Shown piece by piece: positions 1 through 64,000 of a stretch of 64,000 nucleotides of DNA. This DNA comes from Nonomuraea typhae (GTDB taxonomy: Bacteria; Actinomycetota; Actinomycetes; Streptosporangiales; Streptosporangiaceae): assembly GCF_009760925.1 (NCBI RefSeq), contig NZ_VRLV01000019.1:124001-188000 (forward strand). Reading direction: 5' to 3'. Positions within the stretch are counted from its first letter, which is position 1. Each line of letters begins with the position of its first letter. The notes under the pieces were generated by a model. It was given only the letters and a program-made list of their open reading frames with translations. It was not told the origin of the DNA and searched no databases. A program made the translations under genes and the position numbers.

Positions 1-749
1 ATCGACCAGTCGTTGCTCAGCCGGGCGCGGTAGTCGATGAACTGCTCGTCCAGCAGCCGGACCGTCGTGCTGCGCCCCACGCTCTCGAAGCCGGCCACCC
101 CGTCGCCCAGCGCGACCAGGACCTCGCCGCCGCGCAGCGACTTGGCCACCTCGACCAGCACCCGCGCGGGCACCATCGCCGAGACCGCCACGTCGGGCCG
201 GGCCGGGCGCCAGGTGAAGTCGCGGGCGGCGATGCGGTAGCGGTCGGTGGCGGCCATGGCGACCTGGTCGCCCTCGATGTCCATCCGGATGCCGGTCAGC
301 ATGGGCAGCGTGTCGTCGCGGCTGGAGGCGGGCGCCACCTGGGTGACCGCGCCGGCGAACACGCCGCCGCCGATGGCGCCGATGCCCGGCGGCATCGTGG
401 GCAGGGTGGGAAAGTCGTCCACCGGCATGGTGATGAGGCCGAACTCGGCGCTGCCGCAGGTCAGGATGGCCTCGGCGCCCTCGGTGACGATCTGGACGTC
501 CTCGGCGGGCAGACTGCGGCTGATCTCGGCCAGCAGGCGGCCCGGAATGAGCACCTTGCCGGGCTCGGCCACGTCGGCCTCGATGCGGGCCTGCGCGGAG
601 ACGTCGTAGTCGAAGGCCGCCAGGCTCAGCTCGTCGGTGGCCTCGATCAGCAACCCCGACAGGACGGGGACCACAGGCCGGCTTGGCAGCACCCTGGCCG
701 CCCATGCCACCGCGTCCGCCAGCACATCACGGCTAACCCGGAATTTCAC
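1..749 (-). CDS. Second DNA polymerase III beta sliding clamp (partial, N-terminal 249 residues)
   Basis: Reads leftward from a GTG at 749-747 and runs off the left edge. The translation begins VKFRVSRDVLADAVAW and aligns along its whole length with the canonical clamp at 53564-54703, sharing blocks such as RDDTLPMLTG and AATDRYR. It therefore covers clamp domains 1 and 2; domain 3 lies outside the window. Clamps encircle DNA and tether polymerases and other partners. The canonical dnaN is next to dnaA, so this is a paralog, not the housekeeping copy. It lies 61 bp downstream of a response regulator read the same way and may be co-transcribed. The paralogy is seen directly; a specialised role (repair, translesion synthesis, plasmid-like origin) is unknown. 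Confidence 0.93.
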   Translation of the reverse strand, partial: MKFRVSRDVLADAVAWAARVLPSRPVVPVLSGLLIEATDELSLAAFDYDVSAQARIEADVAEPGKVLIPGRLLAEISRSLPAEDVQIVTEGAEAILTCGSAEFGLITMPVDDFPTLPTMPPGIGAIGGGVFAGAVTQVAPASSRDDTLPMLTGIRMDIEGDQVAMAATDRYRIAARDFTWRPARPDVAVSAMVPARVLVEVAKSLRGGEVLVALGDGVAGFESVGRSTTVRLLDEQFIDYRARLSNDWS

Positions 750-810
750 CTGATCTACCCTTTCGTGTCACCTGCCTTCTAAGAAGGTATCCGGTGCCAC
801 CGACAAACCA

Positions 811-1464
811 TCAACGGCTGTTCAGGTAGGCGAGCACCGCCAGCACACGCCGGTTGTCGTCGTCCGAAGGCGCCAGGTCGAGCTTGCCGAAGATGTTGGC
901 CGTGTGCTTGGCCACCGCGCTCTCGCTCAGGAACAGCCGCTGCGAGATCGCCGCGTTGGAGCGCCCCTCGGCCATCACCTCCAGCACGTCCCGCTCGCGC
1001 GGCGTCAGCGCGGCCAGCGGCTCGTTGCGCGCGTTGCTGGCCAGCAGCTTGGAGATGACCTCCGGGTCCATCGCCGTTCCCCCGGCCGCCACCCGGCGCA
1101 CGGCGTCGATGAACTGCTCGGCGTTGAACACCCGGTCCTTCAGCAGATACCCGATGCCGCCCGACCCGTCGGCCAGCAGCTCGCGCGCGTAGAGCTGCTC
1201 CACGTGCTGCGACAACACCAGGATCGGCAGCCCGGGCACCTGCCTGCGCGCCTCCAGGGCGGCCTGCAGCCCCTCGTCGGTGAACGTGGGCGGCAGCCGT
1301 ACGTCCACCACCGAGACGTCCGGGCGCAGCTCCACCAGGGCCTTCAGCAGCTCGGGGCCGGACTCCACGGCGCCGACGACCGTGAAGCCGTGCGCCTGAA
1401 GCAGATGGACCAGACCGTCGCGCAGGAGGTAGAGGTCCTCGGCGACCAGAACACGATTCAGCAT
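811..1464 (-). CDS. NarL/FixJ-type response regulator
   Basis: 217 residues. An N-terminal receiver domain has the phospho-acceptor Asp near residue 54 (DVSVVDVRLPP) and the conserved Lys in YLLKDRV. A C-terminal LuxR-type helix-turn-helix follows (LTPRERDVLEVMAEGRSNAAISQRL...AVAKHTANIF). Such proteins bind DNA as phosphorylated dimers. The chosen ATG overlaps the end of the kinase gene by 7 bp, indicating translational coupling; an in-frame ATG at 1476 is possible. The likely target is the divergent ABC exporter at 3011-4650, which is the usual arrangement for this class, but no binding site was identified. Confidence 0.95.
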   Translation of the reverse strand: MLNRVLVAEDLYLLRDGLVHLLQAHGFTVVGAVESGPELLKALVELRPDVSVVDVRLPPTFTDEGLQAALEARRQVPGLPILVLSQHVEQLYARELLADGSGGIGYLLKDRVFNAEQFIDAVRRVAAGGTAMDPEVISKLLASNARNEPLAALTPRERDVLEVMAEGRSNAAISQRLFLSESAVAKHTANIFGKLDLAPSDDDNRRVLAVLAYLNSR

Positions 1465-2936
1465 CGCCGCAACCATAGGCGACGCGGCGTCGCCTCGGCC
1501 ATCCAGCGCTCCTTGGAGTGGGTGGCCGGGATGAGCACGGCCGACAGGTACATGGAGGCGCCCAAAAGGATCATGCCCATGATGAACGGCCACTGCCACT
1601 GCTCCGGAAGGTAGAAAGCGACGAACCAGGACTTCACATCCACCTCGAAGAACTTGAGGATCGCCGCCACCAGCCCCTGCGGGAACAACGGGCACCACGC
1701 GGTCAGCCACAAGAGCCAGGTCAGGCCGGTCTTCCACAGCGGGAGCCGGGCCTTGTCCCCGTTCGGCGACCGGTCCGGCAGGGCGCGCGGCACGTTCATG
1801 GTGACGGTCGTGGGGCCGCCGGGCGGGCTGTGTACGGCGAGCACGCCGTCGAAGGCGGCCAGGCGGCGCTCGATGCCGGCCAGCCCGCTGCCCTTGGCCG
1901 GGTCGGCGCCGCCCATCCCGTCGTCCTCGACGGTGATGCGCAGGTCCTCCTCGCTCTGGCTGAGGTCCACCCGGACGCGGGTGGCGTTGCCGTGGCGGGC
2001 GGCGTTCGACAGCAGCTCGCTGACGGCGAAGTAGGCGGCCGCCTCCACCGGCGACTCGGCCCGGTTGGGCAGGTCCACCTCGATCTCGACATGCAGCGGG
2101 CTGTCCATGGCCATCGCGCGCACGGCGTCGGCCAGGCCGCGCTCGGCCAGCACCGGCGGATGGATGCCGCGCACCACGCGGCGCAGCTCGGTCAGCGTCT
2201 CCGACGAGGCATCGCGGGCCTTGGCCAGCAGCGCCTTCGCGGCCGCCGGATTGGTCTCGATGAGCTGCTCGACGGCCCCGAGCGTCATGCCGAGCGCGAC
2301 CAGCCTGGCCTGGGTGCCGTCGTGCAGGTCCCGCTCGATCCGCCGCATCTCGGCCGCCTGCGTGTCGTTGGCCAGCGAGCGTACCTTCTTGAGCTGCTGC
2401 ACCTGTACGGCGAGCCGGCTGGCCGCGGTCGGCGCCAGCAGGAGGCGCGCCCAGTGGGCGTACACGTACAGCCCGACCTTGGGCAGCGTCAGCAGCAGCG
2501 GGGCGAGGATCACCTTGACGAACGGGTCCCAGAGCAGCCACAGCATGTCCCGCCAGGAGCCGCCGTCGCCGACCAGCCACATCCAGTGCTGGCTCCAGGC
2601 GGGCACCCGCGGGGTCTTGTAGAGCGTGCGGTCGTGCCGGTAGAAGCCGTCGGGCCCGCGCTGCGGCGGCGGAGGTTTGGGCAGGTAGGGGGATTCGATG
2701 AGGACCCCGGCCCACTCGCGGGCCCATCGCCGGGTCTGCTCGGCCAGCCGCCGGGTCATCAGGACCGCGGGCGGGAAGAGGAAGACGAGCCCGAGCGTGA
2801 AGGTCAGGACCACGGCCGCGAGCGTCGCCGCGAACGCCACGACCTGCACGACGGCCATGGCGAGCAGCAGCAGGACCTGACCGACCCGTGCGAGTCTCAT
2901 GCCCACAGTGTGCAGGAACGCCGGTCGTGCCGTCAT
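1458..2936 (-). CDS. Sensor histidine kinase with extra C-terminal membrane segments
   Basis: About 492 residues. Two or more N-terminal membrane segments belong to a sensor-type region. A HisKA_3 dimerisation domain carries the phospho-acceptor His in ERDLHDGTQARLVALGM (about residue 205). The ATP-binding domain has N-box ELLSNAARHG and G-box motifs DDGMGG and GSGLAGIERRL. Unusually, the ATPase domain is followed by about 100 residues with two further hydrophobic helices (LTWLLWLTAWCPLF and WPFIMGMILLGASMYLSAVLI). The pair partner is the overlapping response regulator. The start is uncertain: ATG 2936 was chosen for a weak AGGTG upstream; GTG 2951 and ATG 2900 are in frame. Confidence 0.92.
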   Translation of the reverse strand: MTARPAFLHTVGMRLARVGQVLLLLAMAVVQVVAFAATLAAVVLTFTLGLVFLFPPAVLMTRRLAEQTRRWAREWAGVLIESPYLPKPPPPQRGPDGFYRHDRTLYKTPRVPAWSQHWMWLVGDGGSWRDMLWLLWDPFVKVILAPLLLTLPKVGLYVYAHWARLLLAPTAASRLAVQVQQLKKVRSLANDTQAAEMRRIERDLHDGTQARLVALGMTLGAVEQLIETNPAAAKALLAKARDASSETLTELRRVVRGIHPPVLAERGLADAVRAMAMDSPLHVEIEVDLPNRAESPVEAAAYFAVSELLSNAARHGNATRVRVDLSQSEEDLRITVEDDGMGGADPAKGSGLAGIERRLAAFDGVLAVHSPPGGPTTVTMNVPRALPDRSPNGDKARLPLWKTGLTWLLWLTAWCPLFPQGLVAAILKFFEVDVKSWFVAFYLPEQWQWPFIMGMILLGASMYLSAVLIPATHSKERWMAEATPRRLWLRRC

Positions 2937-3010
2937 TGCACCTACGTACACCCTTTCCCGGCAGCTAGCGCGATTCCGGCGCGCGCCCGGTGTTCCTAGC
3001 GTCTTGTGCC

Positions 3011-3919
3011 ATGGAACTGATCGAGGTCACCAACCTCCACAAACGCTACAAAGACCATGTGGCGGTCGAGGACGTCTCGTTCTCCGTCGGAGAAGGCGAG
3101 ATCTTCGGCATCCTCGGCCCCAACGGCGCGGGCAAGACCACCACCGTCGAATGCGTCTCCGGCCTGCGCCGGCGCGACGGCGGCGGCATCCGGGTGGCCG
3201 GGCTCGACCCCCACCGCGACCGCGCCGGGCTGCGCCGCATCCTCGGCGCCCAGCTGCAGAGCTCGCAGCTCCACGACCAGATCAAGGTGTGGGAGGCCAT
3301 GGATCTGTACGCCTCCTTCTACCCGGACCCCGCCGACTGGCGGGAACTGCTCGACCTGGTCGGCCTGACCGCGAAGCGGGACACCACGTTCGCCAAGCTC
3401 TCCGGCGGCCAGCGCCAGCGGCTGTCGGTCGCGCTGGCGCTCGTCGGCCGGCCGCGCATCGCCGTACTCGACGAGCTGACCACCGGGCTCGACCCGCAGG
3501 CGCGGCGGGACATGTGGGAGCTCGTGGAGGCCATCCGCGCGGACGGCGTGACGATCCTGCTGGTCACGCACTTCATGGAGGAGGCCGAGCGGCTCTGCGA
3601 CCGGCTCGCGCTCATCGACGGGGGCAAGGTGGTCGCCACCAACTCCCCCGCCGGGCTCGTGGCGGCCGTCGGCCAGGAGCAGCGCGTGAGCTTCCGGCCG
3701 TCCAAGCCGGTGGACGAGGCGATCCTGCTGGCCCTGCCCGAGGTGCGGGCGGTCGAGCGCCACGGGGCGCAGCTCGTCGTCAGCGGCACCGGCAACCTCG
3801 CCCCGGCCGTCACGCTCGCCCTGGCCGGGCACCAGATCGTCCCCAACGACCTGCGCATCGACCAGGCCACCCTGGACGACGCCTTCCTCGCTCTCACCGG
3901 AAGGAAGCTCGCGGAATGA
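3011..3919 (+). CDS. ABC transporter ATP-binding protein (drug-export type)
   Basis: 302 residues. Walker A is GPNGAGKTTT, the signature is LSGGQRQRLSVA, Walker B is IAVLDELTTGLDP, and the switch His is in LLVTHFMEEAERL. The order and length match the CcmA/DrrA/NatA export subfamily, which energises a separate membrane subunit. The downstream permease starts within its stop codon (ATGA at 3916-3919). A TAGCGT hexamer at 2997-3002 lies 8 nt before the ATG with no Shine-Dalgarno, so a very short leader is likely. Control by the divergent two-component pair is inferred from position. Confidence 0.96.
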   Translation: MELIEVTNLHKRYKDHVAVEDVSFSVGEGEIFGILGPNGAGKTTTVECVSGLRRRDGGGIRVAGLDPHRDRAGLRRILGAQLQSSQLHDQIKVWEAMDLYASFYPDPADWRELLDLVGLTAKRDTTFAKLSGGQRQRLSVALALVGRPRIAVLDELTTGLDPQARRDMWELVEAIRADGVTILLVTHFMEEAERLCDRLALIDGGKVVATNSPAGLVAAVGQEQRVSFRPSKPVDEAILLALPEVRAVERHGAQLVVSGTGNLAPAVTLALAGHQIVPNDLRIDQATLDDAFLALTGRKLAE

Positions 3920-4650
3920 AGAAGATCCTCGCCGTCGAAACCAAGATCATGATCAGGGAGTGGCCGGCCTTCGCGTTCACCGCCGGACTCCCGCTCGCGT
4001 TGCTGCTGCTCCTGGGCAGCATCCCCAGCTTCTCCGAGGCCAAGCCGGAGCTGGGCGGGATGTCGCTCAACCAGGCCCAGATGCCCGCCATGATGACGCT
4101 GCTGTCGCTGCTGACCGTGGCCCTGACCGTGGTGCCGGCGACGCTGGCCACCTACCGGGAGCGCGGGCTGCTGCGCAGGATGTCGACCACGCCGGTGCAC
4201 CCCCTGTGGGTGCTGGCCACCCAGCTCGTCGTCAACCTCGGCGTCGCGCTGGTCTCCACGCTCATCCTGATCGTGGGCGGAGCCATCGTGCTGGGTACGG
4301 CGGTGCCGCGCAACCTGCCCGGCTTCGTCCTCGCCTGGCTTCTCGGTACGGCGGCGCTCATGGCCATCGGCCTGGTCATCGCGGCGGTCGCGCCCAACGG
4401 CAAGGCCGCGGCGCCCATCGGCTCGATCGTCATGTTCCCGCTCATGTTCGTCGCGGGCATGTGGCTCCCGCGCGAGATGATGGCCCCCGCCCTGCGCACG
4501 ATCGGCGACTACTCCGTGGCCGGGCCCTTCGCCCAGGCGATGCGGGACGCCTGGGCGGGCAACGCCCCCCAGCTGTTCGACCTGGGGATCACGGCGGCAG
4601 GGCTGCTGCTGTTCGGCGGGCTGGCCGTACGGCTGTTCCGGTGGGAGTGA
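3916..4650 (+). CDS. ABC-2 type transporter permease
   Basis: 244 residues with about six hydrophobic segments and the ABC-2 membrane fold. The N-terminus is short and cytoplasmic. A large loop after helix 1 (SFSEAKPELGGMSLNQAQMP) precedes helix 2. The RERGLLRRMSTTPV segment is typical of the coupling helix region of DrrB/NatB-like permeases. ATG overlaps the upstream ATPase stop, so the two form an obligate pair. The substrate cannot be read from the sequence; a hydrophobic drug or lipid is usual for the family. Confidence 0.95.
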   Translation: MKKILAVETKIMIREWPAFAFTAGLPLALLLLLGSIPSFSEAKPELGGMSLNQAQMPAMMTLLSLLTVALTVVPATLATYRERGLLRRMSTTPVHPLWVLATQLVVNLGVALVSTLILIVGGAIVLGTAVPRNLPGFVLAWLLGTAALMAIGLVIAAVAPNGKAAAPIGSIVMFPLMFVAGMWLPREMMAPALRTIGDYSVAGPFAQAMRDAWAGNAPQLFDLGITAAGLLLFGGLAVRLFRWE

Positions 4651-4652
4651 GC

Positions 4653-5558
4653 TCAGCCCCAGACCGGGCGGGCGCCACGCACCCCGGACATGAGCGAGTA
4701 CACCGACGAGGTGGCGGTGATGAACAGCCGGTTGCGCTTGGGGCCGCCGAAGACCACGTTCGCCACCTGCTCGGGGAACTTGAGCCGGCCGATCAGCGTC
4801 CCGTCGGGGTGGTAGCAGTTGACCGCCTTGCCGGTGGCCACCCACAGCCGGCCGGTGTCGTCGAGCCGCAGGCCGTCGTAGGGGCCGTGCTCGGTCTCGG
4901 CGAACACCTTCCCGCCCGACAGCCGGCCGTCCTCGCGCACGTCGAAGACCCGGATGTGACCGGCCTCGGTGTCGGTGACGTACAACTGCTTCTCGTCGGC
5001 GGAGAAGGCCAGGCCGTTGGGGCGGACGAAGTCGTCGGCCACGATCCGCACCACGGCCGTGCCCGGATCCACCCGGTAGACGTGGCAGCCGTCGATCTCC
5101 TGCTCGGCCCGGTGCCCCTCGTAGTCGCTGATGATGCCGTAAGGCGGGTCGGTGAACCAGATGGAGCCGTCGGAGCGCACGACCACGTCGTTCGGGCTGT
5201 TCAGGCGCTTGCCCTGGTACCGGTCGGCGAGCACGGTGATCCGGCCGTCGGCCTCGGTGCGGGTGACCCGGCGCGGGCCCTGCTCGCAGGAGACCAGCCG
5301 GCCCACCCGGTCGAGGGTGTTGCCGTTGGCATAACCGGCCGGCTGGCGGAAGGGGCCCACGTTGCCCGTCATCTCGTCCCAGCGCAGCATGCGGTCGTTG
5401 GGGATGTCGCTCCAGACCAGGAAACGCCCGGCCGGGAAGTAGACCGGGCCCTCGGCCCAGCGCGTACCCGTGTAGAGCACCTCGGTCCGCAGGTCGCCGC
5501 GGATCTCGGCGGCACGCGGGTCGAACGGCTCGAAGTCGGTGGGGATCGTGGTCGTCAT
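4653..5558 (-). CDS. SMP-30/gluconolactonase-type beta-propeller hydrolase
   Basis: 301 residues from ATG 5558. Motifs are typical of the SMP-30/gluconolactonase/LRE family: EGPVYFPAGRFLVWSDIPNDRMLRW, LNSPNDVVVRSDGSIWFTDPPYGI, RPNGLAFSADEKQLYVTDTE and HGPYDGLRLDDTGRLWV. They supply the Glu, Asn and Asp metal ligands of a six-bladed propeller. Members hydrolyse sugar lactones or organophosphates; the substrate here is unknown. It is divergent from soxR, with only 121 bp between the starts. The upstream in-frame extension to 5714 is rejected because it would overlap soxR. Confidence 0.92.
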   Translation of the reverse strand: MTTTIPTDFEPFDPRAAEIRGDLRTEVLYTGTRWAEGPVYFPAGRFLVWSDIPNDRMLRWDEMTGNVGPFRQPAGYANGNTLDRVGRLVSCEQGPRRVTRTEADGRITVLADRYQGKRLNSPNDVVVRSDGSIWFTDPPYGIISDYEGHRAEQEIDGCHVYRVDPGTAVVRIVADDFVRPNGLAFSADEKQLYVTDTEAGHIRVFDVREDGRLSGGKVFAETEHGPYDGLRLDDTGRLWVATGKAVNCYHPDGTLIGRLKFPEQVANVVFGGPKRNRLFITATSSVYSLMSGVRGARPVWG

Positions 5559-5602
5559 ACCCGCAGGAAACCCCAACCGGCAACGCCCGGCCAGAGCCGC
5601 GA

Positions 5603-5631
5603 ATCGACAGGTTGTGGACGTCATCGACAGG
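5603..5631. promoter_or_regulatory. Direct repeat between SMP-30 gene and soxR
   Basis: The 9-mer ATCGACAGG occurs at 5603-5611 and again at 5623-5631, exactly 20 bp apart, on the same face of the helix, in the divergent promoter region. It does not resemble the dyad SoxR box. It could be an operator for another regulator or chance. Confidence 0.25.
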
Positions 5632-5679
5632 ACGCCGCCCCGTGACGAGGCGCTGGCCGGCGTGACATAGGCTGCCCAG

Positions 5680-6165
5680 ATGAGCAAGGCGCTGTGGAAC
5701 TCCAAGGAGCTCACCGTGGGCCAGCTGGCCGAGCGCAGCGGCGTAGCCGTCTCCGCCCTGCACTTCTACGAGTCCAAGGGGCTCATCGCCAGCCGCCGCA
5801 CCACCGGCAACCAGCGCCGCTACTCCCGTGACACGCTCCGCCGGGTCGCCTTCATCCGGCTCGCCCAGCGCATCGGCATCCCCTTGAAGACCATCAAGGA
5901 CGCCCTCGCCGAACTGCCCGAGGAACGCACCCCCACCCGCGACGACTGGGCCCGCCTGTCCGCCGCCTGGCGCACCGAGCTCGACGACCGCATCGAGCAG
6001 CTCCAGCGGCTGCGCGACGACCTGACCGACTGCATCGGCTGCGGCTGCCTCTCGCTCGACCGGTGCGTGCTGGCCAACCCCTACGACCGGCTGGGCGACG
6101 AAGGGCCGGGGGCCAGGCGTATCGACACCCGGCTCTCCCCGGCCCAGAACTGCGCCACCTGCTAG
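5680..6165 (+). CDS. soxR: Redox-sensitive MerR-family regulator SoxR
   Basis: 161 residues. An N-terminal MerR winged helix ([25 protein letters not shown]) is followed by a dimerisation helix. The [2Fe-2S] loop [12 protein letters not shown] has cysteines at 118, 121, 123 and 129, the spacing diagnostic of SoxR. SoxR senses redox-active compounds and activates promoters with long spacers. A TAGGCT hexamer ends 6 nt before ATG 5680, implying a leaderless mRNA. The stop shares a CTAG with the convergent usp gene. No canonical SoxR box was found in the divergent region, so its target is open. Confidence 0.96.
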
Positions 6166-6611
6166 CCCGCCTTCGCCGGCGGCACGATCAGCGTCGGGCG
6201 GTGGGCGTGATGCAGCACGTGGTTCGAGACGCTGCCGAGCAGCACGGAACGCACGCCGCCCAGGCCCCGCGACCCGGTCACGATCAGCGAGGCGTCGAGC
6301 TCGTCGGCCACGTCCACGATCGTCTGCCAGATCGAGTCCTGGTCGGCCACCGCCCGCGCCGTCACGTCGGTCAGCCCGGCCTTCCCGGCCAGCTCCGCGC
6401 CCTCCGCGGCCTGCCGCTCGGCCAGTTCCTTCCACTCCTCGCCCTGGTCGGCAAGGAGCGCGGGACCCGCGGTCGGGTGCCGCTTGACCTGCACCAGCAG
6501 CGGCTCCCACACGCTGAGGACGACCGTGGGCTCATGCGTGAGATGCTTGCCCGCGAACTCGACGGCGGCCTTCGCGTCGGCCGAACCGTCGTAGGCGATC
6601 AAGATGGTCAT
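6162..6611 (-). CDS. Universal stress protein (UspA family)
   Basis: 149 residues, one Usp domain. It starts [20 protein letters not shown] and ends with the nucleotide-binding signature [31 protein letters not shown] (G-2x-G-9x-G-S), so ATP binding is expected. A good GAAGGGAAGAA Shine-Dalgarno precedes ATG 6611. It is monocistronic; its stop overlaps that of soxR. Confidence 0.96.
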
Positions 6612-6689
6612 GGCTTCTTCCCTTCACCGTAGTCATCTGGTGAAGCACCGCGAAGATCAGCCCGATTCCGCCTCTCACTGTCTACTGGG

Positions 6690-7658
6690 TCACATCGGCG
6701 GCCACGCCTCGCCCCACTCCACGTCGCGGGCGGCCCGGTAGAGCTCACCGTCACGCTTGGAGACGTTGCGCTCCTCCCGGACGCCGCCGGCGCACAGGGC
6801 CAGCGTCACCAGCCCCTTGCGCTTGGCCGGATGCCGCAGCACCCGCGCCCCCGGCGGCGTCACCCCGGCCCTCGTCGCCGCGACATAGGAGAACTTCTCA
6901 TCCTCGAACCCCAGTGACCCGGCCTTCAGCCTGCGGTGCAGACTGTCACGCGGCAGCCGGGCGGCGAAGTGGCACCAGTCGCCCTCCGCCAGCGGGCAGC
7001 GCTCCTCGTGCGGGCAGGGGGCGGCGACCCGCAGGCCCATCCCGATCAGCAGATCACGGGCGGCCAGCACCCGCTCGTAGCCATCCGGCGAACCGGGCTC
7101 GACGATGACCAGCATGCCCGCCTGCTCGGCCAGCCGCCGCACCAGCGGCTCGCGCACCGCCTCCGGAAGCTCCCCCAGCACGTACGACAGAGTCACCAGG
7201 TCGGCCGCCGCCCCGGCCGGGCCGGAGCCCACCTCGGCCTGCCGCCATTCGGCCCGCCGTACCGCGGGGTGCTCGGCCTTGGCGGCCAGCGAACGGCCGA
7301 GTTGCGCCGCGGACCTGTCGCGTTCCAGGACGGCGATCTCCCGCAGCGACGGCCAGCAGTCGGCCGCCGCCCAGACGGCCGCCCCGGTGCCGCCGCCCAC
7401 GTCGAGCTGGGACTCGGGCGCGAAGTCCGGGACCGCCGACGCCGCCTCGGCCAGCGCGAACCGGACGGCGGCGAACGTGGCGGGCATCCGCACGGCGGCG
7501 TAGGCGGCCACGTCCGTCTTCGAGCGCAGCGCCGGGCGGTCGAAGGGACGGTGGTAGCGGGCCGTGAGCTCGGCGGCCGAGGCGGCCAGATCCTGCTCCC
7601 GATGGGACTCGAGCTCCTCGGCCAGGGCGTGCCTGAGTTCGGCGGGCAGGGTGTACAT
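6690..7658 (-). CDS. Rsm22-like SAM-dependent methyltransferase with Fe-S cysteines
   Basis: 322 residues. A Rossmann methyltransferase core has the SAM-binding motif LDVGGGTGAAVWAA (about 85-98). A cysteine cluster APCPHEERCPLAEGDWCHF (Cys215, 221, 229) plus a later Cys in LVTLALC match the metal-cluster ligands of the mitochondrial small-subunit assembly factor Rsm22 family (PF09243). In mitochondria these proteins assist small-ribosomal-subunit assembly; the bacterial role is not established. Its ATG (7658-7656) shares a base with the dnaB stop (TGATG arrangement), so it is translated from the dnaB message. Confidence 0.9.
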   Translation of the reverse strand: MYTLPAELRHALAEELESHREQDLAASAAELTARYHRPFDRPALRSKTDVAAYAAVRMPATFAAVRFALAEAASAVPDFAPESQLDVGGGTGAAVWAAADCWPSLREIAVLERDRSAAQLGRSLAAKAEHPAVRRAEWRQAEVGSGPAGAAADLVTLSYVLGELPEAVREPLVRRLAEQAGMLVIVEPGSPDGYERVLAARDLLIGMGLRVAAPCPHEERCPLAEGDWCHFAARLPRDSLHRRLKAGSLGFEDEKFSYVAATRAGVTPPGARVLRHPAKRKGLVTLALCAGGVREERNVSKRDGELYRAARDVEWGEAWPPM

Positions 7659-9604
7659 CAGTGCTGGGCCATGTCGACGAAGCGGCTGTAGTGGCCCTGG
7701 AAGGCCACGGTGACGGTGGCGGTGGGACCGTTACGGTGCTTGCCCACGATCAGGTCGGCCTCACCGGCACGCGGCGACTCCTTCTCGTAGGCGTCCTCAC
7801 GGTGCAGCAGGATGACCATGTCGGCGTCCTGCTCGATGGAGCCCGATTCGCGCAGGTCGCTGACCTGGGGGCGTTTGTCGGTGCGTTGTTCGGGGCCGCG
7901 GTTGAGCTGGGACATGGCGATGACGGGGACCTCGAGCTCCTTGGCCAGCAGCTTGATGCCTCGGGAGATCTCCGAGACCTCGTTCTGGCGGCTTTCGGTC
8001 TTCTTCGGCGAGCTCATCAGCTGGAGGTAGTCGATGATGACGAAGCGCAGGTCGTGGCGTTGCTTCAGGCGGCGGCACTTGGCCCGGATCTCCATCATCG
8101 ACATGTTGGGCGAGTCGTCGATGAACAGCGGCGCCTCGGCCACCTCGCTCATGCGGCGGGCCAGGCGGGTCCAGTCCTCGTCGCTCATCATGCCCGAGCG
8201 CATCGCGGACAGGGCCACCCGGGCCTCGGCCGACAACAGGCGCATGGTGATCTCGTTGCGCGACATTTCCAGGGAGAAGATGACGGTGGTCATGCCGTGC
8301 TTGATCGCCGCGGATCTGGCGAAGTCGAGGCCGAGCGTGCTGTTGTGGGTGGGGATCCACGTACGGCCGGCCAGGTACATGTGGTCGGCGTTGTCCACTT
8401 CGACGCACCTGACCGGGACCGAGGCGACGGGGCGCACGGCCACGATGTCGCGGGGGGCGCGGGTGAAGCCGATCTCGCCGTCGCGCGTCGTGGTCACGTA
8501 GCCGAGGCTGTGGAGGAGTTCGAGGGTGTCCGTCGTGGCCTGCCGGAGGCGGCCGTCCTCGTCGAGGAGCTCGGCCAGGAGGGCGCGTCGCTCGGCGGCG
8601 GGGGCGCGCAGGCGGGAGGTCAGCACCGAGCCAGGCCCCGCCGGCAGGTCGAGTGGGGCCGCCGCCTCGACCGTGTGCGGCAGCGTGCGGGCGATCTCCT
8701 CGGTGGTGTGGACGCCGGTCGTGGTGCGCCACTGGTGCCGGGCGTCGGCCACCAGCACGCTGCCGTCGCTGAACTCGACCTCGTAGCACGGCCTGCCGTG
8801 CATGACCTCGGTGGCGGCGACGACGCGCGTGGGCCTGCCGTCGGCGCCGATGAGGTCGTCGCCCGCGCGCACCTCGCCCATCGTGGTCCAGCCGGTGGGG
8901 GTCGGCAGCGGGGTGTCGAGGGCGAGGGCCTTGCCCATGGCGGGGCGGGCGGCCACGACGATCATCTGGCCGGGGTGCAGGCCGTTGGTGAGCGTGTCGA
9001 GGTCCTGGAAGCCGGTCGGGACGCCGACCATGTGGCCGCTGCGGCTGCCGATGGCCTCGAGCTCGTCCAGGGCGCCGGGCATGATCTCGGCCAGCGGGGC
9101 GTAGTCCTCGCTGGTGCGGCGCTCGGTGACCTTGTAGATCTCGGCCTGGGCGCGGTCGACGAGGTCGTCGACCTCTTCGTTCTGGCCGCCGTAGCCGAAG
9201 GAGACGATGCGGGTGCCGGCCTCGATGAGGCGGCGCAGGATGGCCTGCTCACGCACGATCTTGGCGTAGTAGCCGGCGTTGGCGGCGGTCGGGACGACGG
9301 CGGTCAGCGTGTGGAGGTAGGCGGCGCCGCCCACCCTGGCCATCTCGCCGCGCTTTTGGAGCTCGTCGAAGACGGTGACGGCGTCGGCCGGTTCGCCTCT
9401 GCCGTAGAGGTCGGTGATGACCTCGTAGATGATCTGGTGGGCGGGGCGGTAGTAGTCGTCGGCGCGCAGGATCTCGACGACGTCGGCGATCGCGTCCTTC
9501 GACAGCAGCATGCCGCCCAGGACGGACTGCTCCGCCTCGATGTTGTGGGGCGGGGTGCGGTCGAAGCTCGGACCGCCGCCGGGCCCCTCGTCGTCTATGG
9601 TCAC
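7658..9604 (-). CDS. dnaB: Replicative DNA helicase DnaB containing an intein
   Basis: 648 codons: about 452 residues of helicase plus a 196-residue intein. The N-terminal domain starts PPHNIEAEQSVLGGMLLS. The RecA-like motor has its P-loop GRPAMGK-S split by the intein after Lys225, Walker B in FVIIDYLQLM, and SQLNRGPEQR near the end. DnaB unwinds DNA at the fork and is active only after splicing rejoins the P-loop. Start is GTG 9604, with GAGGGGGC as ribosome-binding site; earlier in-frame codons lack support. The upstream region holds a DnaA-box cluster. The Rsm22-like gene is coupled downstream. Confidence 0.97.
   Translation of the reverse strand: MTIDDEGPGGGPSFDRTPPHNIEAEQSVLGGMLLSKDAIADVVEILRADDYYRPAHQIIYEVITDLYGRGEPADAVTVFDELQKRGEMARVGGAAYLHTLTAVVPTAANAGYYAKIVREQAILRRLIEAGTRIVSFGYGGQNEEVDDLVDRAQAEIYKVTERRTSEDYAPLAEIMPGALDELEAIGSRSGHMVGVPTGFQDLDTLTNGLHPGQMIVVAARPAMGKALALDTPLPTPTGWTTMGEVRAGDDLIGADGRPTRVVAATEVMHGRPCYEVEFSDGSVLVADARHQWRTTTGVHTTEEIARTLPHTVEAAAPLDLPAGPGSVLTSRLRAPAAERRALLAELLDEDGRLRQATTDTLELLHSLGYVTTTRDGEIGFTRAPRDIVAVRPVASVPVRCVEVDNADHMYLAGRTWIPTHNSTLGLDFARSAAIKHGMTTVIFSLEMSRNEITMRLLSAEARVALSAMRSGMMSDEDWTRLARRMSEVAEAPLFIDDSPNMSMMEIRAKCRRLKQRHDLRFVIIDYLQLMSSPKKTESRQNEVSEISRGIKLLAKELEVPVIAMSQLNRGPEQRTDKRPQVSDLRESGSIEQDADMVILLHREDAYEKESPRAGEADLIVGKHRNGPTATVTVAFQGHYSRFVDMAQH
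8342..8929 (-). other. Class 3 mini-intein in DnaB P-loop (196 residues)
   Basis: Encoded in frame between Gly-Lys and Ser of the Walker A motif. It begins with Ala, not Cys or Ser (ALALDTPLPTPTGW), and ends IPTHN followed by Ser+1. It carries the non-contiguous WCT set of class 3 inteins: Trp67 in block B (ADARHQWRT), Cys175 in block F (VRCVEVDNADHMYL) and Thr194 in block G. In this class, as known from mycobacteriophage and mycobacterial DnaB inteins, the block F Cys makes the first branched intermediate. Residues 117-127 (LLAELLDEDGR) look like a single decayed LAGLIDADG motif, so the homing endonuclease is probably dead. Confidence 0.93.
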
Positions 9605-9700
9605 CGCGCCCCCTCGAACTAGCAGGCGGTCGCACCACCCCCACTTGTAGCCGACCGGTCTGACAGTTTCCCCCGTTCCCTGGAGTACGGCAACGCGGCC

Positions 9701-9776
9701 TGTGGACAAGCCTGTGGTCAAGCTGTGTACGACTCGGCTCAGGGTGTGGGAGCACTGTGGACAGTCTTGTGGATAA
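9701..9776. promoter_or_regulatory. Cluster of three DnaA-box-like sites upstream of dnaB
   Basis: On the plus strand TGTGGACAA at 9701-9709 and TGTGGATAA at 9768-9776 are perfect reverse complements of the boxes TTGTCCACA and TTATCCACA. TGTGGACAG at 9756-9764 has one difference. The last two start 12 bp apart. They lie 97-172 bp before the dnaB start and just upstream of the MATE gene, far from the origin. DnaA control of dnaB or DnaA titration is inferred. Confidence 0.6.
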
Positions 9777-9884
9777 CTCTCCGGCGTATCCCCAGAGTGC
9801 CTGTTGAGCTGCGGAAACAGTGTCCACCGACTGTGGAGGAAAGAAAGTTGGCCTGTCGCCGCACGTAAGGCTCATAATGGACAA

Positions 9885-11186
9885 ATGCCCATTACATCGG
9901 AGGATCGGGAGATTCTCCGGCTAGCCGTCCCCGCCTTCGGGGCGCTCGTGGCCGAGCCGCTCTTCCTGCTCGCCGACTACGCCATCGTCGGGCACGGTCT
10001 GGGCACCACCGCGGTCGGGGCGCTGGGCGTCGCCGGCACCGTTCTGACGACCGTGGTGAACCTCTGCGTCTTCCTCGCCTACGGCACCACCGCCGCGGTC
10101 GCCCGGCTCACCGGCGCCGGCGAGCACACCCGCGCCATGCGCAACGGCGTGGACGGCCTCTGGCTGGCCATCGGCATCGGCCTGGCCGTCATCGCCGCCG
10201 GCTGGCCGCTCGCGCCCTGGGTCGTGGACCTGTTCGGCGCCGCCCCGGAACAGGCCGCGCAGGCCGTCGTCTACCTGCGCATCAGCCTGCTCGGCGTGCC
10301 GGGCATGCTCGTCGTCCTGGCCGGCACGGGCGTGCTGCGCGGGCTGCAGGACACGCTCACCCCGCTGGTGGTGGCGATCGGCTCGTTTGCCCTCAACGCC
10401 GCGCTCAACGCCTGGTTCGTCCTCGGCCTCGACTGGGGCATCGCGGGCTCGGCCTGGGGAACCGTGGCCGCCCAGACGGCCGGCGCCCTCGTCTACCTCG
10501 CCGTGGTCGTCAAGGGGGCCCGCCGGCGCGGCGTCTCCCTGCTGCCCGACCCCGCCGGGCTCAAGCAGGCGGGAACCGCCGGGTTCGCGCTGCTCGTGCG
10601 GACCGTCTGCCTGCGTGTCGTGCTGGTCGTGGCTACCGTGGTGGCCACGCGGATGGGCCAGGCCGAGCTGGCCGCGTTCGCGATCTCCACCCAGGTGTGG
10701 TCGCTGCTCGCCTTCGCCCTGGACGCGATCGCCATCGCCGGGCAGGCCATCACCGGGCGGGCGCTGGGCGCCGGCGACGTCGCCGCCACCCGGTCCGCCA
10801 CCCGCCGCATGGTGCTGTGGGGCGTCTGGTCCGGTGTCGCGCTGGCGGCGCTGGTGCTGCTGGCCAGGCCGTACATCCCGGGGTTGTTCGCGGCCGATCC
10901 GCAGGTCACCGCGGAGCTGCTGGCGGTGCTCTGGCCGGTCGCGCTCTTCCAGCCGATCTGCGGCGTGGTGTTCGTCCTCGACGGCGTGCTCATCGGCGCG
11001 GGCGACCAGAAGTACCTCGCATGGGCCGGCGTGTGGACGACGCTGGCCTACCTTCCCGCCGCCCTTCTTGCCACCGGATGGAACGTCGTTGCGCTTTGGT
11101 GCGCGCTTGGTCTGTGGATGATTGCACGTCTGATCACGCTGGTCCGGCGGGCTCTCGGCACTGCATGGCTGGTGACCGGGGCGTAA
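9885..11186 (+). CDS. MATE-family multidrug/toxin exporter (DinF-like)
   Basis: 433 residues with about 12 hydrophobic helices in two repeated halves. MATE features include LAVPAFGALVAEPLFLLADYAIVGHGLGTTAVGALG at the N-terminus and LNAALNAWFVLGLDWGIAGSAWGT mid-protein. Such proteins export cationic compounds using Na+ or H+ gradients. The ATG at 9885 sits 6 nt after a CATAAT hexamer (9873-9878) and lacks a Shine-Dalgarno, so the mRNA is probably leaderless. Divergent from dnaB. Confidence 0.94.
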   Translation: MPITSEDREILRLAVPAFGALVAEPLFLLADYAIVGHGLGTTAVGALGVAGTVLTTVVNLCVFLAYGTTAAVARLTGAGEHTRAMRNGVDGLWLAIGIGLAVIAAGWPLAPWVVDLFGAAPEQAAQAVVYLRISLLGVPGMLVVLAGTGVLRGLQDTLTPLVVAIGSFALNAALNAWFVLGLDWGIAGSAWGTVAAQTAGALVYLAVVVKGARRRGVSLLPDPAGLKQAGTAGFALLVRTVCLRVVLVVATVVATRMGQAELAAFAISTQVWSLLAFALDAIAIAGQAITGRALGAGDVAATRSATRRMVLWGVWSGVALAALVLLARPYIPGLFAADPQVTAELLAVLWPVALFQPICGVVFVLDGVLIGAGDQKYLAWAGVWTTLAYLPAALLATGWNVVALWCALGLWMIARLITLVRRALGTAWLVTGA

Positions 11187-11224
11187 CCGTCCCGTGCTTG
11201 TTGTGGCGTGATCGGTGAGGCACT

Positions 11225-12718
11225 GTGAGCGAGTTCACCGAGCAGGGTTGGTCGCTCTTGTCCACGATGATGCGCCGATTACCGCCATCAGAGGCCACCG
11301 GGTTGCGCACGGGTGCCCGGCACCGCCTCGCGCAACTCTATGGGCCCGCGGACCTCGTGGTGCTCGGGCTGGGCGTGACCATCGGAGCGGGCATCTTCAG
11401 CATCGCGGGCACCCAGGCGGCGACCACCGCCGGGCCGGGCGTCCTGCTCTCCTTCATGATCGCGGGCATCGCCTGCCTGCTCTCGGCCCTCTGCTACGCC
11501 GAGCTGTCGTCCACGATGCCGACCTCGGGCACCGCCTACACCTTCGCCTACGTCATCTTCGGCGAGGTCTGGGCGTGGGTCATCGGCTGGGCACTCCTCC
11601 TGGAACTCCAGCTCGCGGCGGCGGTCGTGGCCCGGGTGTGGGCCATCTACGCCGCGCAGTTCCTCACCGACTTCGGCATCCGCCTGCCGTACCCTGACGT
11701 CTTCTCCGATGGCTTCGCGCTGTTCATCCTGGTGCTGCTGACCGCGATCGTCTCGCTCGGCGCGCACATCGGGCTCCGGGCCCTGTGGGTGATCGTGGGG
11801 GCCAAGCTGCTGGCCATCCTGGCGGTGCTGGTCGTGGGCGCGTTCCACATCAAGGCGGCCAACTTCGGCAACTTCTTCGTCGAGGCCCGGCCCTCCCCCA
11901 CCCCGCCGGACACCGTGCTCGAGGTGATCCTCGGGCAGAGCCAGACGTTCGGGTGGTTCGGGGTGTTCGCCGCCGCCTCGGCGATCAGCTTCGCCTACAT
12001 CGGCTTCGACCTGGTCACGACCGCCGCCGAGGAGACCGTCAACGCCCGCCGCGCGGTGCCGAAAGGCGTCATCAGAAGCCTGGTGATCGCCACGGTGATC
12101 TATCTGGGCGTGGCGATCGTGATGATCGGCATGGTCCCGTACACCCGCATCTCCACCGACGCGCCGCTGGCGGGAGCGTTCCGAACGGCCGGCGTCGACT
12201 GGATGGTGCACGTCATCGACATCGGCGCCGTGCTCGGGCTGACCACGGTGATCCTGGTGCTGCTCGTCGGCCAGACGCGCGTGATGTTCGCGATGGCCCG
12301 CGACGGACTGCTGCCCCGCGGGCTGGCCACGATCAGCCGCCGCTTCCACACGCCCTCCAGGGTGACGTGGGTGATCGGCGGGATCGCGATGCTGATGGCC
12401 CAGTTCGTCCCCGTCTTCACCTTGCAGGAACTCGTGGTGCTGGGCGCCCTGTTCGCCTACCTGTTCGTCGCGATCGGCGTGATCATGATGCGCCGCCGGC
12501 TGCCGGACCTCGAACGCGGGTTCACCGTCCCCCTGTCACCCTGGCTGCCCGGGTTGTCGATCGTGGCGACCGTCTGGCTCATGGTCAACCTCAGGGCGCT
12601 CACCTGGGGCTGGTTCGCCCTGTGGATGGCCGTCGGGCTGCTGGCCTATCTCCTGTACGGCAAGCGGCACAGCGTCCTGGCGGCCCAGGTCAAGGGCCGG
12701 GGACGGCACCGGCGTTAG
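11225..12718 (+). CDS. APC-family amino acid permease
   Basis: 497 residues with about 12 transmembrane segments. The helix 1 signature GLGVTIGAGIFSIAGTQAATTAGPGVLLSFMIAG and the helix 6 region FAAASAISFAYIGFDLVTTAAEE are typical of the cationic amino acid transporter branch of the APC superfamily. GTG start 11225 has GGTGAGG upstream. It lies 38 bp after the MATE gene, possibly one transcript. The stop overlaps that of the convergent ABC ATPase gene by sharing TTAG. Substrate not readable. Confidence 0.94.
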   Translation: MSEFTEQGWSLLSTMMRRLPPSEATGLRTGARHRLAQLYGPADLVVLGLGVTIGAGIFSIAGTQAATTAGPGVLLSFMIAGIACLLSALCYAELSSTMPTSGTAYTFAYVIFGEVWAWVIGWALLLELQLAAAVVARVWAIYAAQFLTDFGIRLPYPDVFSDGFALFILVLLTAIVSLGAHIGLRALWVIVGAKLLAILAVLVVGAFHIKAANFGNFFVEARPSPTPPDTVLEVILGQSQTFGWFGVFAAASAISFAYIGFDLVTTAAEETVNARRAVPKGVIRSLVIATVIYLGVAIVMIGMVPYTRISTDAPLAGAFRTAGVDWMVHVIDIGAVLGLTTVILVLLVGQTRVMFAMARDGLLPRGLATISRRFHTPSRVTWVIGGIAMLMAQFVPVFTLQELVVLGALFAYLFVAIGVIMMRRRLPDLERGFTVPLSPWLPGLSIVATVWLMVNLRALTWGWFALWMAVGLLAYLLYGKRHSVLAAQVKGRGRHRR

Positions 12719-13452
12719 TACGACTCCAGCACGGTGTGCAGGAACTCCCGCGTCCGGCGGTGCTCCGGATCGGTGAAGATCTTCTCCGGCGGCCCCTTCT
12801 CCAGCAGCACACCGTCGTCCAGGAAGCAGACCGTGTCGGCGATGTCCCGGCAGAAGCCCATCTCGTGCGTCGTCAGGATCATCGTCATGCCCGTTTCCTT
12901 GAGCTCCCTGATGACCCCCAGCACCTCGCGCACCAGGACCGGATCCAGCGCCGAGGTCACCTCGTCCAGCAGCATCAGCCGCGGCTGCGTGGCCAGCGCC
13001 CGGATGATGGCCACGCGCTGCTGCTGGCCGCCGGAGAGCTGGTCGGGGTAGGCGCGGGCCCTGTCCGCCAGGCCGAACCTGGCCAGCAGGTCGTGCGCCT
13101 GCTGCTCGGCCTGCTCCCTGGGCGCGCCGTGCACCTGGCGGGGCGCCAGCGTGATGTTGTCCAGCACGCTCATGTGCGGGAACAGGTTGTACGCCTGGAA
13201 GACCGTCCCGATCCGCTTGCGGACGTCGTCCACGTCCACGCGCGGGTCGGTGATCTCCCGGCCCTCCAGCGTGATCACGCCGTCGTCGACCGTCTCCAGC
13301 AGGTTGACGCAGCGCAGCAACGTGGACTTGCCCGAGCCGGAGGCGCCGATCAGGCAGACGACCTCGTGGGAGTGCACCTCGAGATCGACGCCGCGCAGCA
13401 CGTGGTGCCCGTCGAAGTTCTTCCACACCCCGTCGATGCTCAGCACGCTCAT
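12715..13452 (-). CDS. Polar amino acid ABC transporter ATP-binding protein
   Basis: 245 residues of the GlnQ/HisP type. Walker A GASGSGKSTLLRCVNLLE, Q-loop TVFQAYNLFPHMSVLDN, signature LSGGQQQRVAIIRAL, Walker B LMLLDEVTSALDP, and TTHEMGF with the switch His. Last gene of a three-gene uptake operon; its ATG overlaps the permease stop. Confidence 0.97.
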   Translation of the reverse strand: MSVLSIDGVWKNFDGHHVLRGVDLEVHSHEVVCLIGASGSGKSTLLRCVNLLETVDDGVITLEGREITDPRVDVDDVRKRIGTVFQAYNLFPHMSVLDNITLAPRQVHGAPREQAEQQAHDLLARFGLADRARAYPDQLSGGQQQRVAIIRALATQPRLMLLDEVTSALDPVLVREVLGVIRELKETGMTMILTTHEMGFCRDIADTVCFLDDGVLLEKGPPEKIFTDPEHRRTREFLHTVLESY

Positions 13453-14291
13453 GCGCCACGCCGCCTCTGGGCTCTGGCGGCCAGGTGGTCGGTGAACCTG
13501 GCCAGCGGGATCGTCAGCAGGATGAACAACAGCGCCGCCACCAGGTAGGCGGTGTAGTTGAACGTCTTGGCCGCGTGGATCTGCGCCGACCGCAGCGCCT
13601 CCACCGCGCCGATGGTGGCCACCAGCGCGGTGTCCTTCTGCAGCGAGATGAAGTCGTTGAGCAGCGGCGGAACGACCCGGCGCGTGGCCTGCGGAATCAC
13701 CACGAACCGCATCGTCTTGGCATGGCTGAGCCCCAGCGACCTGGCCGAGGCCACCTGGCTCGGGTGGATCGACTCGATGCCCGCCCGGAACACCTCCGCC
13801 ACATAGGCGCCGTACGACAGGGTCAGGGCGATGATGCCGAGCGTCGCCGGATCCGTCGGCACGCCCTGAAGGTTGAGCGCGGGCAGCCCGAACCCGACCA
13901 TGTAGATCAGCATCAGCGTGGGAATCCCGCGGAAGAAGTCCACGTAGAAGATCGCCAGGGCGCGCAGCGGGAAGAAGACCGGCGCCTTCAGCCCTCGCAC
14001 CACCGCCACCAGCAGCCCGATCACCAGGATCAGCGGCTCGGCGATCAGGAACATCTTCACGTTGAGCAGGAAGCCCTCGAGCACGTCCGGCAGCGCCCTG
14101 GCGAAATGCTCGGCGCTGAAGAACCTCTCCTGAACCCGCGGCCAGCCCGGCGCGTTGACGACCACGCCCGCGACGATCAGCAGGCAGATAATCGTGGAGG
14201 CCGTCGCCACCGACACCGAGCGCCGCGCCCGCGACCTGCGCACCCGCTCCCGCTGAAGCTGCCGGTCGCTCTTGACCCAGGCGGTGGTCAC
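13449..14291 (-). CDS. Polar amino acid ABC transporter permease
   Basis: 280 residues. The basic N-terminus is followed by about five helices and the His/Glu/Gln/Arg/opine TM1 domain. The EAA loop is EVFRAGIESIHPSQVASARSLGLSHAKTMRFVVIPQATRRVVPPLLN. GTG 14291 overlaps the binding-protein stop (GTGA), so the start was chosen there and not at the upstream in-frame ATG 14327. Only one permease gene is present, so a homodimeric channel is expected. Confidence 0.95.
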   Translation of the reverse strand: MTTAWVKSDRQLQRERVRRSRARRSVSVATASTIICLLIVAGVVVNAPGWPRVQERFFSAEHFARALPDVLEGFLLNVKMFLIAEPLILVIGLLVAVVRGLKAPVFFPLRALAIFYVDFFRGIPTLMLIYMVGFGLPALNLQGVPTDPATLGIIALTLSYGAYVAEVFRAGIESIHPSQVASARSLGLSHAKTMRFVVIPQATRRVVPPLLNDFISLQKDTALVATIGAVEALRSAQIHAAKTFNYTAYLVAALLFILLTIPLARFTDHLAARAQRRRGA

Positions 14292-15145
14292 TTCAGGTCC
14301 GGCGCACCCGCGGCCGAGCCGAGCCACTGCTGCTCGATCTTGGCCAGCTCACCCTTGGACTTCAGCGCCTCCATGGCCTTGTCCACGCAGCCCTTCAGCG
14401 GGCTGCCCTTCTGCATGACCAGCCCGAACTCCTCCGGCGTCGCGCCCGTCGCGCTGAACTGGCCCACGATCTTGGACTTCTCGATCTGGGCGGCGGTGAC
14501 GAAGAACGCGGTCGGCAGGTCCACCACCAGGGCGTCGACCTGCTTGTTCTTCAGCGCGGTGACGGCGTCGATCTGCTCGTTGTAGACGTTGGGGTCGGCG
14601 GCCGGCTTGATGACGTCCTTGACCGCGTCCAGCGACGTCGTGCCGACCTGGACGCCGATCTTGACATCCTTCAGCTCGGCCAGGCTCTTCGCCGCGGCCG
14701 CCTTGCTGCCGTCGATCGCGACGATCGCCTGCTTGACCGTGTAGTAGCCCGGGGAGAAGTCCACCGCCTTCGCCCGGTCCGGCGTGATGGAGACCTGGTT
14801 GACGTCGAAGTCGAACGTCTTCGGCCCGGGGGCGAACGCCGCGTCGAACTTGACCGTGCTCCACTGGATCTCGTCCCGGTCGAAGCCCAGCTCACCGGCG
14901 ACCGCGAACGCCACGGCGCTCTCGAACCCCTGGCCGTTGGCCGGATCGTCGTCCTTGAACCACGGCTCGTAGGCGGGCTTGTCGGTGGCGATCGTCAGCT
15001 TGCCCGGGGTGGCCAGCTTGAGCTGGTCCTTCGTGCAGGCCGTGGAGGTCGTCGGGGCCGCGCCCGTGGTGTTGTCCGCCGGCGCGCAGGCGGCCACCGC
15101 CGTGACGAGCGCGCCGAACGCAAGCAGCATCGAGGGACGGACCAT
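14288..15145 (-). CDS. Amino acid ABC transporter substrate-binding lipoprotein
   Basis: 285 residues. Signal peptide with a lipobox AVAAC near residue 20, then a family 3 solute-binding domain: LTIATDKPAYEPWFKDDDPANGQGFESAVAFAVAGELGF...FDFDVNQVSITPDRAKAVDFSPGYYTVKQAIV. Anchored outside the membrane, it delivers ligand to the overlapping permease. GGAGG lies 10 nt before ATG 15145; a TAGAAT hexamer on the same strand (15190-15185) is a plausible -10. Acidic or small polar amino acids are likely, not certain. Confidence 0.95.
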   Translation of the reverse strand: MVRPSMLLAFGALVTAVAACAPADNTTGAAPTTSTACTKDQLKLATPGKLTIATDKPAYEPWFKDDDPANGQGFESAVAFAVAGELGFDRDEIQWSTVKFDAAFAPGPKTFDFDVNQVSITPDRAKAVDFSPGYYTVKQAIVAIDGSKAAAAKSLAELKDVKIGVQVGTTSLDAVKDVIKPAADPNVYNEQIDAVTALKNKQVDALVVDLPTAFFVTAAQIEKSKIVGQFSATGATPEEFGLVMQKGSPLKGCVDKAMEALKSKGELAKIEQQWLGSAAGAPDLK

Positions 15146-15441
15146 GGCGTGAGCCTCCAGAAGCACCGGGGAAGAACGTCCCACATTCTACTGCTGTCAG
15201 CTAGGAAATAAGCCACGACCAGGTATTACACCTCGTAACGCCCTACGGGGGTGATCGGCCGATTTGATCGGCGACGGGCGGGTACGGCGGGCGGCGTGGG
15301 CCACGGCGGGTGGTCAAGGTGGACCGTTGCGGCGGGGACCACGTCCGACGTGAGAAGCGACCCCCACGATCGGCGCTCACCCACGACGGCGGGTGGAGGT
15401 AGGCGGGCCTGCCGTAATGAAGTGAAGAGACGAGTGGGACA
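15146..15441. other. Intergenic region between amino acid uptake operon and rplI
   Basis: About 300 bp without a gene. It holds the presumed promoter of the uptake operon close to its right end-proximal side (15185-15190) and G-rich DNA further right. No other feature was recognised. Confidence 0.5.
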
Positions 15442-15483
15442 CGACAAAGGCCCCCGCGCGGTACCGGGCGGGGGCCTTTGTCG
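15442..15483 (-). terminator. Terminator of the rpsF-ssb-rpsR-rplI operon
   Basis: Perfect 15-bp inverted repeat: CGACAAAGGCCCCCG at 15442-15456 and its complement at 15469-15483, with a 12-nt loop. It begins 11 bp beyond the rplI stop. The stem ends in an A/T stretch, so it can work as an intrinsic terminator on the minus strand and perhaps on both. Confidence 0.85.
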
Positions 15484-15494
15484 AACGTGAACCG

Positions 15495-15941
15495 TCAGCC
15501 GGCGACGACCTCCACGTCCACCGAGGCCGAGACCTCGGGGTGGAGCTTGACGCTGACCTTGTGGCTGCCGACGCTCTTGATCGGGTTGACGATCTCGATG
15601 CGGCGGCGGTCCAGGATCGGGCCGCCGGCGGCCTTGACGGCGTCGGCGATGTCGCCCGTGGTGACCGAGCCGAACAGGCGGCCGGAGTCGCCTGCGCGGG
15701 TGGCCAGCTTGACCTTGAGGGCGCCGAGCTGGCCGGCGACCTCCTTGGCGGTGCCGAGGTCGCGGATCTCGCGAGCGTCACGAGCCTTCTTGATGGACTC
15801 GATCTGCTTCTCGCCGCCGCGGGTCCACCGGATGGCGAAACCGCGCGGGATGAGGTAGTTGCGGCCGTAGCCGTCCTTGACCTCGACGACGTCGCCGGGG
15901 GCGCCGAGGCCGGAGACCTCGTTGGTGAGGATGAGCTTCAT
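15495..15941 (-). CDS. rplI: 50S ribosomal protein bL9
   Basis: 148 residues, the normal length. N-terminal rRNA-binding domain [37 protein letters not shown], long connecting helix, C-terminal domain ending [15 protein letters not shown]. Strong GGGAGG precedes ATG 15941. Last gene of the ribosomal/SSB operon. Confidence 0.99.
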
Positions 15942-15957
15942 ATCGACGAAACCTCCC

Positions 15958-16194
15958 TTAGCGCGCGGTGCTCGTGTAAGGCAGCAGAGCCACCTCACGC
16001 GCGTTCTTGATCGCGGTCGCCACGTCGCGCTGGTGCTGGGTGCAGTTGCCCGTCACCCGGCGCGCACGGATCTTGCCGCGGTCGGAGATGAACTTCCGCA
16101 GCAGCGCCGTGTCCTTGTAGTCGACGTAGGAGATCTTGTCGTGGCAGAACAGGCAAACCTTCTTCTTGGGCTTGCGCAGTGCCGGCTTGGCCAT
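15958..16194 (-). CDS. rpsR: 30S ribosomal protein bS18 (cysteine-containing form)
   Basis: 78 residues. It retains CLFCHDK (Cys14, Cys17) and a later Cys in [27 protein letters not shown], the zinc-ribbon (C+) version of S18. Actinomycetes often keep a second, zinc-independent S18 elsewhere under Zur control. Assembles with S6, encoded two genes upstream. Confidence 0.99.
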
Positions 16195-16257
16195 CGTGGT
16201 GCTCCTTTCAGAGCCCCGCTGTGATGCGGGAATGGACTCGGGCTTGTGAACGGGTGG

Positions 16258-16824
16258 TTAGAAAGGCGGTTCGTCGCTGAAGTCGTTGCCGCCGCCGAAG
16301 CCGCCGGAGCCGGAACCGCCCTGCTGGCCGCCGCCGCCGTAACCGCCGCCGCCACCGCCGCCACCGAAGCCGCCGCCCTGGGGCGGGGCCGGGGACGCGG
16401 AGGCCCACGGGTCGTCAGCGGGTCCGCCGCCGAAGCCGCCACCGCCGCCACCCTGACGGGAGGTGCGGTTGACCTTGGCGGTGGCGTTGCGCAGGGACGG
16501 GCCGACCTCGTCGACCTCGACCTCGTAAACGGTGCGCTTCTCGCCTTCCTTGGTCTCGTAAGACCGCTGCTTGAGCCGCCCCTGAACGATGACCCGCATG
16601 CCACGCTGCAGCGACTCGGCGGCGTTCTCGGCCGCCTGACGCCACACGTTGCAGGTCAGGAAGAGGCTTTCGCCGTCTTTCCATTCATTGGTCTGTCGAT
16701 CCATGAACCGCGGAGTGGATGCGACTCGGAAGCGAGCCACGGCTTGACCCGTAGGGGTGAAGCGCAGCTCCGGGTCGTCGACGAGGTTGCCGACGATGGT
16801 GATGACGGTGTCGCCTGCTGCCAT
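16258..16824 (-). CDS. ssb: Single-stranded DNA-binding protein
   Basis: 188 residues. OB-fold at 1-110 ([37 protein letters not shown]...[21 protein letters not shown]). A Gly-rich flexible linker ([10 protein letters not shown] repeats) follows, then the acidic partner-docking tip DFSDEPPF. It coats single-stranded DNA at forks. Located between rpsF and rpsR as in most actinobacteria. Confidence 0.99.
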
Positions 16825-16905
16825 GGCTTTGGAGCCTTCCTGAAAACTCTTGGGTTACGGCTCAGAGTACGGCTGCCGCCCGACAAAAGCCGGGCAACAA
16901 GCTGC

Positions 16906-17196
16906 TTAGTGCACGTCGGGGCGGATGACCTTGGTGCGCATGATGCCCTCGTTGAGGTTCATCTGCCGGTCGAGCTCCTTGACCGTCGCGGGCTCCGCGG
17001 ACAGGTCGATGACGGCGTAGATGCCTTCCGACTTCTTGTCGATGTCGTAGGCGAGGCGGCGACGGCCCCAGACGTCGACCTTCTCCACAGTGCCGCCGTC
17101 GTTGCGGACGACGGTGAGGAACTGGTCGAGGGACGGCGCCACAGTGCGCTCATCGAGCGAAGGGTCCAGGATGACCATTACTTCGTAACGACGCAT
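16906..17196 (-). CDS. rpsF: 30S ribosomal protein bS6
   Basis: 96 residues, full length: [27 protein letters not shown]...[33 protein letters not shown] precedes ATG 17196. First gene of the rpsF-ssb-rpsR-rplI operon; the leader upstream may hold an S6:S18 regulatory hairpin. Confidence 0.99.
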
Positions 17197-17227
17197 GCGG
17201 ACTCCAACCTCCTCTGGACTCTTGCGG

Positions 17228-17293
17228 TCACGACGATCTGCCGTGACAGGAGGACGCTGACGTTGACCATGGCCGGCCGCACCCCATGCGGCC
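17228..17293 (-). promoter_or_regulatory. Candidate structured leader of rpsF
   Basis: Upstream of rpsF the minus strand can form a 7-bp perfect hairpin (GGCCGCA and TGCGGCC, plus-strand 17275-17281 and 17287-17293). A smaller TCACG/CGTGA dyad lies at 17228-17246. S6:S18 autoregulatory leaders with a CCG loop are known upstream of rpsF in many bacteria. The CCG-in-bulge signature was not proved here. Confidence 0.3.
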
Positions 17294-17375
17294 CCAGGTC
17301 GTCTACAACGCAGCGTGCCCAGGTTACCAGCCGCTCGTGGATGGGAATGCCCCTTGGGACAAGGGGGTGGTGACC

Positions 17376-17690
17376 ATGCCACACATGCTGGAACCGTCCG
17401 ACAGCACGGAACGCTCGATGCTCGCCCTCAACAGCGACGGGCGAGCGCATCCCCGGGAGAACGCGCTGGCCGTCGCGACCCTGGCGGTCGGCCTCGTGGC
17501 GTTCGTGGCGACCTTCTTCACCGGCGGGCACGCCGTCGCGTCGTGGGCCGGGGCGCTCGGCTTCGGCATGGGCCTGTACTCGCAGTACGTCTCGGTGACG
17601 ACGGGCGAGCGGGTGCTCAACATCATCGGCATCGTGGCCGCGTTCGTGGGCGTGGCGCTGGGCATCGCGCGCGGCGGGTTCCTGCCCTAG
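17376..17690 (+). CDS. Small membrane protein of unknown function
   Basis: 104 residues from ATG 17376 (GGGGGTGG upstream; GTG 17370 also possible). A polar N-terminus of about 35 residues is followed by three hydrophobic helices: [40 protein letters not shown] and [19 protein letters not shown]. No enzymatic motif. Divergent from rpsF; its stop shares CTAG with the next small gene on the opposite strand. Confidence 0.8.
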
Positions 17691-17866
17691 GAACCGCCCA
17701 GGCGCAGATCGACGCCGAGCAGGATCAGGAACCACAGGAAGATCGCGAGCAATGCCTCGGCCAGGTCCCTCAGCAGGCCCGGGGTGATGTATTCGTGGAT
17801 CCAGGCGACGTAGATGCCGACTAACACGTAGATCAGAAATATCAGGGAAACCGTTCTGCGGTACAC
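17687..17866 (-). CDS. 59-residue membrane protein of unknown function
   Basis: GTG start at 17866 with AGGAG eight bases upstream. The translation begins MYRRTVSLIFLIYVLVGIYVAW, has a short loop HEYITPGLLRDLAEAL, then [20 protein letters not shown]. Two membrane helices flank a conserved-looking loop. Similar short proteins are common in actinobacteria (recollection, not searched). Easily missed because of its length. Confidence 0.8.
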   Translation of the reverse strand: MYRRTVSLIFLIYVLVGIYVAWIHEYITPGLLRDLAEALLAIFLWFLILLGVDLRLGGS

Positions 17867-18020
17867 GGAAGCTCCTCATGGAAGATGGGGCTCCCTGCGC
17901 CTGCCCGAAGAGTGTCACTCCAAACTGTGTCTAATGGTCGCACTCACCACGGGGCTCCGCTGGTTACGCAAGCTGCCGCTCTCCGCCCCAGGGTTCGCCG
18001 CTCCGGCTAATCTCGACGCC

Positions 18021-18767
18021 ATGGTGCTTATCGGAGCTCACGTCGACCAGGACGACCCCGCCGCCCACGCGGCCGAAGTGGGCGCCGAGGTGGTGCAGTT
18101 CTTCCTCGGCGACCCCCAGGGCTACAAGGGCCCGGTGCTGCCCGGCAAGCCCGTCGAGGGGGTGGACGTCTACATCCACGCCCCCTACCTGATCAATGTG
18201 GCGACCACCAACAACAAGATCCGCATCCCCAGCCGCAAGCTGCTCACCCAGCACCTGACGGCCGCCGCCGACCTGGGCGCGAAGGGTCTGATCGTGCACG
18301 GCGGCCACGTCAACGCCAAGGACGATCCCCAGGTCGGCTTCGACAACTGGCGCAAGGTGTTCGAGCGCCTGGAGGAGACGCGCATCCCGGTCCTGATCGA
18401 GAACACCGCGGGCGGCGGCAACGCGATGGCGCGCAAGCTGGAGCGCATCGCCCGGCTGTGGGACGCGCTCGACGGGTTCGACGTGGGCTTCTGCCTGGAC
18501 ACCTGCCACGCCCACGCCGGCGGCGAGGAGCTGATCGACCTGGTCGAGCGGGTGAAGGCGATCACCGGCCGGATCGACCTGGTCCACTGCAACGACTCGC
18601 GCGACGACTTCGACTCCGGCGCCGACCGGCACGCCAACCTCGGCGAAGGCAAGATCGACCCGGAGCTGATCCTCGCGGTCTGCCGCGCCGCGGACGCCCC
18701 GATCGTGGTGGAGACCCCGCCGGACGGCCAGGCCGCGGACATCGCCTTCCTCCGCAAGAACCTGTGA
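18021..18767 (+). CDS. Deoxyribonuclease IV / AP endonuclease family 2 protein
   Basis: 248 residues, a TIM barrel of the Nfo/xylose-isomerase-like superfamily. Metal-binding motifs are present: IHAPYLIN, GLIVHGGHV, PVLIENTAGGGN, GFCLDTCHAHAGG, LVHCNDSRDDFDSGADRHANLGEGKI and a final VVETP. Such enzymes incise DNA at abasic sites for base excision repair. ATG 18021 is 7 nt after TAATCT (18008-18013), indicating a leaderless message. A DnaA-box-like TGTGGATAA follows the stop at 18778-18786. Confidence 0.93.
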   Translation: MVLIGAHVDQDDPAAHAAEVGAEVVQFFLGDPQGYKGPVLPGKPVEGVDVYIHAPYLINVATTNNKIRIPSRKLLTQHLTAAADLGAKGLIVHGGHVNAKDDPQVGFDNWRKVFERLEETRIPVLIENTAGGGNAMARKLERIARLWDALDGFDVGFCLDTCHAHAGGEELIDLVERVKAITGRIDLVHCNDSRDDFDSGADRHANLGEGKIDPELILAVCRAADAPIVVETPPDGQAADIAFLRKNL

Positions 18768-18826
18768 ATACACAGCCTGTGGATAACTTCCCTGGATTAC
18801 CGGACCGCAGGAGTGGGTAAGCGCCT

Positions 18827-19885
18827 TCACCCGGCCCAGGCGCCGGTCAGGAACCGGACGGTGTTCAGCACCATCAACGGCCCCGACACCAGCGCGTACA
18901 CCACGAAGATCCACCGGTGCCGCAACTGCGCGAAGGCCACCCACAGCGGAAACCACAACACCAGCGACCGCGGAATCGACAGGTAGTAGGCCGAGGTCAT
19001 CAACGCCCCGGCCTGCAGCCCGCAGTAGACCAGCGAACTCCACCGCCGCAGAAAGGCCAGCCACACCAGCCCCAGCACCGCGACGACGACCCCGGCTATC
19101 TCCATCCGGAAGGCGACGGCGAACTCGTCGCCCCCCATGGCCGCCTCCCACGTCTTGGCGAACGACTCCCAGGGCCACACCATCTCGCGCCCCCAGCCGG
19201 CCTCCTGGGCGTTCTTCCAGGCGAACCAGTCCCCGGAGCGCGTGTAGTGGTAGAAGGAATAGCCCACGAGGGGAAGAAACGGTACGGCCAGCCAAGGCGC
19301 CTGCCGGAGCGCGGGCCGGGAGGAGACGAACTCCACGCACAAGGCCACCGCCAGGAACAACCCGGTGATCCGCACACACGAGGCGCCCGCGGCCAGCACC
19401 GCGGCCAGCGGCCAGCGGCGCTGCCGGGCCGCCAGCCACGCCGGTACGGCGAAGGCCAGGAAGAGCGACTCGCTGTAGCCGGCGGTCAGGAAGACGGCGG
19501 TCGGGAACAACAGCAGCGCCAGCACCGCCACCCACCCGGCGCCGCCCTCGAAGACGGCCAGCCGGGCCAGGAAGATCGTCGCCACCGCCCCGGCCGCCAG
19601 CGAGATCAGCAGCCCGGCCAGCGACCAGTCGGGCACCACCAGGTGCACCAGCCGCAGCGCCAGCGGCATCCCGGGGAAGAACGCGGGCAGCCCGGCGTCC
19701 GGATCCCGCCCGGGGACGCCGTCGTAGCCGTACTCGGCGATGACGACGAACAACCCGGCGTCCCAGGCCCGCCACTTGCCGAGGTAGTCGTGCAGGGAGA
19801 CGCCGAGCAGCGTCGCCACCAGCAGTCCGAAGCGCGTGCCGAACCACAGCAGCAGCGCGTCCCGATCCGCCGAGCGAGTGATCAT
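18827..19885 (-). CDS. Polytopic mannosyltransferase-like protein (PIG-V type)
   Basis: 352 residues with about eight to ten membrane helices. Early loop motifs are typical of GT-C enzymes that use polyprenyl-phosphate sugars: WDAGLFVVIAEYGYDG and GLPAFFPGMPLALRLV. GYSESLFLAFAVPAWLAARQRRW and GITGLFL-like helices resemble PIG-V mannosyltransferases. Its ATG overlaps the stop of the upstream GT87 gene. Acceptor unknown; cell-wall glycan or protein O-mannosylation is likely. Confidence 0.8.
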   Translation of the reverse strand: MITRSADRDALLLWFGTRFGLLVATLLGVSLHDYLGKWRAWDAGLFVVIAEYGYDGVPGRDPDAGLPAFFPGMPLALRLVHLVVPDWSLAGLLISLAAGAVATIFLARLAVFEGGAGWVAVLALLLFPTAVFLTAGYSESLFLAFAVPAWLAARQRRWPLAAVLAAGASCVRITGLFLAVALCVEFVSSRPALRQAPWLAVPFLPLVGYSFYHYTRSGDWFAWKNAQEAGWGREMVWPWESFAKTWEAAMGGDEFAVAFRMEIAGVVVAVLGLVWLAFLRRWSSLVYCGLQAGALMTSAYYLSIPRSLVLWFPLWVAFAQLRHRWIFVVYALVSGPLMVLNTVRFLTGAWAG

Positions 19886-21186
19886 CGAGAGGCGGGCACC
19901 AAGGTGAACCGGTCGGGCGCCTGGTCGAACACGCCACCGATCTGGTCGTCGATGTCGCCCTGCCGTACCACGTCCTTGTCGGGACGGAGGATGTCACGCA
20001 CGACGAAGGCCATCATGATGCCGATCGTGATCACGCGGCCCCAGACGGCGGTGAAGTAGGTGTCGTCGCCGATGCCCAGGTCGGCCCGGTCCAGGGGCGG
20101 CTGGGCGACCAGGTAGAGCCAGATGGCGAAGAAGTACCAGACCTCGGCGACCTGCCACAGGGCCAGCGGCTTCCAGTTGGGCCTGGCCAGCACGGCGAAG
20201 GGGATCAGCCAGAGCACGAACTGCGGCGACCACACCTTGTTCGTCATCATGAACGCGGCCAGGGCCAGGAAGCAGATCTGCGCCAGCCGGGGCCGCCGCG
20301 GCGCCATCAGCGTGAGGAGCGCGATGCCGAGGCACAGCAGCGCCAGCGAGCCGAAGCCGAGCAGGCTCACGTCGGCGGTGCCGAGCAGGGGCCAGCCCTT
20401 GTTCTGGAAGAACAGCCACGGCGAGCCCCAGTCGACGCCGCGTTCCTGGGAGAAGACGTAGAAGCGGCGCCAGCCGTCCCACGCGAAGATCATGAACGGC
20501 ACGTTGACCGCCAGCCAGGCCGCGGCCGCCGCGCCCATCGTGACGAGGAAGGGCCGCCATCGCGCGCTGCGCAACGTGAGCAGGAACAACGCGCCCACGA
20601 ACATCAGCGGATAGAACTTGGTGGCGATCGCCAGCCCGAGCAGCACGCCGGCGAGGATCTGCCGCTTGCGCGCCCAGGCCAGCAGCATGGCCATCGACAG
20701 CGCCCCGGCCACCAGGTCCCAGTTGATGTAGGCGGCCAGGATCACCGACGGCGCCAGCGCGTACCACAGGGCGTCCCAGCGGCGCGTCGGCCCGGCGACG
20801 GCAGCCATCAGCAGCACGCCGACGACCAGGCAGACGGAGAGCAGGACGACCGTGATGTCGTAGAAGAGCACGCCCTGCGCGACCACGTCCCCGGCGGTCC
20901 TGGCCAGCCAGGCGATGGCCTGCATGACCTCGCCCAGCACGACCGGGTACTCGACCTGCTTGTCGAACGGCACCTGCGCGAAGTACGGATTCTGCGTCGA
21001 GAGCTGCCGATCGAACCAGAGGGGATAGATGTCGGTGTAGCAGAAGCCGGTGTAGGTGGAGACCTGATCGTTCCAGCCTCCGGTACGGCACGGCAGCCTG
21101 ACCACGTAGGCCAGCGTCGCCCCCAGGGCCGCGAAAAGCCCCAGGGGCAGGTACGGCACCGCCCTGATGTAGACCGGAGGCTTCAT
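19882..21186 (-). CDS. GT87/DUF2029-type polyprenol-dependent glycosyltransferase
   Basis: 434 residues with about ten membrane helices. WNDQVSTYTGFCYTDIYPLWFDRQLSTQNPYFAQVPFDKQVEYPVV is the catalytic-loop style of alpha-mannosyltransferases of the DUF2029 family. The distal part has TNKVWSPQFVLWLIPF. Such GT-C enzymes act on the outer membrane face with polyprenyl-phosphomannose. ATG 21186 shares a base with the PBP stop (TGATG), and its own stop overlaps the next gene, so the three genes are translationally linked. Confidence 0.88.
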   Translation of the reverse strand: MKPPVYIRAVPYLPLGLFAALGATLAYVVRLPCRTGGWNDQVSTYTGFCYTDIYPLWFDRQLSTQNPYFAQVPFDKQVEYPVVLGEVMQAIAWLARTAGDVVAQGVLFYDITVVLLSVCLVVGVLLMAAVAGPTRRWDALWYALAPSVILAAYINWDLVAGALSMAMLLAWARKRQILAGVLLGLAIATKFYPLMFVGALFLLTLRSARWRPFLVTMGAAAAAWLAVNVPFMIFAWDGWRRFYVFSQERGVDWGSPWLFFQNKGWPLLGTADVSLLGFGSLALLCLGIALLTLMAPRRPRLAQICFLALAAFMMTNKVWSPQFVLWLIPFAVLARPNWKPLALWQVAEVWYFFAIWLYLVAQPPLDRADLGIGDDTYFTAVWGRVITIGIMMAFVVRDILRPDKDVVRQGDIDDQIGGVFDQAPDRFTLVPASR

Positions 21187-23909
21187 CAATCCTCGCGCCG
21201 GCTCGGCATGGGGTTGGGTACCGCGGCGCCGCGGCCCATCATGCTGTCACCGTCTCCCTCGGGGATGCCGCTGCCGTCACCGGTCTCCTCGTCCACGCTG
21301 ACGTCGCCGTCGTCCTGGCAGGCCGGGTCGAGGAGCGGGCAGCCGACGTTCGGGTCCTCTTCCTCGAACGGGTTCTCCGGGTCGGCGGTCGGCGTCGGGG
21401 TGGGCGTCGGGGTGGGCTTGGGCGCCAGGTTCTCCGGCACGCCGCCGTCGGCCCGCGGCGGGAACTGCATGACCTCGTCGCCCTTGGTGGCCTCGGTCAT
21501 GAACGTCTTCCAGATGGCCGCCGGGTAGGTGGCGCCCTGGTAGCCGCTGGGCAGGGGGACTTCGAAGGCGCTGCTGTATGCCTTCTGCGGCGTGTACTTC
21601 TTCTCCTTGGCCGGGTCCTTGCCGCGGTACCACGGGCAGTTGTCGTTCACCGGCGCGACGAGCTTGCCCTTGGCGGTCCTGCACTCCTGCTTGTACATGC
21701 CGACCGCGGTGGAGATCTGCGGGGTGAACCCGACGAACCAGACGTCCTTGTTGTCGTTGTTGGTGCCGGTCTTGCCGGCGACCGGGCGGTCGTAGAGGGC
21801 GGCGTTCCGGCCGGTGCCGCTCTTGACGACGGCCTGGAGGGCGACGGTGGCGTCGGCCGCGGCCTCGGGGGAGATCACCGTGACCGCCGCGTAGTTCTTG
21901 TCGTCGACGACGACTTGGCCGTTGCGGTCGGTCGCCTTGATGATCACGTGGTTCTTGATGTGCTTGCCTTGGTTGGCGAAGATCGAGTAGCCGCCTGCCT
22001 GCTCGACCGCGGTCACGCCGCTGGAGCCGATGGTGAGCAGGTAGCTCTGCCTGTCCTTCGTCTCTTCCAGCCGCTCCTTGTCGATGCCGGCGCGGGAGGC
22101 GATTTCCACGACGCTCTGGAGGCCGACCTTCTCCCCCATCTTGGCGAAGGCGGTGTTGACCGAGCTCGCGGTGGCCTTGACGACGTCCACGGACGTGGCG
22201 CCCGAGGGGTGGTCGTTGTTGATCGGGCTGGTGCCCGGCAGCTCGATGGGGCCCTTGGCCGGCAGGTAGCTGCGCAGGCTGTAGCCCTGCTCCAGCCAGG
22301 CGGCCAGCACGTAGGGCTTGAAGGCGGAGGCGGCCTGCTTGACCGACATGAACGCGTCGTTCCAGGCGTCGGTGGCGTAGTCGTCGCCGCCGTAGAACGC
22401 CCTGATCCGGCCGGTGCGCGGGTCGACCGCGGCCAGCGTGGCCATGACCTCCTTGGGGGCGTTGCGCGTGTGCTGGTTCACCGCGCGCTTCGCGGCCTCC
22501 ATGAGCTTCTTGTCGAAGGTGGTGCGGATCTTGTAGCCGCCGGTCTTGAGGTCGTCCTCGTCGATCCCCAGCGGCCTCAGCTCGTCGATGACCGTCCGGA
22601 TCATGTAGCCCTGGACGCCCTTGTAGTAGTCCTTCTGCTTGTCGGCCTTGCGCTTGGGCGACGTGGGGCTCTTGGCCAGGAGGCCCGAATACTTCGCCGG
22701 GTCGAGCTTGCCCATCTGCTCCAGCACGTACTTGTACCGGTACTCGGTGGGGCCGTTGTCGCCCGACTTCTCGGAGGTGTCGAAAGAGGACGGGTTCTGG
22801 ATGCGGCCGGCCAGGTAGGCGCCCTCTTCGGGGGTGAGCTTGCTGACCTTCTTGTCGAAGAAGTACTGGGCCGCCGCCCCGATGCCGTTCGCGCCACGGC
22901 CGAAGTAGATGGTGTTGAGGTACTGCAGGAGGATCTGGTCCTTGGTCAGCGACTGGTTCAGCTTGACCGCGACGAAGATCTCCTTGACCTTGCGCTGGAG
23001 CGAGCGTTCCTGGGACAGGCCGTCGTAGTAGTTGCGCGCCATCTGCTGCGTGATCGTGGAGGCGCCCTGGATCTGCTGGCCGGTGGCGGTGAACCACAGC
23101 GAGCGGACCATGCCGGAGAAGGAGATGCCGGAGTCGTCGCGGAAGCTGCTGTTCTCGGCGGCGATCACCGCGTCCTGGACGTGTGCCGGGATCTCCCCGA
23201 TGGTCTGGACCGGGATCCGCTTGACGCCGAGCTTGGCGAGGACCTCCTTGCCGTTCTCGTAGTAGAGGGTGCTCCCCATGTCGTCCACGGCGTCCTTCGC
23301 CTGCGCCGAGGTGGGGACGGGCGTGAGGGAGTAGCCGACCATGATCATGCCGAAGATGCCGGCGGCCACGACCACGCAGCCGGCCACGACGATCTTCCAG
23401 CTCGGGATGAACCGGCGCCATCCGCGGCCCTCGCCGTCACCGCGCCCGCGCCCGCGTTCGCGTTCGCCGGGCGGAGGGCCCTCGGGCGGGCCGCCCCGGC
23501 CCCCCCGGCCGCGGCGCGGCGGGATCTGGCTGGCGATGGTGTCCTGGTCGTGCTGCCGGCGGCGCTCGCCGCGCTGGGGGCCGGTGCCGGGCTGGTGGTC
23601 GTAGCCGGGCATGCCGTGGGCCTGGGCGGGCATCCCCTGCCCCGGGCCCTGTCCCTGCCCCGGGCCCTGTCCCTGCGCGGGGCCGGGCTGGCGCTGGCCG
23701 GGGTGACCGCCCTCGTGGCCGGGCTGGGCGGCCATCGCGCCGGTCTGCTCGTAGGCGGCCTCCGGACGACGGGGCTGCTGTGCCGTACCCCATGAGCCGC
23801 TCTGCGGCGCCTGTGGCGGCGGCGTTGATGAACGGGGTGAGCCTGAGCGACGGCGCCGTCCTTGGCGGGGCGTCCCCTCATTGCTGCTGTAACTCACACG
23901 TCCTCGCAT
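21186..23909 (-). CDS. Bifunctional penicillin-binding protein (class A)
   Basis: 907 residues. A cytoplasmic Gln/Gly/Pro/Arg-rich tail (1-170, with GQGPGQGQGPGQG repeats) and a membrane anchor at 172-194 come first. The GT51 transglycosylase has catalytic Glu252 in AAENSSFRDDSG and TITQQMARN. The transpeptidase has S528-AF-K531, S583-V-N585 and K713-TG. A C-terminal Thr-Pro repeat and an acidic tail with two Cys (VGCPLLDPACQDD) lie outside. It polymerises and cross-links peptidoglycan. First gene of an operon with two membrane glycosyltransferases. Confidence 0.97.
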   Translation of the reverse strand: MRGRVSYSSNEGTPRQGRRRRSGSPRSSTPPPQAPQSGSWGTAQQPRRPEAAYEQTGAMAAQPGHEGGHPGQRQPGPAQGQGPGQGQGPGQGMPAQAHGMPGYDHQPGTGPQRGERRRQHDQDTIASQIPPRRGRGGRGGPPEGPPPGERERGRGRGDGEGRGWRRFIPSWKIVVAGCVVVAAGIFGMIMVGYSLTPVPTSAQAKDAVDDMGSTLYYENGKEVLAKLGVKRIPVQTIGEIPAHVQDAVIAAENSSFRDDSGISFSGMVRSLWFTATGQQIQGASTITQQMARNYYDGLSQERSLQRKVKEIFVAVKLNQSLTKDQILLQYLNTIYFGRGANGIGAAAQYFFDKKVSKLTPEEGAYLAGRIQNPSSFDTSEKSGDNGPTEYRYKYVLEQMGKLDPAKYSGLLAKSPTSPKRKADKQKDYYKGVQGYMIRTVIDELRPLGIDEDDLKTGGYKIRTTFDKKLMEAAKRAVNQHTRNAPKEVMATLAAVDPRTGRIRAFYGGDDYATDAWNDAFMSVKQAASAFKPYVLAAWLEQGYSLRSYLPAKGPIELPGTSPINNDHPSGATSVDVVKATASSVNTAFAKMGEKVGLQSVVEIASRAGIDKERLEETKDRQSYLLTIGSSGVTAVEQAGGYSIFANQGKHIKNHVIIKATDRNGQVVVDDKNYAAVTVISPEAAADATVALQAVVKSGTGRNAALYDRPVAGKTGTNNDNKDVWFVGFTPQISTAVGMYKQECRTAKGKLVAPVNDNCPWYRGKDPAKEKKYTPQKAYSSAFEVPLPSGYQGATYPAAIWKTFMTEATKGDEVMQFPPRADGGVPENLAPKPTPTPTPTPTADPENPFEEEDPNVGCPLLDPACQDDGDVSVDEETGDGSGIPEGDGDSMMGRGAAVPNPMPSRRED

Positions 23910-23963
23910 CGTCGTCGAATGGCACGGCGGGTGGGGCGTGAGGTTCCTCCCCGCCCTCGGTGT

Positions 23964-24350
23964 CTACGGTTGGCCGACGAGGTCCGGCGGTCCGTTGCCG
24001 AGGACGTACGTGACCGTCAGGTGGTTCCAAGAACAACTTTGGCAGACCTCAACGACGTACACCCTGAACTCGTCGTAATCATGGGCCATCACGGCGAGTT
24101 CTGAAGTGGCCTTTGCCTGACCAGCATGGCGGCCAAGCGAATCTCCGTAGACATAGGTCACGTTGGTGACGTTCTCCCTCTCGCACACCGGGCAGAGGCG
24201 CTCGGTGGGCTCGCCGAAATGGCGGGCCGCGCGGAGGAGGTACGGCTGTGCGTCACAGACGTCACTGGGCAGGGTGCGTCCATCGCGCACCGAGCGGACC
24301 ACCGCCCGCTTGGCGAGGCCGTAATCCACCACCCTTCGCTGTGACCACAT
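23964..24350 (-). CDS. DUF5318 family protein
   Basis: 128 residues. Two Cys pairs (CPVCERE and CQSCSWNH) suggest a zinc ribbon; between them lies YVYGDSLGRHAGQAKATSELAVMAHDYDEFRVYVVEVC. A conserved actinobacterial protein of unknown function, usually beside this PBP and PadR gene (recollection). TAGTCT (24363-24358 on this strand) ends 7 nt before ATG 24350, so the mRNA is probably leaderless. It lies 54 bp upstream of the PBP gene in the same direction. Confidence 0.9.
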   Translation of the reverse strand: MWSQRRVVDYGLAKRAVVRSVRDGRTLPSDVCDAQPYLLRAARHFGEPTERLCPVCERENVTNVTYVYGDSLGRHAGQAKATSELAVMAHDYDEFRVYVVEVCQSCSWNHLTVTYVLGNGPPDLVGQP

Positions 24351-24440
24351 GGGCGCCAGACTACGGCTTTTTACCGATTCATCCCAACGCCTTGGCAAAT
24401 CCATTAATTGCGGCCATATGCCGAGACGACGTATCCTCGA

Positions 24441-24461
24441 GATGTATCGAGCCGATACATC
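24441..24461. promoter_or_regulatory. Palindromic operator before the padR-ino1 operon
   Basis: Perfect 9-bp inverted repeat: GATGTATCG at 24441-24449 and CGATACATC at 24453-24461, spacer AGC. It sits 24-44 bp upstream of the PadR start. An ATGT...ACAT core is typical of PadR-family operators, so autoregulation of the PadR-inositol synthase operon is likely. Confidence 0.7.
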
Positions 24462-24484
24462 GACGCGAGAGGAGGGCGGTTCCA

Positions 24485-25054
24485 TTGGCCAGCGGACAGG
24501 GCAGAGTGCTGGAACTCGCCGTGCTCGGGTCGCTGCACGAGACACCGCTGCACGGCTATGAGCTGCGTAAACGGCTCAACGAGCTGCTCGGCATGTTCCG
24601 TGCGTTCTCCTACGGTTCGCTCTACCCCTGCCTGAGATCACTCCTGGAGCAGGGACTAATCGTGGAGGAGCAACCCACTCGGGTGAGCGGCCGATCGAAG
24701 ATCGTCTACAAGCTCACCGCCGAAGGCAAGGAACGGCTCCAGGTGCTGCTGACCCAGGCCGGGCCGTCCGCGTGGGAGGACGAGAGTTTCGGCATCCACT
24801 TCGCCTTCTTCCGGCACACCGAGGCCGAGGTGCGCCTGCGCATCCTCGAAGGCCGCCGCAGCCGGTTGGAGGAACGGCTCGACGCCGTGCGCACCGCACT
24901 GGCCCGCACCAGGGAACGGCTCGACGCCTACACCCTGGAGCTCCAGCGTCACGGCCTGGAGTCGGTCGAACGCGAAGTGCGCTGGCTGAATGAGCTGATC
25001 GCGACAGAGAGACGGGCCTCGGAAGAGCCCGCCACCAATAACACTGATGAGTAA
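24485..25054 (+). CDS. PadR-family transcriptional regulator
   Basis: 189 residues from TTG 24485, chosen because GAGGAGGGCGG lies just upstream. N-terminal PadR winged helix ([28 protein letters not shown]...[22 protein letters not shown]...[14 protein letters not shown]), then a C-terminal coiled-coil dimerisation region (about 115-180, Arg/Glu/Leu-rich). Ends 13 bp before the inositol synthase gene, so it probably controls inositol phosphate supply through the palindrome upstream. Confidence 0.94.
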
Positions 25055-25067
25055 GGGAGCGAGTGCG

Positions 25068-26147
25068 ATGGGTTCGGTTCGCGTAGCCGTTGTCGGTGTC
25101 GGCAACTGCGCGGCATCACTGATCCAGGGCGTGCACTACTACAAGGACGCCGACCCGGACACCCGGGTCCCTGGCCTCATGCACGTCAGGTTCGGCGACT
25201 ACCACGTCGGCGACATCGAGTTCGTGGCCGCCTTCGACGTCGACGCCAAGAAGGTCGGCCGCGACCTGTCCGAGGCGATCGTGGCCAGCGAGAACAACAC
25301 GATCAAGATTGCCGACGTGCCGCCCACGGGCGTGATCGTCCAGCGGGGCCACACCTTCGACGGTCTCGGCGAGTTCTACCGCGAGATCATCGAGGAGTCC
25401 GACGAGGCTCCGGCCGACGTGGTGAAGGTCCTCAAGGAGAACCAGGTCGACGTCCTCGTCTCCTACCTGCCGGTGGGCTCGGAGGAGGCCGACCGGTTCT
25501 ACGCCCAGTGCGCCATCGACGCCAAGGTGGCCTTCGTCAACGCCCTGCCGGTGTTCATCGCCTCCGACCCCGAGTGGGCGGAGAAGTTCGAGGAGGCGGG
25601 CGTGCCGATCATCGGCGACGACATCAAGTCGCAGGTCGGCGCCACCATCACCCACCGCGTCATGGCCAAGCTCTTCGAGGACCGCGGGGTCGAGCTGCTG
25701 CGCACGTACCAGCTCAACTTCGGCGGCAACATGGACTTCATGAACATGCTGGAGCGCAAGCGCCTCCAGTCCAAGAAGATCTCCAAGACGCAGTCGGTCA
25801 CCTCGCAGATCCCGCACGAGATGGGCAAGGCCGACGTGCACATCGGCCCGTCCGACCACGTGCCGTGGCTGGACGACCGCAAGTGGGCCTACGTGCGCCT
25901 GGAGGGGCGCTCGTTCGGCGACACCCCGCTGAACCTGGAGTACAAGCTCGAGGTCTGGGACTCGCCCAACTCGGCCGGCATCATCATCGACGCCGTCCGC
26001 GCCGCCAAGATCGCCCTTGACCGGGGCATCGCCGGCCCGATCCTCAGCGCCTCCTCGTACTTCATGAAGTCCCCGCCGGTCCAGCACAGCGACGACGAGG
26101 CCCGCGAGTACGTGGAGAAGTTCATCCGCGGAGAAGTGTCCCGCTGA
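25068..26147 (+). CDS. ino1: Inositol-3-phosphate synthase
   Basis: 359 residues, the short prokaryotic form. NAD-binding [20 protein letters not shown] and the catalytic region [30 protein letters not shown]...[59 protein letters not shown]. It converts glucose-6-phosphate to inositol phosphate for phosphatidylinositol and mycothiol. ATG 25068 has AAGGGAG upstream. Co-transcribed with the PadR regulator. Confidence 0.98.
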
Positions 26148-26166
26148 CGTACGGCCCAGCCGTGTG

Positions 26167-26191
26167 GCCGGGCGCCGTCACGGCGCCCGGC
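26167..26191. terminator. Bidirectional terminator hairpin between ino1 and idi
   Basis: Perfect 11-bp stem GCCGGGCGCCG (26167-26177) and its complement (26181-26191) around a 3-nt loop, between convergent genes; no T-tract on either side. Placement suggests termination of both transcripts. Confidence 0.7.
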
Positions 26192-26778
26192 TAAGTGGCC
26201 CGCGCGGCCGGAGGCAGTTCGTCCTCCGGCGCCGGCTCCCATGCCAAGGGGTCGTCACCCAGCGCCGTCAGCAGCGGAATCTGTTCCCTGCACCACGGCG
26301 AGATCGCCAGCAGGTTGCTGCCCACGCCTTCGATGAACTCCTGCCACGGCATCCACAGGACGCCGTCCACCTCGTCGGGGTTGGCGCTGACCGCGTCCTT
26401 GGTCAGCACCCGGTAGACCGGGCACAGCTCGTGCTCCACGATGCCGTTGTCCATGACCGCTCGGTAGCCGAAGCCCGGCAGCAGCAGGTCGGCGTGCTCC
26501 ACGACCAGGCCGAGCTCGTGCGCGAGCCGGCGCAGCACCGCCTGCTCGATCGCCTCGCCGGGCATCGGATGGCCGCAGCAGCTGTTGGTCCACACGGCCG
26601 GCCACGTCGCCTTGTGCGCGGCCCGCCTGGTGAGCAGGACGCGGCCCGTCTCGTCGAAGACGTAGCTGGAGAAGGCGAGATGGCGTGGGGTGTCCAGGCC
26701 GTGGACGGATGTCTTGGGGGCGGTGCCGATCGCGTTGCCGGCACTGTCGACCAGTACCACGTGCTCCTCAGTCGTCAC
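26191..26778 (-). CDS. idi: Isopentenyl-diphosphate delta-isomerase, type I
   Basis: 195 residues. Nudix-like fold with NSCCGHP holding catalytic Cys68, then the metal/catalytic Glu residues in RRLAHELGL and DEVDGVLWM. Interconverts IPP and DMAPP for isoprenoids. GTG 26778 lies 6 nt after TACGCT (26790-26785 on this strand), so the message is probably leaderless. An upstream in-frame ATG would invade the divergent MFS gene. Confidence 0.96.
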   Translation of the reverse strand: MTTEEHVVLVDSAGNAIGTAPKTSVHGLDTPRHLAFSSYVFDETGRVLLTRRAAHKATWPAVWTNSCCGHPMPGEAIEQAVLRRLAHELGLVVEHADLLLPGFGYRAVMDNGIVEHELCPVYRVLTKDAVSANPDEVDGVLWMPWQEFIEGVGSNLLAISPWCREQIPLLTALGDDPLAWEPAPEDELPPAARAT

Positions 26779-26864
26779 AGGACGAGCGTACGTGAAGCCG
26801 AGTACGGTTCTCTTCCGTTTCTTGACCTGAGCGTCCACCGGAAGGCGACGGCTAGGCTTACTGC

Positions 26865-28145
26865 GTGTCATTTGTTGCCGATCTCCGTGTGGTCCTGCAG
26901 GGCCGGGACTTCCGACGGTTGTTCGGCACCCGGCTGGTCTCCCAGTTCTCCGACGGCATCTTCCAGTTCAGCGTGCTCGGCTTCGCCTTCTTCAGCCCGG
27001 AGAAGCACACCAGCGCGCTCGACGTCGCCATGGGCTTCGCGGTGCTGTTCCTGCCCTACAGCCTTCTGGGGCCGTTCGTCGGCGTCTTCATCGACCGCTG
27101 GTCGCGGCGGCAGATCCTGGTCGTCGCGCCGCTGGTGCGCGGCACGCTGCTGCTGGTGACCGCGGGCATCCTGGTCGCCGGGCTGCCCGACGTGGTCTTC
27201 TACACGGCCGCCCTGTGCGTGCTGGGCGTCAACCGCTTCTTCCTGGCCGCCCTCAGCGCCGCGCTTCCGCACGTCGTGCCGCGGCAGCACCTGATGGCCG
27301 CCAACGCGGTCGTCCCGACGTCCGGCACGGTGATCACCTTCGGCGGCGTGGCGATCGGCTTCCTCATGCGCGAGGTCTTCCACAGCCACATCTCGATCAT
27401 GATGGTCACCTCCGGCCTGGTCTTCGGGCTCAGCGCGCTGGTGGCCAGGACCATGCCGAGGCAACTGCTCGGGCCCGACGACGACCCGGGCCGCCCGGAC
27501 ACCCGCCAGGCGCTGCGCGGCGTGTTCAAGGGGCTCGTGGCGGGGTTCGGGCACCTGTCGCGCCACCGGGTGGCGGCGGCCACGATGGGCGCGATGGCGT
27601 TGCACCGGTTCATGTTCGGCATGGCCACCGCGCTGGGGATCATCCTCTACCGCTACTACTTCACCGGCGGCGACGCCAGCGTGGCGCTGCAGGGCATGAG
27701 CCTCGTGGTGGCCACCTCCGGCGTCGGCTTCGCCCTCGCCGTCGTGGTCACCCCGCTGGTCACCGAGCGCCTGACGCTGGAGCGGTGGGTGCCGTGGATG
27801 CTGGCCGCCGCCGGGGTGGCGACCGCCGTGCTCGTCACCCCCTTCCAGGAGTGGGGCCTGCCGGTCGCCGGCTTCTTCCTCGGCGTCGCCGGGCAGAGCG
27901 TCAAGATCTGCGCCGACACCGCCGTGCAGCGCGACATCGAGGACACCTATCTCGGCCGCGCCTTCTCCATCTACGACATGCTCTTCAACGGCATGTTCGT
28001 GCTGGCGGCCGCGCTGTCGGCGGCCATCCTGCCGGCCGACGGCAAGTCCTACCTCGCCGTCGGCCTCATCGCGGGCGGCTACGTCCTCAGCGCCCTCCTC
28101 TACCGGCTGGCGGTGCGGCGCGCGCGGGTGCCGGCCTCCGCCTAG
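26865..28145 (+). CDS. MFS transporter
   Basis: 426 residues, about 12 membrane helices. FIDRWSRRQILVVAPLVRGTLL is the loop 2-3 motif; DTAVQRDIEDTYLGRAFSIYDMLFNGMF is typical of MFS_3/enterobactin exporter-like members. Export substrate unknown. GTG 26865 is 6 nt after TAGGCT (26853-26858), with no Shine-Dalgarno: leaderless. Its stop shares CTAG with cca. Confidence 0.92.
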   Translation: MSFVADLRVVLQGRDFRRLFGTRLVSQFSDGIFQFSVLGFAFFSPEKHTSALDVAMGFAVLFLPYSLLGPFVGVFIDRWSRRQILVVAPLVRGTLLLVTAGILVAGLPDVVFYTAALCVLGVNRFFLAALSAALPHVVPRQHLMAANAVVPTSGTVITFGGVAIGFLMREVFHSHISIMMVTSGLVFGLSALVARTMPRQLLGPDDDPGRPDTRQALRGVFKGLVAGFGHLSRHRVAAATMGAMALHRFMFGMATALGIILYRYYFTGGDASVALQGMSLVVATSGVGFALAVVVTPLVTERLTLERWVPWMLAAAGVATAVLVTPFQEWGLPVAGFFLGVAGQSVKICADTAVQRDIEDTYLGRAFSIYDMLFNGMFVLAAALSAAILPADGKSYLAVGLIAGGYVLSALLYRLAVRRARVPASA

Positions 28146-29560
28146 ACGTTCTCCCCCGCCCACTTCAGCAGCGCCGCCCTGGCCGCGTCCTTGCCGATCA
28201 CGCCCTGGTCGAGGCGGAGATCGAGCAGGAACTTGTACGCCTTGCCCACCACCGGGCCCGGGCCGACGCCGAGGACCTCCTGGATCTCGTTGCCGTCGAG
28301 CTCGGGGCGGATCTTGGCCAGCTCCTCCTCCTCGGCCAGCCGGGCGATGCGCTCCTCGAGCTGGTCGTAGGTGCGCGAGAGCGCGGCGGCCTTGCGCTTG
28401 TTGCGGGTGGTGCAGTCGGCCCTGGTCAGCTTGTGCAGCCGGTCGAGCAGGTGACCGGCGTCACGGACGTAGCGCCGGACCGCGCTGTCGGTCCATTCGC
28501 CCGTGCCGTACCCGTGGAAGCGCAGGTGGAGCTCGACCAGCCGGGCCACGTCGGCCACGACGTCCTTGGGAAAGCGCAGTTCGGTCATGCGCTTCTTGGT
28601 CATCTGGGCGCCGACCAGCTCGTGGTGGTGGAAGGAGACCCGGCCACCGGGCTCGTGCCGGCGCGTCTTGGGCTTGCCGACGTCGTGCAGGAGCGCCGCC
28701 CAGCGCAGGATGCGGTCGGGCTTGCCGTCCTCCTCCTGGGCGATGGCCTGGTCGAGGACGGTCAGCGAGTGCTCGTAGACGTCCTTGTGGCGGTGGTGCT
28801 CGTCGATCTCCAGCCGGAGCATGGGGATCTCGGGCAGCACGTGGGCGGCCAGGCCGGTGTCGACCAGGATCTTGAGTCCGGCCCGGGGCTGGGCGCCGCA
28901 GACGAGCTTGTCCAGCTCGTCGCGGATGCGCTCGGCGGAGACGATCTCGATGCGCTCGGCCATCTCCGTCATCGCCGCGAGCGCCTCGGGGGCGACGGTG
29001 AAGCCGAGCTGGGAGGCGAAGCGGGCGGCCCGCAGCATGCGCAGCGGGTCGTCGTCGAAGGACTGCTGGGGCGTGCCCGGCGTGCGCAGCACCCTGGCCG
29101 TCAGGTCGGAGACGCCGCCGTAGGGGTCGACGAACTCGTGGTCCGGCAGGCGCACCGCCATCGCGTTGATCGCGAAGTCGCGCCGTTCCAGGTCGGCCTC
29201 GAGGGTCTCGCCGTACATGACCTCGGGCTTGCGCGACTTGGGGTCGTAGGACTCGCTCCGGTAGGTGGTGATCTCCAGCAGCCAGTTGCCCTTGCGGACG
29301 CCGACGGTGCCGAAGTCGATCCCGATGGTCCAGACCGAGTCGGCCCAGTCCTTGACGATCTCGAGCACCCGCTCGGGCCTGGCCTCGGTGGTCAGATCGA
29401 GGTCGTTTCCGATGCGGCCGAGCAGGATGTCGCGCACCGAGCCGCCGACCAGGGCGAGCTCGTGCCCGCGCGCGGCGAACAGCTCGCCGAGCTCGTCGGC
29501 GACCGGCGCGATCTTGTGGAAGAGCTGATTTGAGTCGGACAAGCTGGGTAGGTCCTTCAC
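28142..29560 (-). CDS. cca: CCA tRNA nucleotidyltransferase
   Basis: 472 residues from GTG 29560 (TTG 29542 is an alternative). Class II nucleotidyltransferase head with GGSVRDILLGRIGNDLDLTT (metal-binding DxD) and RRDFAINAMA, primer-binding region, then an HD domain HHRHKDVYEHSLTVLDQAI...AALLHDVGKPKT. Adds or repairs the tRNA CCA end; the tRNA-Ile in this window lacks an encoded CCA, consistent with need for it. Divergent from ybaK. Confidence 0.97.
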   Translation of the reverse strand: MKDLPSLSDSNQLFHKIAPVADELGELFAARGHELALVGGSVRDILLGRIGNDLDLTTEARPERVLEIVKDWADSVWTIGIDFGTVGVRKGNWLLEITTYRSESYDPKSRKPEVMYGETLEADLERRDFAINAMAVRLPDHEFVDPYGGVSDLTARVLRTPGTPQQSFDDDPLRMLRAARFASQLGFTVAPEALAAMTEMAERIEIVSAERIRDELDKLVCGAQPRAGLKILVDTGLAAHVLPEIPMLRLEIDEHHRHKDVYEHSLTVLDQAIAQEEDGKPDRILRWAALLHDVGKPKTRRHEPGGRVSFHHHELVGAQMTKKRMTELRFPKDVVADVARLVELHLRFHGYGTGEWTDSAVRRYVRDAGHLLDRLHKLTRADCTTRNKRKAAALSRTYDQLEERIARLAEEEELAKIRPELDGNEIQEVLGVGPGPVVGKAYKFLLDLRLDQGVIGKDAARAALLKWAGENV

Positions 29561-29654
29561 GCATTCCGGAACATATCCCCCGAGCCACACCAGGTCCGGG
29601 TTACCGTCGGTCAGAGACCGTCGGGGGCCCTGGAACGAGGCAAGGAGCTCATTC

Positions 29655-30176
29655 ATGAAGGACGCCCTCGCGATCCACCGCTGGCTCCTCGCACACCAGG
29701 TCCAACATGAGATCGTACGCCTTCCGCGCCCCATGACGTGCGCGGACGAGCTGCCCGAAACGATCTCCGCAGCTCCCTCCCGCTGCGTGGCCGTGACGGT
29801 GTTCGAGGCGGTCACCGGGCTGGGCCGGGAGGCCGTCGCCGTGGTGTCCACCGTCGCCGCACCGCCCAAGCCGGGCGTGGTCGGGGGTCTGCTCGGGGCC
29901 AGAAAAGTACACCCTGCGCCGGCCTTCGTGGTCAACGCGGTTACCGACTACGCCGCCGGGCTGGTCTGCCCGCTGCTGCTTCCGCCCGGGCTGACCGTCC
30001 TCGTCGACGACCGCCTCAAACCCGACAACCAGCCCATCTTCCTCGCCACTGGCGAACGTCACACCGCACTCACCATGCGCGCCTTTGACCTGCTGTCACT
30101 CATGTCAGGCAAGTCCATGGACCTGCGCGTGCCACGGCGCAGAGGATCCCGCCAGACGGTCGCGCTACGGCACTGA
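29655..30176 (+). CDS. YbaK/EbsC-type aminoacyl-tRNA deacylase
   Basis: 173 residues. YbaK/ProX editing fold: AIHRWLLAHQVQHEIVRLPRPMTCADELPETI...CPLLLPPGLTVLVDDRL. The family removes mischarged amino acids from tRNA in trans. AAGGAG precedes ATG 29655. Adjacent to cca, another tRNA-quality gene, on the opposite strand. Confidence 0.87.
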   Translation: MKDALAIHRWLLAHQVQHEIVRLPRPMTCADELPETISAAPSRCVAVTVFEAVTGLGREAVAVVSTVAAPPKPGVVGGLLGARKVHPAPAFVVNAVTDYAAGLVCPLLLPPGLTVLVDDRLKPDNQPIFLATGERHTALTMRAFDLLSLMSGKSMDLRVPRRRGSRQTVALRH

Positions 30177-30223
30177 GCCCGTACCATTGCGGGCGTGCGC
30201 CGTACTCCACTCCGGACTGACGC

Positions 30224-32323
30224 GTGATCAGAAAGGCCACGCTTCTCGCAGTCCTCTCCGCCGCGTTGCTCGCCCCTGTGGTCGCGACAACGCCGGGTAC
30301 GGCTGCCGCCACCCAGGCGAAGCAGGAGCTCGCCCTCAGCGTCAAGTCGATCACCCCGGAGCTGCCGACCGGGCCCGCGGATCAGATCAAGCTGTCGGGC
30401 ACGATCCGCAACGGCACCGGCGCCGCGCTGTCCAACATCCAGGTGCGGCTCCGCTACGGCCCGGGCCTGCGCCTGACCGACCGCGCCTCGATGAAGGCGT
30501 TCGCCGAGGACCAGGCGGCCCAGCTGCCGCAGGTCTCCACGCGGACCTCCTTCATGAACTTCACCGCGATCAACACCGGCGCCGCCGTCGAGTGGGAGAT
30601 CACCGCGACGCCCATCCAGCTCGGCATGAACGCCTTCGGCGTCTACCCGATCACCATCGAGGTCGTCAACACGCTGGCCAGCTGGCAGCCGCTGGCCAAG
30701 ACCCACACGTTCATCACCTACGCGCCCCCGACCGCGCCCAAGCTGCCGCGCAACCGGCTGGCCGTCGCCCTGCCCATCGTGGACGCGCCCCACCGCTCCG
30801 ACGACGCCACCTTCGTCGACGACAAGCTGCCCGCCGCGCTCCAGCCCGGCGGGCGCCTGGCCAACCTGGCCGAGCTGGCCAAAGCCGCGCCCAAGAACAT
30901 CACCTGGTTCGTCGAGCCCGGCCTGCTCGACGACGTGCGCGCGATGAGCCAGGGCTACACCCTCAAGAACGGCACCAAGAAGCCCGCCGATCCGGCGGCC
31001 GCGCCCTGGCTGGAGTCCCTGCGCTCCTCGCTGGCCGCCACCCTCGTCGTGGCGATCCCCTACGGCGACCCCGACGTCACCGCCGTCGCCCATCAGGGCC
31101 TCGACGGCGTCATCCAGCAGGCCGTCGCGAGCGCCGGCACGGCCGCGGCCCGCAACATCAAGCGCAACGTCACGACCGGTGTCGCCTGGCCCGTCGCGGG
31201 CAAGCTCGACGACGACGCCCTCGATCTGCTGGCGGTCAACAAGATCGGCACGGTCCTGCTCAACCCGGCCAACCTGCCGCCCCAGACGCCGAGCACGACC
31301 ACGCTCGACGCGGCCACCACCCTCGACACCGTCGCCGGTCCGGTCACCGCGCTCCTGCCCGACGAGGAGCTGAGCCGTACCCTCGAGCTCGACAACGCGG
31401 CGGGCCGCTCGGCCGTGATCAACCGGCAGCGGTTCATCGCCGAGACGGCGATGATCGCCGGCGAGCCCGGCCAGGTGCGGCCCAGGAACCTCGTCGTGGC
31501 GCCCTCGCGGCGCTGGAACCCCGATCCGGCCTTCGTCAGCTCGCTGCTCAAGACCGCCGCCGAGCTGCCGTGGCTGACGCCGCAGCCGCTCGACGCGATC
31601 AAGCCGGCCAAGGTCCAGGCGCCGCGGGCCGGGCTCGTCTACACCGACCAGGACCGCAAGGAAGAGCTCAGCGGCAAGTACCTCGGCCCCATCAAGGAGG
31701 TCGTCGCCGAGGCCGCGCTGGCCACCCAGATCACCACCGACAAGCGGCCCGCGGGGTTCGAGGCGGCGGTGCTGCGGCTGACCTCGGCCGGATGGCGCAA
31801 CAACACCCGCAACGGGCGCGCGGCGGTCAAGCAGGTGGACGGCAAGGTGGACGACCGGCTCGACCTGGTCACCATCTCCGGCTCCGGCCTGGACCAGACG
31901 CGCACGCTGGCCGGAGTCGACGGGCAGGTGCCCATCTCCGTCCGCAACCGGCTGAGCTCGTCGGTCACGCTGATGGTCGACGTGACCTCCAACGACACCA
32001 GGCTGCTGGAGATCGACAAGAAGTACGACAAGAAGCTCATGACGATCGGCAAGAACGAGATCCTCACCGTGCCGGTGCCGATGCTGGTCAGGACGACCGG
32101 CGACGCCTCGATCACCGTTCAGCTGGAGACGGCCGACGGCGTGCCGTACGGTGATCCGGTCAAGCTGACGCTCAGGACCACCGGGTACACCGGCATCGCG
32201 CTGGTCATCGTGGGCGGCGCGCTGTCGGTCATGCTGGCCGCCGTGGTCACGCGCATCCTGCGGCGGCGCTCGCAGAAACGCCCCGCCCGGGCGGCCCAGG
32301 CACGGGAGAGTGAAAAGGTGTGA
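30224..32323 (+). CDS. DUF6049 family secreted, membrane-anchored protein
   Basis: 699 residues. Signal peptide MIRKATLLAVLSAALLAPVVATTPGTAAA, a large extracellular region rich in beta segments, a C-terminal membrane helix (YTGIALVIVGGALSVMLAAVVT) and a basic tail. No enzymatic motif seen. It directly precedes murJ, a constant arrangement in actinobacteria (recollection), which points to a cell-envelope role. GTG start 30224. Confidence 0.88.
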   Translation: MIRKATLLAVLSAALLAPVVATTPGTAAATQAKQELALSVKSITPELPTGPADQIKLSGTIRNGTGAALSNIQVRLRYGPGLRLTDRASMKAFAEDQAAQLPQVSTRTSFMNFTAINTGAAVEWEITATPIQLGMNAFGVYPITIEVVNTLASWQPLAKTHTFITYAPPTAPKLPRNRLAVALPIVDAPHRSDDATFVDDKLPAALQPGGRLANLAELAKAAPKNITWFVEPGLLDDVRAMSQGYTLKNGTKKPADPAAAPWLESLRSSLAATLVVAIPYGDPDVTAVAHQGLDGVIQQAVASAGTAAARNIKRNVTTGVAWPVAGKLDDDALDLLAVNKIGTVLLNPANLPPQTPSTTTLDAATTLDTVAGPVTALLPDEELSRTLELDNAAGRSAVINRQRFIAETAMIAGEPGQVRPRNLVVAPSRRWNPDPAFVSSLLKTAAELPWLTPQPLDAIKPAKVQAPRAGLVYTDQDRKEELSGKYLGPIKEVVAEAALATQITTDKRPAGFEAAVLRLTSAGWRNNTRNGRAAVKQVDGKVDDRLDLVTISGSGLDQTRTLAGVDGQVPISVRNRLSSSVTLMVDVTSNDTRLLEIDKKYDKKLMTIGKNEILTVPVPMLVRTTGDASITVQLETADGVPYGDPVKLTLRTTGYTGIALVIVGGALSVMLAAVVTRILRRRSQKRPARAAQARESEKV

Positions 32324-32372
32324 GTGAGGCCCTTCTCGGCTCAGCGCCGTTCTCGCCGACGGGCGAGCCCGC

Positions 32373-33968
32373 GTGAGCCGCCTGCTCCGGGCGAGCGCGA
32401 TCATGGCCGCGGGCACCATGGTCTCGCGGGTCACCGGGTTCGTGCGCACGATGGTGCTGGCCGCGGCGATCGGCACCGAACTGCTCGGCGACGCCTACAA
32501 CGTCGCCTACGCCATCCCGTACTCCATCCTGGACCTGCTGCTGCTGGGCGTGCTGAGCAGCGTGATCGTGCCGATGATCGTGCGGGCGCAGCAGCACGAC
32601 CCCGACCGCGGGCGCGCCTTCGAGCAGCGGCTGCTCACGCTGGCCACCGTCGCGCTCATCGTGGTCGCGGTGCTGGCCGTGCTGGCCGCTCCCCTGCTCA
32701 TCGACCTCTACACCGACTGGCGGCCCGGCTCGGCGCAGTTCGAGACCGCCGTCCTGCTGGCCCGGCTGATCCTGCCCCAGCTCGCCTTCTTCGGGCTGGG
32801 CGCGGTGGCCGGCGCCATCCTCAACACCCGCGAGCGCTTCGCCGCCGCCATGTGGGCGCCGGTGCTCAACAACGTCGTGGTCATCGTGGTGTTCCTGGCG
32901 TACGCCGGGGGCAAGAACCTGGCCACGGTCCCCACCGGGCAACTGGTCCTGCTCGGCCTGGGCACCACCGCGGGCATCGTGGCCCAGGCGGTCGTGCTGG
33001 TCGTGGCGCTCAAGCGGGCCGGGTTCCAGTTCCGGCCCCGGTTCGACCTGCGCAACGCGCGGCTGGGCGAGATGGCCAAGGCGGGCGGCTGGACCATCGG
33101 GTACGTGATCGTCACCCAGCTCGGGTTCATGCTGATCACCAACCTGGCCAGCGCCGCCGGCACCGCCGTACCGAACCACGGCGTCAGCCCGTACACCTAC
33201 GCCTTCCAGCTCTTCCAGCTGCCCTACGGCATCATCGGCGTCTCGGTGATCACCGCCATGCTGCCCAAGATGAGCCGGGCGGTGTCCGAGGGACGGCTGG
33301 GCGACCTGCGCACGGAGTTCGGCGCCGGGGTGCGGCTGATCTCCAGCGTGATGGTGCCCGCCTCGCTGCTGCTCATGGTGCTCGGCCCGGCGATCACCGT
33401 GCCGATCTACGCCCACGGCGAGACCACGGTGGCCGACGCCGTCTACATCGGCAACGTCCTTCAGGTGTACGGCCTGGCCCTCATGCCCTTCGCGATCTTC
33501 CAGTTGCTGCTCCGGGTCTTCTACGCCCTCGGCGACACGCGCACCCCTGTCTTCATCGGCGCCGGGACGACGGCGGCCAGCGCGGTGCTGATGCTGGTGG
33601 CCAACGCGCTGCTGCCGCCCGCCTACGTCGTGATGGGGCTGGCCTTCGCCTACGCGTGCGCCTATGCGCTGGGCGCGGCGGCGGCCTGGACGATCGCCGC
33701 GCGCCGGGTCGGCGGCCTGGGCGGCTGGAGCGTGGGCACCGCGCTGACCCGCATGTATCTGGCGGCGCTGCCCACCGCGGTGCTGGCGCTGGCCGCCGTC
33801 TGGGTCACCCAGCAGGTCTTCGGGGAACTGGCCTTCGTCAACTCGCTGATCATCCTGGCGGTCGGCGGCGGGCTGGGCGGGCTGCTCTATCTGGCTGTTG
33901 CCCACAAAATGCGCATCCCCGAGGTCAACTCGATCGTTGGAATGGTCGCCGGGCGGGTAGGCCGGTAA
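32373..33968 (+). CDS. murJ: Lipid II flippase MurJ
   Basis: 531 residues with about 14 membrane helices and no attached kinase domain. It starts MSRLLRASAIMAAGTMVSRVTGFVRTMVLAAAIGTELLGDAYNVAYAIPYSI, the MviN signature. Moves lipid-linked peptidoglycan precursor across the membrane. GTG 32373 is the only start in a frame opened by a TGA at 32325. In mycobacteria MurJ continues into a pseudokinase; here that part is a separate gene 165 bp downstream. Confidence 0.97.
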   Translation: MSRLLRASAIMAAGTMVSRVTGFVRTMVLAAAIGTELLGDAYNVAYAIPYSILDLLLLGVLSSVIVPMIVRAQQHDPDRGRAFEQRLLTLATVALIVVAVLAVLAAPLLIDLYTDWRPGSAQFETAVLLARLILPQLAFFGLGAVAGAILNTRERFAAAMWAPVLNNVVVIVVFLAYAGGKNLATVPTGQLVLLGLGTTAGIVAQAVVLVVALKRAGFQFRPRFDLRNARLGEMAKAGGWTIGYVIVTQLGFMLITNLASAAGTAVPNHGVSPYTYAFQLFQLPYGIIGVSVITAMLPKMSRAVSEGRLGDLRTEFGAGVRLISSVMVPASLLLMVLGPAITVPIYAHGETTVADAVYIGNVLQVYGLALMPFAIFQLLLRVFYALGDTRTPVFIGAGTTAASAVLMLVANALLPPAYVVMGLAFAYACAYALGAAAAWTIAARRVGGLGGWSVGTALTRMYLAALPTAVLALAAVWVTQQVFGELAFVNSLIILAVGGGLGGLLYLAVAHKMRIPEVNSIVGMVAGRVGR

Positions 33969-34133
33969 AGAACGCGGACGGGCGTGGCACGGCACTACGA
34001 TGGTGCCGACACGCGCGAATGGAAGCAGGAGGGGCGTGGGCGGATCTACTCGACATAACGGGCCTACGTGGGTTCCCTCCACGCAGGTGTGTCGAGGCAC
34101 GGGAACGCCCGATCGGCGGAGCGGAGAAGGTCA

Positions 34134-35642
34134 GTGAGCACGTCGGCGGTCGAACCAGGCACTCGCCTCGCCGAGCGCTTCCGCCTGGAAGACCGCGTGA
34201 GCGAATCCGACGGCGCCACCCTGTGGAAGGCCATCGACGAGATCCTCGCCCGCCCGGTCGCCGTCCTCACCTTCGCCCCCGACTTCCCGCGGGTGCAGGA
34301 GGTCGTCACCGCCGCCCGGGCCGCCAGCCGCCTCACCGACCCGCGCCTGACCCAGGTCTTCGACGCCGCCCAGGACGAGGATCACGCCTACGTCGTGAGC
34401 GAGTGGGTGACCGGCGAGTCGCTGTCGGACCTGCTGGCCGCCGGGCCGCTGGATCCCGAGCGGGCCGCCGGTCTGGTGGCCGAGGCGGCCGAGGCGATCG
34501 CGCACGCGCACGAGGCCAGCCTCTACCACCTGTGCCTGCGCCCGGCCCACCTGGTGTGGACGACCGGCAACACGGTCAAGGTCCTGGGCGTGGCGGTCGA
34601 CGCCGCGCTGGCCGGGCTCACCACCGACCACCCCGGGCACGAGGACGCCGAAGGGCTCGGCCGGCTGCTGTACGCCGGGCTGACCGGCCACTGGCCCGGC
34701 GACGAGGACGAGGGCGGGCTGCCCGCCGCGCCGATGATCGACGGCCACTTCGCCACGCCCCGGCAGGTGACCGCGGGCGTGCCCGGGTTCCTGGACACCG
34801 TGACCGTGCGCGCCACGCTGCCCGAGTCCCGCAGGGGACAGCCCGCGCTGGCCAGCCCGGCGGAGGTGGCCGAGGCGCTGGCCGACGTGCCACGGCCGAT
34901 GCCGGTCTCCCTGCCCTACGCGGCGGCGCCGTCGGTGACCATCACGAGCTCCCCTTCCGAGGGCCTCGACACGCGGCGCGACACCCCGCCGCCCACGATG
35001 ATGCCGATGCGGCCGCCGCCCCGGCAGCGTGGCAGCCTGCTCAACCGGCTGCTCATGACCGTGGTGGTGCTCCTGGTCATCGCGGCGGTGGGCGTCGGCG
35101 CCTGGACGATCGGGCGCAGCCTCGGCAGCCCGTCGGAGCTCGACGTGGGCGGCGGCGAGCAGCCCAGCACGTCGAAGCCGGCTCCGGCCGAGGTCCAGGT
35201 GGTCAAGCCGGCCAAGGCCGACGGCTTCGACCCGCTGGGCGACGGCGCGGAGAAGCCCGAGCGCGCCTCGGCGGCCATCGACGGCAAGCCCAGCACGTTC
35301 TGGAAGACCGAGAACTACAACGACGCCGACCTCGGCGGGCTCAAGGACGGCGTCGGCCTTCTGCTCGACATGGGCAAGCCGGTCCAGGTGAGCGACGTGG
35401 TGGCGACGCTCTCCCAGGCGGGGGGCGCCGACGTCGAGCTCAAGGTGGGCGACTCACGCGACCTGGGCGCGCTCAAGACGGTGGCCAAGCAGAAGGAGGG
35501 ATCGGGAAAGATCACTCTGACGCCCGATCAGCCCGCAAGCGGTCAGTACGTTTTGATCTGGTTTACCCGTGTTCCTGCGGACGAGGGCGGGTTTCATGGC
35601 ACCATCTATGACGTAGTAGTGCATTCTCCAGGATCAGCGTAA
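34134..35642 (+). CDS. Membrane pseudokinase (MviN partner-like)
   Basis: 502 residues. Residues 1-270 have a protein-kinase fold with degenerate motifs: the catalytic loop is HLCLRPAHLVW in place of HRD-K-N and no DFG is visible, so it is a pseudokinase. A Pro-rich linker follows, a membrane helix at about 301-323 (LLMTVVVLLVIAAVGVGAW), and an extracellular discoidin-like beta domain (ASAAIDGKPSTFWKTENYNDADLGG...GFHGTIYDVVVHS). This matches the pseudokinase and extracellular halves of mycobacterial MviN. GTG 34134 with GAGAAGG. Confidence 0.9.
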   Translation: MSTSAVEPGTRLAERFRLEDRVSESDGATLWKAIDEILARPVAVLTFAPDFPRVQEVVTAARAASRLTDPRLTQVFDAAQDEDHAYVVSEWVTGESLSDLLAAGPLDPERAAGLVAEAAEAIAHAHEASLYHLCLRPAHLVWTTGNTVKVLGVAVDAALAGLTTDHPGHEDAEGLGRLLYAGLTGHWPGDEDEGGLPAAPMIDGHFATPRQVTAGVPGFLDTVTVRATLPESRRGQPALASPAEVAEALADVPRPMPVSLPYAAAPSVTITSSPSEGLDTRRDTPPPTMMPMRPPPRQRGSLLNRLLMTVVVLLVIAAVGVGAWTIGRSLGSPSELDVGGGEQPSTSKPAPAEVQVVKPAKADGFDPLGDGAEKPERASAAIDGKPSTFWKTENYNDADLGGLKDGVGLLLDMGKPVQVSDVVATLSQAGGADVELKVGDSRDLGALKTVAKQKEGSGKITLTPDQPASGQYVLIWFTRVPADEGGFHGTIYDVVVHSPGSA

Positions 35643-35656
35643 TCAGGAACCCCCTT

Positions 35657-36283
35657 GTGAATTCCCCACCCGAGACACCTTCAAGCGCCGGGCGCTCCGA
35701 TGCGGAGCTGCTGACCGCGCACATCAACGGGGATCCACATGCGTTCAGCGAGATAGTCAAGAGGCACCGGGACCGCATGTGGGCGGTCGCCCTGCGCACC
35801 CTGGGCGATCCCGACGAGGCGGCCGACGCCGTACAAGATGCCTTTGTCTCTGCCTATCGCAAGGCCGCCACGTTCCGTGGCGAAGCGGCCGTCACCACCT
35901 GGCTGCACCGAATCGTGGTCAACGCCTGCCTCGACCGGATGCGCCGCAAGTCGGTCCGCCCGGTGGCTGACGACGAGCTCATCGAGGCCGCCGAACGCGA
36001 CACCCCGATGCCCGACCAGACCCTCGAACGTGAAGTCTCCATGGAGGTTTCGGCTGCCCTGAAGCTGCTGCCGGCCGACCAGCGCGCCGCGCTCGTCCTG
36101 GTCGACATGATGGGCTATTCCGTCGAAGACGCAGCTCAGGTGCTCGAAGTGCCCAGCGGCACGGTGAAAAGCCGGTGTGCGCGGGGCCGCGCGAAACTTG
36201 CCCCAATTCTTTCGCATCTGCGGAACCGATCGGACCTCACTCGCGTCTCATCCGCGAAGGGAGCAGAACTTCGTGACGGGTGA
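35657..36283 (+). CDS. sigM: ECF RNA polymerase sigma factor SigM
   Basis: 208 residues. Region 2 (HAFSEIVKRHRDRMWAVALRTLGDPDEAADAVQDAFVSAYRKAATFRGEAAVTTWLHRIVVNACLDRMRRK) and region 4 (LKLLPADQRAALVLVDMMGYSVEDAAQVLEVPSGTVKSRCARGRAKL). The place between murJ/pseudokinase and trxB is that of SigM in related genomes. GTG 35657 with AGGAA. Overlaps its anti-sigma gene by 11 bp. Expected to drive envelope-stress genes. Confidence 0.94.
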   Translation: MNSPPETPSSAGRSDAELLTAHINGDPHAFSEIVKRHRDRMWAVALRTLGDPDEAADAVQDAFVSAYRKAATFRGEAAVTTWLHRIVVNACLDRMRRKSVRPVADDELIEAAERDTPMPDQTLEREVSMEVSAALKLLPADQRAALVLVDMMGYSVEDAAQVLEVPSGTVKSRCARGRAKLAPILSHLRNRSDLTRVSSAKGAELRDG

Positions 36284-37157
36284 TACGCACTACGACCTAG
36301 AGATCCTCGCGGAACTCGCCGAGGGTCTCCTAGACGTCGGCACGGCGCGCCAAGTACGCGAACACCTCGCGGTGTGCACCCCCTGTGGGGCGCTGCTGGC
36401 AGACCTGGCGGCGGTTCGCGAGGTACTCGCGGCGACTCCCACCCCGGCCATGCCGATGGGTGTCGCGCTACGCATCGACAAGGCGCTGGCCGCCGAAGCC
36501 GAGCGTTCCGGCGGCAGAGTCGGACTCGCCGAAGCGCCCGACTGGAACGAGCTCATGCGGGACGCCCCATGGGAAACGGCCGCCGAGGCGCCGGAGCCCG
36601 TGCGCCTCGGGGTGGTCTCCGATGACGGCACCATCGTGCCCGCGGCTCCGTCCAGGAGGTCGGCTGCACGACGGCGCCGGTGGGCCCTGCCCGCTGCCGC
36701 GTCCGCCGCCGCCGCGGCCGTCGTGGTCGGCACCGCCGTACTGTCGAGCGGGATGTTGTCGGCGGGCGGGGGGAGCAACAGCAGCGGCGGGCCGTCCGTC
36801 GTCGCCCAGCCGTCCACGCCCTCGCGGCCCCCGCTGAAGAGCCTCGGGTACGCGCTGACCGACAGCGACCACAACTACAGCGACACCGACCTCAAGCAGC
36901 CGCTGAAGGACTTCTTCGGCCCGGCGCCGATCCTCCAGGGCGACGCCGGCACCCGTGACAACGTCACCAAGTGCGTGAGCAGGGTGGCGGCGCGCACGAA
37001 GCTGAAGACGTTCGCCGTCGACACGGGCCAGTACAACGGCTCGGAGGCGCTCATCGTCGCATCCTGGAAGGACCGGGCCAGGAACAAGCTCCGCCTCGAC
37101 GTCGTCGACCCCTTCAACTGCGATGGCCTTCGCAAGGCGAGCATCGGCCGCTGGTAA
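36273..37157 (+). CDS. Anti-sigma factor for SigM (zinc-type, membrane)
   Basis: 294 residues. Cytoplasmic ZAS-like domain with H31-x3-C35-x2-C38 (REHLAVCTPCG), then a membrane helix at about 136-158 and a Ser/Pro-rich extracellular domain with two Cys (TKCVSRV and FNCDGL) that could form a disulfide. GTG 36273, GAAGGGAG upstream, inside the end of sigM. It should hold SigM at the membrane until stress. Confidence 0.9.
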   Translation: MTGDTHYDLEILAELAEGLLDVGTARQVREHLAVCTPCGALLADLAAVREVLAATPTPAMPMGVALRIDKALAAEAERSGGRVGLAEAPDWNELMRDAPWETAAEAPEPVRLGVVSDDGTIVPAAPSRRSAARRRRWALPAAASAAAAAVVVGTAVLSSGMLSAGGGSNSSGGPSVVAQPSTPSRPPLKSLGYALTDSDHNYSDTDLKQPLKDFFGPAPILQGDAGTRDNVTKCVSRVAARTKLKTFAVDTGQYNGSEALIVASWKDRARNKLRLDVVDPFNCDGLRKASIGRW

Positions 37158-37172
37158 GCGAAACCCCGCGTC

Positions 37173-37194
37173 AGAGCCCACTTCGGTGGGCTCT
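37173..37194 (+). terminator. Terminator after the anti-sigma gene
   Basis: Perfect 9-bp stem AGAGCCCAC / GTGGGCTCT with a TTCG tetraloop, followed by TTCGTTTT. It separates the sigM operon from trxBA. Confidence 0.92.
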
Positions 37195-37214
37195 TTCGTT
37201 TTGTGGGCAGGGTC

Positions 37215-37241
37215 GGGAATCACGGCGGCCTAGGATCTGTT
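37215..37241 (+). promoter_or_regulatory. SigR-type promoter of trxBA
   Basis: GGGAAT at 37215-37220 and GTT at 37239-37241 are separated by exactly 18 bases, the form known for SigR (disulfide stress) promoters, including trxB, in Streptomyces. It lies 39 bp before the trxB start. sigR itself is not in this window. Confidence 0.75.
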
Positions 37242-37279
37242 GACGCACAGGCAGCAGCACACGAGGAGGCGCGAGAGCG

Positions 37280-38212
37280 TTGAGCGACGTTCGTAACGTG
37301 ATCATCATCGGGTCCGGTCCCGCTGGGTACACCGCGGCCGTCTACTCCGCGCGCGCCGAACTCAAGCCGCTGGTCTTCGAGGGTTCCGTGACCGCGGGCG
37401 GCGCGCTCATGAACACCACCGACGTGGAAAACTTCCCCGGTTTCCCCGACGGCATCATGGGTCCCGACCTCATGGACAACCTGCGCAAGCAGGCGGAGCG
37501 GTTCGGCGCCGAGCTGGTGGCCGACGACGTGATCGAGGTGGACCTCGAGGCCAACCCCAAGGTGGTCAAGACCTACACCGATACGTACTACGCGACGTCG
37601 GTCATCCTCGCGATGGGCTCCGGCTACCGCGAGCTCGGGCTGGAGAACGAGAAGCGGCTGTCCGGCCGCGGCGTGTCCTGGTGCGCCACCTGCGACGGGT
37701 TCTTCTTCCGGCAGAAGGACATCGTGGTCGTGGGCGGCGGCGACACCGCCATGGAGGAGGCCACGTTCCTGACCCGGTTCGGGCGGATGGTCACCGTGGT
37801 GCACCGCCGTGACGAGCTGCGCGCCAGCAAGATCATGCAGGAGCGCGCGTTCGCCAACGACAAGATCCGCTTCGTCTGGGACACCGAGGTCGTGGACGTC
37901 CTCGGCGCCGACAAGGTCGAGGCGGTCAAGCTGCGCAACGTCAAGACCGGCGAGGAGAGCGAGCTGGCCACCGACGCGCTGTTCCTCGCGATCGGCCACG
38001 ACCCGCGTACCGACCTGGTCAAGGGCCAGATCGACCTGGACGAGGACGGCTACATCAAGGTCGCCGCGCCCACCACCGCCACCAACATCGAGGGCGTCTT
38101 CGCCGCGGGCGACGTCGTCGACCACATCTACCGGCAGGCCATCACCGCGGCCGGGACCGGCTGCTCGGCCTCGCTCGACTCCGAGCGCTGGCTCGCCACC
38201 CACGAGAACTAA
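37280..38212 (+). CDS. trxB: Thioredoxin reductase
   Basis: 310 residues. FAD-binding [33 protein letters not shown]-binding [16 protein letters not shown], redox pair Cys135-AT-Cys138 (CATCDGFFF). Transfers electrons from NADPH to thioredoxin. TTG start 37280 chosen with GAGGAG about 11 nt upstream. Followed 11 bp later by trxA. Confidence 0.98.
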
Positions 38213-38223
38213 GGAGCGCAACC

Positions 38224-38538
38224 GTGAAGGCAGTAACCGACGCCACCTTCGAGGCAGAGGTCCTCAAGAGCGACAAGCCGGTGCTGGTCGACTTCTGGGC
38301 CGAGTGGTGCGGGCCGTGCCGTCAGGTCGCGCCCATCCTCGAGGAGATCTACAAGGAGTACGGCGACAAGCTCGAGATCGTCAAGCTGAACATCGACGAG
38401 AATCCGAACGTGCCGCGTGACTACGGCGTTCTGCAGATCCCCACGATGAACGTCTTCAAGGACGGCGAGGTGGTCAAGCAGATCATCGGCGCCAAGCCGA
38501 AGAGGCTGCTGCTGGCCGAGCTCGACGGCATCATCTAG
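38224..38538 (+). CDS. trxA: Thioredoxin
   Basis: 104 residues. Active site WCGPC with Cys29 and Cys32, cis-Pro in [10 protein letters not shown]. Reduces protein disulfides; substrate of the upstream reductase. GTG 38224 with AAGGAG. Confidence 0.98.
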
Positions 38539-38550
38539 GCCGGTTCGCAG

Positions 38551-38580
38551 AGGGCGCCCGTTTCCCGGGCGCCCTTTTTG
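38551..38580 (+). terminator. Terminator of trxBA
   Basis: Perfect 10-bp stem AGGGCGCCCG (38551-38560) and complement (38566-38575), loop TTTCC, then a T run. Strong intrinsic terminator. Confidence 0.95.
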
Positions 38581-38641
38581 CTGGATACGTAGCTGATACA
38601 CGCCTGAGATAGCCTCACCAGCATGCCTGCTTTGAGAACCG

Positions 38642-39319
38642 ATGTCTGATTCCGCCGCCTCGCTCCTCCTCGTAGAGGACGACGAAGTGATCCGCAAGAC
38701 GGTCGTGATGACCCTCGAGCGGTACGGCTACGCCGTCTCGGCGGCCGGTGACGGGCTGACCGGACTCGAGCTCTTCCGGGCGGGCGGGCACGACCTGCTC
38801 CTGCTGGACGTCATGCTGCCCGGCCTGGACGGCATCGGCCTGTGCCGCAAGGTCAGGGAGACCAGCGTGGTGCCGATCCTGATGATGTCGGCCAGAGGCG
38901 ACGCGCTGGACGTCGTCTCCGGGCTGGAGGCGGGCGCGGACGACTACGTGGTCAAGCCCTTCGACACGGTCGTGCTGGTGGCCCGGATCCGCTCGCTGCT
39001 GCGCCGCTCCGCCATCGCCGCGCCGCCCGCGGAGTCCATGGTGGTCTTCGGCGACCTGCGCATCGACCTGGCCGGGCTGGAGGTCACGCTGGCCGGCCGG
39101 CCCGTCGCGCTCGCGCCCACCGAGCTGCGGCTGCTGCTGGAGTTCGCCGCCAGCCCCGGGATCGTGCTCGACCGGCACCACCTGCTGCGCGAGGTCTGGG
39201 ACTACGGCTGGGACGGCGACAGCCGCGTCGTCGACCTGTGCGTGCAGCGGCTGCGCAAGAAGATCGGGGCCGACCGCATCGAGACCGTGCGCGGCTTCGG
39301 CTACAAGTTGCGCCGATGA
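38642..39319 (+). CDS. OmpR-type response regulator
   Basis: 225 residues. Receiver with LLLVEDDEVIRKTV, phospho-Asp in DLLLLDVMLPGLDG and Lys in DDYVVKPF; C-terminal winged helix (LAPTELRLLLEFAASPGIVLDRHHLLREVWDYGWDGDSRVVDLCVQRLRKKIG). Stop overlaps the kinase start. Target genes unknown. Confidence 0.96.
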   Translation: MSDSAASLLLVEDDEVIRKTVVMTLERYGYAVSAAGDGLTGLELFRAGGHDLLLLDVMLPGLDGIGLCRKVRETSVVPILMMSARGDALDVVSGLEAGADDYVVKPFDTVVLVARIRSLLRRSAIAAPPAESMVVFGDLRIDLAGLEVTLAGRPVALAPTELRLLLEFAASPGIVLDRHHLLREVWDYGWDGDSRVVDLCVQRLRKKIGADRIETVRGFGYKLRR

Positions 39320-40512
39320 TGAACTGGCGCTCGCTGCGGTGGAAGATCGCCCTGCTCACCGCAGCCGCGAGCTGCGCGGTCACGGTCGTGGTCGGGGTGC
39401 TGGTCCACCAGTCGACCTTCCGCTGGCTGGTCACGGCCGGCGAGCAGGACGCCTACCGGGCCCTCGACGAGGCCGTCGCCGAGCACGACGTCACGCTGAC
39501 GGAGGAGATCCCCGAGCCGCTGCGCGCGATGCTGCCCCTCGGCGGCACCCACTACTGGTACGACGACCGCAAGCCCGACCAGCCCTGGATGTGGGCAGGG
39601 CGGCTCACGCCCAACGGTGACATGATCGCCGTGAAGATGGACATGGGGGCGCGCGAGCTCAGCCTCAAGGCGCTGGACCGGCACATCGTCATGGTCGCGC
39701 TGGCCACCCTGGCCGTCATCGTCCCCGTCTCCGCCCTGGCCGCCGAACTGCCCACGCGGCGCCTGCGCAGGGTCGCCCAGACCGCCCGCCGTATCGCGGA
39801 CGGAGACCTGGACGCCCGGATCGGCGGCTCCACCCGGTCCGGTGACGAGATCGCGGAGATCTCCGCCGCGGTCGACTCCATGGCCGGGTCACTGCAGCAC
39901 ATGCTGCTCAGCGAGCAGCGCTTCACCGCCGACGTCGCGCACGAGCTGCGCACCCCCGTCATGGGGCTGATGACCTCGGCCGAGCTGCTGCCGGAGGGCG
40001 AGAGCACCGACCTGGTCCGCGACCGGGTACGCGTGCTGCGGACCCTCGTGGAGCACCTGCTGGAGATCTCCCGCCTGGACGCGGGGGCCGAACGGGCCGA
40101 CCTGCTCCTCGTGCCCGTCGGCGAAGTGGTCACCGAGTCGGTCCGGCGCACCGGGCTTCAGGCGTCCGTCACCGTCACCGGCACGCCGATGGTGCGGACC
40201 GACCCCCGGCGGCTGGACCGGATCATCGCCAACCTCGTCATCAACGCCCATCGGCACGGGCGGGCGCCGGTGGAGGTCACCGTGGACCAGGACCGCGTGA
40301 TCGTGCGCGACCACGGGAGCGGCTTTCCCGCGTCCCTGCTGGAGCACGGGCCGCAGCGCTTCCGCACCGGGGACGCCGCACGCGGCCGGGGGCACGGGCT
40401 CGGGCTGGCCATCGCGGCCGGGCAGGCCCAGGTGATCGGAGCCTCGCTCGAGCTGGTCAACTCGGGCGGGGCGGTGGCTGTCGTCCGGTTTGGTACGGCC
40501 GGCCGTACGTGA
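39316..40512 (+). CDS. Two-component sensor histidine kinase
   Basis: 398 residues. Two membrane helices (about 10-32 and 124-145) flank an extracellular sensor of roughly 90 residues. HAMP follows, then HisKA with phospho-His209 (FTADVAHELRTPVMGL), N-box NLVINAHRHG, and G boxes VRDHGSGFP and RGRGHGLGLAIA. ATGA overlap with its regulator. The signal is unknown. Confidence 0.95.
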   Translation: MMNWRSLRWKIALLTAAASCAVTVVVGVLVHQSTFRWLVTAGEQDAYRALDEAVAEHDVTLTEEIPEPLRAMLPLGGTHYWYDDRKPDQPWMWAGRLTPNGDMIAVKMDMGARELSLKALDRHIVMVALATLAVIVPVSALAAELPTRRLRRVAQTARRIADGDLDARIGGSTRSGDEIAEISAAVDSMAGSLQHMLLSEQRFTADVAHELRTPVMGLMTSAELLPEGESTDLVRDRVRVLRTLVEHLLEISRLDAGAERADLLLVPVGEVVTESVRRTGLQASVTVTGTPMVRTDPRRLDRIIANLVINAHRHGRAPVEVTVDQDRVIVRDHGSGFPASLLEHGPQRFRTGDAARGRGHGLGLAIAAGQAQVIGASLELVNSGGAVAVVRFGTAGRT

Positions 40513-40537
40513 GGCTGCTCTTGGGGCTGTAGGGGTC

Positions 40538-41155
40538 TCAGACGGGACGCAGGGCCCTTTCCGGACTCATGGAGCCCAGGAGGCGCTCCAAGGCCACCTC
40601 GACGTCCTCACGCCACGAGACGGCGGTCTTGAGCTCCAGCCGGAGCCTTGGGAAACGGAGATGTGGCCGCACCGTTTTGAACCCGACCGAAAGCAGGTAG
40701 TCGGCGGGCACCACGCAGCTCGGTTTCTCCCACTTCAGGTCCCCGAACGCCTCGATGGCCTTCACGCCCCGGCGGGTGAGGTCCTTGGCCACTCCCTGGA
40801 TCAGCATGCGGCCCAGGCCGCCGCCGGAGAACTCCGGGATGATGTGGGCCGTCATCAGCAACACCGCGTCCGCGCTCACCGGCGAGGTCGGGAAGGCCAC
40901 CGAGCGCGGGCTGTAGAGCGGCGGGCTGTAGAGCACGAACCCCGCCGGAACCCCGTCAACATAGACGATCTTCCCGCAGCTGCCCCACTCCAGGAGCGTG
41001 CCGGAGATCCACGCCTCTTTCTCCAGCCCCGGGTCGCCTGAGTCCACCGCCCGCTCCCCGCTGACCGGGTCGAGCTCCCAGTGCACACAGCGCCGGCAGC
41101 GCCGCGGCAGATCATCAAGATTGTCCAGGGTGATGTTGACCAGCCGACGTGACAA
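40538..41155 (-). CDS. GNAT-family N-acetyltransferase
   Basis: 205 residues. A Cys pair near the N-terminus (RRCRRCVHWELDP) and the acetyl-CoA region AVLLMTAHIIPEFSGGGLGRMLIQGVAKDLTRRGVKAIEAFG support a GNAT fold. TTG 41155 is the first usable codon, as a TAG lies immediately before it in frame. Convergent with the kinase gene. Acceptor unknown. Confidence 0.82.
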   Translation of the reverse strand: MSRRLVNITLDNLDDLPRRCRRCVHWELDPVSGERAVDSGDPGLEKEAWISGTLLEWGSCGKIVYVDGVPAGFVLYSPPLYSPRSVAFPTSPVSADAVLLMTAHIIPEFSGGGLGRMLIQGVAKDLTRRGVKAIEAFGDLKWEKPSCVVPADYLLSVGFKTVRPHLRFPRLRLELKTAVSWREDVEVALERLLGSMSPERALRPV

Positions 41156-41308
41156 CTAGGCCCCAATCGTTGACCCGGAAAAGCGCGCGAAAACCGCGCC
41201 TCCAGCTGGCATCGTAGCCCAGTGACGAAGCTGGGAGCGGGTGCACGGCGATCGTGCCCCGTCACGTACTCTGGTCTCTCGGCTCAATTAACACCTAGGA
41301 GGTGGACC

Positions 41309-42634
41309 GTGACAGAAGAGCAGGATCACGGTCAGACGCCCGCGACCCAAGGGTCGCGCATCGACGCCTACGTCGATCGGTACGCCGCGCGAGCTACCGG
41401 GATGGTCGCCTCCGAGATCCGAGCTCTTTTCGCCGTCGCGTCGAGGCCCGAGGTGGTCTCGCTCGCCGGCGGCATGCCGTACGTCACGGCCCTTCCCCTC
41501 GACATGGTCGGCGAGCTCGTCTCCGACCTGGTCACCCGGCGCGGCCCCGTCGCCCTGCAGTACGGCTCGGGCCAGGGCGACCCGCATCTGCGCGAGCAGA
41601 TCTGCGAGGTCATGCGCCTGGAGGGAATCGAGGCCGGGGCGGACGACGTCGTCGTGACCGTCGGCTCCCAGCAGGCCCTCGACCTGATCACCCGCATCTT
41701 CATCGATCCGGGCGACGTGGTCCTGGCCGAAGGCCCTTCCTACGTGGGTGCCCTGGGCACTTTCAGTGCATACCAGGCCAAAGTGGTGCATATCAGCATG
41801 GATGACCAGGGGCTTGTCCCCGAGTCGCTGGCCCAGACCATCTACGCCCTTCAGGCCGCCGGGAACACCATCAAGTTCCTCTACACGATCCCCACCTTCC
41901 ACAACCCCGGGGGCGTCACCCTCAACGCCGCCCGCCGCCAGCAGGTGCTCGACATCTGCCAGCGCGCCGGCATCCTCATCGTCGAGGACAACCCCTACGG
42001 GCTGCTCGGCTTCGACGGCGACCCCATGCGGGCGCTCCGGGCCGACAATCCCGACGGAGTCGTGTATCTCGGGTCGTTCTCCAAGACGCTGGCTCCCGGC
42101 TTCCGCGTGGGGTGGGCGCTGGCGCCGCACGCCATCCGGGACAAGCTCGTGCTCGCGATGGAGTCCGCGGTCCTGTCCCACTCGTCGTTCACCCAGCTCG
42201 CCGTGGGGCAGTACCTGGCCACGCAGCCCTGGCGCGAGCAGATCAAGACGTTCCGCGAGCTCTACCGGGAACGCCGCGACGCCCTGCTCGACGCCCTCGA
42301 CGACCTGATGCCCACCGGCGTCACATGGACCCGCCCCGGCGGCGGCTTCTTCGTCTGGGCCACCCTGCCGGAGGGCCTGGACTCCAAGGCCATCCTTCCC
42401 CGGGCCGTGGCCGAGCGGGTCGCCTTCGTCCCCGGGACCGGGTTCTTCAGCGACGGCAGCGGCAGCCGGCAGATGCGCCTGTCGTACTGCTACCCGCAGC
42501 CGGACCGGATCCGGGAGGGCGTCCGACGCCTGGCGGGGGTCATCGAAGGCGAACTCCAACTCCGCGACACCTTCGGCACCGCCACGCCACCGGGGCATCC
42601 GGGCGTGGACACGCCTGGGCCGGATCTGGCCTAG
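41309..42634 (+). CDS. PLP-dependent aminotransferase, class I/II
   Basis: 441 residues. SLAGGMPYVTALPLDMV, LQYGSGQGDPHLREQICEVM, TVGSQQALDLITRIFIDPGDVVLAEGPSYVGAL, PTFHNPGGVT, EDNPYGLLGFDG, and YLGSFSKTLAPGFRVGW containing the PLP lysine. Resembles 2-aminoadipate/aromatic aminotransferases, without the MocR DNA-binding domain. GTG 41309 with a perfect AGGAGGT. Confidence 0.92.
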   Translation: MTEEQDHGQTPATQGSRIDAYVDRYAARATGMVASEIRALFAVASRPEVVSLAGGMPYVTALPLDMVGELVSDLVTRRGPVALQYGSGQGDPHLREQICEVMRLEGIEAGADDVVVTVGSQQALDLITRIFIDPGDVVLAEGPSYVGALGTFSAYQAKVVHISMDDQGLVPESLAQTIYALQAAGNTIKFLYTIPTFHNPGGVTLNAARRQQVLDICQRAGILIVEDNPYGLLGFDGDPMRALRADNPDGVVYLGSFSKTLAPGFRVGWALAPHAIRDKLVLAMESAVLSHSSFTQLAVGQYLATQPWREQIKTFRELYRERRDALLDALDDLMPTGVTWTRPGGGFFVWATLPEGLDSKAILPRAVAERVAFVPGTGFFSDGSGSRQMRLSYCYPQPDRIREGVRRLAGVIEGELQLRDTFGTATPPGHPGVDTPGPDLA

Positions 42635-42658
42635 GCGGGTCTCGGGGGCTCCGTCCCC

Positions 42659-42703
42659 TGCGGAGGTCTCGTCCCTGCGGAGGTCTTGTCCTCTGCGGAG
42701 GTC
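42659..42703. repeat. TGCGGAGGTC direct repeats (3 copies)
   Basis: Copies at 42659-42668, 42676-42685 and 42694-42703, spaced 17 and 18 bp. Just downstream of the aminotransferase stop. Confidence 0.75.
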
Positions 42704-42754
42704 GCTGTCCCCCTGCTGGGGTCGTGGGCCCCCGTGGGACTCCATCCTCTTCAG

Positions 42755-42786
42755 GGGTTCGCCTCTTCAAGGGTTCGCCTCTTCAG
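42755..42786. repeat. 16-bp tandem repeat (2 copies)
   Basis: GGGTTCGCCTCTTCA plus one base at 42755-42770 and 42771-42786, with a partial copy (CTCTTCAG) just before. Confidence 0.8.
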
Positions 42787-42982
42787 GGGCCGGCTCGAGT
42801 TCTGCGGCGTGGTGAGGACTCGGGTCGGGCCCCTCAGGCTTGAGCGCTTCCTGGACCGCCCTGTTCATCCCGCTCGTGCCACCCCGGCTCACCCGGGAAT
42901 GCGCCCGCCCGGCCGTGTACGGGCGGGCGGTGTGCGCCTGTACGGTTGGACAGCGCGCACGCGGCGGGCAGGCGGCGTACAG

Positions 42983-43030
42983 ATGGGCGTTCAAGTGGGC
43001 GTTCAAGTGGGCGTTCAAGTGGGCGTTCAG
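42983..43030. repeat. 12-bp tandem repeat (4 copies)
   Basis: Unit GTGGGCGTTCAA at 42983-42994, 42995-43006, 43007-43018 and 43019-43030; the first and last copies differ by one base each. Ends 26 bp before the start codon of the ligase gene, inside its presumed leader. Confidence 0.9.
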
Positions 43031-43056
43031 GCGGCGGGATCTGCGGAGGGGAAGAG

Positions 43057-44004
43057 ATGGGCGATCTGGGTCACGTGCTCGTGCTGGCCGGCGGGCTCTC
43101 CTACGAGCGGGAGGTGTCCCTGCGCTCCGGCCGGCGGGTGAGCGAGGTGTTGCGGGCGGCCGGGGTCGACGTCGAGACCCGGGACACCGACGCCTCCCTC
43201 GTGCCGGCGGTGCTGGCCGATCGGCCTGACGCGGTGTTCGTCACCCTGCACGGCGGCGCCGGGGAGGACGGCGCGATCCGCTCGGTGCTGGAGCTGCTGA
43301 ACATCCCCTACGTGGGCGCCGACCCCGACGCCTGCCGCGTGGCCTTCGACAAGCCCACCGCCAAGGCCGTCGTCCGCTCGGTCGGCCTCAGCACGCCCGA
43401 ATCCGTGACCCTGCCGAAGGAGACCTTCCACGACCTGGGCGCCGCGGTCGTCCTCGGCCGGATCGTGGAGCGCCTCGGCCTTCCGCTGTTCGTGAAGCCG
43501 GCCAGGGGCGGCTCCGCGCTGGGCGCCTCCATCGTCCGCACCGCCGAAGAGTTGCCCGCCGCCATGGTCGGCTGTTTCGCGTACGGTGATACCGCCCTGA
43601 TCGAGCGCTGCATCGAAGGCGTGGAGGTAGCCGTCTCCGTCGTGGACCTGGGCGACGGCCCCGTGGCGCTCCCGGCCGTGGAGATCGTCCCCGACGAGGG
43701 CGTCTACGACTACGCCGCCCGCTATACCGCCGGCCACACCGAGTTCTTCGCCCCCGCCCGCCTGCCGGAAGCCGTCGCCGCGGCGTGCGCCAAGACGGCC
43801 GTCACCGCCCACACCGCGCTGGGCCTGCGCGACATCTCCCGCACCGACCTCATCGTCGACGCCGACGGCACGCCCTACTTCCTCGAGGTCAACGTCGCCC
43901 CCGGCATGACCGAGACCTCCCTGCTCCCCATGGCCGTGGAAGCGGCCGGCCGAGACCTGGGCACCCTCTGCAGCCGGCTCCTCGAAGTCGCCGCCACCCG
44001 CTGA
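43057..44004 (+). CDS. D-alanine-D-alanine ligase family protein (ATP-grasp)
   Basis: 315 residues. VLVLAGGLSYEREVSLRSGRRVSEVL, TLHGGAGEDGAIRSVLELLNIPYVGADPDACRVAFDKPTAKAVV, FVKPARGGSALGASIV and FLEVNVAPGMTETSLLPMA are the ATP-grasp and Ddl motifs. The order suggests dipeptide ligation, but the housekeeping Ddl may lie elsewhere. ATG 43057 is preceded by GGAGGGG; an in-frame extension through the 12-bp repeats is less likely. Confidence 0.9.
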   Translation: MGDLGHVLVLAGGLSYEREVSLRSGRRVSEVLRAAGVDVETRDTDASLVPAVLADRPDAVFVTLHGGAGEDGAIRSVLELLNIPYVGADPDACRVAFDKPTAKAVVRSVGLSTPESVTLPKETFHDLGAAVVLGRIVERLGLPLFVKPARGGSALGASIVRTAEELPAAMVGCFAYGDTALIERCIEGVEVAVSVVDLGDGPVALPAVEIVPDEGVYDYAARYTAGHTEFFAPARLPEAVAAACAKTAVTAHTALGLRDISRTDLIVDADGTPYFLEVNVAPGMTETSLLPMAVEAAGRDLGTLCSRLLEVAATR

Positions 44005-44047
44005 CCCGCCCCCTGTTTCTCGCAGGACGGCTCAGTAGCCTTGCCGT

Positions 44048-45094
44048 GTGCTGATCGAACCGAGCTATCCCAAGAGCTTCGCCAGCGACAACCACGCGGG
44101 CATCCACCCCGCCGTCCTCCAGGCGATCACGGCCGCCAACTCCGGCGACGCACCGGCCTACGGCGGCGACGCCTGGACGACCGCCTTCGAGCGCCAGGTC
44201 AGACTCGTCTTCGGCGAGCAGGCGATGGGCTTCCCTGTGTTCAACGGCGCAGGCGCCAATCTCCTCAGCCTGGCACTCCCCCTCGGACGCTACGACAGCA
44301 TCATCTGCCCCGAGACCGCGCACGTCGCCTGCCACGAGACCGGCGCCGCCGAACGCCTTCTGGGCGTCAAGCTGACCACGATCGCCACGAAGGACGGCAA
44401 GCTGCGCCCGGCGGACATCACCGAGCGCCTCCACGTTCTCGGCGTCCACCACGAGGTTCAGCCCAAGGTCATCTCCATCTCCCAGGTGACCGAACTGGGG
44501 ACCTGCTACACGCCCGACGAGATCGCCGCCCTGGCCGACGTGGCGCACGGCGCGGGCCTCAAGCTTCACGTGGACGGCGCCCGCCTCGCCAACGCCGCCG
44601 CCTACCTCGGCTGCGACTTCCGCGCCATCACCACGGACGCCGGCGTGGACGTCTTCAGCTTCGGCGGCACCAAGAACGGCGCCATGGCCGCCGAGGCGGT
44701 CATCCTGCTCGATCCGGGATTGAGTACGGCGGTGCCGTACCTGCGCAGGCAGTCGCTTCAACTGGCTTCCAAGATGCGCTTCATCTCCGCTCAGCTGACC
44801 GCGCTCCTGACGGACGACCTCTGGCTCGCCAATGCCACACACGCCAACGCGATGGCCCAGCGGCTCGTGTCTGGAGTGGCCGACCTTGCGGAGGTGGAGA
44901 TCGTCTACCCGGTCGAGTCGAATGCCGTCTTCGCCGCTCTCCCTCGCGATGCCGTACAGACGCTCAAGGCGCGTTATCGCTTTGAGTACTGGGATGAGCG
45001 GGCGGGGCTGGTCCGCTGGATGACTGCCTTCGACACGACGCCCGAGCATGTGGATGACTTCGTGGCCGACGTCCGGAAGGCCGTCTCCGGCTGA
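44048..45094 (+). CDS. Threonine aldolase-like beta-eliminating lyase
   Basis: 348 residues. PLP-fold type I: FASDNHAGIHPAVLQAITAANSGDAPAYGGDAWT, ISISQVTELGTCYTPDEI, LHVDGARLANAAAYL and FSFGGTKNGAMAAEAVIL with the Schiff-base lysine. Cleaves beta-hydroxy amino acids or related substrates. GTG 44048 is 6 nt after TAGCCT (44036-44041), leaderless. Confidence 0.93.
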   Translation: MLIEPSYPKSFASDNHAGIHPAVLQAITAANSGDAPAYGGDAWTTAFERQVRLVFGEQAMGFPVFNGAGANLLSLALPLGRYDSIICPETAHVACHETGAAERLLGVKLTTIATKDGKLRPADITERLHVLGVHHEVQPKVISISQVTELGTCYTPDEIAALADVAHGAGLKLHVDGARLANAAAYLGCDFRAITTDAGVDVFSFGGTKNGAMAAEAVILLDPGLSTAVPYLRRQSLQLASKMRFISAQLTALLTDDLWLANATHANAMAQRLVSGVADLAEVEIVYPVESNAVFAALPRDAVQTLKARYRFEYWDERAGLVRWMTAFDTTPEHVDDFVADVRKAVSG

Positions 45095-45105
45095 GCACCT
45101 TGTTG

Positions 45106-45308
45106 GTTTCACGTGAAACCCAGCGCGTGCGAGGGTCGGCTGGTTTCACGTGAAACACACGCGTGGGGGTCCAGGAGGGCGCGCTCTCACGGAACGGTTT
45201 CACGTGAAACAGGCGCGGGGCCGAGAGGGTGTCACGGGAGAGTTTCACGTGAAACACGCGTGCGGGGCCCGGAAGGGCATGTACTCGCAGGACGGTTTCA
45301 CGTGAAAC
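45106..45308. promoter_or_regulatory. parS: parS cluster (5 sites)
   Basis: Five perfect copies of the palindrome GTTTCACGTGAAAC at 45106-45119, 45143-45156, 45197-45210, 45242-45255 and 45295-45308, spaced 37, 54, 45 and 53 bp. The last ends 16 bp before parB's stop. ParB loads here and ParA segregates the complex. The intervening DNA shows no gene. Confidence 0.98.
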
Positions 45309-45323
45309 ACCAGCGGCCACTGT

Positions 45324-46286
45324 TTAGGCGTCGTGATCGCGCATGGCGCGGGCGGCTTCAGGGGCCATGGTGCCGATGATGCGCTCAAGGTCGTCGATCG
45401 TGGCGAACTCCACCACGATGCGCCCCTTCCGCCGGCCGAGGTCCACCTTCACCTTGGTTTCGAAGTGGTCGGAGAGGCGGTCGGCCAGGTGGGTGAGGCC
45501 GGGGGCGGTGGGCTTGTTCTGCTGGCGTTCGCGTGGCGCCTTGGCCGCCGCCTGGGCGCTGCCCATCGCGACGATCTCCTCCACCGCACGGACGGACAGG
45601 AGTTCGGCCACGATCCGCTTCGCGAGCTGGATCTGGTCTTCGGCGCTGTCCAGGCGGAGAAGGGCACGGGCGTGGCCGGCACTGATCAGGCCCGCCGCCA
45701 CGCGGCGCTGGACCTCGGGCGGGAGGTTCAGGAGGCGCAGGGTGTTGGTGATGTGTGAGCGGGACCGGCCGACCTTCTGGGCGAGCTGCTCGTGGGTCGC
45801 CTGGAAGTCGTCCAGGAGCTGCTGGTAGGCGGCGGCTTCCTCCAGCGCGTTCAACTGTTCGCGCTGGAGGTTCTCGATGAGGGCGTCACGGAGGAGTTCG
45901 TCGTCCTGCGTGTTGCGGACGATCGCGGGAATCAGGTCCAGTCCGGCCAGCTTCGAGGCCCGGCAGCGGCGCTCCCCCATGATCAGCTCGTATCGGCCGC
46001 CTCCTATCGAGCGAACCACGACGGGCTGAAGGAGTCCGACCTCCTTGATGGAGGCGGCAAGCTCGACAAGCCGGTCCTGGTCGAACACATCACGCGGCTG
46101 ACGGGGGTTCGCGTCGATCGCGGTGAGCGCGATCTCCTTGAAATACGCCCCGGTGATCGGTACGGGTCCGGAGTCGGCGGGCGCCCTTCCGTGGTCGGTA
46201 GCCAGCGCTCCCGTGCCGTCAACGATGGGACCGGTCGGGATGAGCGCCCCGAGCCCCTTGCCCAATCCCCGCCGCTGCTGACTCAC
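45324..46286 (-). CDS. parB: Chromosome partitioning protein ParB
   Basis: 320 residues. N-terminal CTP-binding domain with IDANPRQPRDVFDQ and the GERRCRAS box, central helix-turn-helix (ATHEQLAQKVGRSRSHITNTLRLL) for parS, Ala/Lys-rich linker, and C-terminal dimer domain (LADRLSDHFETKVKVDLGRRKGRIVVEFATIDDLERII). Clamps onto DNA at parS. Downstream of parA on the same strand after a 542-bp gap. Confidence 0.98.
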   Translation of the reverse strand: MSQQRRGLGKGLGALIPTGPIVDGTGALATDHGRAPADSGPVPITGAYFKEIALTAIDANPRQPRDVFDQDRLVELAASIKEVGLLQPVVVRSIGGGRYELIMGERRCRASKLAGLDLIPAIVRNTQDDELLRDALIENLQREQLNALEEAAAYQQLLDDFQATHEQLAQKVGRSRSHITNTLRLLNLPPEVQRRVAAGLISAGHARALLRLDSAEDQIQLAKRIVAELLSVRAVEEIVAMGSAQAAAKAPRERQQNKPTAPGLTHLADRLSDHFETKVKVDLGRRKGRIVVEFATIDDLERIIGTMAPEAARAMRDHDA

Positions 46287-46828
46287 TGCGTCTCCTCACC
46301 GTCCCGGGCCGATTCCGGTCACACCAGGAGAGGTTACCGTTGCGAACGCCGGACGGTGTCCGGTCGCCACACGCGGTTCGCGGTATTTGCGGCAAGCTCC
46401 CCAGATTTCCCCTCCCCCACCATCCTCCCCTTCTGGCCACACCTTCCCTCCCTCACGCCCAACCGGCTCAGGAGCGGGCACCAGGCGGCTCGTGATGGGT
46501 GGGCAGGGGCCGGGGTGCCGATGCGACCTCGGGCGTGGTGACGGCGCTCGGTCCGTGGGGTGCTGTGGGCGCGGGCGTGGGGTGGTGTGGGCGCGGTCCG
46601 GCGAGCGTTGTGCATGGGGGTGCTACTACCGAGGCGGCGCGGGGCCCTGGTTGGACGGCGGGCTAGGGGCGGACACCCGGGTGCAGGGTGGGCGACTGGG
46701 AGCAGGGCGGAGGCCAGAGGGCCGGGGGCGGAGGCGGGGGGGTGAAGGCGGGGGGGTGAAGGCGAGCTACCGGGGTGGGGGCGGATGGAGGGATGCGATT
46801 GGACGGCGGAGACAGAGGTTAGACGGGG
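46287..46828. other. Low-complexity gap between parB and parA
   Basis: 542 bp, unusually long for a parAB operon. Left half is pyrimidine-rich and right half G-rich on the plus strand. No gene with normal actinomycete codon bias was seen in any frame. It may contain a separate parB promoter. Confidence 0.5.
46733..46760. repeat. G-rich 14-bp tandem repeat
   Basis: GGCGGGGGGGTGAA repeated perfectly at 46733-46746 and 46747-46760, beside further G runs; could fold into a G-quadruplex on the plus strand. Confidence 0.8.
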
Positions 46829-47755
46829 TTAGACGGTGGAGGCGCGGTAGGCGATTTCGCGGCTGGCGTCCATGTAGGCCATGGCGCCGCTCGAGCCCGG
46901 GTCGTACGTCATCACGGACTGACCGTAGCTGGGCGCCTCCGACAGCCGGACGCTGCGCGGGATGACCGTGTTGAGGACCGTCTCCCCGAAGTGGGAGCGC
47001 ACCTCTTCCGCCACCTGGGAGGCCAGCCGGGTACGGCCGTCGTACATCGTGAGCACGATCGTGGACAGGCGCAGAGTCGGGTTGAGGTGGGCCTTGATGA
47101 GGTCCACGTTGCGCAGAAGCTGCCCGAGGCCCTCCAGGGCGTAGTACTCGCACTGGATGGGGATCATCACCTCGTCGGCCGCCACCAGAGCGTTCACCGT
47201 CAGCAGGCCGAGCGACGGCGGGCAGTCAATGATGATGTAGTCGAACTCGATCGCGTCATAGGCGGCCAACGCCCGGCGCAGGCGGGCTTCACGGGCTACC
47301 AAGGAGACGAGCTCGATCTCGGCGCCGGCCAGGTCGATGGTGGCCGGGGCGCAGTACAGGCCGGGCATCTCCGGGACCTCTTTGACGATCTCGGCCATCG
47401 GGAGGTCGTCCACCAGTACCTGGTACACGTCGGGGATGTCACCGCGGTGCTCGGTGGCCAGGGCGGTGGAGGCATTGCCCTGCGGGTCCAGGTCGACGAC
47501 GAGCACGCGCTGGCCGTTCATGGAGAGCGCGGCGGCGATGTTGACCGAGGTGGTCGTTTTGCCGACTCCGCCCTTCTGGTTGGCCACCGCGATCACCCGG
47601 GTTTTGGGTGGTCTGGGCCAGGCGCCCTGGGCCTCGCCGGCGGACTCCCCCGCGGCGGGAACCGTTTGAACAGCTGATGTTTCACGTGAAACCACTGAGC
47701 TGAGCGCCTCTCGTACCAACGGCGAATCACCGGGGTTAAGGGGGGTCTGGGTCAC
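46829..47755 (-). CDS. parA: Chromosome partitioning ATPase ParA (Soj)
   Basis: 308 residues from GTG 47755, preferred because GAAAGG lies 9 nt upstream; ATG 47764 would abut it. A flexible N-terminal tail of about 45 residues contains SRET, the translation of a parS site. Deviant Walker A NQKGGVGKTTTSVNIAAAL, then VLVVDLDPQGNAS and YIIIDCPPSLGLLTVNAL. Segregates origins with ParB. Confidence 0.96.
   Translation of the reverse strand: MTQTPLNPGDSPLVREALSSVVSRETSAVQTVPAAGESAGEAQGAWPRPPKTRVIAVANQKGGVGKTTTSVNIAAALSMNGQRVLVVDLDPQGNASTALATEHRGDIPDVYQVLVDDLPMAEIVKEVPEMPGLYCAPATIDLAGAEIELVSLVAREARLRRALAAYDAIEFDYIIIDCPPSLGLLTVNALVAADEVMIPIQCEYYALEGLGQLLRNVDLIKAHLNPTLRLSTIVLTMYDGRTRLASQVAEEVRSHFGETVLNTVIPRSVRLSEAPSYGQSVMTYDPGSSGAMAYMDASREIAYRASTV
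47679..47692. promoter_or_regulatory. parS: parS site inside parA
   Basis: Perfect GTTTCACGTGAAAC within the 5' part of the parA coding sequence, read there as part of VVSRET. The sixth site of the window, 2.4 kb from the other five. Confidence 0.97.
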
Positions 47756-47901
47756 GATGGCCATCCTTTCAACCAGAGGCACGGTCGTGTCGGGAATTCG
47801 CTGTCGCGACACGCCCATTTCGGGCCAACCAACCCCCGTTGGGCTGTCCGAAGAGGGGACGGCGGGCCAGCCGAGGCCGCTCGGGGCCACTGGCACAACG
47901 G

Positions 47902-48573
47902 TCACCTCCTTCGTCGACGCCTACCACGTTCCGGCGCGCGACCTGCTACCACCCGAACCAATGTTGCAGGCGGCTCGACCTTACCGTGCCCAACGGTCAC
48001 AAGCTCAGCCGTTCGAGCCCCGCTGGCCTTCAACTGGGCCTCGGCCTCGGCAAGCTCCTCCGCGGCGCGCTCCCCCTTCATGGCAATGAGCTCGCCGTCT
48101 TCGCGAAGAAGCGGCATCGCCCACGTCAAAAGCCGATCAAGCGGCGCCACCGCCCGCGCGCTCGCCACGTCGAACTCCCGCTTGCCCGCGAGCTCCTCCG
48201 CCCGGCCGCGCAACACCTCGACGTTGTCCAGCTTGAGCGCCTCGACGCTCTCCTCCAGAAACACGGTCCGGCGCAGCAACGGCTCCAGCAGCGTCACCCG
48301 GATGTCCGGCCGCACGATCGCCAGCACGAGCCCGGGCAGCCCGGCCCCCGAGCCGATGTCCACCAGCCGCACGTCCTCAGGTACGGCTTCCGCCACCACG
48401 GCGCAGTTGAGCAGGTGCCGGTCCCAGATCCGCGGCACCTCCCTCGGGCCGAGCAGCCCACGCACCACACCGGGACCGGCGAGGATCTCGGCAAAGGCGT
48501 TCGCTTGATCCCACGCCTCGCCGGTGAAGACTTCCCTGGCGATGTCGGGCGGAGCCGGTAGCTCTTCACTCAC
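47902..48573 (-). CDS. rsmG: 16S rRNA (guanine-N7) methyltransferase RsmG
   Basis: 223 residues. LGPREVPRIWDRHLLNCAVVAEAV, SAM-binding VDIGSGAGLPGLVLAIVRPD and VASARAVAPLDRLLTWAMPLL are GidB motifs; a poly-Arg C-terminus is odd. Methylates G527 of 16S rRNA. GGAAGGG upstream of GTG 48573. Upstream of parA in the same direction. A TGTCGCGACA palindrome at 47802-47811 lies in the rsmG-parA gap. Confidence 0.97.
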   Translation of the reverse strand: MSEELPAPPDIAREVFTGEAWDQANAFAEILAGPGVVRGLLGPREVPRIWDRHLLNCAVVAEAVPEDVRLVDIGSGAGLPGLVLAIVRPDIRVTLLEPLLRRTVFLEESVEALKLDNVEVLRGRAEELAGKREFDVASARAVAPLDRLLTWAMPLLREDGELIAMKGERAAEELAEAEAQLKASGARTAELVTVGHGKVEPPATLVRVVAGRAPERGRRRRRR

Positions 48574-48675
48574 TGGTTGGTGGCCCTTCCAATATCACCG
48601 ATGTCGATGGATACAAGGCTAGAGGTGATGGAGGGGTGCAACGTCTCGGAAGGCCGTCCACCGCGCGCCCATGAG

Positions 48676-48712
48676 AAAGGCCGCCAGTCCGAACACCGGA
48701 CAGACGGCCTTA
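48676..48712 (-). terminator. Terminator after jag
   Basis: Stem AAGGCCG / CGGCCTT (48677-48683, 48705-48711) with an inner GTCCG / CGGAC pair, followed by TTTCTC on the minus strand. Likely ends the rpmH-rnpA-yidD-yidC-jag transcript before rsmG. Confidence 0.75.
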
Positions 48713-48728
48713 AAAGCCAGCAAACCAC

Positions 48729-49220
48729 TCAAACAGGAAGAACCACGACAAATCGCAGCGGCTCTTCACCCTCCGACTCACTGCGGAGCCCGGCGGCCGC
48801 CACGGCATCGTGCACGATCTTCCGCTCGAACGGCGTCATCGGCTGCAGCGACTTCGGCTCGCCGTTCCTTTTGACCTGAGCCGCGATCTCACTGCCGAGC
48901 TTGCTGAGCTCCGCCCGGCGCCTCTCGCGGTACCCGGCGACGTCGAGCATCAGCCGGGATCGCTCGCCGGTCTGGCGATGGACGGCCAAGCGGGTCAGCT
49001 CCTGAAGCGCCTCGAGCACCTCTCCCCCGGGGCCGACGAGCTCGGTGCCCTTGACGCCGACGACGGAGACCAGGGCGCGGTCGCCCTCGACGTCCATGTC
49101 GATGTCACCGTCGATGTCGGCGATGTCCAGCAGCCCCTCGACGTAGTCGGCGGCGATCTCGCCCTCCTGCTCCAGGGCGTTGATGTCGGGTGCCGCCTTC
49201 TCCTGCTCAGCCTCGGTCAT
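48729..49220 (-). CDS. jag: Jag/SpoIIIJ-associated RNA-binding protein (KH-R3H)
   Basis: 163 residues. Acidic N-terminus, KH-like domain (VSVVGVKGTELVGPGGEVLEALQELTRLAVHRQTGERSRLMLDVAGYRERRR) and R3H domain (LQPMTPFERKIVHDAVAAA...EEPLRFVVVLP). Lacks an obvious Jag_N. Follows yidC, as usual. AAGGAG precedes ATG 49220. Confidence 0.95.
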   Translation of the reverse strand: MTEAEQEKAAPDINALEQEGEIAADYVEGLLDIADIDGDIDMDVEGDRALVSVVGVKGTELVGPGGEVLEALQELTRLAVHRQTGERSRLMLDVAGYRERRRAELSKLGSEIAAQVKRNGEPKSLQPMTPFERKIVHDAVAAAGLRSESEGEEPLRFVVVLPV

Positions 49221-49240
49221 GGCCAGCGTCTCCTTAGTGA

Positions 49241-50173
49241 TCAAGACTTCTTGCTCCCGGTGCGCTTGCTGCGAGACTGCCGGCTGGGCTGGTTCCGCAC
49301 GATCTTGGGCTGCGGAGGCTCAGGGGCGGCGGGCGTCTCCTCCTCCGGGGTGCTCTTCTTGAAGCGGGCGAGCATGCCGGGCTTGGGCTTCACCGGAATG
49401 GGGTTTCCCTTGGCGTCGAACTCCGGCATCGGGTGCCGGCTGTAGAACCAGTGCTGCTGGCCGAGCGTCCACAGGTTGGTGGTGACCCAGTAGAGGATGA
49501 GGCCGAGCGGGAAGTTCAGGCTGAAGAAGGCGAACAGCGGCGAGATGTACATCAGGATCTTCTGCTGCTGCGCCATGGGGTTGTCCGGCATCTGCTGCAT
49601 GGAGCGGGTCACGCTCTGCCGGACGGTGAGGAACGTGGTCAGGGAGCTGACCGCGACGAAGACGCCGATGATGACCTTGCTGGTGATCGCCGTGGCGGAG
49701 AAGAAGGTCTCGGAGATGCCGGCGCTGAAGATGTGCGCCTGCTTGGCGCTGTTGACGACCTCGGCCGTCATGCCGTACTTGGTCGCCGTGCCGTTGGAGA
49801 TCGCCTGGAGCACGGTGAACATCGAGATGAAGATCGGGAACTGCGCCACGATCGGGAGGCAGCCGCCGAGGGGGTTGGCGCCGGCGCCCTGGTAGAGCGC
49901 CATGACCTCCTGGTTCATGCGCTGCTTGTCGTTCTTGTAGCGCTTGCGCAGCTCCTGCACCTTCGGCGCGAGCTCCTGCATCTTCTTCGACGAGCGCATC
50001 TGCTTGAGGAAGAGCGGGAAGATGAGGATCCGCATGATGACGGTGAGCGTGATGATGGTCAACGCCCAGTTCAACCCGCTGGCGGGGTTGATGAAGGTGC
50101 TGTAAGCCTGGTGAATCCAGGTGATGACTTGCGCGATGGCTGTGTACAGCCAATTCAGCCAGGCGAAATCCAC
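49241..50173 (-). CDS. yidC: Membrane protein insertase YidC
   Basis: 310 residues, short actinobacterial form with five membrane helices. VIMRILIFPLFLKQMRSSKKMQELAPKVQELRKRYKNDKQRMNQEVMALYQGAGANPLGGCLPIVAQFPIFISMF is the 60KD_IMP core with the groove Arg. The C-terminus is basic and Pro-rich. GTG 50173 with AAGGGAG chosen over an upstream ATG that would overlap yidD. Confidence 0.97.
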   Translation of the reverse strand: MDFAWLNWLYTAIAQVITWIHQAYSTFINPASGLNWALTIITLTVIMRILIFPLFLKQMRSSKKMQELAPKVQELRKRYKNDKQRMNQEVMALYQGAGANPLGGCLPIVAQFPIFISMFTVLQAISNGTATKYGMTAEVVNSAKQAHIFSAGISETFFSATAITSKVIIGVFVAVSSLTTFLTVRQSVTRSMQQMPDNPMAQQQKILMYISPLFAFFSLNFPLGLILYWVTTNLWTLGQQHWFYSRHPMPEFDAKGNPIPVKPKPGMLARFKKSTPEEETPAAPEPPQPKIVRNQPSRQSRSKRTGSKKS

Positions 50174-50177
50174 CGAG

Positions 50178-50456
50178 CTAGCTCCCTTGCGTTTCGTGTG
50201 ACCGGACCGGGCGCGGAGGGACCGGGTCAAGTCCTCCGGGGTTGAACGGATGACAACGCCCGATGCGCCGGACGGTCAGCCAAGTGCCACGAAGAGCACC
50301 GTGTACGGCTATCGCCTCGAGTCCATAGGCACTGCATGAGGGGTAGAAACGGCAGCGCGGACCCAGCATCGGGCTGATGAAGGCCCGATAGAACCGGATC
50401 GGGACGAGTAGGACCCGGGCCGGGAGGCTCGGCTCGCCCTGCGGCTGCTCCGTCAT
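50178..50456 (-). CDS. yidD: Membrane protein insertion efficiency factor YidD
   Basis: 92 residues with the family core [62 protein letters not shown]. Membrane-associated helper of YidC. ATG overlaps the rnpA stop by 4 bp. Confidence 0.97.
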
Positions 50457-50815
50457 CTGTGTCCATCCGTCGCGGACTCGCGCCGCCTTAGCAAACGATT
50501 CAGCGCGCCGTCGAGTTCTCCGGCGAGAACCTCGTTTCGCGCTGACGCGGCCGGTGGGTTGGCGCGTATCACCAGCAGGCTACCTCGCGGGAGCCGGTCG
50601 AGACGGTCCCGCATCAGGTGTCGGAGGCGGCGTTTGACCTTGTTGCGCACCACCGCCCCGCCCACCGCACGACTGACTACGAAACCCACCAAAGGTTCCT
50701 CGTCACCAGAAACCCTCAAATGGGCCACCACAGTGGGACGGCCGGCTCGCTGGCCACGCTTGACGGCTGCGGCGAAGTCCTCGCTCCGCCGCATGCGGGA
50801 GCTTGGGGATAGCAC
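50453..50815 (-). CDS. rnpA: Ribonuclease P protein component
   Basis: 120 residues. [27 protein letters not shown] at the start and the RNR motif region [24 protein letters not shown]. Partner of RNase P RNA in tRNA maturation. GTG 50815 matches the usual family start. Confidence 0.97.
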
Positions 50816-50880
50816 TGAAGACGCCTATCGCCCGCCGGCGAAGGTCACCGGCGGGCGTGACAGTCGGGCGCGGCGAGCCG

Positions 50881-51018
50881 TCAGGCCGACAGCTTCTCGC
50901 GGCCCTTGCGGCGGCGGGCGGCCAGAATGGCGCGGCCGGCCCGCGTGCGCATGCGAAGCCGGAAGCCGTGGGTCTTCGCGCGGCGACGGTTGTTCGGCTG
51001 GAAAGTACGCTTGCTCAC
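50881..51018 (-). CDS. rpmH: 50S ribosomal protein bL34
   Basis: 45 residues, full length: [48 protein letters not shown] 51018. First gene of the leftward origin-proximal operon. Confidence 0.99.
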
Positions 51019-51166
51019 GGGTGGGCTCCAGGCTTGATGATGCGCCCACTGCCGGGCGCTTAACACACATGGATGGCCTGCCACGGGCATGCTGAATAGC
51101 CGTCGAGTGACAAGCCGACCGTCGTACGTTACGGGGCATGTATGCCCCAGGTCAAACCAGGATCGG

Positions 51167-51419
51167 TTATCCACGTATCCACATGTGGGTTTTCCACCGC
51201 CGTGGTCACGTCCACAGTATGTGCACCGAGCACCCACTACGCTGTGGACAACGTCTTGAACACAGTTGTGCACATCGCTACTGTCGGCCCTTCCAGACCC
51301 GCCATGAGGCTGTGCACAACTTGTGGATCACTTGTGGAGACTGTGCGGGTAACACACTGCCGTCGGGTTGTGGACGGCGGGGGCTGGGCACCGGGAGTGC
51401 GGCCGCTGGGTGTGGATAA
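51167..51419. promoter_or_regulatory. DnaA-box region between rpmH and dnaA
   Basis: 459-bp gap between rpmH and dnaA. Box-like sites: TTATCCACG 51167-51175, GTATCCACA 51175-51183, TGTGGACAA 51243-51251, TGTGGATCA 51322-51330, TGTGGACGG 51369-51377 and perfect TGTGGATAA 51411-51419, the last 59 bp before dnaA. Orientation switches between the outer pairs. Likely part of the origin and of dnaA autoregulation. Confidence 0.8.
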
Positions 51420-51477
51420 CGCCGTGCGTGGGTGAACACGTTCGCGGGGGGCCGCGAGAGGAAGGAGCAGCCGGACT

Positions 51478-53040
51478 ATGGACCTCGGCGACGTGTGGAC
51501 GAGGGCATTGGGCAACTCCCTCAACGAGAGCGTGCAGATCCAGCAGCGCACCTGGCTCTCCATGGTCCGCCCGATCGCCTTGGCCGACGACACGATCGTG
51601 CTCGGCGTGCCCAATGACTTCATCAAGGACCTGATCGAGGGCGACAAGCTGCGGCCGCTGGTGGCCCACGCGCTCTCGCAGGAGCTCGGCCGGTCGATGC
51701 GCGTCGCCGTGATGATCGACACGACCGCGCCGCCGGCCCCCACGCCGCCGCCCGCGCCACCGGCGCTCGAGGGTCATCCCCAGCCTGTGACTCCGAGTTA
51801 TCCCCAGAGTGTGGATCACTATCCACAACCTGTGCTTCCCCCGAATTACCAGGCCACGGAGCCGCCTCAGTTCTATTCTCCACAGCCGGAGGCGCAGCCG
51901 GTATCCACCGACTATCCACAGTCCGCCTTCGGTTATGAACAGAAGAAGGCACCGGAGCCCGCCCAGCCCCGGTGGGAGGCAAAGAGCACCAAACCCAGCC
52001 AACCGGCCAGGCTCAATCAGAAGTACACGTTCGAGACATTCGTCATCGGCGCCAGCAACCGCTTCGCGCACGCGGCGGCGGTCGCGGTCGCCGAGTCGCC
52101 GGCCAAGGCGTACAACCCGCTGTTCATCTACGGCGACTCGGGGCTGGGCAAGACGCACCTGCTCCACGCCATCGGCCACTACGCGCAGTCTCTCTACGAC
52201 GGCGCCCGGGTGCGGTACGTGAGCTCGGAGGAGTTCACCAACGACTTCATCAACAGCATCCGCGACCACAAGGCCGACGGCTTCCGCAGCCGCTATCGCG
52301 CGATCGACATCCTGCTTGTGGACGACATCCAGTTCCTGGAGGGCAAGGAGCAGACGCAGGAGGAGTTCTTCCACACCTTCAACACGCTCCACAACGCCAA
52401 CAAGCAGATCGTCATCTCCTCCGACCGCGCGCCCAAGCAGCTCATCACGCTGGAGGACCGGCTGCGCAACCGGTTCGAGTGGGGCCTGATCACCGACGTC
52501 CAGCCGCCGGAGCTGGAGACCCGCATCGCCATCCTGAGGAAGAAGGCCATTCAGGAGGGCCTGGCCGCGCCGCCCGAGGTGCTGGAGTACATCGCCAGCC
52601 GGATCTCCACCAACATCCGCGAGCTGGAGGGGGCGCTGATCCGGGTCACGGCCTTCGCCAGCCTCAACCGCCAGGGCGTGGATCTGCAACTGGCCGAGGT
52701 CGTCCTCAAGGACCTCATCACCTCGGAGTCCGGCCCGGAGATCACGATCGCCAACATCATGGCCAAGACGGCGGAGTACTTCGGCATCAGCATCGACGAC
52801 CTCTGTGGAAGCTCGCGCAGCCGCGCGCTCGTCAACGCCCGGCAGATCGCGATGTACCTCGCCCGCGAGCTGACGGACCTGAGCCTGCCGAAGATCGGCC
52901 AGCAGTTCGGCGGCCGCGACCACACCACCGTGATGCACGCCGAGCGCAAGATTCGCTCGCTAATCGCCGAGCGCCGGTCGATGTACAACCAGGTCAACGA
53001 GCTGACAATGCGTATAAAGCAGACGTCGCACGGCTCTTAG
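51478..53040 (+). CDS. dnaA: Chromosomal replication initiator DnaA
   Basis: 520 residues. Domain I at 1-80, a Pro/Gln/Tyr-rich domain II at about 82-178, an AAA+ motor with Walker A GDSGLGKT (219-226) and Walker [15 protein letters not shown] (278 on), and a DNA-binding domain IV with [14 protein letters not shown] near 480. Opens oriC and loads DnaB. ATG 51478 with GGAAGGAG. The domain II coding DNA itself carries DnaA-box-like sequences. Confidence 0.99.
51798..51920. promoter_or_regulatory. DnaA-box-like array inside the dnaA domain II coding sequence
   Basis: Within 123 bp: TTATCCCCA 51798-51806, TGTGGATCA 51810-51818, CTATCCACA 51819-51827, GTATCCACC 51901-51909 and CTATCCACA 51912-51920. 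Each differs by one or two bases from TTATCCACA. In frame they yield repeated Tyr-Pro-Gln. Confidence 0.6.
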
Positions 53041-53563
53041 TCGTCATGCACACCCTGTGGATAACACTGTGGATCAGCGAAAACACCCGCGGGGGCGGGG
53101 TTCACCGCCCCAATGTGCCGGAAAAGTCCCCCACAATGCCTGGGGATAAATCTGGGGACATCCTGCGGACAACTTGGGGACGACCGGTGGACAGCTTGGG
53201 GACAGCCTGTGCACAGTGGTCCCAGGGGTCACCTGGAGCTCCGTTTACCCCGTGGATAACCGGTGGAAACCCAGTGGATAACCCGTGGATGAACACCCTG
53301 TGATCTGGGGACGGCCTGTGTGCAACGAGCGTTCATCCCCAGCCGCGGAAGTTACCCCCAGGCTTCACCCACACGGGCAGTGGATGAAGAACGCGGTGCT
53401 GACCTGCGAGAACGCGAGTTGTCCACCATATCCACAGCCCCTAGTGTGATGACCTCTTATCTCTCTTACAAAGAAACTCAAGACCCATAGAGGGGTTCCG
53501 CCCGTCCAGAGGTGCGGGAGAGTGAACACTTGAATCAGCGACGAACCCAGGAGGTTGATCACC
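53041..53563. promoter_or_regulatory. oriC: Replication origin oriC (dnaA-dnaN interval)
   Basis: 523 bp packed with DnaA boxes: TGTGGATAA 53056-53064, TGTGGATCA 53068-53076, TGGGGATAA 53141-53149, TGCGGACAA 53164-53172, TGGGGACAG 53197-53205, CGTGGATAA 53251-53259, AGTGGATAA 53273-53281, TTGTCCACC 53419-53427 and ATATCCACA 53428-53436. Most point one way; the last two are inverted. Many actinobacteria have oriC in this interval. The flanking genes read away on both sides. Confidence 0.93.
53419..53447 (+). promoter_or_regulatory. dnaN promoter overlapped by two DnaA boxes
   Basis: TTGTCC at 53419-53424, a 17-bp spacer, TAGTGT at 53442-53447. The boxes TTGTCCACC and ATATCCACA cover the -35 and spacer, so bound DnaA would block it. 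Confidence 0.5.
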
Positions 53564-54703
53564 GTGATGTTCCGAATCGAGCGAGACGTCCTCGCTGAGG
53601 CGGTGGCATGGACGGCACGCAGCCTCCCGGCGCGTCCGTCGGTGCCCGTCCTGGCCGGCATGCGCCTGGAGGTCACCGGAGAGCAGAAGCTGAAGCTGTC
53701 CGGCTTCGACTACGAGGTCTCGGCCGAGGTGACGCTTGAGACGCAGACCGGTGAGGCCGGCGTGGTGCTCGTCTCCGGCAAGCTGCTGGCCGAGATCACC
53801 CGCGCGCTTCCCGCACAGCCTGTGGACTTCGTGGTGGAGGGCCCGAAGGCCGTGGTCACCTGTGGCAGTGCGCGCTTCACCCTGCTGACCATGCCGGTGG
53901 AGGACTACCCGTCCCTGCCCGCGATGCCCCCGGCCGCCGGCCGGGTGGGCAGCGACGTGTTCGCCTCGGCCGTCGGCCAGGTCGCCGTCGCCGCCGGGCG
54001 TGACGACACCCTGCCCATGCTCACCGGCGTGCGCATGGAGATCGAGGGTGACACCGTGACCCTCGCGGCCACCGACCGCTACCGCCTCGCCGTACGCGAA
54101 CTGAAGTGGCAGCCGGGGCAGCCGGACTTCGCGGCGATCGCGATGATCCCGGGCAAGACGCTCGCCGACACCGCCAAGGCGCTGGGTTCCACGGGCGCCG
54201 AGGTGGAGATCGCGCTCAGCTCGTCCGGCGGCACCGGCGAGGGCATGATCGGGTTCTCCAGTGCCGGGCGCCGGACCACCACGCGCCTGCTCGACCCCGA
54301 GTTCCCCAAGTACCGCTCGCTGCTGCCGACGGAGTTCGCGGCCAAGGCGGAGTTGTCCACAGGCCCGTTCGTCGAGGCGGTCAAGCGCGTGGCCCTGGTG
54401 GCCGAGCGGAACACGCCGGTGCGCATGGCGTTCCGCGGCGGCGAGGTCGTGCTGGAGGCCGGCAGCGGCGACGAGGCCCAGGCCGTCGAGGTGCTGCCTG
54501 TGGACTACGACGGCGAGGAGATGAACATCGCCTTCAACCACCAGTTCCTTCTCGAGGGACTCGGCGCCATCGACTCCGATGTGGCCAGGCTGCAGATGAC
54601 CACCTCGACCAAGCCCGCTATCCTCACCGGCGGAAAGCCTGTGGATGGTGACGCGGCGCCCGACTACCGCTACCTGATCATGCCCATCCGCTTGTCCAGC
54701 TGA
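53564..54703 (+). CDS. dnaN: DNA polymerase III beta sliding clamp
   Basis: 379 residues, normal length with three clamp domains. Starts MMFRIERDVLAEAVAWTARSLPARPSVPVLAGM and ends with the partner-pocket tail YRYLIMPIRLSS. GTG 53564 selected for the AGGAGG 9 nt upstream and family length; ATG 53567 is close. A perfect DnaA box TTGTCCACA lies inside at 54353-54361. Confidence 0.99.
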   Translation: MMFRIERDVLAEAVAWTARSLPARPSVPVLAGMRLEVTGEQKLKLSGFDYEVSAEVTLETQTGEAGVVLVSGKLLAEITRALPAQPVDFVVEGPKAVVTCGSARFTLLTMPVEDYPSLPAMPPAAGRVGSDVFASAVGQVAVAAGRDDTLPMLTGVRMEIEGDTVTLAATDRYRLAVRELKWQPGQPDFAAIAMIPGKTLADTAKALGSTGAEVEIALSSSGGTGEGMIGFSSAGRRTTTRLLDPEFPKYRSLLPTEFAAKAELSTGPFVEAVKRVALVAERNTPVRMAFRGGEVVLEAGSGDEAQAVEVLPVDYDGEEMNIAFNHQFLLEGLGAIDSDVARLQMTTSTKPAILTGGKPVDGDAAPDYRYLIMPIRLSS

Positions 54704-54722
54704 CTTCTAGGGGGATGTACAC

Positions 54723-55598
54723 ATGCAGATCGGCATGGTCGGACTCGGCAAGATGGGCGGGAACATGGCCGAGCGGCTGCGCCGCGGCGGTCACGACGTG
54801 GTCGGCTACGACCGCGACCCGGCCGTCAGTGACGTCGCCGGTCTGAAGGAGCTGGTCCAGCGGCTGCAGGCGCCGCGGGTGGTCTGGGTCATGGTGCCCG
54901 CGGGCGCGCCCACCCAGCAGACCGTCGACGAGCTCGGCGACCTGCTGGCCGAGGGCGACGTCATCGTCGACGGCGGCAATTCACACTATGTGGACGACCA
55001 GAAGCACGCCGCCGAGCTGGGCGAGAAGGGCATCGGCTTCGTCGACTGCGGGGTGAGCGGCGGCGTCTGGGGTCTCCAGAACGGCTACGCCCTCATGTGC
55101 GGCGGCGAGAAGGCGCATGTGGACAAGGTCATGCCGATCTTCGAGACGCTCAAGCCGGAGGGCGAGGACGGCTTCGTGCACGCCGGCGACGTCGGCGCCG
55201 GGCATTTCGCCAAGATGGTCCACAACGGCATCGAGTACGGCATGATGCAGGCATTCGCCGAGGGCTGGGAGCTGCTGGAGGCATCCGACGTCGTCAAGGA
55301 CGTGCGCGGCAGCTTCAGCAGCTGGCGCACCGGCACTGTGATCCGCTCGTGGCTGCTGGACCTGATGGTGCGCGCGCTCGACGACGACGAGCACCTGGAG
55401 GAGCTCAAGGGTTATGCACAGGACTCCGGCGAGGGCCGGTGGACGGTGCAGGCGGCTGTGGATCACGCGGTCCCGCTGCCGGTCATCACGGCCGCGCTCT
55501 ACGCCCGCTTCGCCTCGCGCCAGGACGACTCGCCGGCGATGAAGGTCGTCGCCGCGCTGCGCAACCAGTTCGGCGGGCACGCGGTCGAGTCGAAGTGA
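54723..55598 (+). CDS. gnd: 6-phosphogluconate dehydrogenase (decarboxylating), short form
   Basis: 291 residues. [32 protein letters not shown] (NAD(P)-binding), [30 protein letters not shown] and the active-site Lys in [19 protein letters not shown]. The short form is often NAD-dependent. Pentose phosphate step yielding ribulose-5-phosphate. Standard place between dnaN and recF in actinobacteria. Contains TGTGGACAA at 55118-55126. Confidence 0.97.
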
Positions 55599-55632
55599 CC
55601 ACCTGAGCCGTGGGGTCGCTACCCTTCCTTGG

Positions 55633-56865
55633 GTGCACGTCGCCCATCTCTCGCTGACCGACTTCCGGTCCTACGCGTCGGTGGAGCTCGGCCTGGAGCC
55701 GGGCATCACCGCGCTCGTGGGGCCGAACGGCCAGGGCAAGACCAACCTGGTCGAGGCCCTGGGCTATGTGGCGGCGCACTCCAGTCACCGCGTCGCCAAC
55801 GACGCTCCGCTGGTACGGCAGGGCGCGGCGCGGGCCATCGTCCGCTGCGCCGTACACAGGGATGAGCGGCGGGCGCTGGTCGAGCTGGAGATCAACCCGG
55901 GCAAGGCCAACCGCGCCCGGCTCAACCGCTCCCCCGTCTCGCGGCCCAGAGACGTGATCGGGCTGCTGCGCACGGTGCTGTTCGCGCCCGAGGACCTGGC
56001 GCTGGTGAAGGGCGATCCGTCGGAGCGGCGGCGCTTCCTCGACGACCTGCTGGTGGCCAGGGCGCCGCGGTTCGCGGGGGTGCGGGCGGACTACGACCGC
56101 GTGCTGAAGCAGCGCGGGGCGTTGCTGCGCATGGCCGCGCAGGCCCGCAGAGGCTCCAGGAGCGCCCGGCGGGCGGAGAGCGACTCCGGATTCGCGGCCG
56201 CGGGCGCCGGGGACGTCCTGAGCACTCTGGAGGTCTGGGACGCCCATCTCGCGCGGGCCGGTGCGGAGTTGCTGCGGGCCCGGCTCGAACTCGTCGAGGC
56301 GTTGCGCCCACTGGTCTCCGGCGCCTACGCGGCGCTGGCCCCGGGCGGCGGCGCGGCGACGCTCGACTACCGCAGCACGTTGTCCACAGGTGGGGACGCC
56401 GAGGTGGACGAAGAGCCCGCCGGACGTGGATCTTCTGATACACAGACGTTATCCACAGACTTGGGGAAAACCCTTGAGGAAAGACTGCGCGAGCGGCTAC
56501 AGGAGGTACGGCAGGCGGAGCTGGAACGCGGCGTGACCCTCGTCGGGCCGCACCGCGACGACCTCCTGCTCGGCCTGGGCGAGCTGCCCGCCCGGGGCTA
56601 CGCCAGCCACGGCGAGTCCTGGTCGTTCGCGCTGGCGCTGCGCCTGGCCGCCTACGACCTGCTGCGGGCCGACGGCGGGGATCCGGTGCTGATCCTGGAC
56701 GACGTCTTCGCCGAGCTCGACACCCAGCGCAGGCGCAGGCTCGCCGAGATCGTGGCGCCGGCCGAGCAGGTGCTGATCACGGCGGCTGTGGACGACGACG
56801 TGCCCGGCGAGCTGGTCGGCGCCCGATACGACGTGGCCGAAGGGAGTGTGGCCCGTGTCCGATGA
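55633..56865 (+). CDS. recF: DNA recombination/repair protein RecF
   Basis: 410 residues. SMC-like ATPase: Walker [17 protein letters not shown], signature region [19 protein letters not shown], Walker [12 protein letters not shown]. Loads RecA at gaps via RecOR. Two low-complexity stretches (about 171-194 and 247-290) break the middle; the second is encoded by DnaA-box-rich DNA. GTG 55633 is 7 nt after TACCCT (55620-55625), leaderless. Confidence 0.97.
56390..56457. promoter_or_regulatory. DnaA boxes inside the recF insertion
   Basis: Two perfect boxes, TTGTCCACA 56390-56398 and TTATCCACA 56449-56457, lie 59 bp apart in DNA encoding a low-complexity loop ([20 protein letters not shown]...). 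They are followed by an AT-richer stretch TTGGGGAAAAC. Confidence 0.7.
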
Positions 56866-57355
56866 GGAGAACCCGGCGGCCCGCGGCGCCGCGATGGCCA
56901 GGGAGAAGCTGGCCCAGGCCAAGGCGGACGCCGCCAAACGGGGTCAGCTCCCCCGCCGCGAGCCCCGGCGCAGGCGGGCCGGGCCGGCGCGCGCGGCCGG
57001 CGATCCCCAGCTGTTCGGCCGGGCCATCATGGACCTGCTGGCGGATCGCGGATGGGAGCGTTCCGCCGCGGTCGGCGGGGTTTTCGGTCGCTGGGCGGAC
57101 ATCGTCGGGGCCGACCTCGCCGCGCACACCAAACCGGAGTCCTTCGAGGACGGTGAGGTGCTCGTCACAGCCGACTCGACCGCGTGGGCGACGCAGGTCA
57201 GGCTGCTTGCGCGCACCCTCGTACGCAGGCTCAACGAGGAGCTCGGCGCCAACACGGTGACAAAAGTGAAGGTCAGGGGCCCGCAGAACGCGCCACGCCC
57301 GAGCGGGGGCCTGCGGGTGACCGGCAGCCGGGGCCCCGGAGACACCTATGGCTAG
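56855..57355 (+). CDS. dciA: DUF721/DciA family helicase loader
   Basis: 166 residues. Basic disordered N-terminus (1-60), then the DciA domain ([87 protein letters not shown]). DciA is the ancestral loader of DnaB in bacteria lacking DnaC/DnaI. GTG 56855 is within the end of recF (11-bp overlap). Confidence 0.95.
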
Positions 57356-59602
<2,247 letters not shown>

Positions 59603-59623
59603 CCAGACAAAGGATCATCACCT

Positions 59624-62125
<2,502 letters not shown>

Positions 62126-62128
62126 CGC

Positions 62129-62752
62129 ATGAGCGCCGCCCAGGGTGGTTCCGCCAAGACCAAACCAGGTGCCCGCGAGAACGGGCAGCCACAGAACAAC
62201 CAGCCGCCGGTCAAGGAAGAGCAGCAGGCGCCGGAGGCCGTGGCTCCGGAGGAGAGCAACGACATGGTGCGCATCCGGCCGTCGCTGGCCACCGAGGCGC
62301 CTCCGCCGGTGCCCAAGGTGGAACTCCCCACCAAGGGCAAGTCCTCCGGGAACGCGGGGGCGTCCAGGCTCCCGCGCAAGGCCCACCTGGTCCTGCGCCG
62401 CATCGAGCCGTGGTCGGCCATGAAGTTCAGCTTCGTGGTCTCCCTGGTCTGCTTCGTGGTGCTGTTCGTGGCCGTGGCCGTCCTCTACGGCGTCCTGTCG
62501 GCGCTCGGCGTGTTCGACTCGCTGGTCGACCTGGTCAACCAGCTCGGCCAGGGTGAGCAGGGCGGCCCCAACGCCATGAACATCAACATCGCCTCCTGGT
62601 TCGAGCCGGTGCGCATCCTGGGCTACACGGCGCTCATCGGCGCGGTGAACGTGGTTCTCATCACCGCGCTGGCCACGCTGGGCGCGGTCATCTACAACAT
62701 CGCCTCCGACCTCGTGGGGGGCGTCGAGGTGACCTTCAGCGAGGCCGAGTAG
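62129..62752 (+). CDS. DUF3566 family membrane protein
   Basis: 207 residues. Disordered Pro/Gln-rich N-terminus (1-80), then RKAHLVLRRIEPWSAMKFSFVVSLVCFVVLFVAVAVLYGVLSALGVFDSL and a second helix (TALIGAVNVVLITALATLGAVIYNIASDLVGGVEVTF). Almost always follows gyrA in actinobacteria; role unknown. Starts 3 bp after the gyrA stop. Confidence 0.95.
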   Translation: MSAAQGGSAKTKPGARENGQPQNNQPPVKEEQQAPEAVAPEESNDMVRIRPSLATEAPPPVPKVELPTKGKSSGNAGASRLPRKAHLVLRRIEPWSAMKFSFVVSLVCFVVLFVAVAVLYGVLSALGVFDSLVDLVNQLGQGEQGGPNAMNINIASWFEPVRILGYTALIGAVNVVLITALATLGAVIYNIASDLVGGVEVTFSEAE

Positions 62753-62759
62753 TCCGCTG

Positions 62760-62794
62760 GAGCCGCCCCCGGGTTCTTGGACAGGGGGCGGCTC
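62760..62794 (+). terminator. Terminator of the gyrBA-DUF3566 operon
   Basis: Perfect 11-bp stem GAGCCGCCCCC (62760-62770) and complement (62784-62794), 13-nt loop; no T tract. Confidence 0.75.
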
Positions 62795-62841
62795 GAGCAG
62801 TGGTGGAAGCACGGTAAGCTTTTCCTCGTCCGAACAACTGG

Positions 62842-62871
62842 TTCGCACCCGCGCGGCGGATGCGCTAACGT
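62842..62871 (+). promoter_or_regulatory. Promoter of tRNA-Ile
   Basis: TTCGCA at 62842-62847 and TAACGT at 62866-62871 (18-bp spacer), 11 bp before the tRNA. Weak but well placed. Confidence 0.4.
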
Positions 62872-62882
62872 TCGGTGTGCGC

Positions 62883-62956
62883 GGGGCTATAGCTCAGACG
62901 GTTAGAGCGCTTCCCTGATAAGGAAGAGGTCCCAGGTTCAAGTCCTGGTAGCCCCA
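62883..62956 (+). tRNA. tRNA-Ile (GAT anticodon)
   Basis: 74 nt cloverleaf. Acceptor GGGGCTA pairs with TAGCCCC; the anticodon stem CTTCC/GGAAG encloses CTGATAA; the T arm contains GGTTCAAGTCC. Discriminator A; CCA not encoded. Confidence 0.98.
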
Positions 62957-62967
62957 CTCAATCAGTA

Positions 62968-63003
62968 GGTCGGTCCCGGTGGTCGGGGCTGGCCTTCATT
63001 GTT
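62968..63003 (+). terminator. Terminator after tRNA-Ile
   Basis: A 10-bp stem with G-T pairs (62968-62977 with 62985-62994) followed by TTCATTGTTTT. Lies 11 bp past the tRNA. Confidence 0.65.
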
Positions 63004-63005
63004 TT

Positions 63006-63704
63006 ATGGGGCTTTTCTGCAGTGACCCGATCACGGAGCCGCTGACCTATCCGGGGCGTGTCCCCGCCACGTCCGGGGTGCTGGTGGATGACGCCTATCT
63101 GCCGGTCGAGGAGGTGGACACCCTTCTGGTACGGCTCGGCCGCTCCTCCATGGCGGAGCGGTATCCGATCGTCGCCGTGGGGTCCAACGCCTCACCCGGG
63201 CAGCTTCTTCGTAAGTTCGGCGGGCATGCGGTCATCCCCATGACCCTTGCGGATGTGGACGGGGTCGTCCCGGGGGTCGCCGCCTATGTCAGCCGGTGGG
63301 GGTATGTGCCGGCCACGCCGGTCGGGGCGCCGGGTGAGAGGTCGCGGCTCTTCGTGCTCTGGCTCGATGAGCGTGAGCTGGTGGCGCTCGATGCCACCGA
63401 GCCGAACTACTGGCGGCGCCGCCTGCCGTATGCCGTGACGCTCGAATCGGGGGTACGGCTGGCCTCGTGCTTCTTTTACGTCGTCAAGCATGGGTGCCTG
63501 GTGGACGGGAACGGCGTGGCCAGGCGGCTCACCGACCAGAGGGTGCTGATTCAGGGCCTTCTGGAGGAGTTTCCCGGGCTTCGGAGGCTGTGCGGGAGGA
63601 CGCCTGAGGAGTTTGTCGCGGCGGTCCAGGACGAAGCCATTCGTGAGGCGATATTTCGGTTATTTCATGAACCGGGCACCGTGTCGTGCCAGCTCACTCC
63701 CTAG
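63006..63704 (+). CDS. Gamma-glutamylcyclotransferase-fold-like protein (tentative)
   Basis: 232 residues from ATG 63006; no clear Shine-Dalgarno, and a later start is possible. IVAVGSNASPGQLLRKFGG resembles the YGSN-type N-terminal motif of the cyclotransferase (BtrG-like) fold, with Glu residues later (LDATEPNYWRRRLPYAVTLESG). No closer family was recognised. The terminator just upstream suggests its own promoter. Confidence 0.6.
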   Translation: MGLFCSDPITEPLTYPGRVPATSGVLVDDAYLPVEEVDTLLVRLGRSSMAERYPIVAVGSNASPGQLLRKFGGHAVIPMTLADVDGVVPGVAAYVSRWGYVPATPVGAPGERSRLFVLWLDERELVALDATEPNYWRRRLPYAVTLESGVRLASCFFYVVKHGCLVDGNGVARRLTDQRVLIQGLLEEFPGLRRLCGRTPEEFVAAVQDEAIREAIFRLFHEPGTVSCQLTP

Positions 63705-63880
63705 CCGCCGGCGTAGTAGCGGATGACGCCGTCCTTGACCTGGACGACCAGGCCGTCCCAAGCGCAATTTATCGCGATATTTGCGTATCTAGGGGAAATG
63801 TAGTCGCCCCTTCTAGCATGCGACGCATCGCCCTTCCTTGTGCGGTCCCCCAGCGCATATCCAGTGCTTGGAGCCAGCAT
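63701..63880 (-). pseudogene. Possible remnant reading frame
   Basis: 59 codons. The last 18 codons (DGLVVQVKDGVIRYYAGG) end almost only in G or C, like real genes here, while the first 40 do not. Its stop shares CTAG with the convergent gene. It starts on the same CATG as the next plus-strand gene, so both cannot have normal upstream regions. Probably a decayed end of an older gene. Confidence 0.2.
63770..63779. promoter_or_regulatory. Palindrome in AT-rich promoter region
   Basis: TATCGCGATA lies in the most AT-rich local stretch, 100 bp before the secreted-protein gene. Operator role unproven. Confidence 0.25.
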
Positions 63881-64000
63881 GGCAGTGTCCTCTGTTCGTC
63901 CATGGCCGGTGGTCGTCGCGGGCTTATCCGCGCTGACCGTTCTGTTGGCGGGTTTCGCGGTGCCGGAGATCCAGGCCGCCGCCTCCACCCCCGAAATCTC
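63879..64000 (+). CDS. Secreted protein, N-terminal fragment
   Basis: First 40 residues at the window edge: MAVSSVRPWPVVVAGLSALTVLLAGFAVPEIQAAASTPEI. A signal peptide with hydrophobic core and AxA-type cleavage near QAAA. GGAG lies 6 nt before ATG 63879. The mature protein is outside the window. Confidence 0.65.
   Translation, partial: MAVSSVRPWPVVVAGLSALTVLLAGFAVPEIQAAASTPEI

Follow-up and report, generated by a model that had tools for sequence, protein, structure and literature searches.

Origin-type DnaA boxes are kept by selection on the DNA within the coding sequences of dnaA domain II, dnaN, gnd and recF in Nonomuraea. On balance, the linker-coding DNA of dnaA probably represents a codon-selected array of predicted DnaA-binding sites and belongs to a zone of DnaA boxes, about 5-6 kb long, that would hold DnaA and slow the transcription of dnaA. 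The window analysed here is a stretch of 64,000 nucleotides from contig NZ_VRLV01000019.1 of Nonomuraea typhae. Its dnaA product matches the Pfam families Bac_DnaA (1.8e-77) and Bac_DnaA_C (7.4e-31), and its relatives in the PDB include 3pvp and 1j1v, over the DNA-binding domain. The closest named genome found is that of Nonomuraea endophytica, the two DnaA proteins being 93% identical in their best segment. The gap between dnaA and dnaN is predicted to be the origin on the basis of its box array and the gene order (Table 1). Of the DnaA domains, domain II is reported to vary most and to serve chiefly as a flexible linker (PMC5448010), and the oriC of Streptomyces is described as containing 19 boxes in two groups (PMC5448010, PMC13270200, PMC3411110).

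An initial annotation of the window had reported five DnaA-box-like 9-mers at 51798-51920, in the stretch that encodes domain II. All five were recovered in a scan of the window, each with one mismatch from TTWTNCACA and each close to the generic DnaA box TTATCCACA. Shuffled versions of the 64-kb window give a mean of 11.2 such matches, or about 0.02 per 123 bp, and chance is rejected as the source of the boxes. The annotation read the boxes as Tyr-Pro-Gln repeats, which applies to three of them (SYPQ, HYPQ and DYPQ), while one encodes YSPQ and one lies on the minus strand across SVDH. The array also proves to be longer than first described, extending from 51773 to about 51943. Two of the main domain II boxes are found in 53/53 genomes of the genus and three more in 44 to 48 of 53. 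The tandem double box is a small-scale copy of the layout in the origin gap; its two boxes (51900/51911) lie on the same strand with a 2-bp gap, and E. coli DnaA in vivo prefers pairs of boxes that are 2-3 bp apart (Stringer et al. 2024, PMC11317965). This tandem arrangement is present in 53/53 genus genomes, its two sites singly reaching a score of at least 8 in 47/53 and 53/53, and outside the genus it occurs in 10/19 other-genus loci and in 5/10 named loci from other Streptosporangiaceae genera.

Table 1. Features of the window around dnaA. Counts out of 53 refer to genomes of the genus and counts out of 23 to distinct genomes; expected values are those obtained by synonymous recoding.
Feature	Position	Strand	Remarks
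Box cluster, rpmH-dnaA gap	51166..51420	both	10 sites, score at least 8
dnaA coding sequence, 520 aa	51478..53040	+	ORF; AAA+ domain and DnaA C-terminal DNA-binding domain
Domain II (linker) coding segment, as set in scripts	51721..52005	+	7 motif sites, score at least 8
DnaA-box-like GTCATCCCCAGC (H-P-Q)	51773..51784	+	score 14.0; 19/53; His codon CAT in 51/51 rows having His
DnaA-box-like GTTATCCCCAGA (S-Y-P-Q)	51797..51808	+	score 14.5; 53/53
9-mer TTATCCCCA	51798	+	1 mismatch from TTWTNCACA
DnaA-box-like GTGATCCACACT	51808..51819	-	score 8.9; 11/53
9-mer TGATCCACA	51810-51818	-	1 mismatch from TTWTNCACA; lies across SVDH
DnaA-box-like ACTATCCACAAC (H-Y-P-Q)	51818..51829	+	score 9.8; fewer than 4/53, peculiar to the window and a few relatives
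9-mer CTATCCACA	51819 and again 51912	+	1 mismatch from TTWTNCACA
DnaA-box-like ATTCTCCACAGC (Y-S-P-Q)	51875..51886	+	score 11.2; 44/53; 19/23, 0.0 expected
9-mer TTCTCCACA	51876	+	1 mismatch from TTWTNCACA
Tandem double box GTATCCACC-ga-CTATCCACA (V-S-T-D-Y-P-Q)	51900..51922	+	9-mers 2 bp apart
Weak box-like GTTATGAACAGA	51932..51943	+	score 4.9; aligned GAA codon fixed in 45/45 rows having Glu
Sixth 9-mer TTATGAACA	51933	+	just outside 51798-51920
dnaA-dnaN intergenic region, predicted origin	53043..53438		22 sites, score at least 8, 16 on minus strand; largely 11-bp steps
Box-like site in dnaN (P-V-D-F)	53819..53830	-	23/23, 0.7 expected
Box-like site in dnaN (P-V-E-D)	53894..53905	-	23/23, 8.5 expected
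Box-like site in dnaN (L-S-T-G), GTTGTCCACAGG	54352..54363	+	23/23, 6.0 expected
Box-like site in dnaN (P-V-D-Y)	54497..54508	-	17/23, 8.3 expected
Box-like site in dnaN (P-V-D)	54638..54649	-	23/23, 8.9 expected
Box-like site in gnd (6-phosphogluconate dehydrogenase-like)	54987..54998	-	12/23, 0.7 expected
Box-like site in gnd, GTTATGCACAGG	55411..55422	+	16/23, 2.8 expected
Box-like site in gnd (A-V-D-H)	55455..55466	-	20/23, 8.4 expected
Box-like site in recF (L-S-T-G), GTTGTCCACAGG	56379..56390	+	23/23, 7.3 expected
Site pair in recF, GTTATCCACAGA (+) and GTTTTCCCCAAG (-)	56448..56471	+ and -	starts 12 bp apart (56448, 56460); 23/23 each, 2.9 (56448) and 14.4 (56460) expected

The motif used for scoring was built from dnaA-dnaN gaps only, by expectation-maximisation in a short script whose starting point was a typed box-like seed. 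The training set consisted of 53 genomes of the genus (54 were searched and 53 gave a match) and included no dnaA coding sequence. The resulting origin motif is G-T-T-[AG]-T-C-C-[AC]-C-A-G, which derives from Nonomuraea and may overlook boxes in other groups. At a score of at least 8, the 15.4 kb of domain II from the 53 genomes contain 331 sites, or 21.4 per kb, as opposed to densities per kb of 4.65 for domain I, 3.46 for domains III-IV and 38.4 for the origin gaps. Within the origin gaps, 406 adjacent same-strand pairs of sites are spaced by exactly 11 bp, and the commonest 7-mers are TCCCCAG (258) and TCCACAG (208), the former and most frequent variant deviating from the classical DnaA box. 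In the gap of the window a near-regular 11-bp ladder of boxes, with TCCACA and TCCCCA cores mixed, is seen at 53139-53326. The strict motif TTRTCCMCAGV occurs at 41 places in 11.39 Mb, compared with 8 for a reversed control, and 8 of the 41 fall within 7 kb at the dnaA locus. Dense boxes adjoin the predicted origin and hence would be replicated early, as is expected of a titration locus.

The boxes of domain II are maintained by selection on the DNA rather than on the peptide, as judged from comparisons of codons. The Tyr of YP[QH] in domain II is encoded by TAT in 107 cases and by TAC in one, compared with 37 TAT and 543 TAC in dnaA outside domain II. The Pro of this motif is encoded by CCA (58) or CCC (50) and in 0 of 108 cases by CCG, which is the commonest Pro codon outside (402/700). 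Two box Tyr columns are 100% TAT, the highest of the 11 Tyr columns outside domain II reaching 31%, and the single non-box Tyr column of domain II, among columns with at least 30 rows, contains 3% TAT. Synonymous shuffling within domain II, with peptide and codon counts held, lowers the number of sites per genome from the observed 6.25 to 2.50 (47/53 genomes at p ≤0.01), and recoding by the codon usage of the rest of the gene lowers it to 1.06 (53/53 at p ≤0.01). In 28 less-similar representatives the shuffle test gives 6.29 observed sites versus 2.42, and the excess is robust to score cut-offs from 6 to 12 and to the use of a generic consensus. For the window alone, the origin motif finds 7 sites versus 2.79 with peptide and codon composition fixed, and 0/500 shuffles reach 7. 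The generic consensus finds 6 versus 2.97 in the segment 51766-52010, where the maximum of 500 shuffles is also 6. Generic-box evidence from a single genome is modest and the case therefore rests on the comparison across the genus.

It is very improbable that YPQ is a protein motif in its own right and that the boxes are accidental. YPQ positions are indeed kept as peptide within the genus, but the codon choice at Tyr and Pro is almost uniform and shuffles that retain the same peptide lose most of the sites. Furthermore, there are boxes on the minus strand (PVEK, 45/53) and in a second frame (STE, 47/53) as well, and thus no single peptide repeat accounts for all of them. Codon bias and synonymous shuffles contradict peptide selection as the sole cause, although the YPQ peptide may have an additional role. 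It is scarcely credible that the YPQ units are mutual copies which have diverged little owing to a recent repeat expansion or shared ancestry. The units are alike, but non-box codons of the linker vary more than those of the rest of dnaA, and the Tyr of YP[QH] is still TAT in 43/44 cases in 19 other-genus loci; the codon patterns contradict this candidate. The variation follows from how often two genomes with the same residue also use the same codon, which is 0.889 where both are boxed and 0.729 for non-box codons of domain II, and, in dnaA outside domain II, 0.863 for box-like and 0.798 for non-box codons. The gain in domain II boxes comes for example from Pro (0.95 vs 0.59) and Ser (0.98 vs 0.78), with Thr higher too; for Tyr (0.89 vs 0.93) and Gln (0.89 vs 0.95) there is no gain of box over non-box codons in domain II.

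Codons that are rare elsewhere are fixed in 23/85 columns inside domain II and in 5/433 outside, and such a concentration would also be expected if slow codons in the linker paused ribosomes or if the mRNA were folded. In a fold test that covers the window only, its segment does fold somewhat better than shuffles (z -1.68, 11/200 as good), and by our own reading 4 of these 23 columns fall outside any box-like sequence. By the same reading, however, 19 of the 23 fall in box-like sequence, partly in weak variants such as TCATCAACAG and TTTTGAACAG, the non-box Tyr column takes the common codon, and boxes recur in dnaN and recF. An effect of codon speed or mRNA structure is highly improbable, and was rejected. 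Fixed rare codons with no visible box were noted at dnaA alignment columns 25, 147, 153, 211 and 234 (GTA, CAA, GCT, ACA and GAA, respectively). The excess of sites is also absent with column-scrambled motifs, 0/300 of which match it (taken as the difference between observed and shuffled counts) in domain II, in dnaN or in gnd and recF together. A few scrambled motifs with low counts are higher in ratio (up to 4.09 in domain II and 7.03 in dnaN) but never in excess. The gene sets of this comparison comprise 27 rows, 4 of them duplicate genomes, and the counts out of 23 in Table 1 come from the 23 distinct genomes. Taken from codon bias, synonymous shuffles, codon sharing and scrambled motifs alike, the expectation of the initial annotation that the DNA is kept more than the peptide requires is borne out.

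Beyond the linker, seven sites in dnaN and recF occupy positions that are fixed in 23/23 genomes. With codon-selected boxes also present in dnaN, recF and gnd, the reason first offered for the array, a linker in which any sequence is tolerated, can explain it only in part at best. Within domains I and III-IV of dnaA, sites are found in the 23 genomes at 52366 (23/23, 21.4 expected), 52143 (22, 14.1 expected), 52315 (22/23, 8.4 expected) and 51604 (17/23, 4.2 expected), and more of these four is explained by the peptide or by usual codons. In the window, the genes from dnaA to recF, together with the short gene that follows, contain 28 sites versus 10.8 by shuffles. All other called genes contain 55 versus 47.4, including 14 versus 6.05 from three genes at 7661-12715. 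The signal in gyrB is weak, with 80 sites observed versus 50.3 by shuffles and 61.9 by recoding, and 5/300 scrambled motifs do equally well. In 7 genomes, the density to the left of the origin is 1.59 per kb in rnpA, 1.15 in yidC, 0.84 in jag and 0.00 in rsmG, with ratios to shuffles of 1.78, 2.27, 1.02 and 0.00, the small excess in yidC and rnpA stemming from 8 and 4 sites. In the same genomes, the genes from dnaA to recF reach 3.4 to 7.2 sites per kb, which is 2.3 to 2.9 times the shuffled level. The box zone is mostly one-sided and lies to the right of the origin.

Box-like sites were also observed at some distance from dnaA. A second cluster is located at 9699-9796, about 42 kb to the left of the origin, flanked by dnaB (7661-9721) and by a gene of the MatE family (9804-11183). 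Such sites are frequent within the coding sequences of the MatE gene, with one position in 20/22 loci and a whole-gene ratio to shuffles of 1.60, and of an amino-acid permease, with one position in 24/25 loci and a ratio of 1.94. Elsewhere in the genome, a strong cluster with 5/41 of the strict matches (L198, 4314-6341, G000:C44) lies beside nuo-type genes, both within a Ser/Thr kinase-like gene and in the DNA upstream of it, and four strong boxes on one strand (L200, 2420-2505, G000:C53) lie just upstream of an EccC/FtsK-like gene. The window further contains GTTTCACGTGAAAC sites, five in about 200 bp at 45106-45308 and one more at 47679, which we take to be parS-like.

The box trait is limited to a clade. 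The excess in dnaA, dnaN, gnd and recF is found in Streptosporangiaceae in the narrow sense (10 named loci, ratios 1.66 to 3.40) and in an Actinomadura/Thermomonospora set (8 loci including one metagenome bin labelled only Actinomycetes, ratios 1.60 to 3.95). No excess in these four genes was found in 7 loci of Micromonosporaceae (ratios 0.60 to 1.25), four Micromonospora loci being the better controls with 16 to 42 sites per kb in the first 500 bp after dnaA and 0 or 1 domain II site. The same applies to 12 loci of Pseudonocardiaceae (0.42 to 0.90), which are weak controls as only 0 to 20 sites per kb are found in that 500-bp stretch in the loci used. For domain II alone, the borders of which are approximate in the broad survey (16/80 rows flagged for a default or doubtful length), 7 of the 10 Streptosporangiaceae loci outside Nonomuraea are at p ≤0.025 and 3 at p 0.06 to 0.22, and 5 of the 8 Actinomadura/Thermomonospora loci are at p ≤0.03 and 3 at 0.07 to 0.375. 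Only 10 of the 19 other-genus loci reach p 0.01 in the domain II shuffle test. Two relatives (L052 and L053) have no excess of linker boxes, with one site each at chance level, and a single locus titled Streptomyces (L121) has 4 domain II sites versus 1.34 (p 0.02).

Individual positions differ between these groups. Site 53819 is present in 8/10 Streptosporangiaceae versus 1/8 Actinomadura/Thermomonospora loci and site 54638 in 9/10 versus 0/8, while the reverse is seen for site 54921 (0/10 versus 6/8) and site 56397 (0/10 versus 6/7). Site 53894 is common to both groups (7/10 and 8/8) and is also found in 10/49 other actinobacterial loci. Density is held while many positions move between groups, which is the pattern of binding-site turnover. 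Free drift of box positions, which the initial annotation regarded as speaking against a binding array, is absent within the genus for the main boxes, and turnover between families does occur in dnaN, gnd and recF. Similar clusters round the origin of an actinomycete are reported from Streptomyces coelicolor in the literature of 2006, in which these high-affinity DnaA-box clusters were proposed to hold DnaA.

It is proposed that DnaA binds to the boxes within the genes. The zone would begin in the gap between rpmH and dnaA, take in domain II and the origin array between dnaA and dnaN, and reach into dnaN, gnd and recF. It would hold DnaA molecules right after the origin has been copied, while occupancy within dnaA itself, some 300 bp past its start codon, would slow the transcription of the gene, both effects being less certain than the binding. 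Re-initiation would thereby be damped by titration and by slowed dnaA transcription alike, and the repetition of Tyr-Pro-Gln would on this view result mainly from boxes being read in that frame. We think that titration and transcription feedback are both in play. An early-copied reservoir fits the density, the turnover and the mixed orientation of the boxes, whereas feedback on transcription fits their one-sidedness along the dnaA gene row, and the low density to the left of the origin is not predicted by pure origin-proximity titration.

Autoregulation on its own, where DnaA on the array blocks RNA polymerase in dnaA, the downstream boxes do likewise for dnaN, gnd and recF, and the putative operon thus reads the DnaA level, is possible but doubtful. 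The enrichment does track the rightward genes dnaA, dnaN, gnd and recF, with low density in the divergent rnpA, yidC, jag and rsmG, a box cluster lies upstream in the rpmH-dnaA gap, and autoregulation of dnaA has been described in E. coli (PMC5835720). Simple promoter feedback, however, needs no boxes over 5 kb, and yidC and rnpA also show their small excess. The main rival is an extension of the origin, in which the domain II boxes form an arm of the orisome that pairs with the intergenic array through contacts of DnaA domain I which bridge the domain III-IV spacer; we regard this as rather unlikely. In the window 6/7 domain II sites are on the plus and 16/22 intergenic sites on the minus strand, so that the two groups point towards one another over a distance of about 1.1 kb. 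Origins of a bipartite type, in which dnaA is the spacer, have been described (PMC4285127), and the present locus resembles them in having box clusters on both sides of dnaA and differs in the extra cluster within the dnaA reading frame. Against an orisome arm, like sites run on through dnaN, gnd and recF in both orientations, and many positions in these genes vary between families, which fits occupancy better than an ordered machine.

The proposed reservoir has a parallel in E. coli, where the accumulation of DnaA boxes near oriC and titration have been shown (Olivi et al. 2025, PMC12371093), and as in that system the surplus near the origin is here read as a reservoir. The surplus in E. coli and Salmonella is described over windows of 2 to 10 centisomes (PMC12371093), whereas the dense zone of these Streptosporangiales spans about 5-6 kb in named coding sequences and comes with codon-level evidence. 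A DnaA site within E. coli dnaN has also been reported (PMC11317965), and both this site and the preferred pairs have counterparts here that are predicted from sequence. The E. coli dnaN site is described in that report without a double box, whereas here the double box lies in dnaA and the dnaN sites are single and codon-fixed. The E. coli loci datA, DARS1 and DARS2 are likewise clusters outside oriC, and they bind DnaA and affect initiation; they differ in being described as non-coding (PMC5835720, PMC12371093). Searches of titles and the beginnings of abstracts, with most subscription journals outside their scope, found no report of DnaA boxes within the coding sequence of dnaA, nor of selection for such boxes at the level of codons.

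The initial idea of a selected binding array is in part supported, being right but too narrow. We suggest only tentatively, and at less than even confidence, that the amino acid sequence of the DnaA linker in Streptosporangiales is largely dictated by the DNA, and that an in-frame sensor array of dnaA itself forms, together with the boxes in dnaN, gnd and recF, a titration and feedback element that replaces the separate control loci of E. coli. The sequence of domain II, taken to be a variable linker, is here much explained by selection at the DNA level for putative sites of the encoded protein, and the codon signature in dnaN, gnd and recF suggests that protein-coding genes at an origin can double as a DnaA reservoir. 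Models of titration and feedback become testable by synonymous recoding that leaves the proteins unchanged, and caution is advised in taking YPQ repeats and synonymous sites near origins as neutral. Overall, in this group of soil actinomycetes, the text of the genes beside the origin seems to act in addition as an element that controls the copying of the chromosome.
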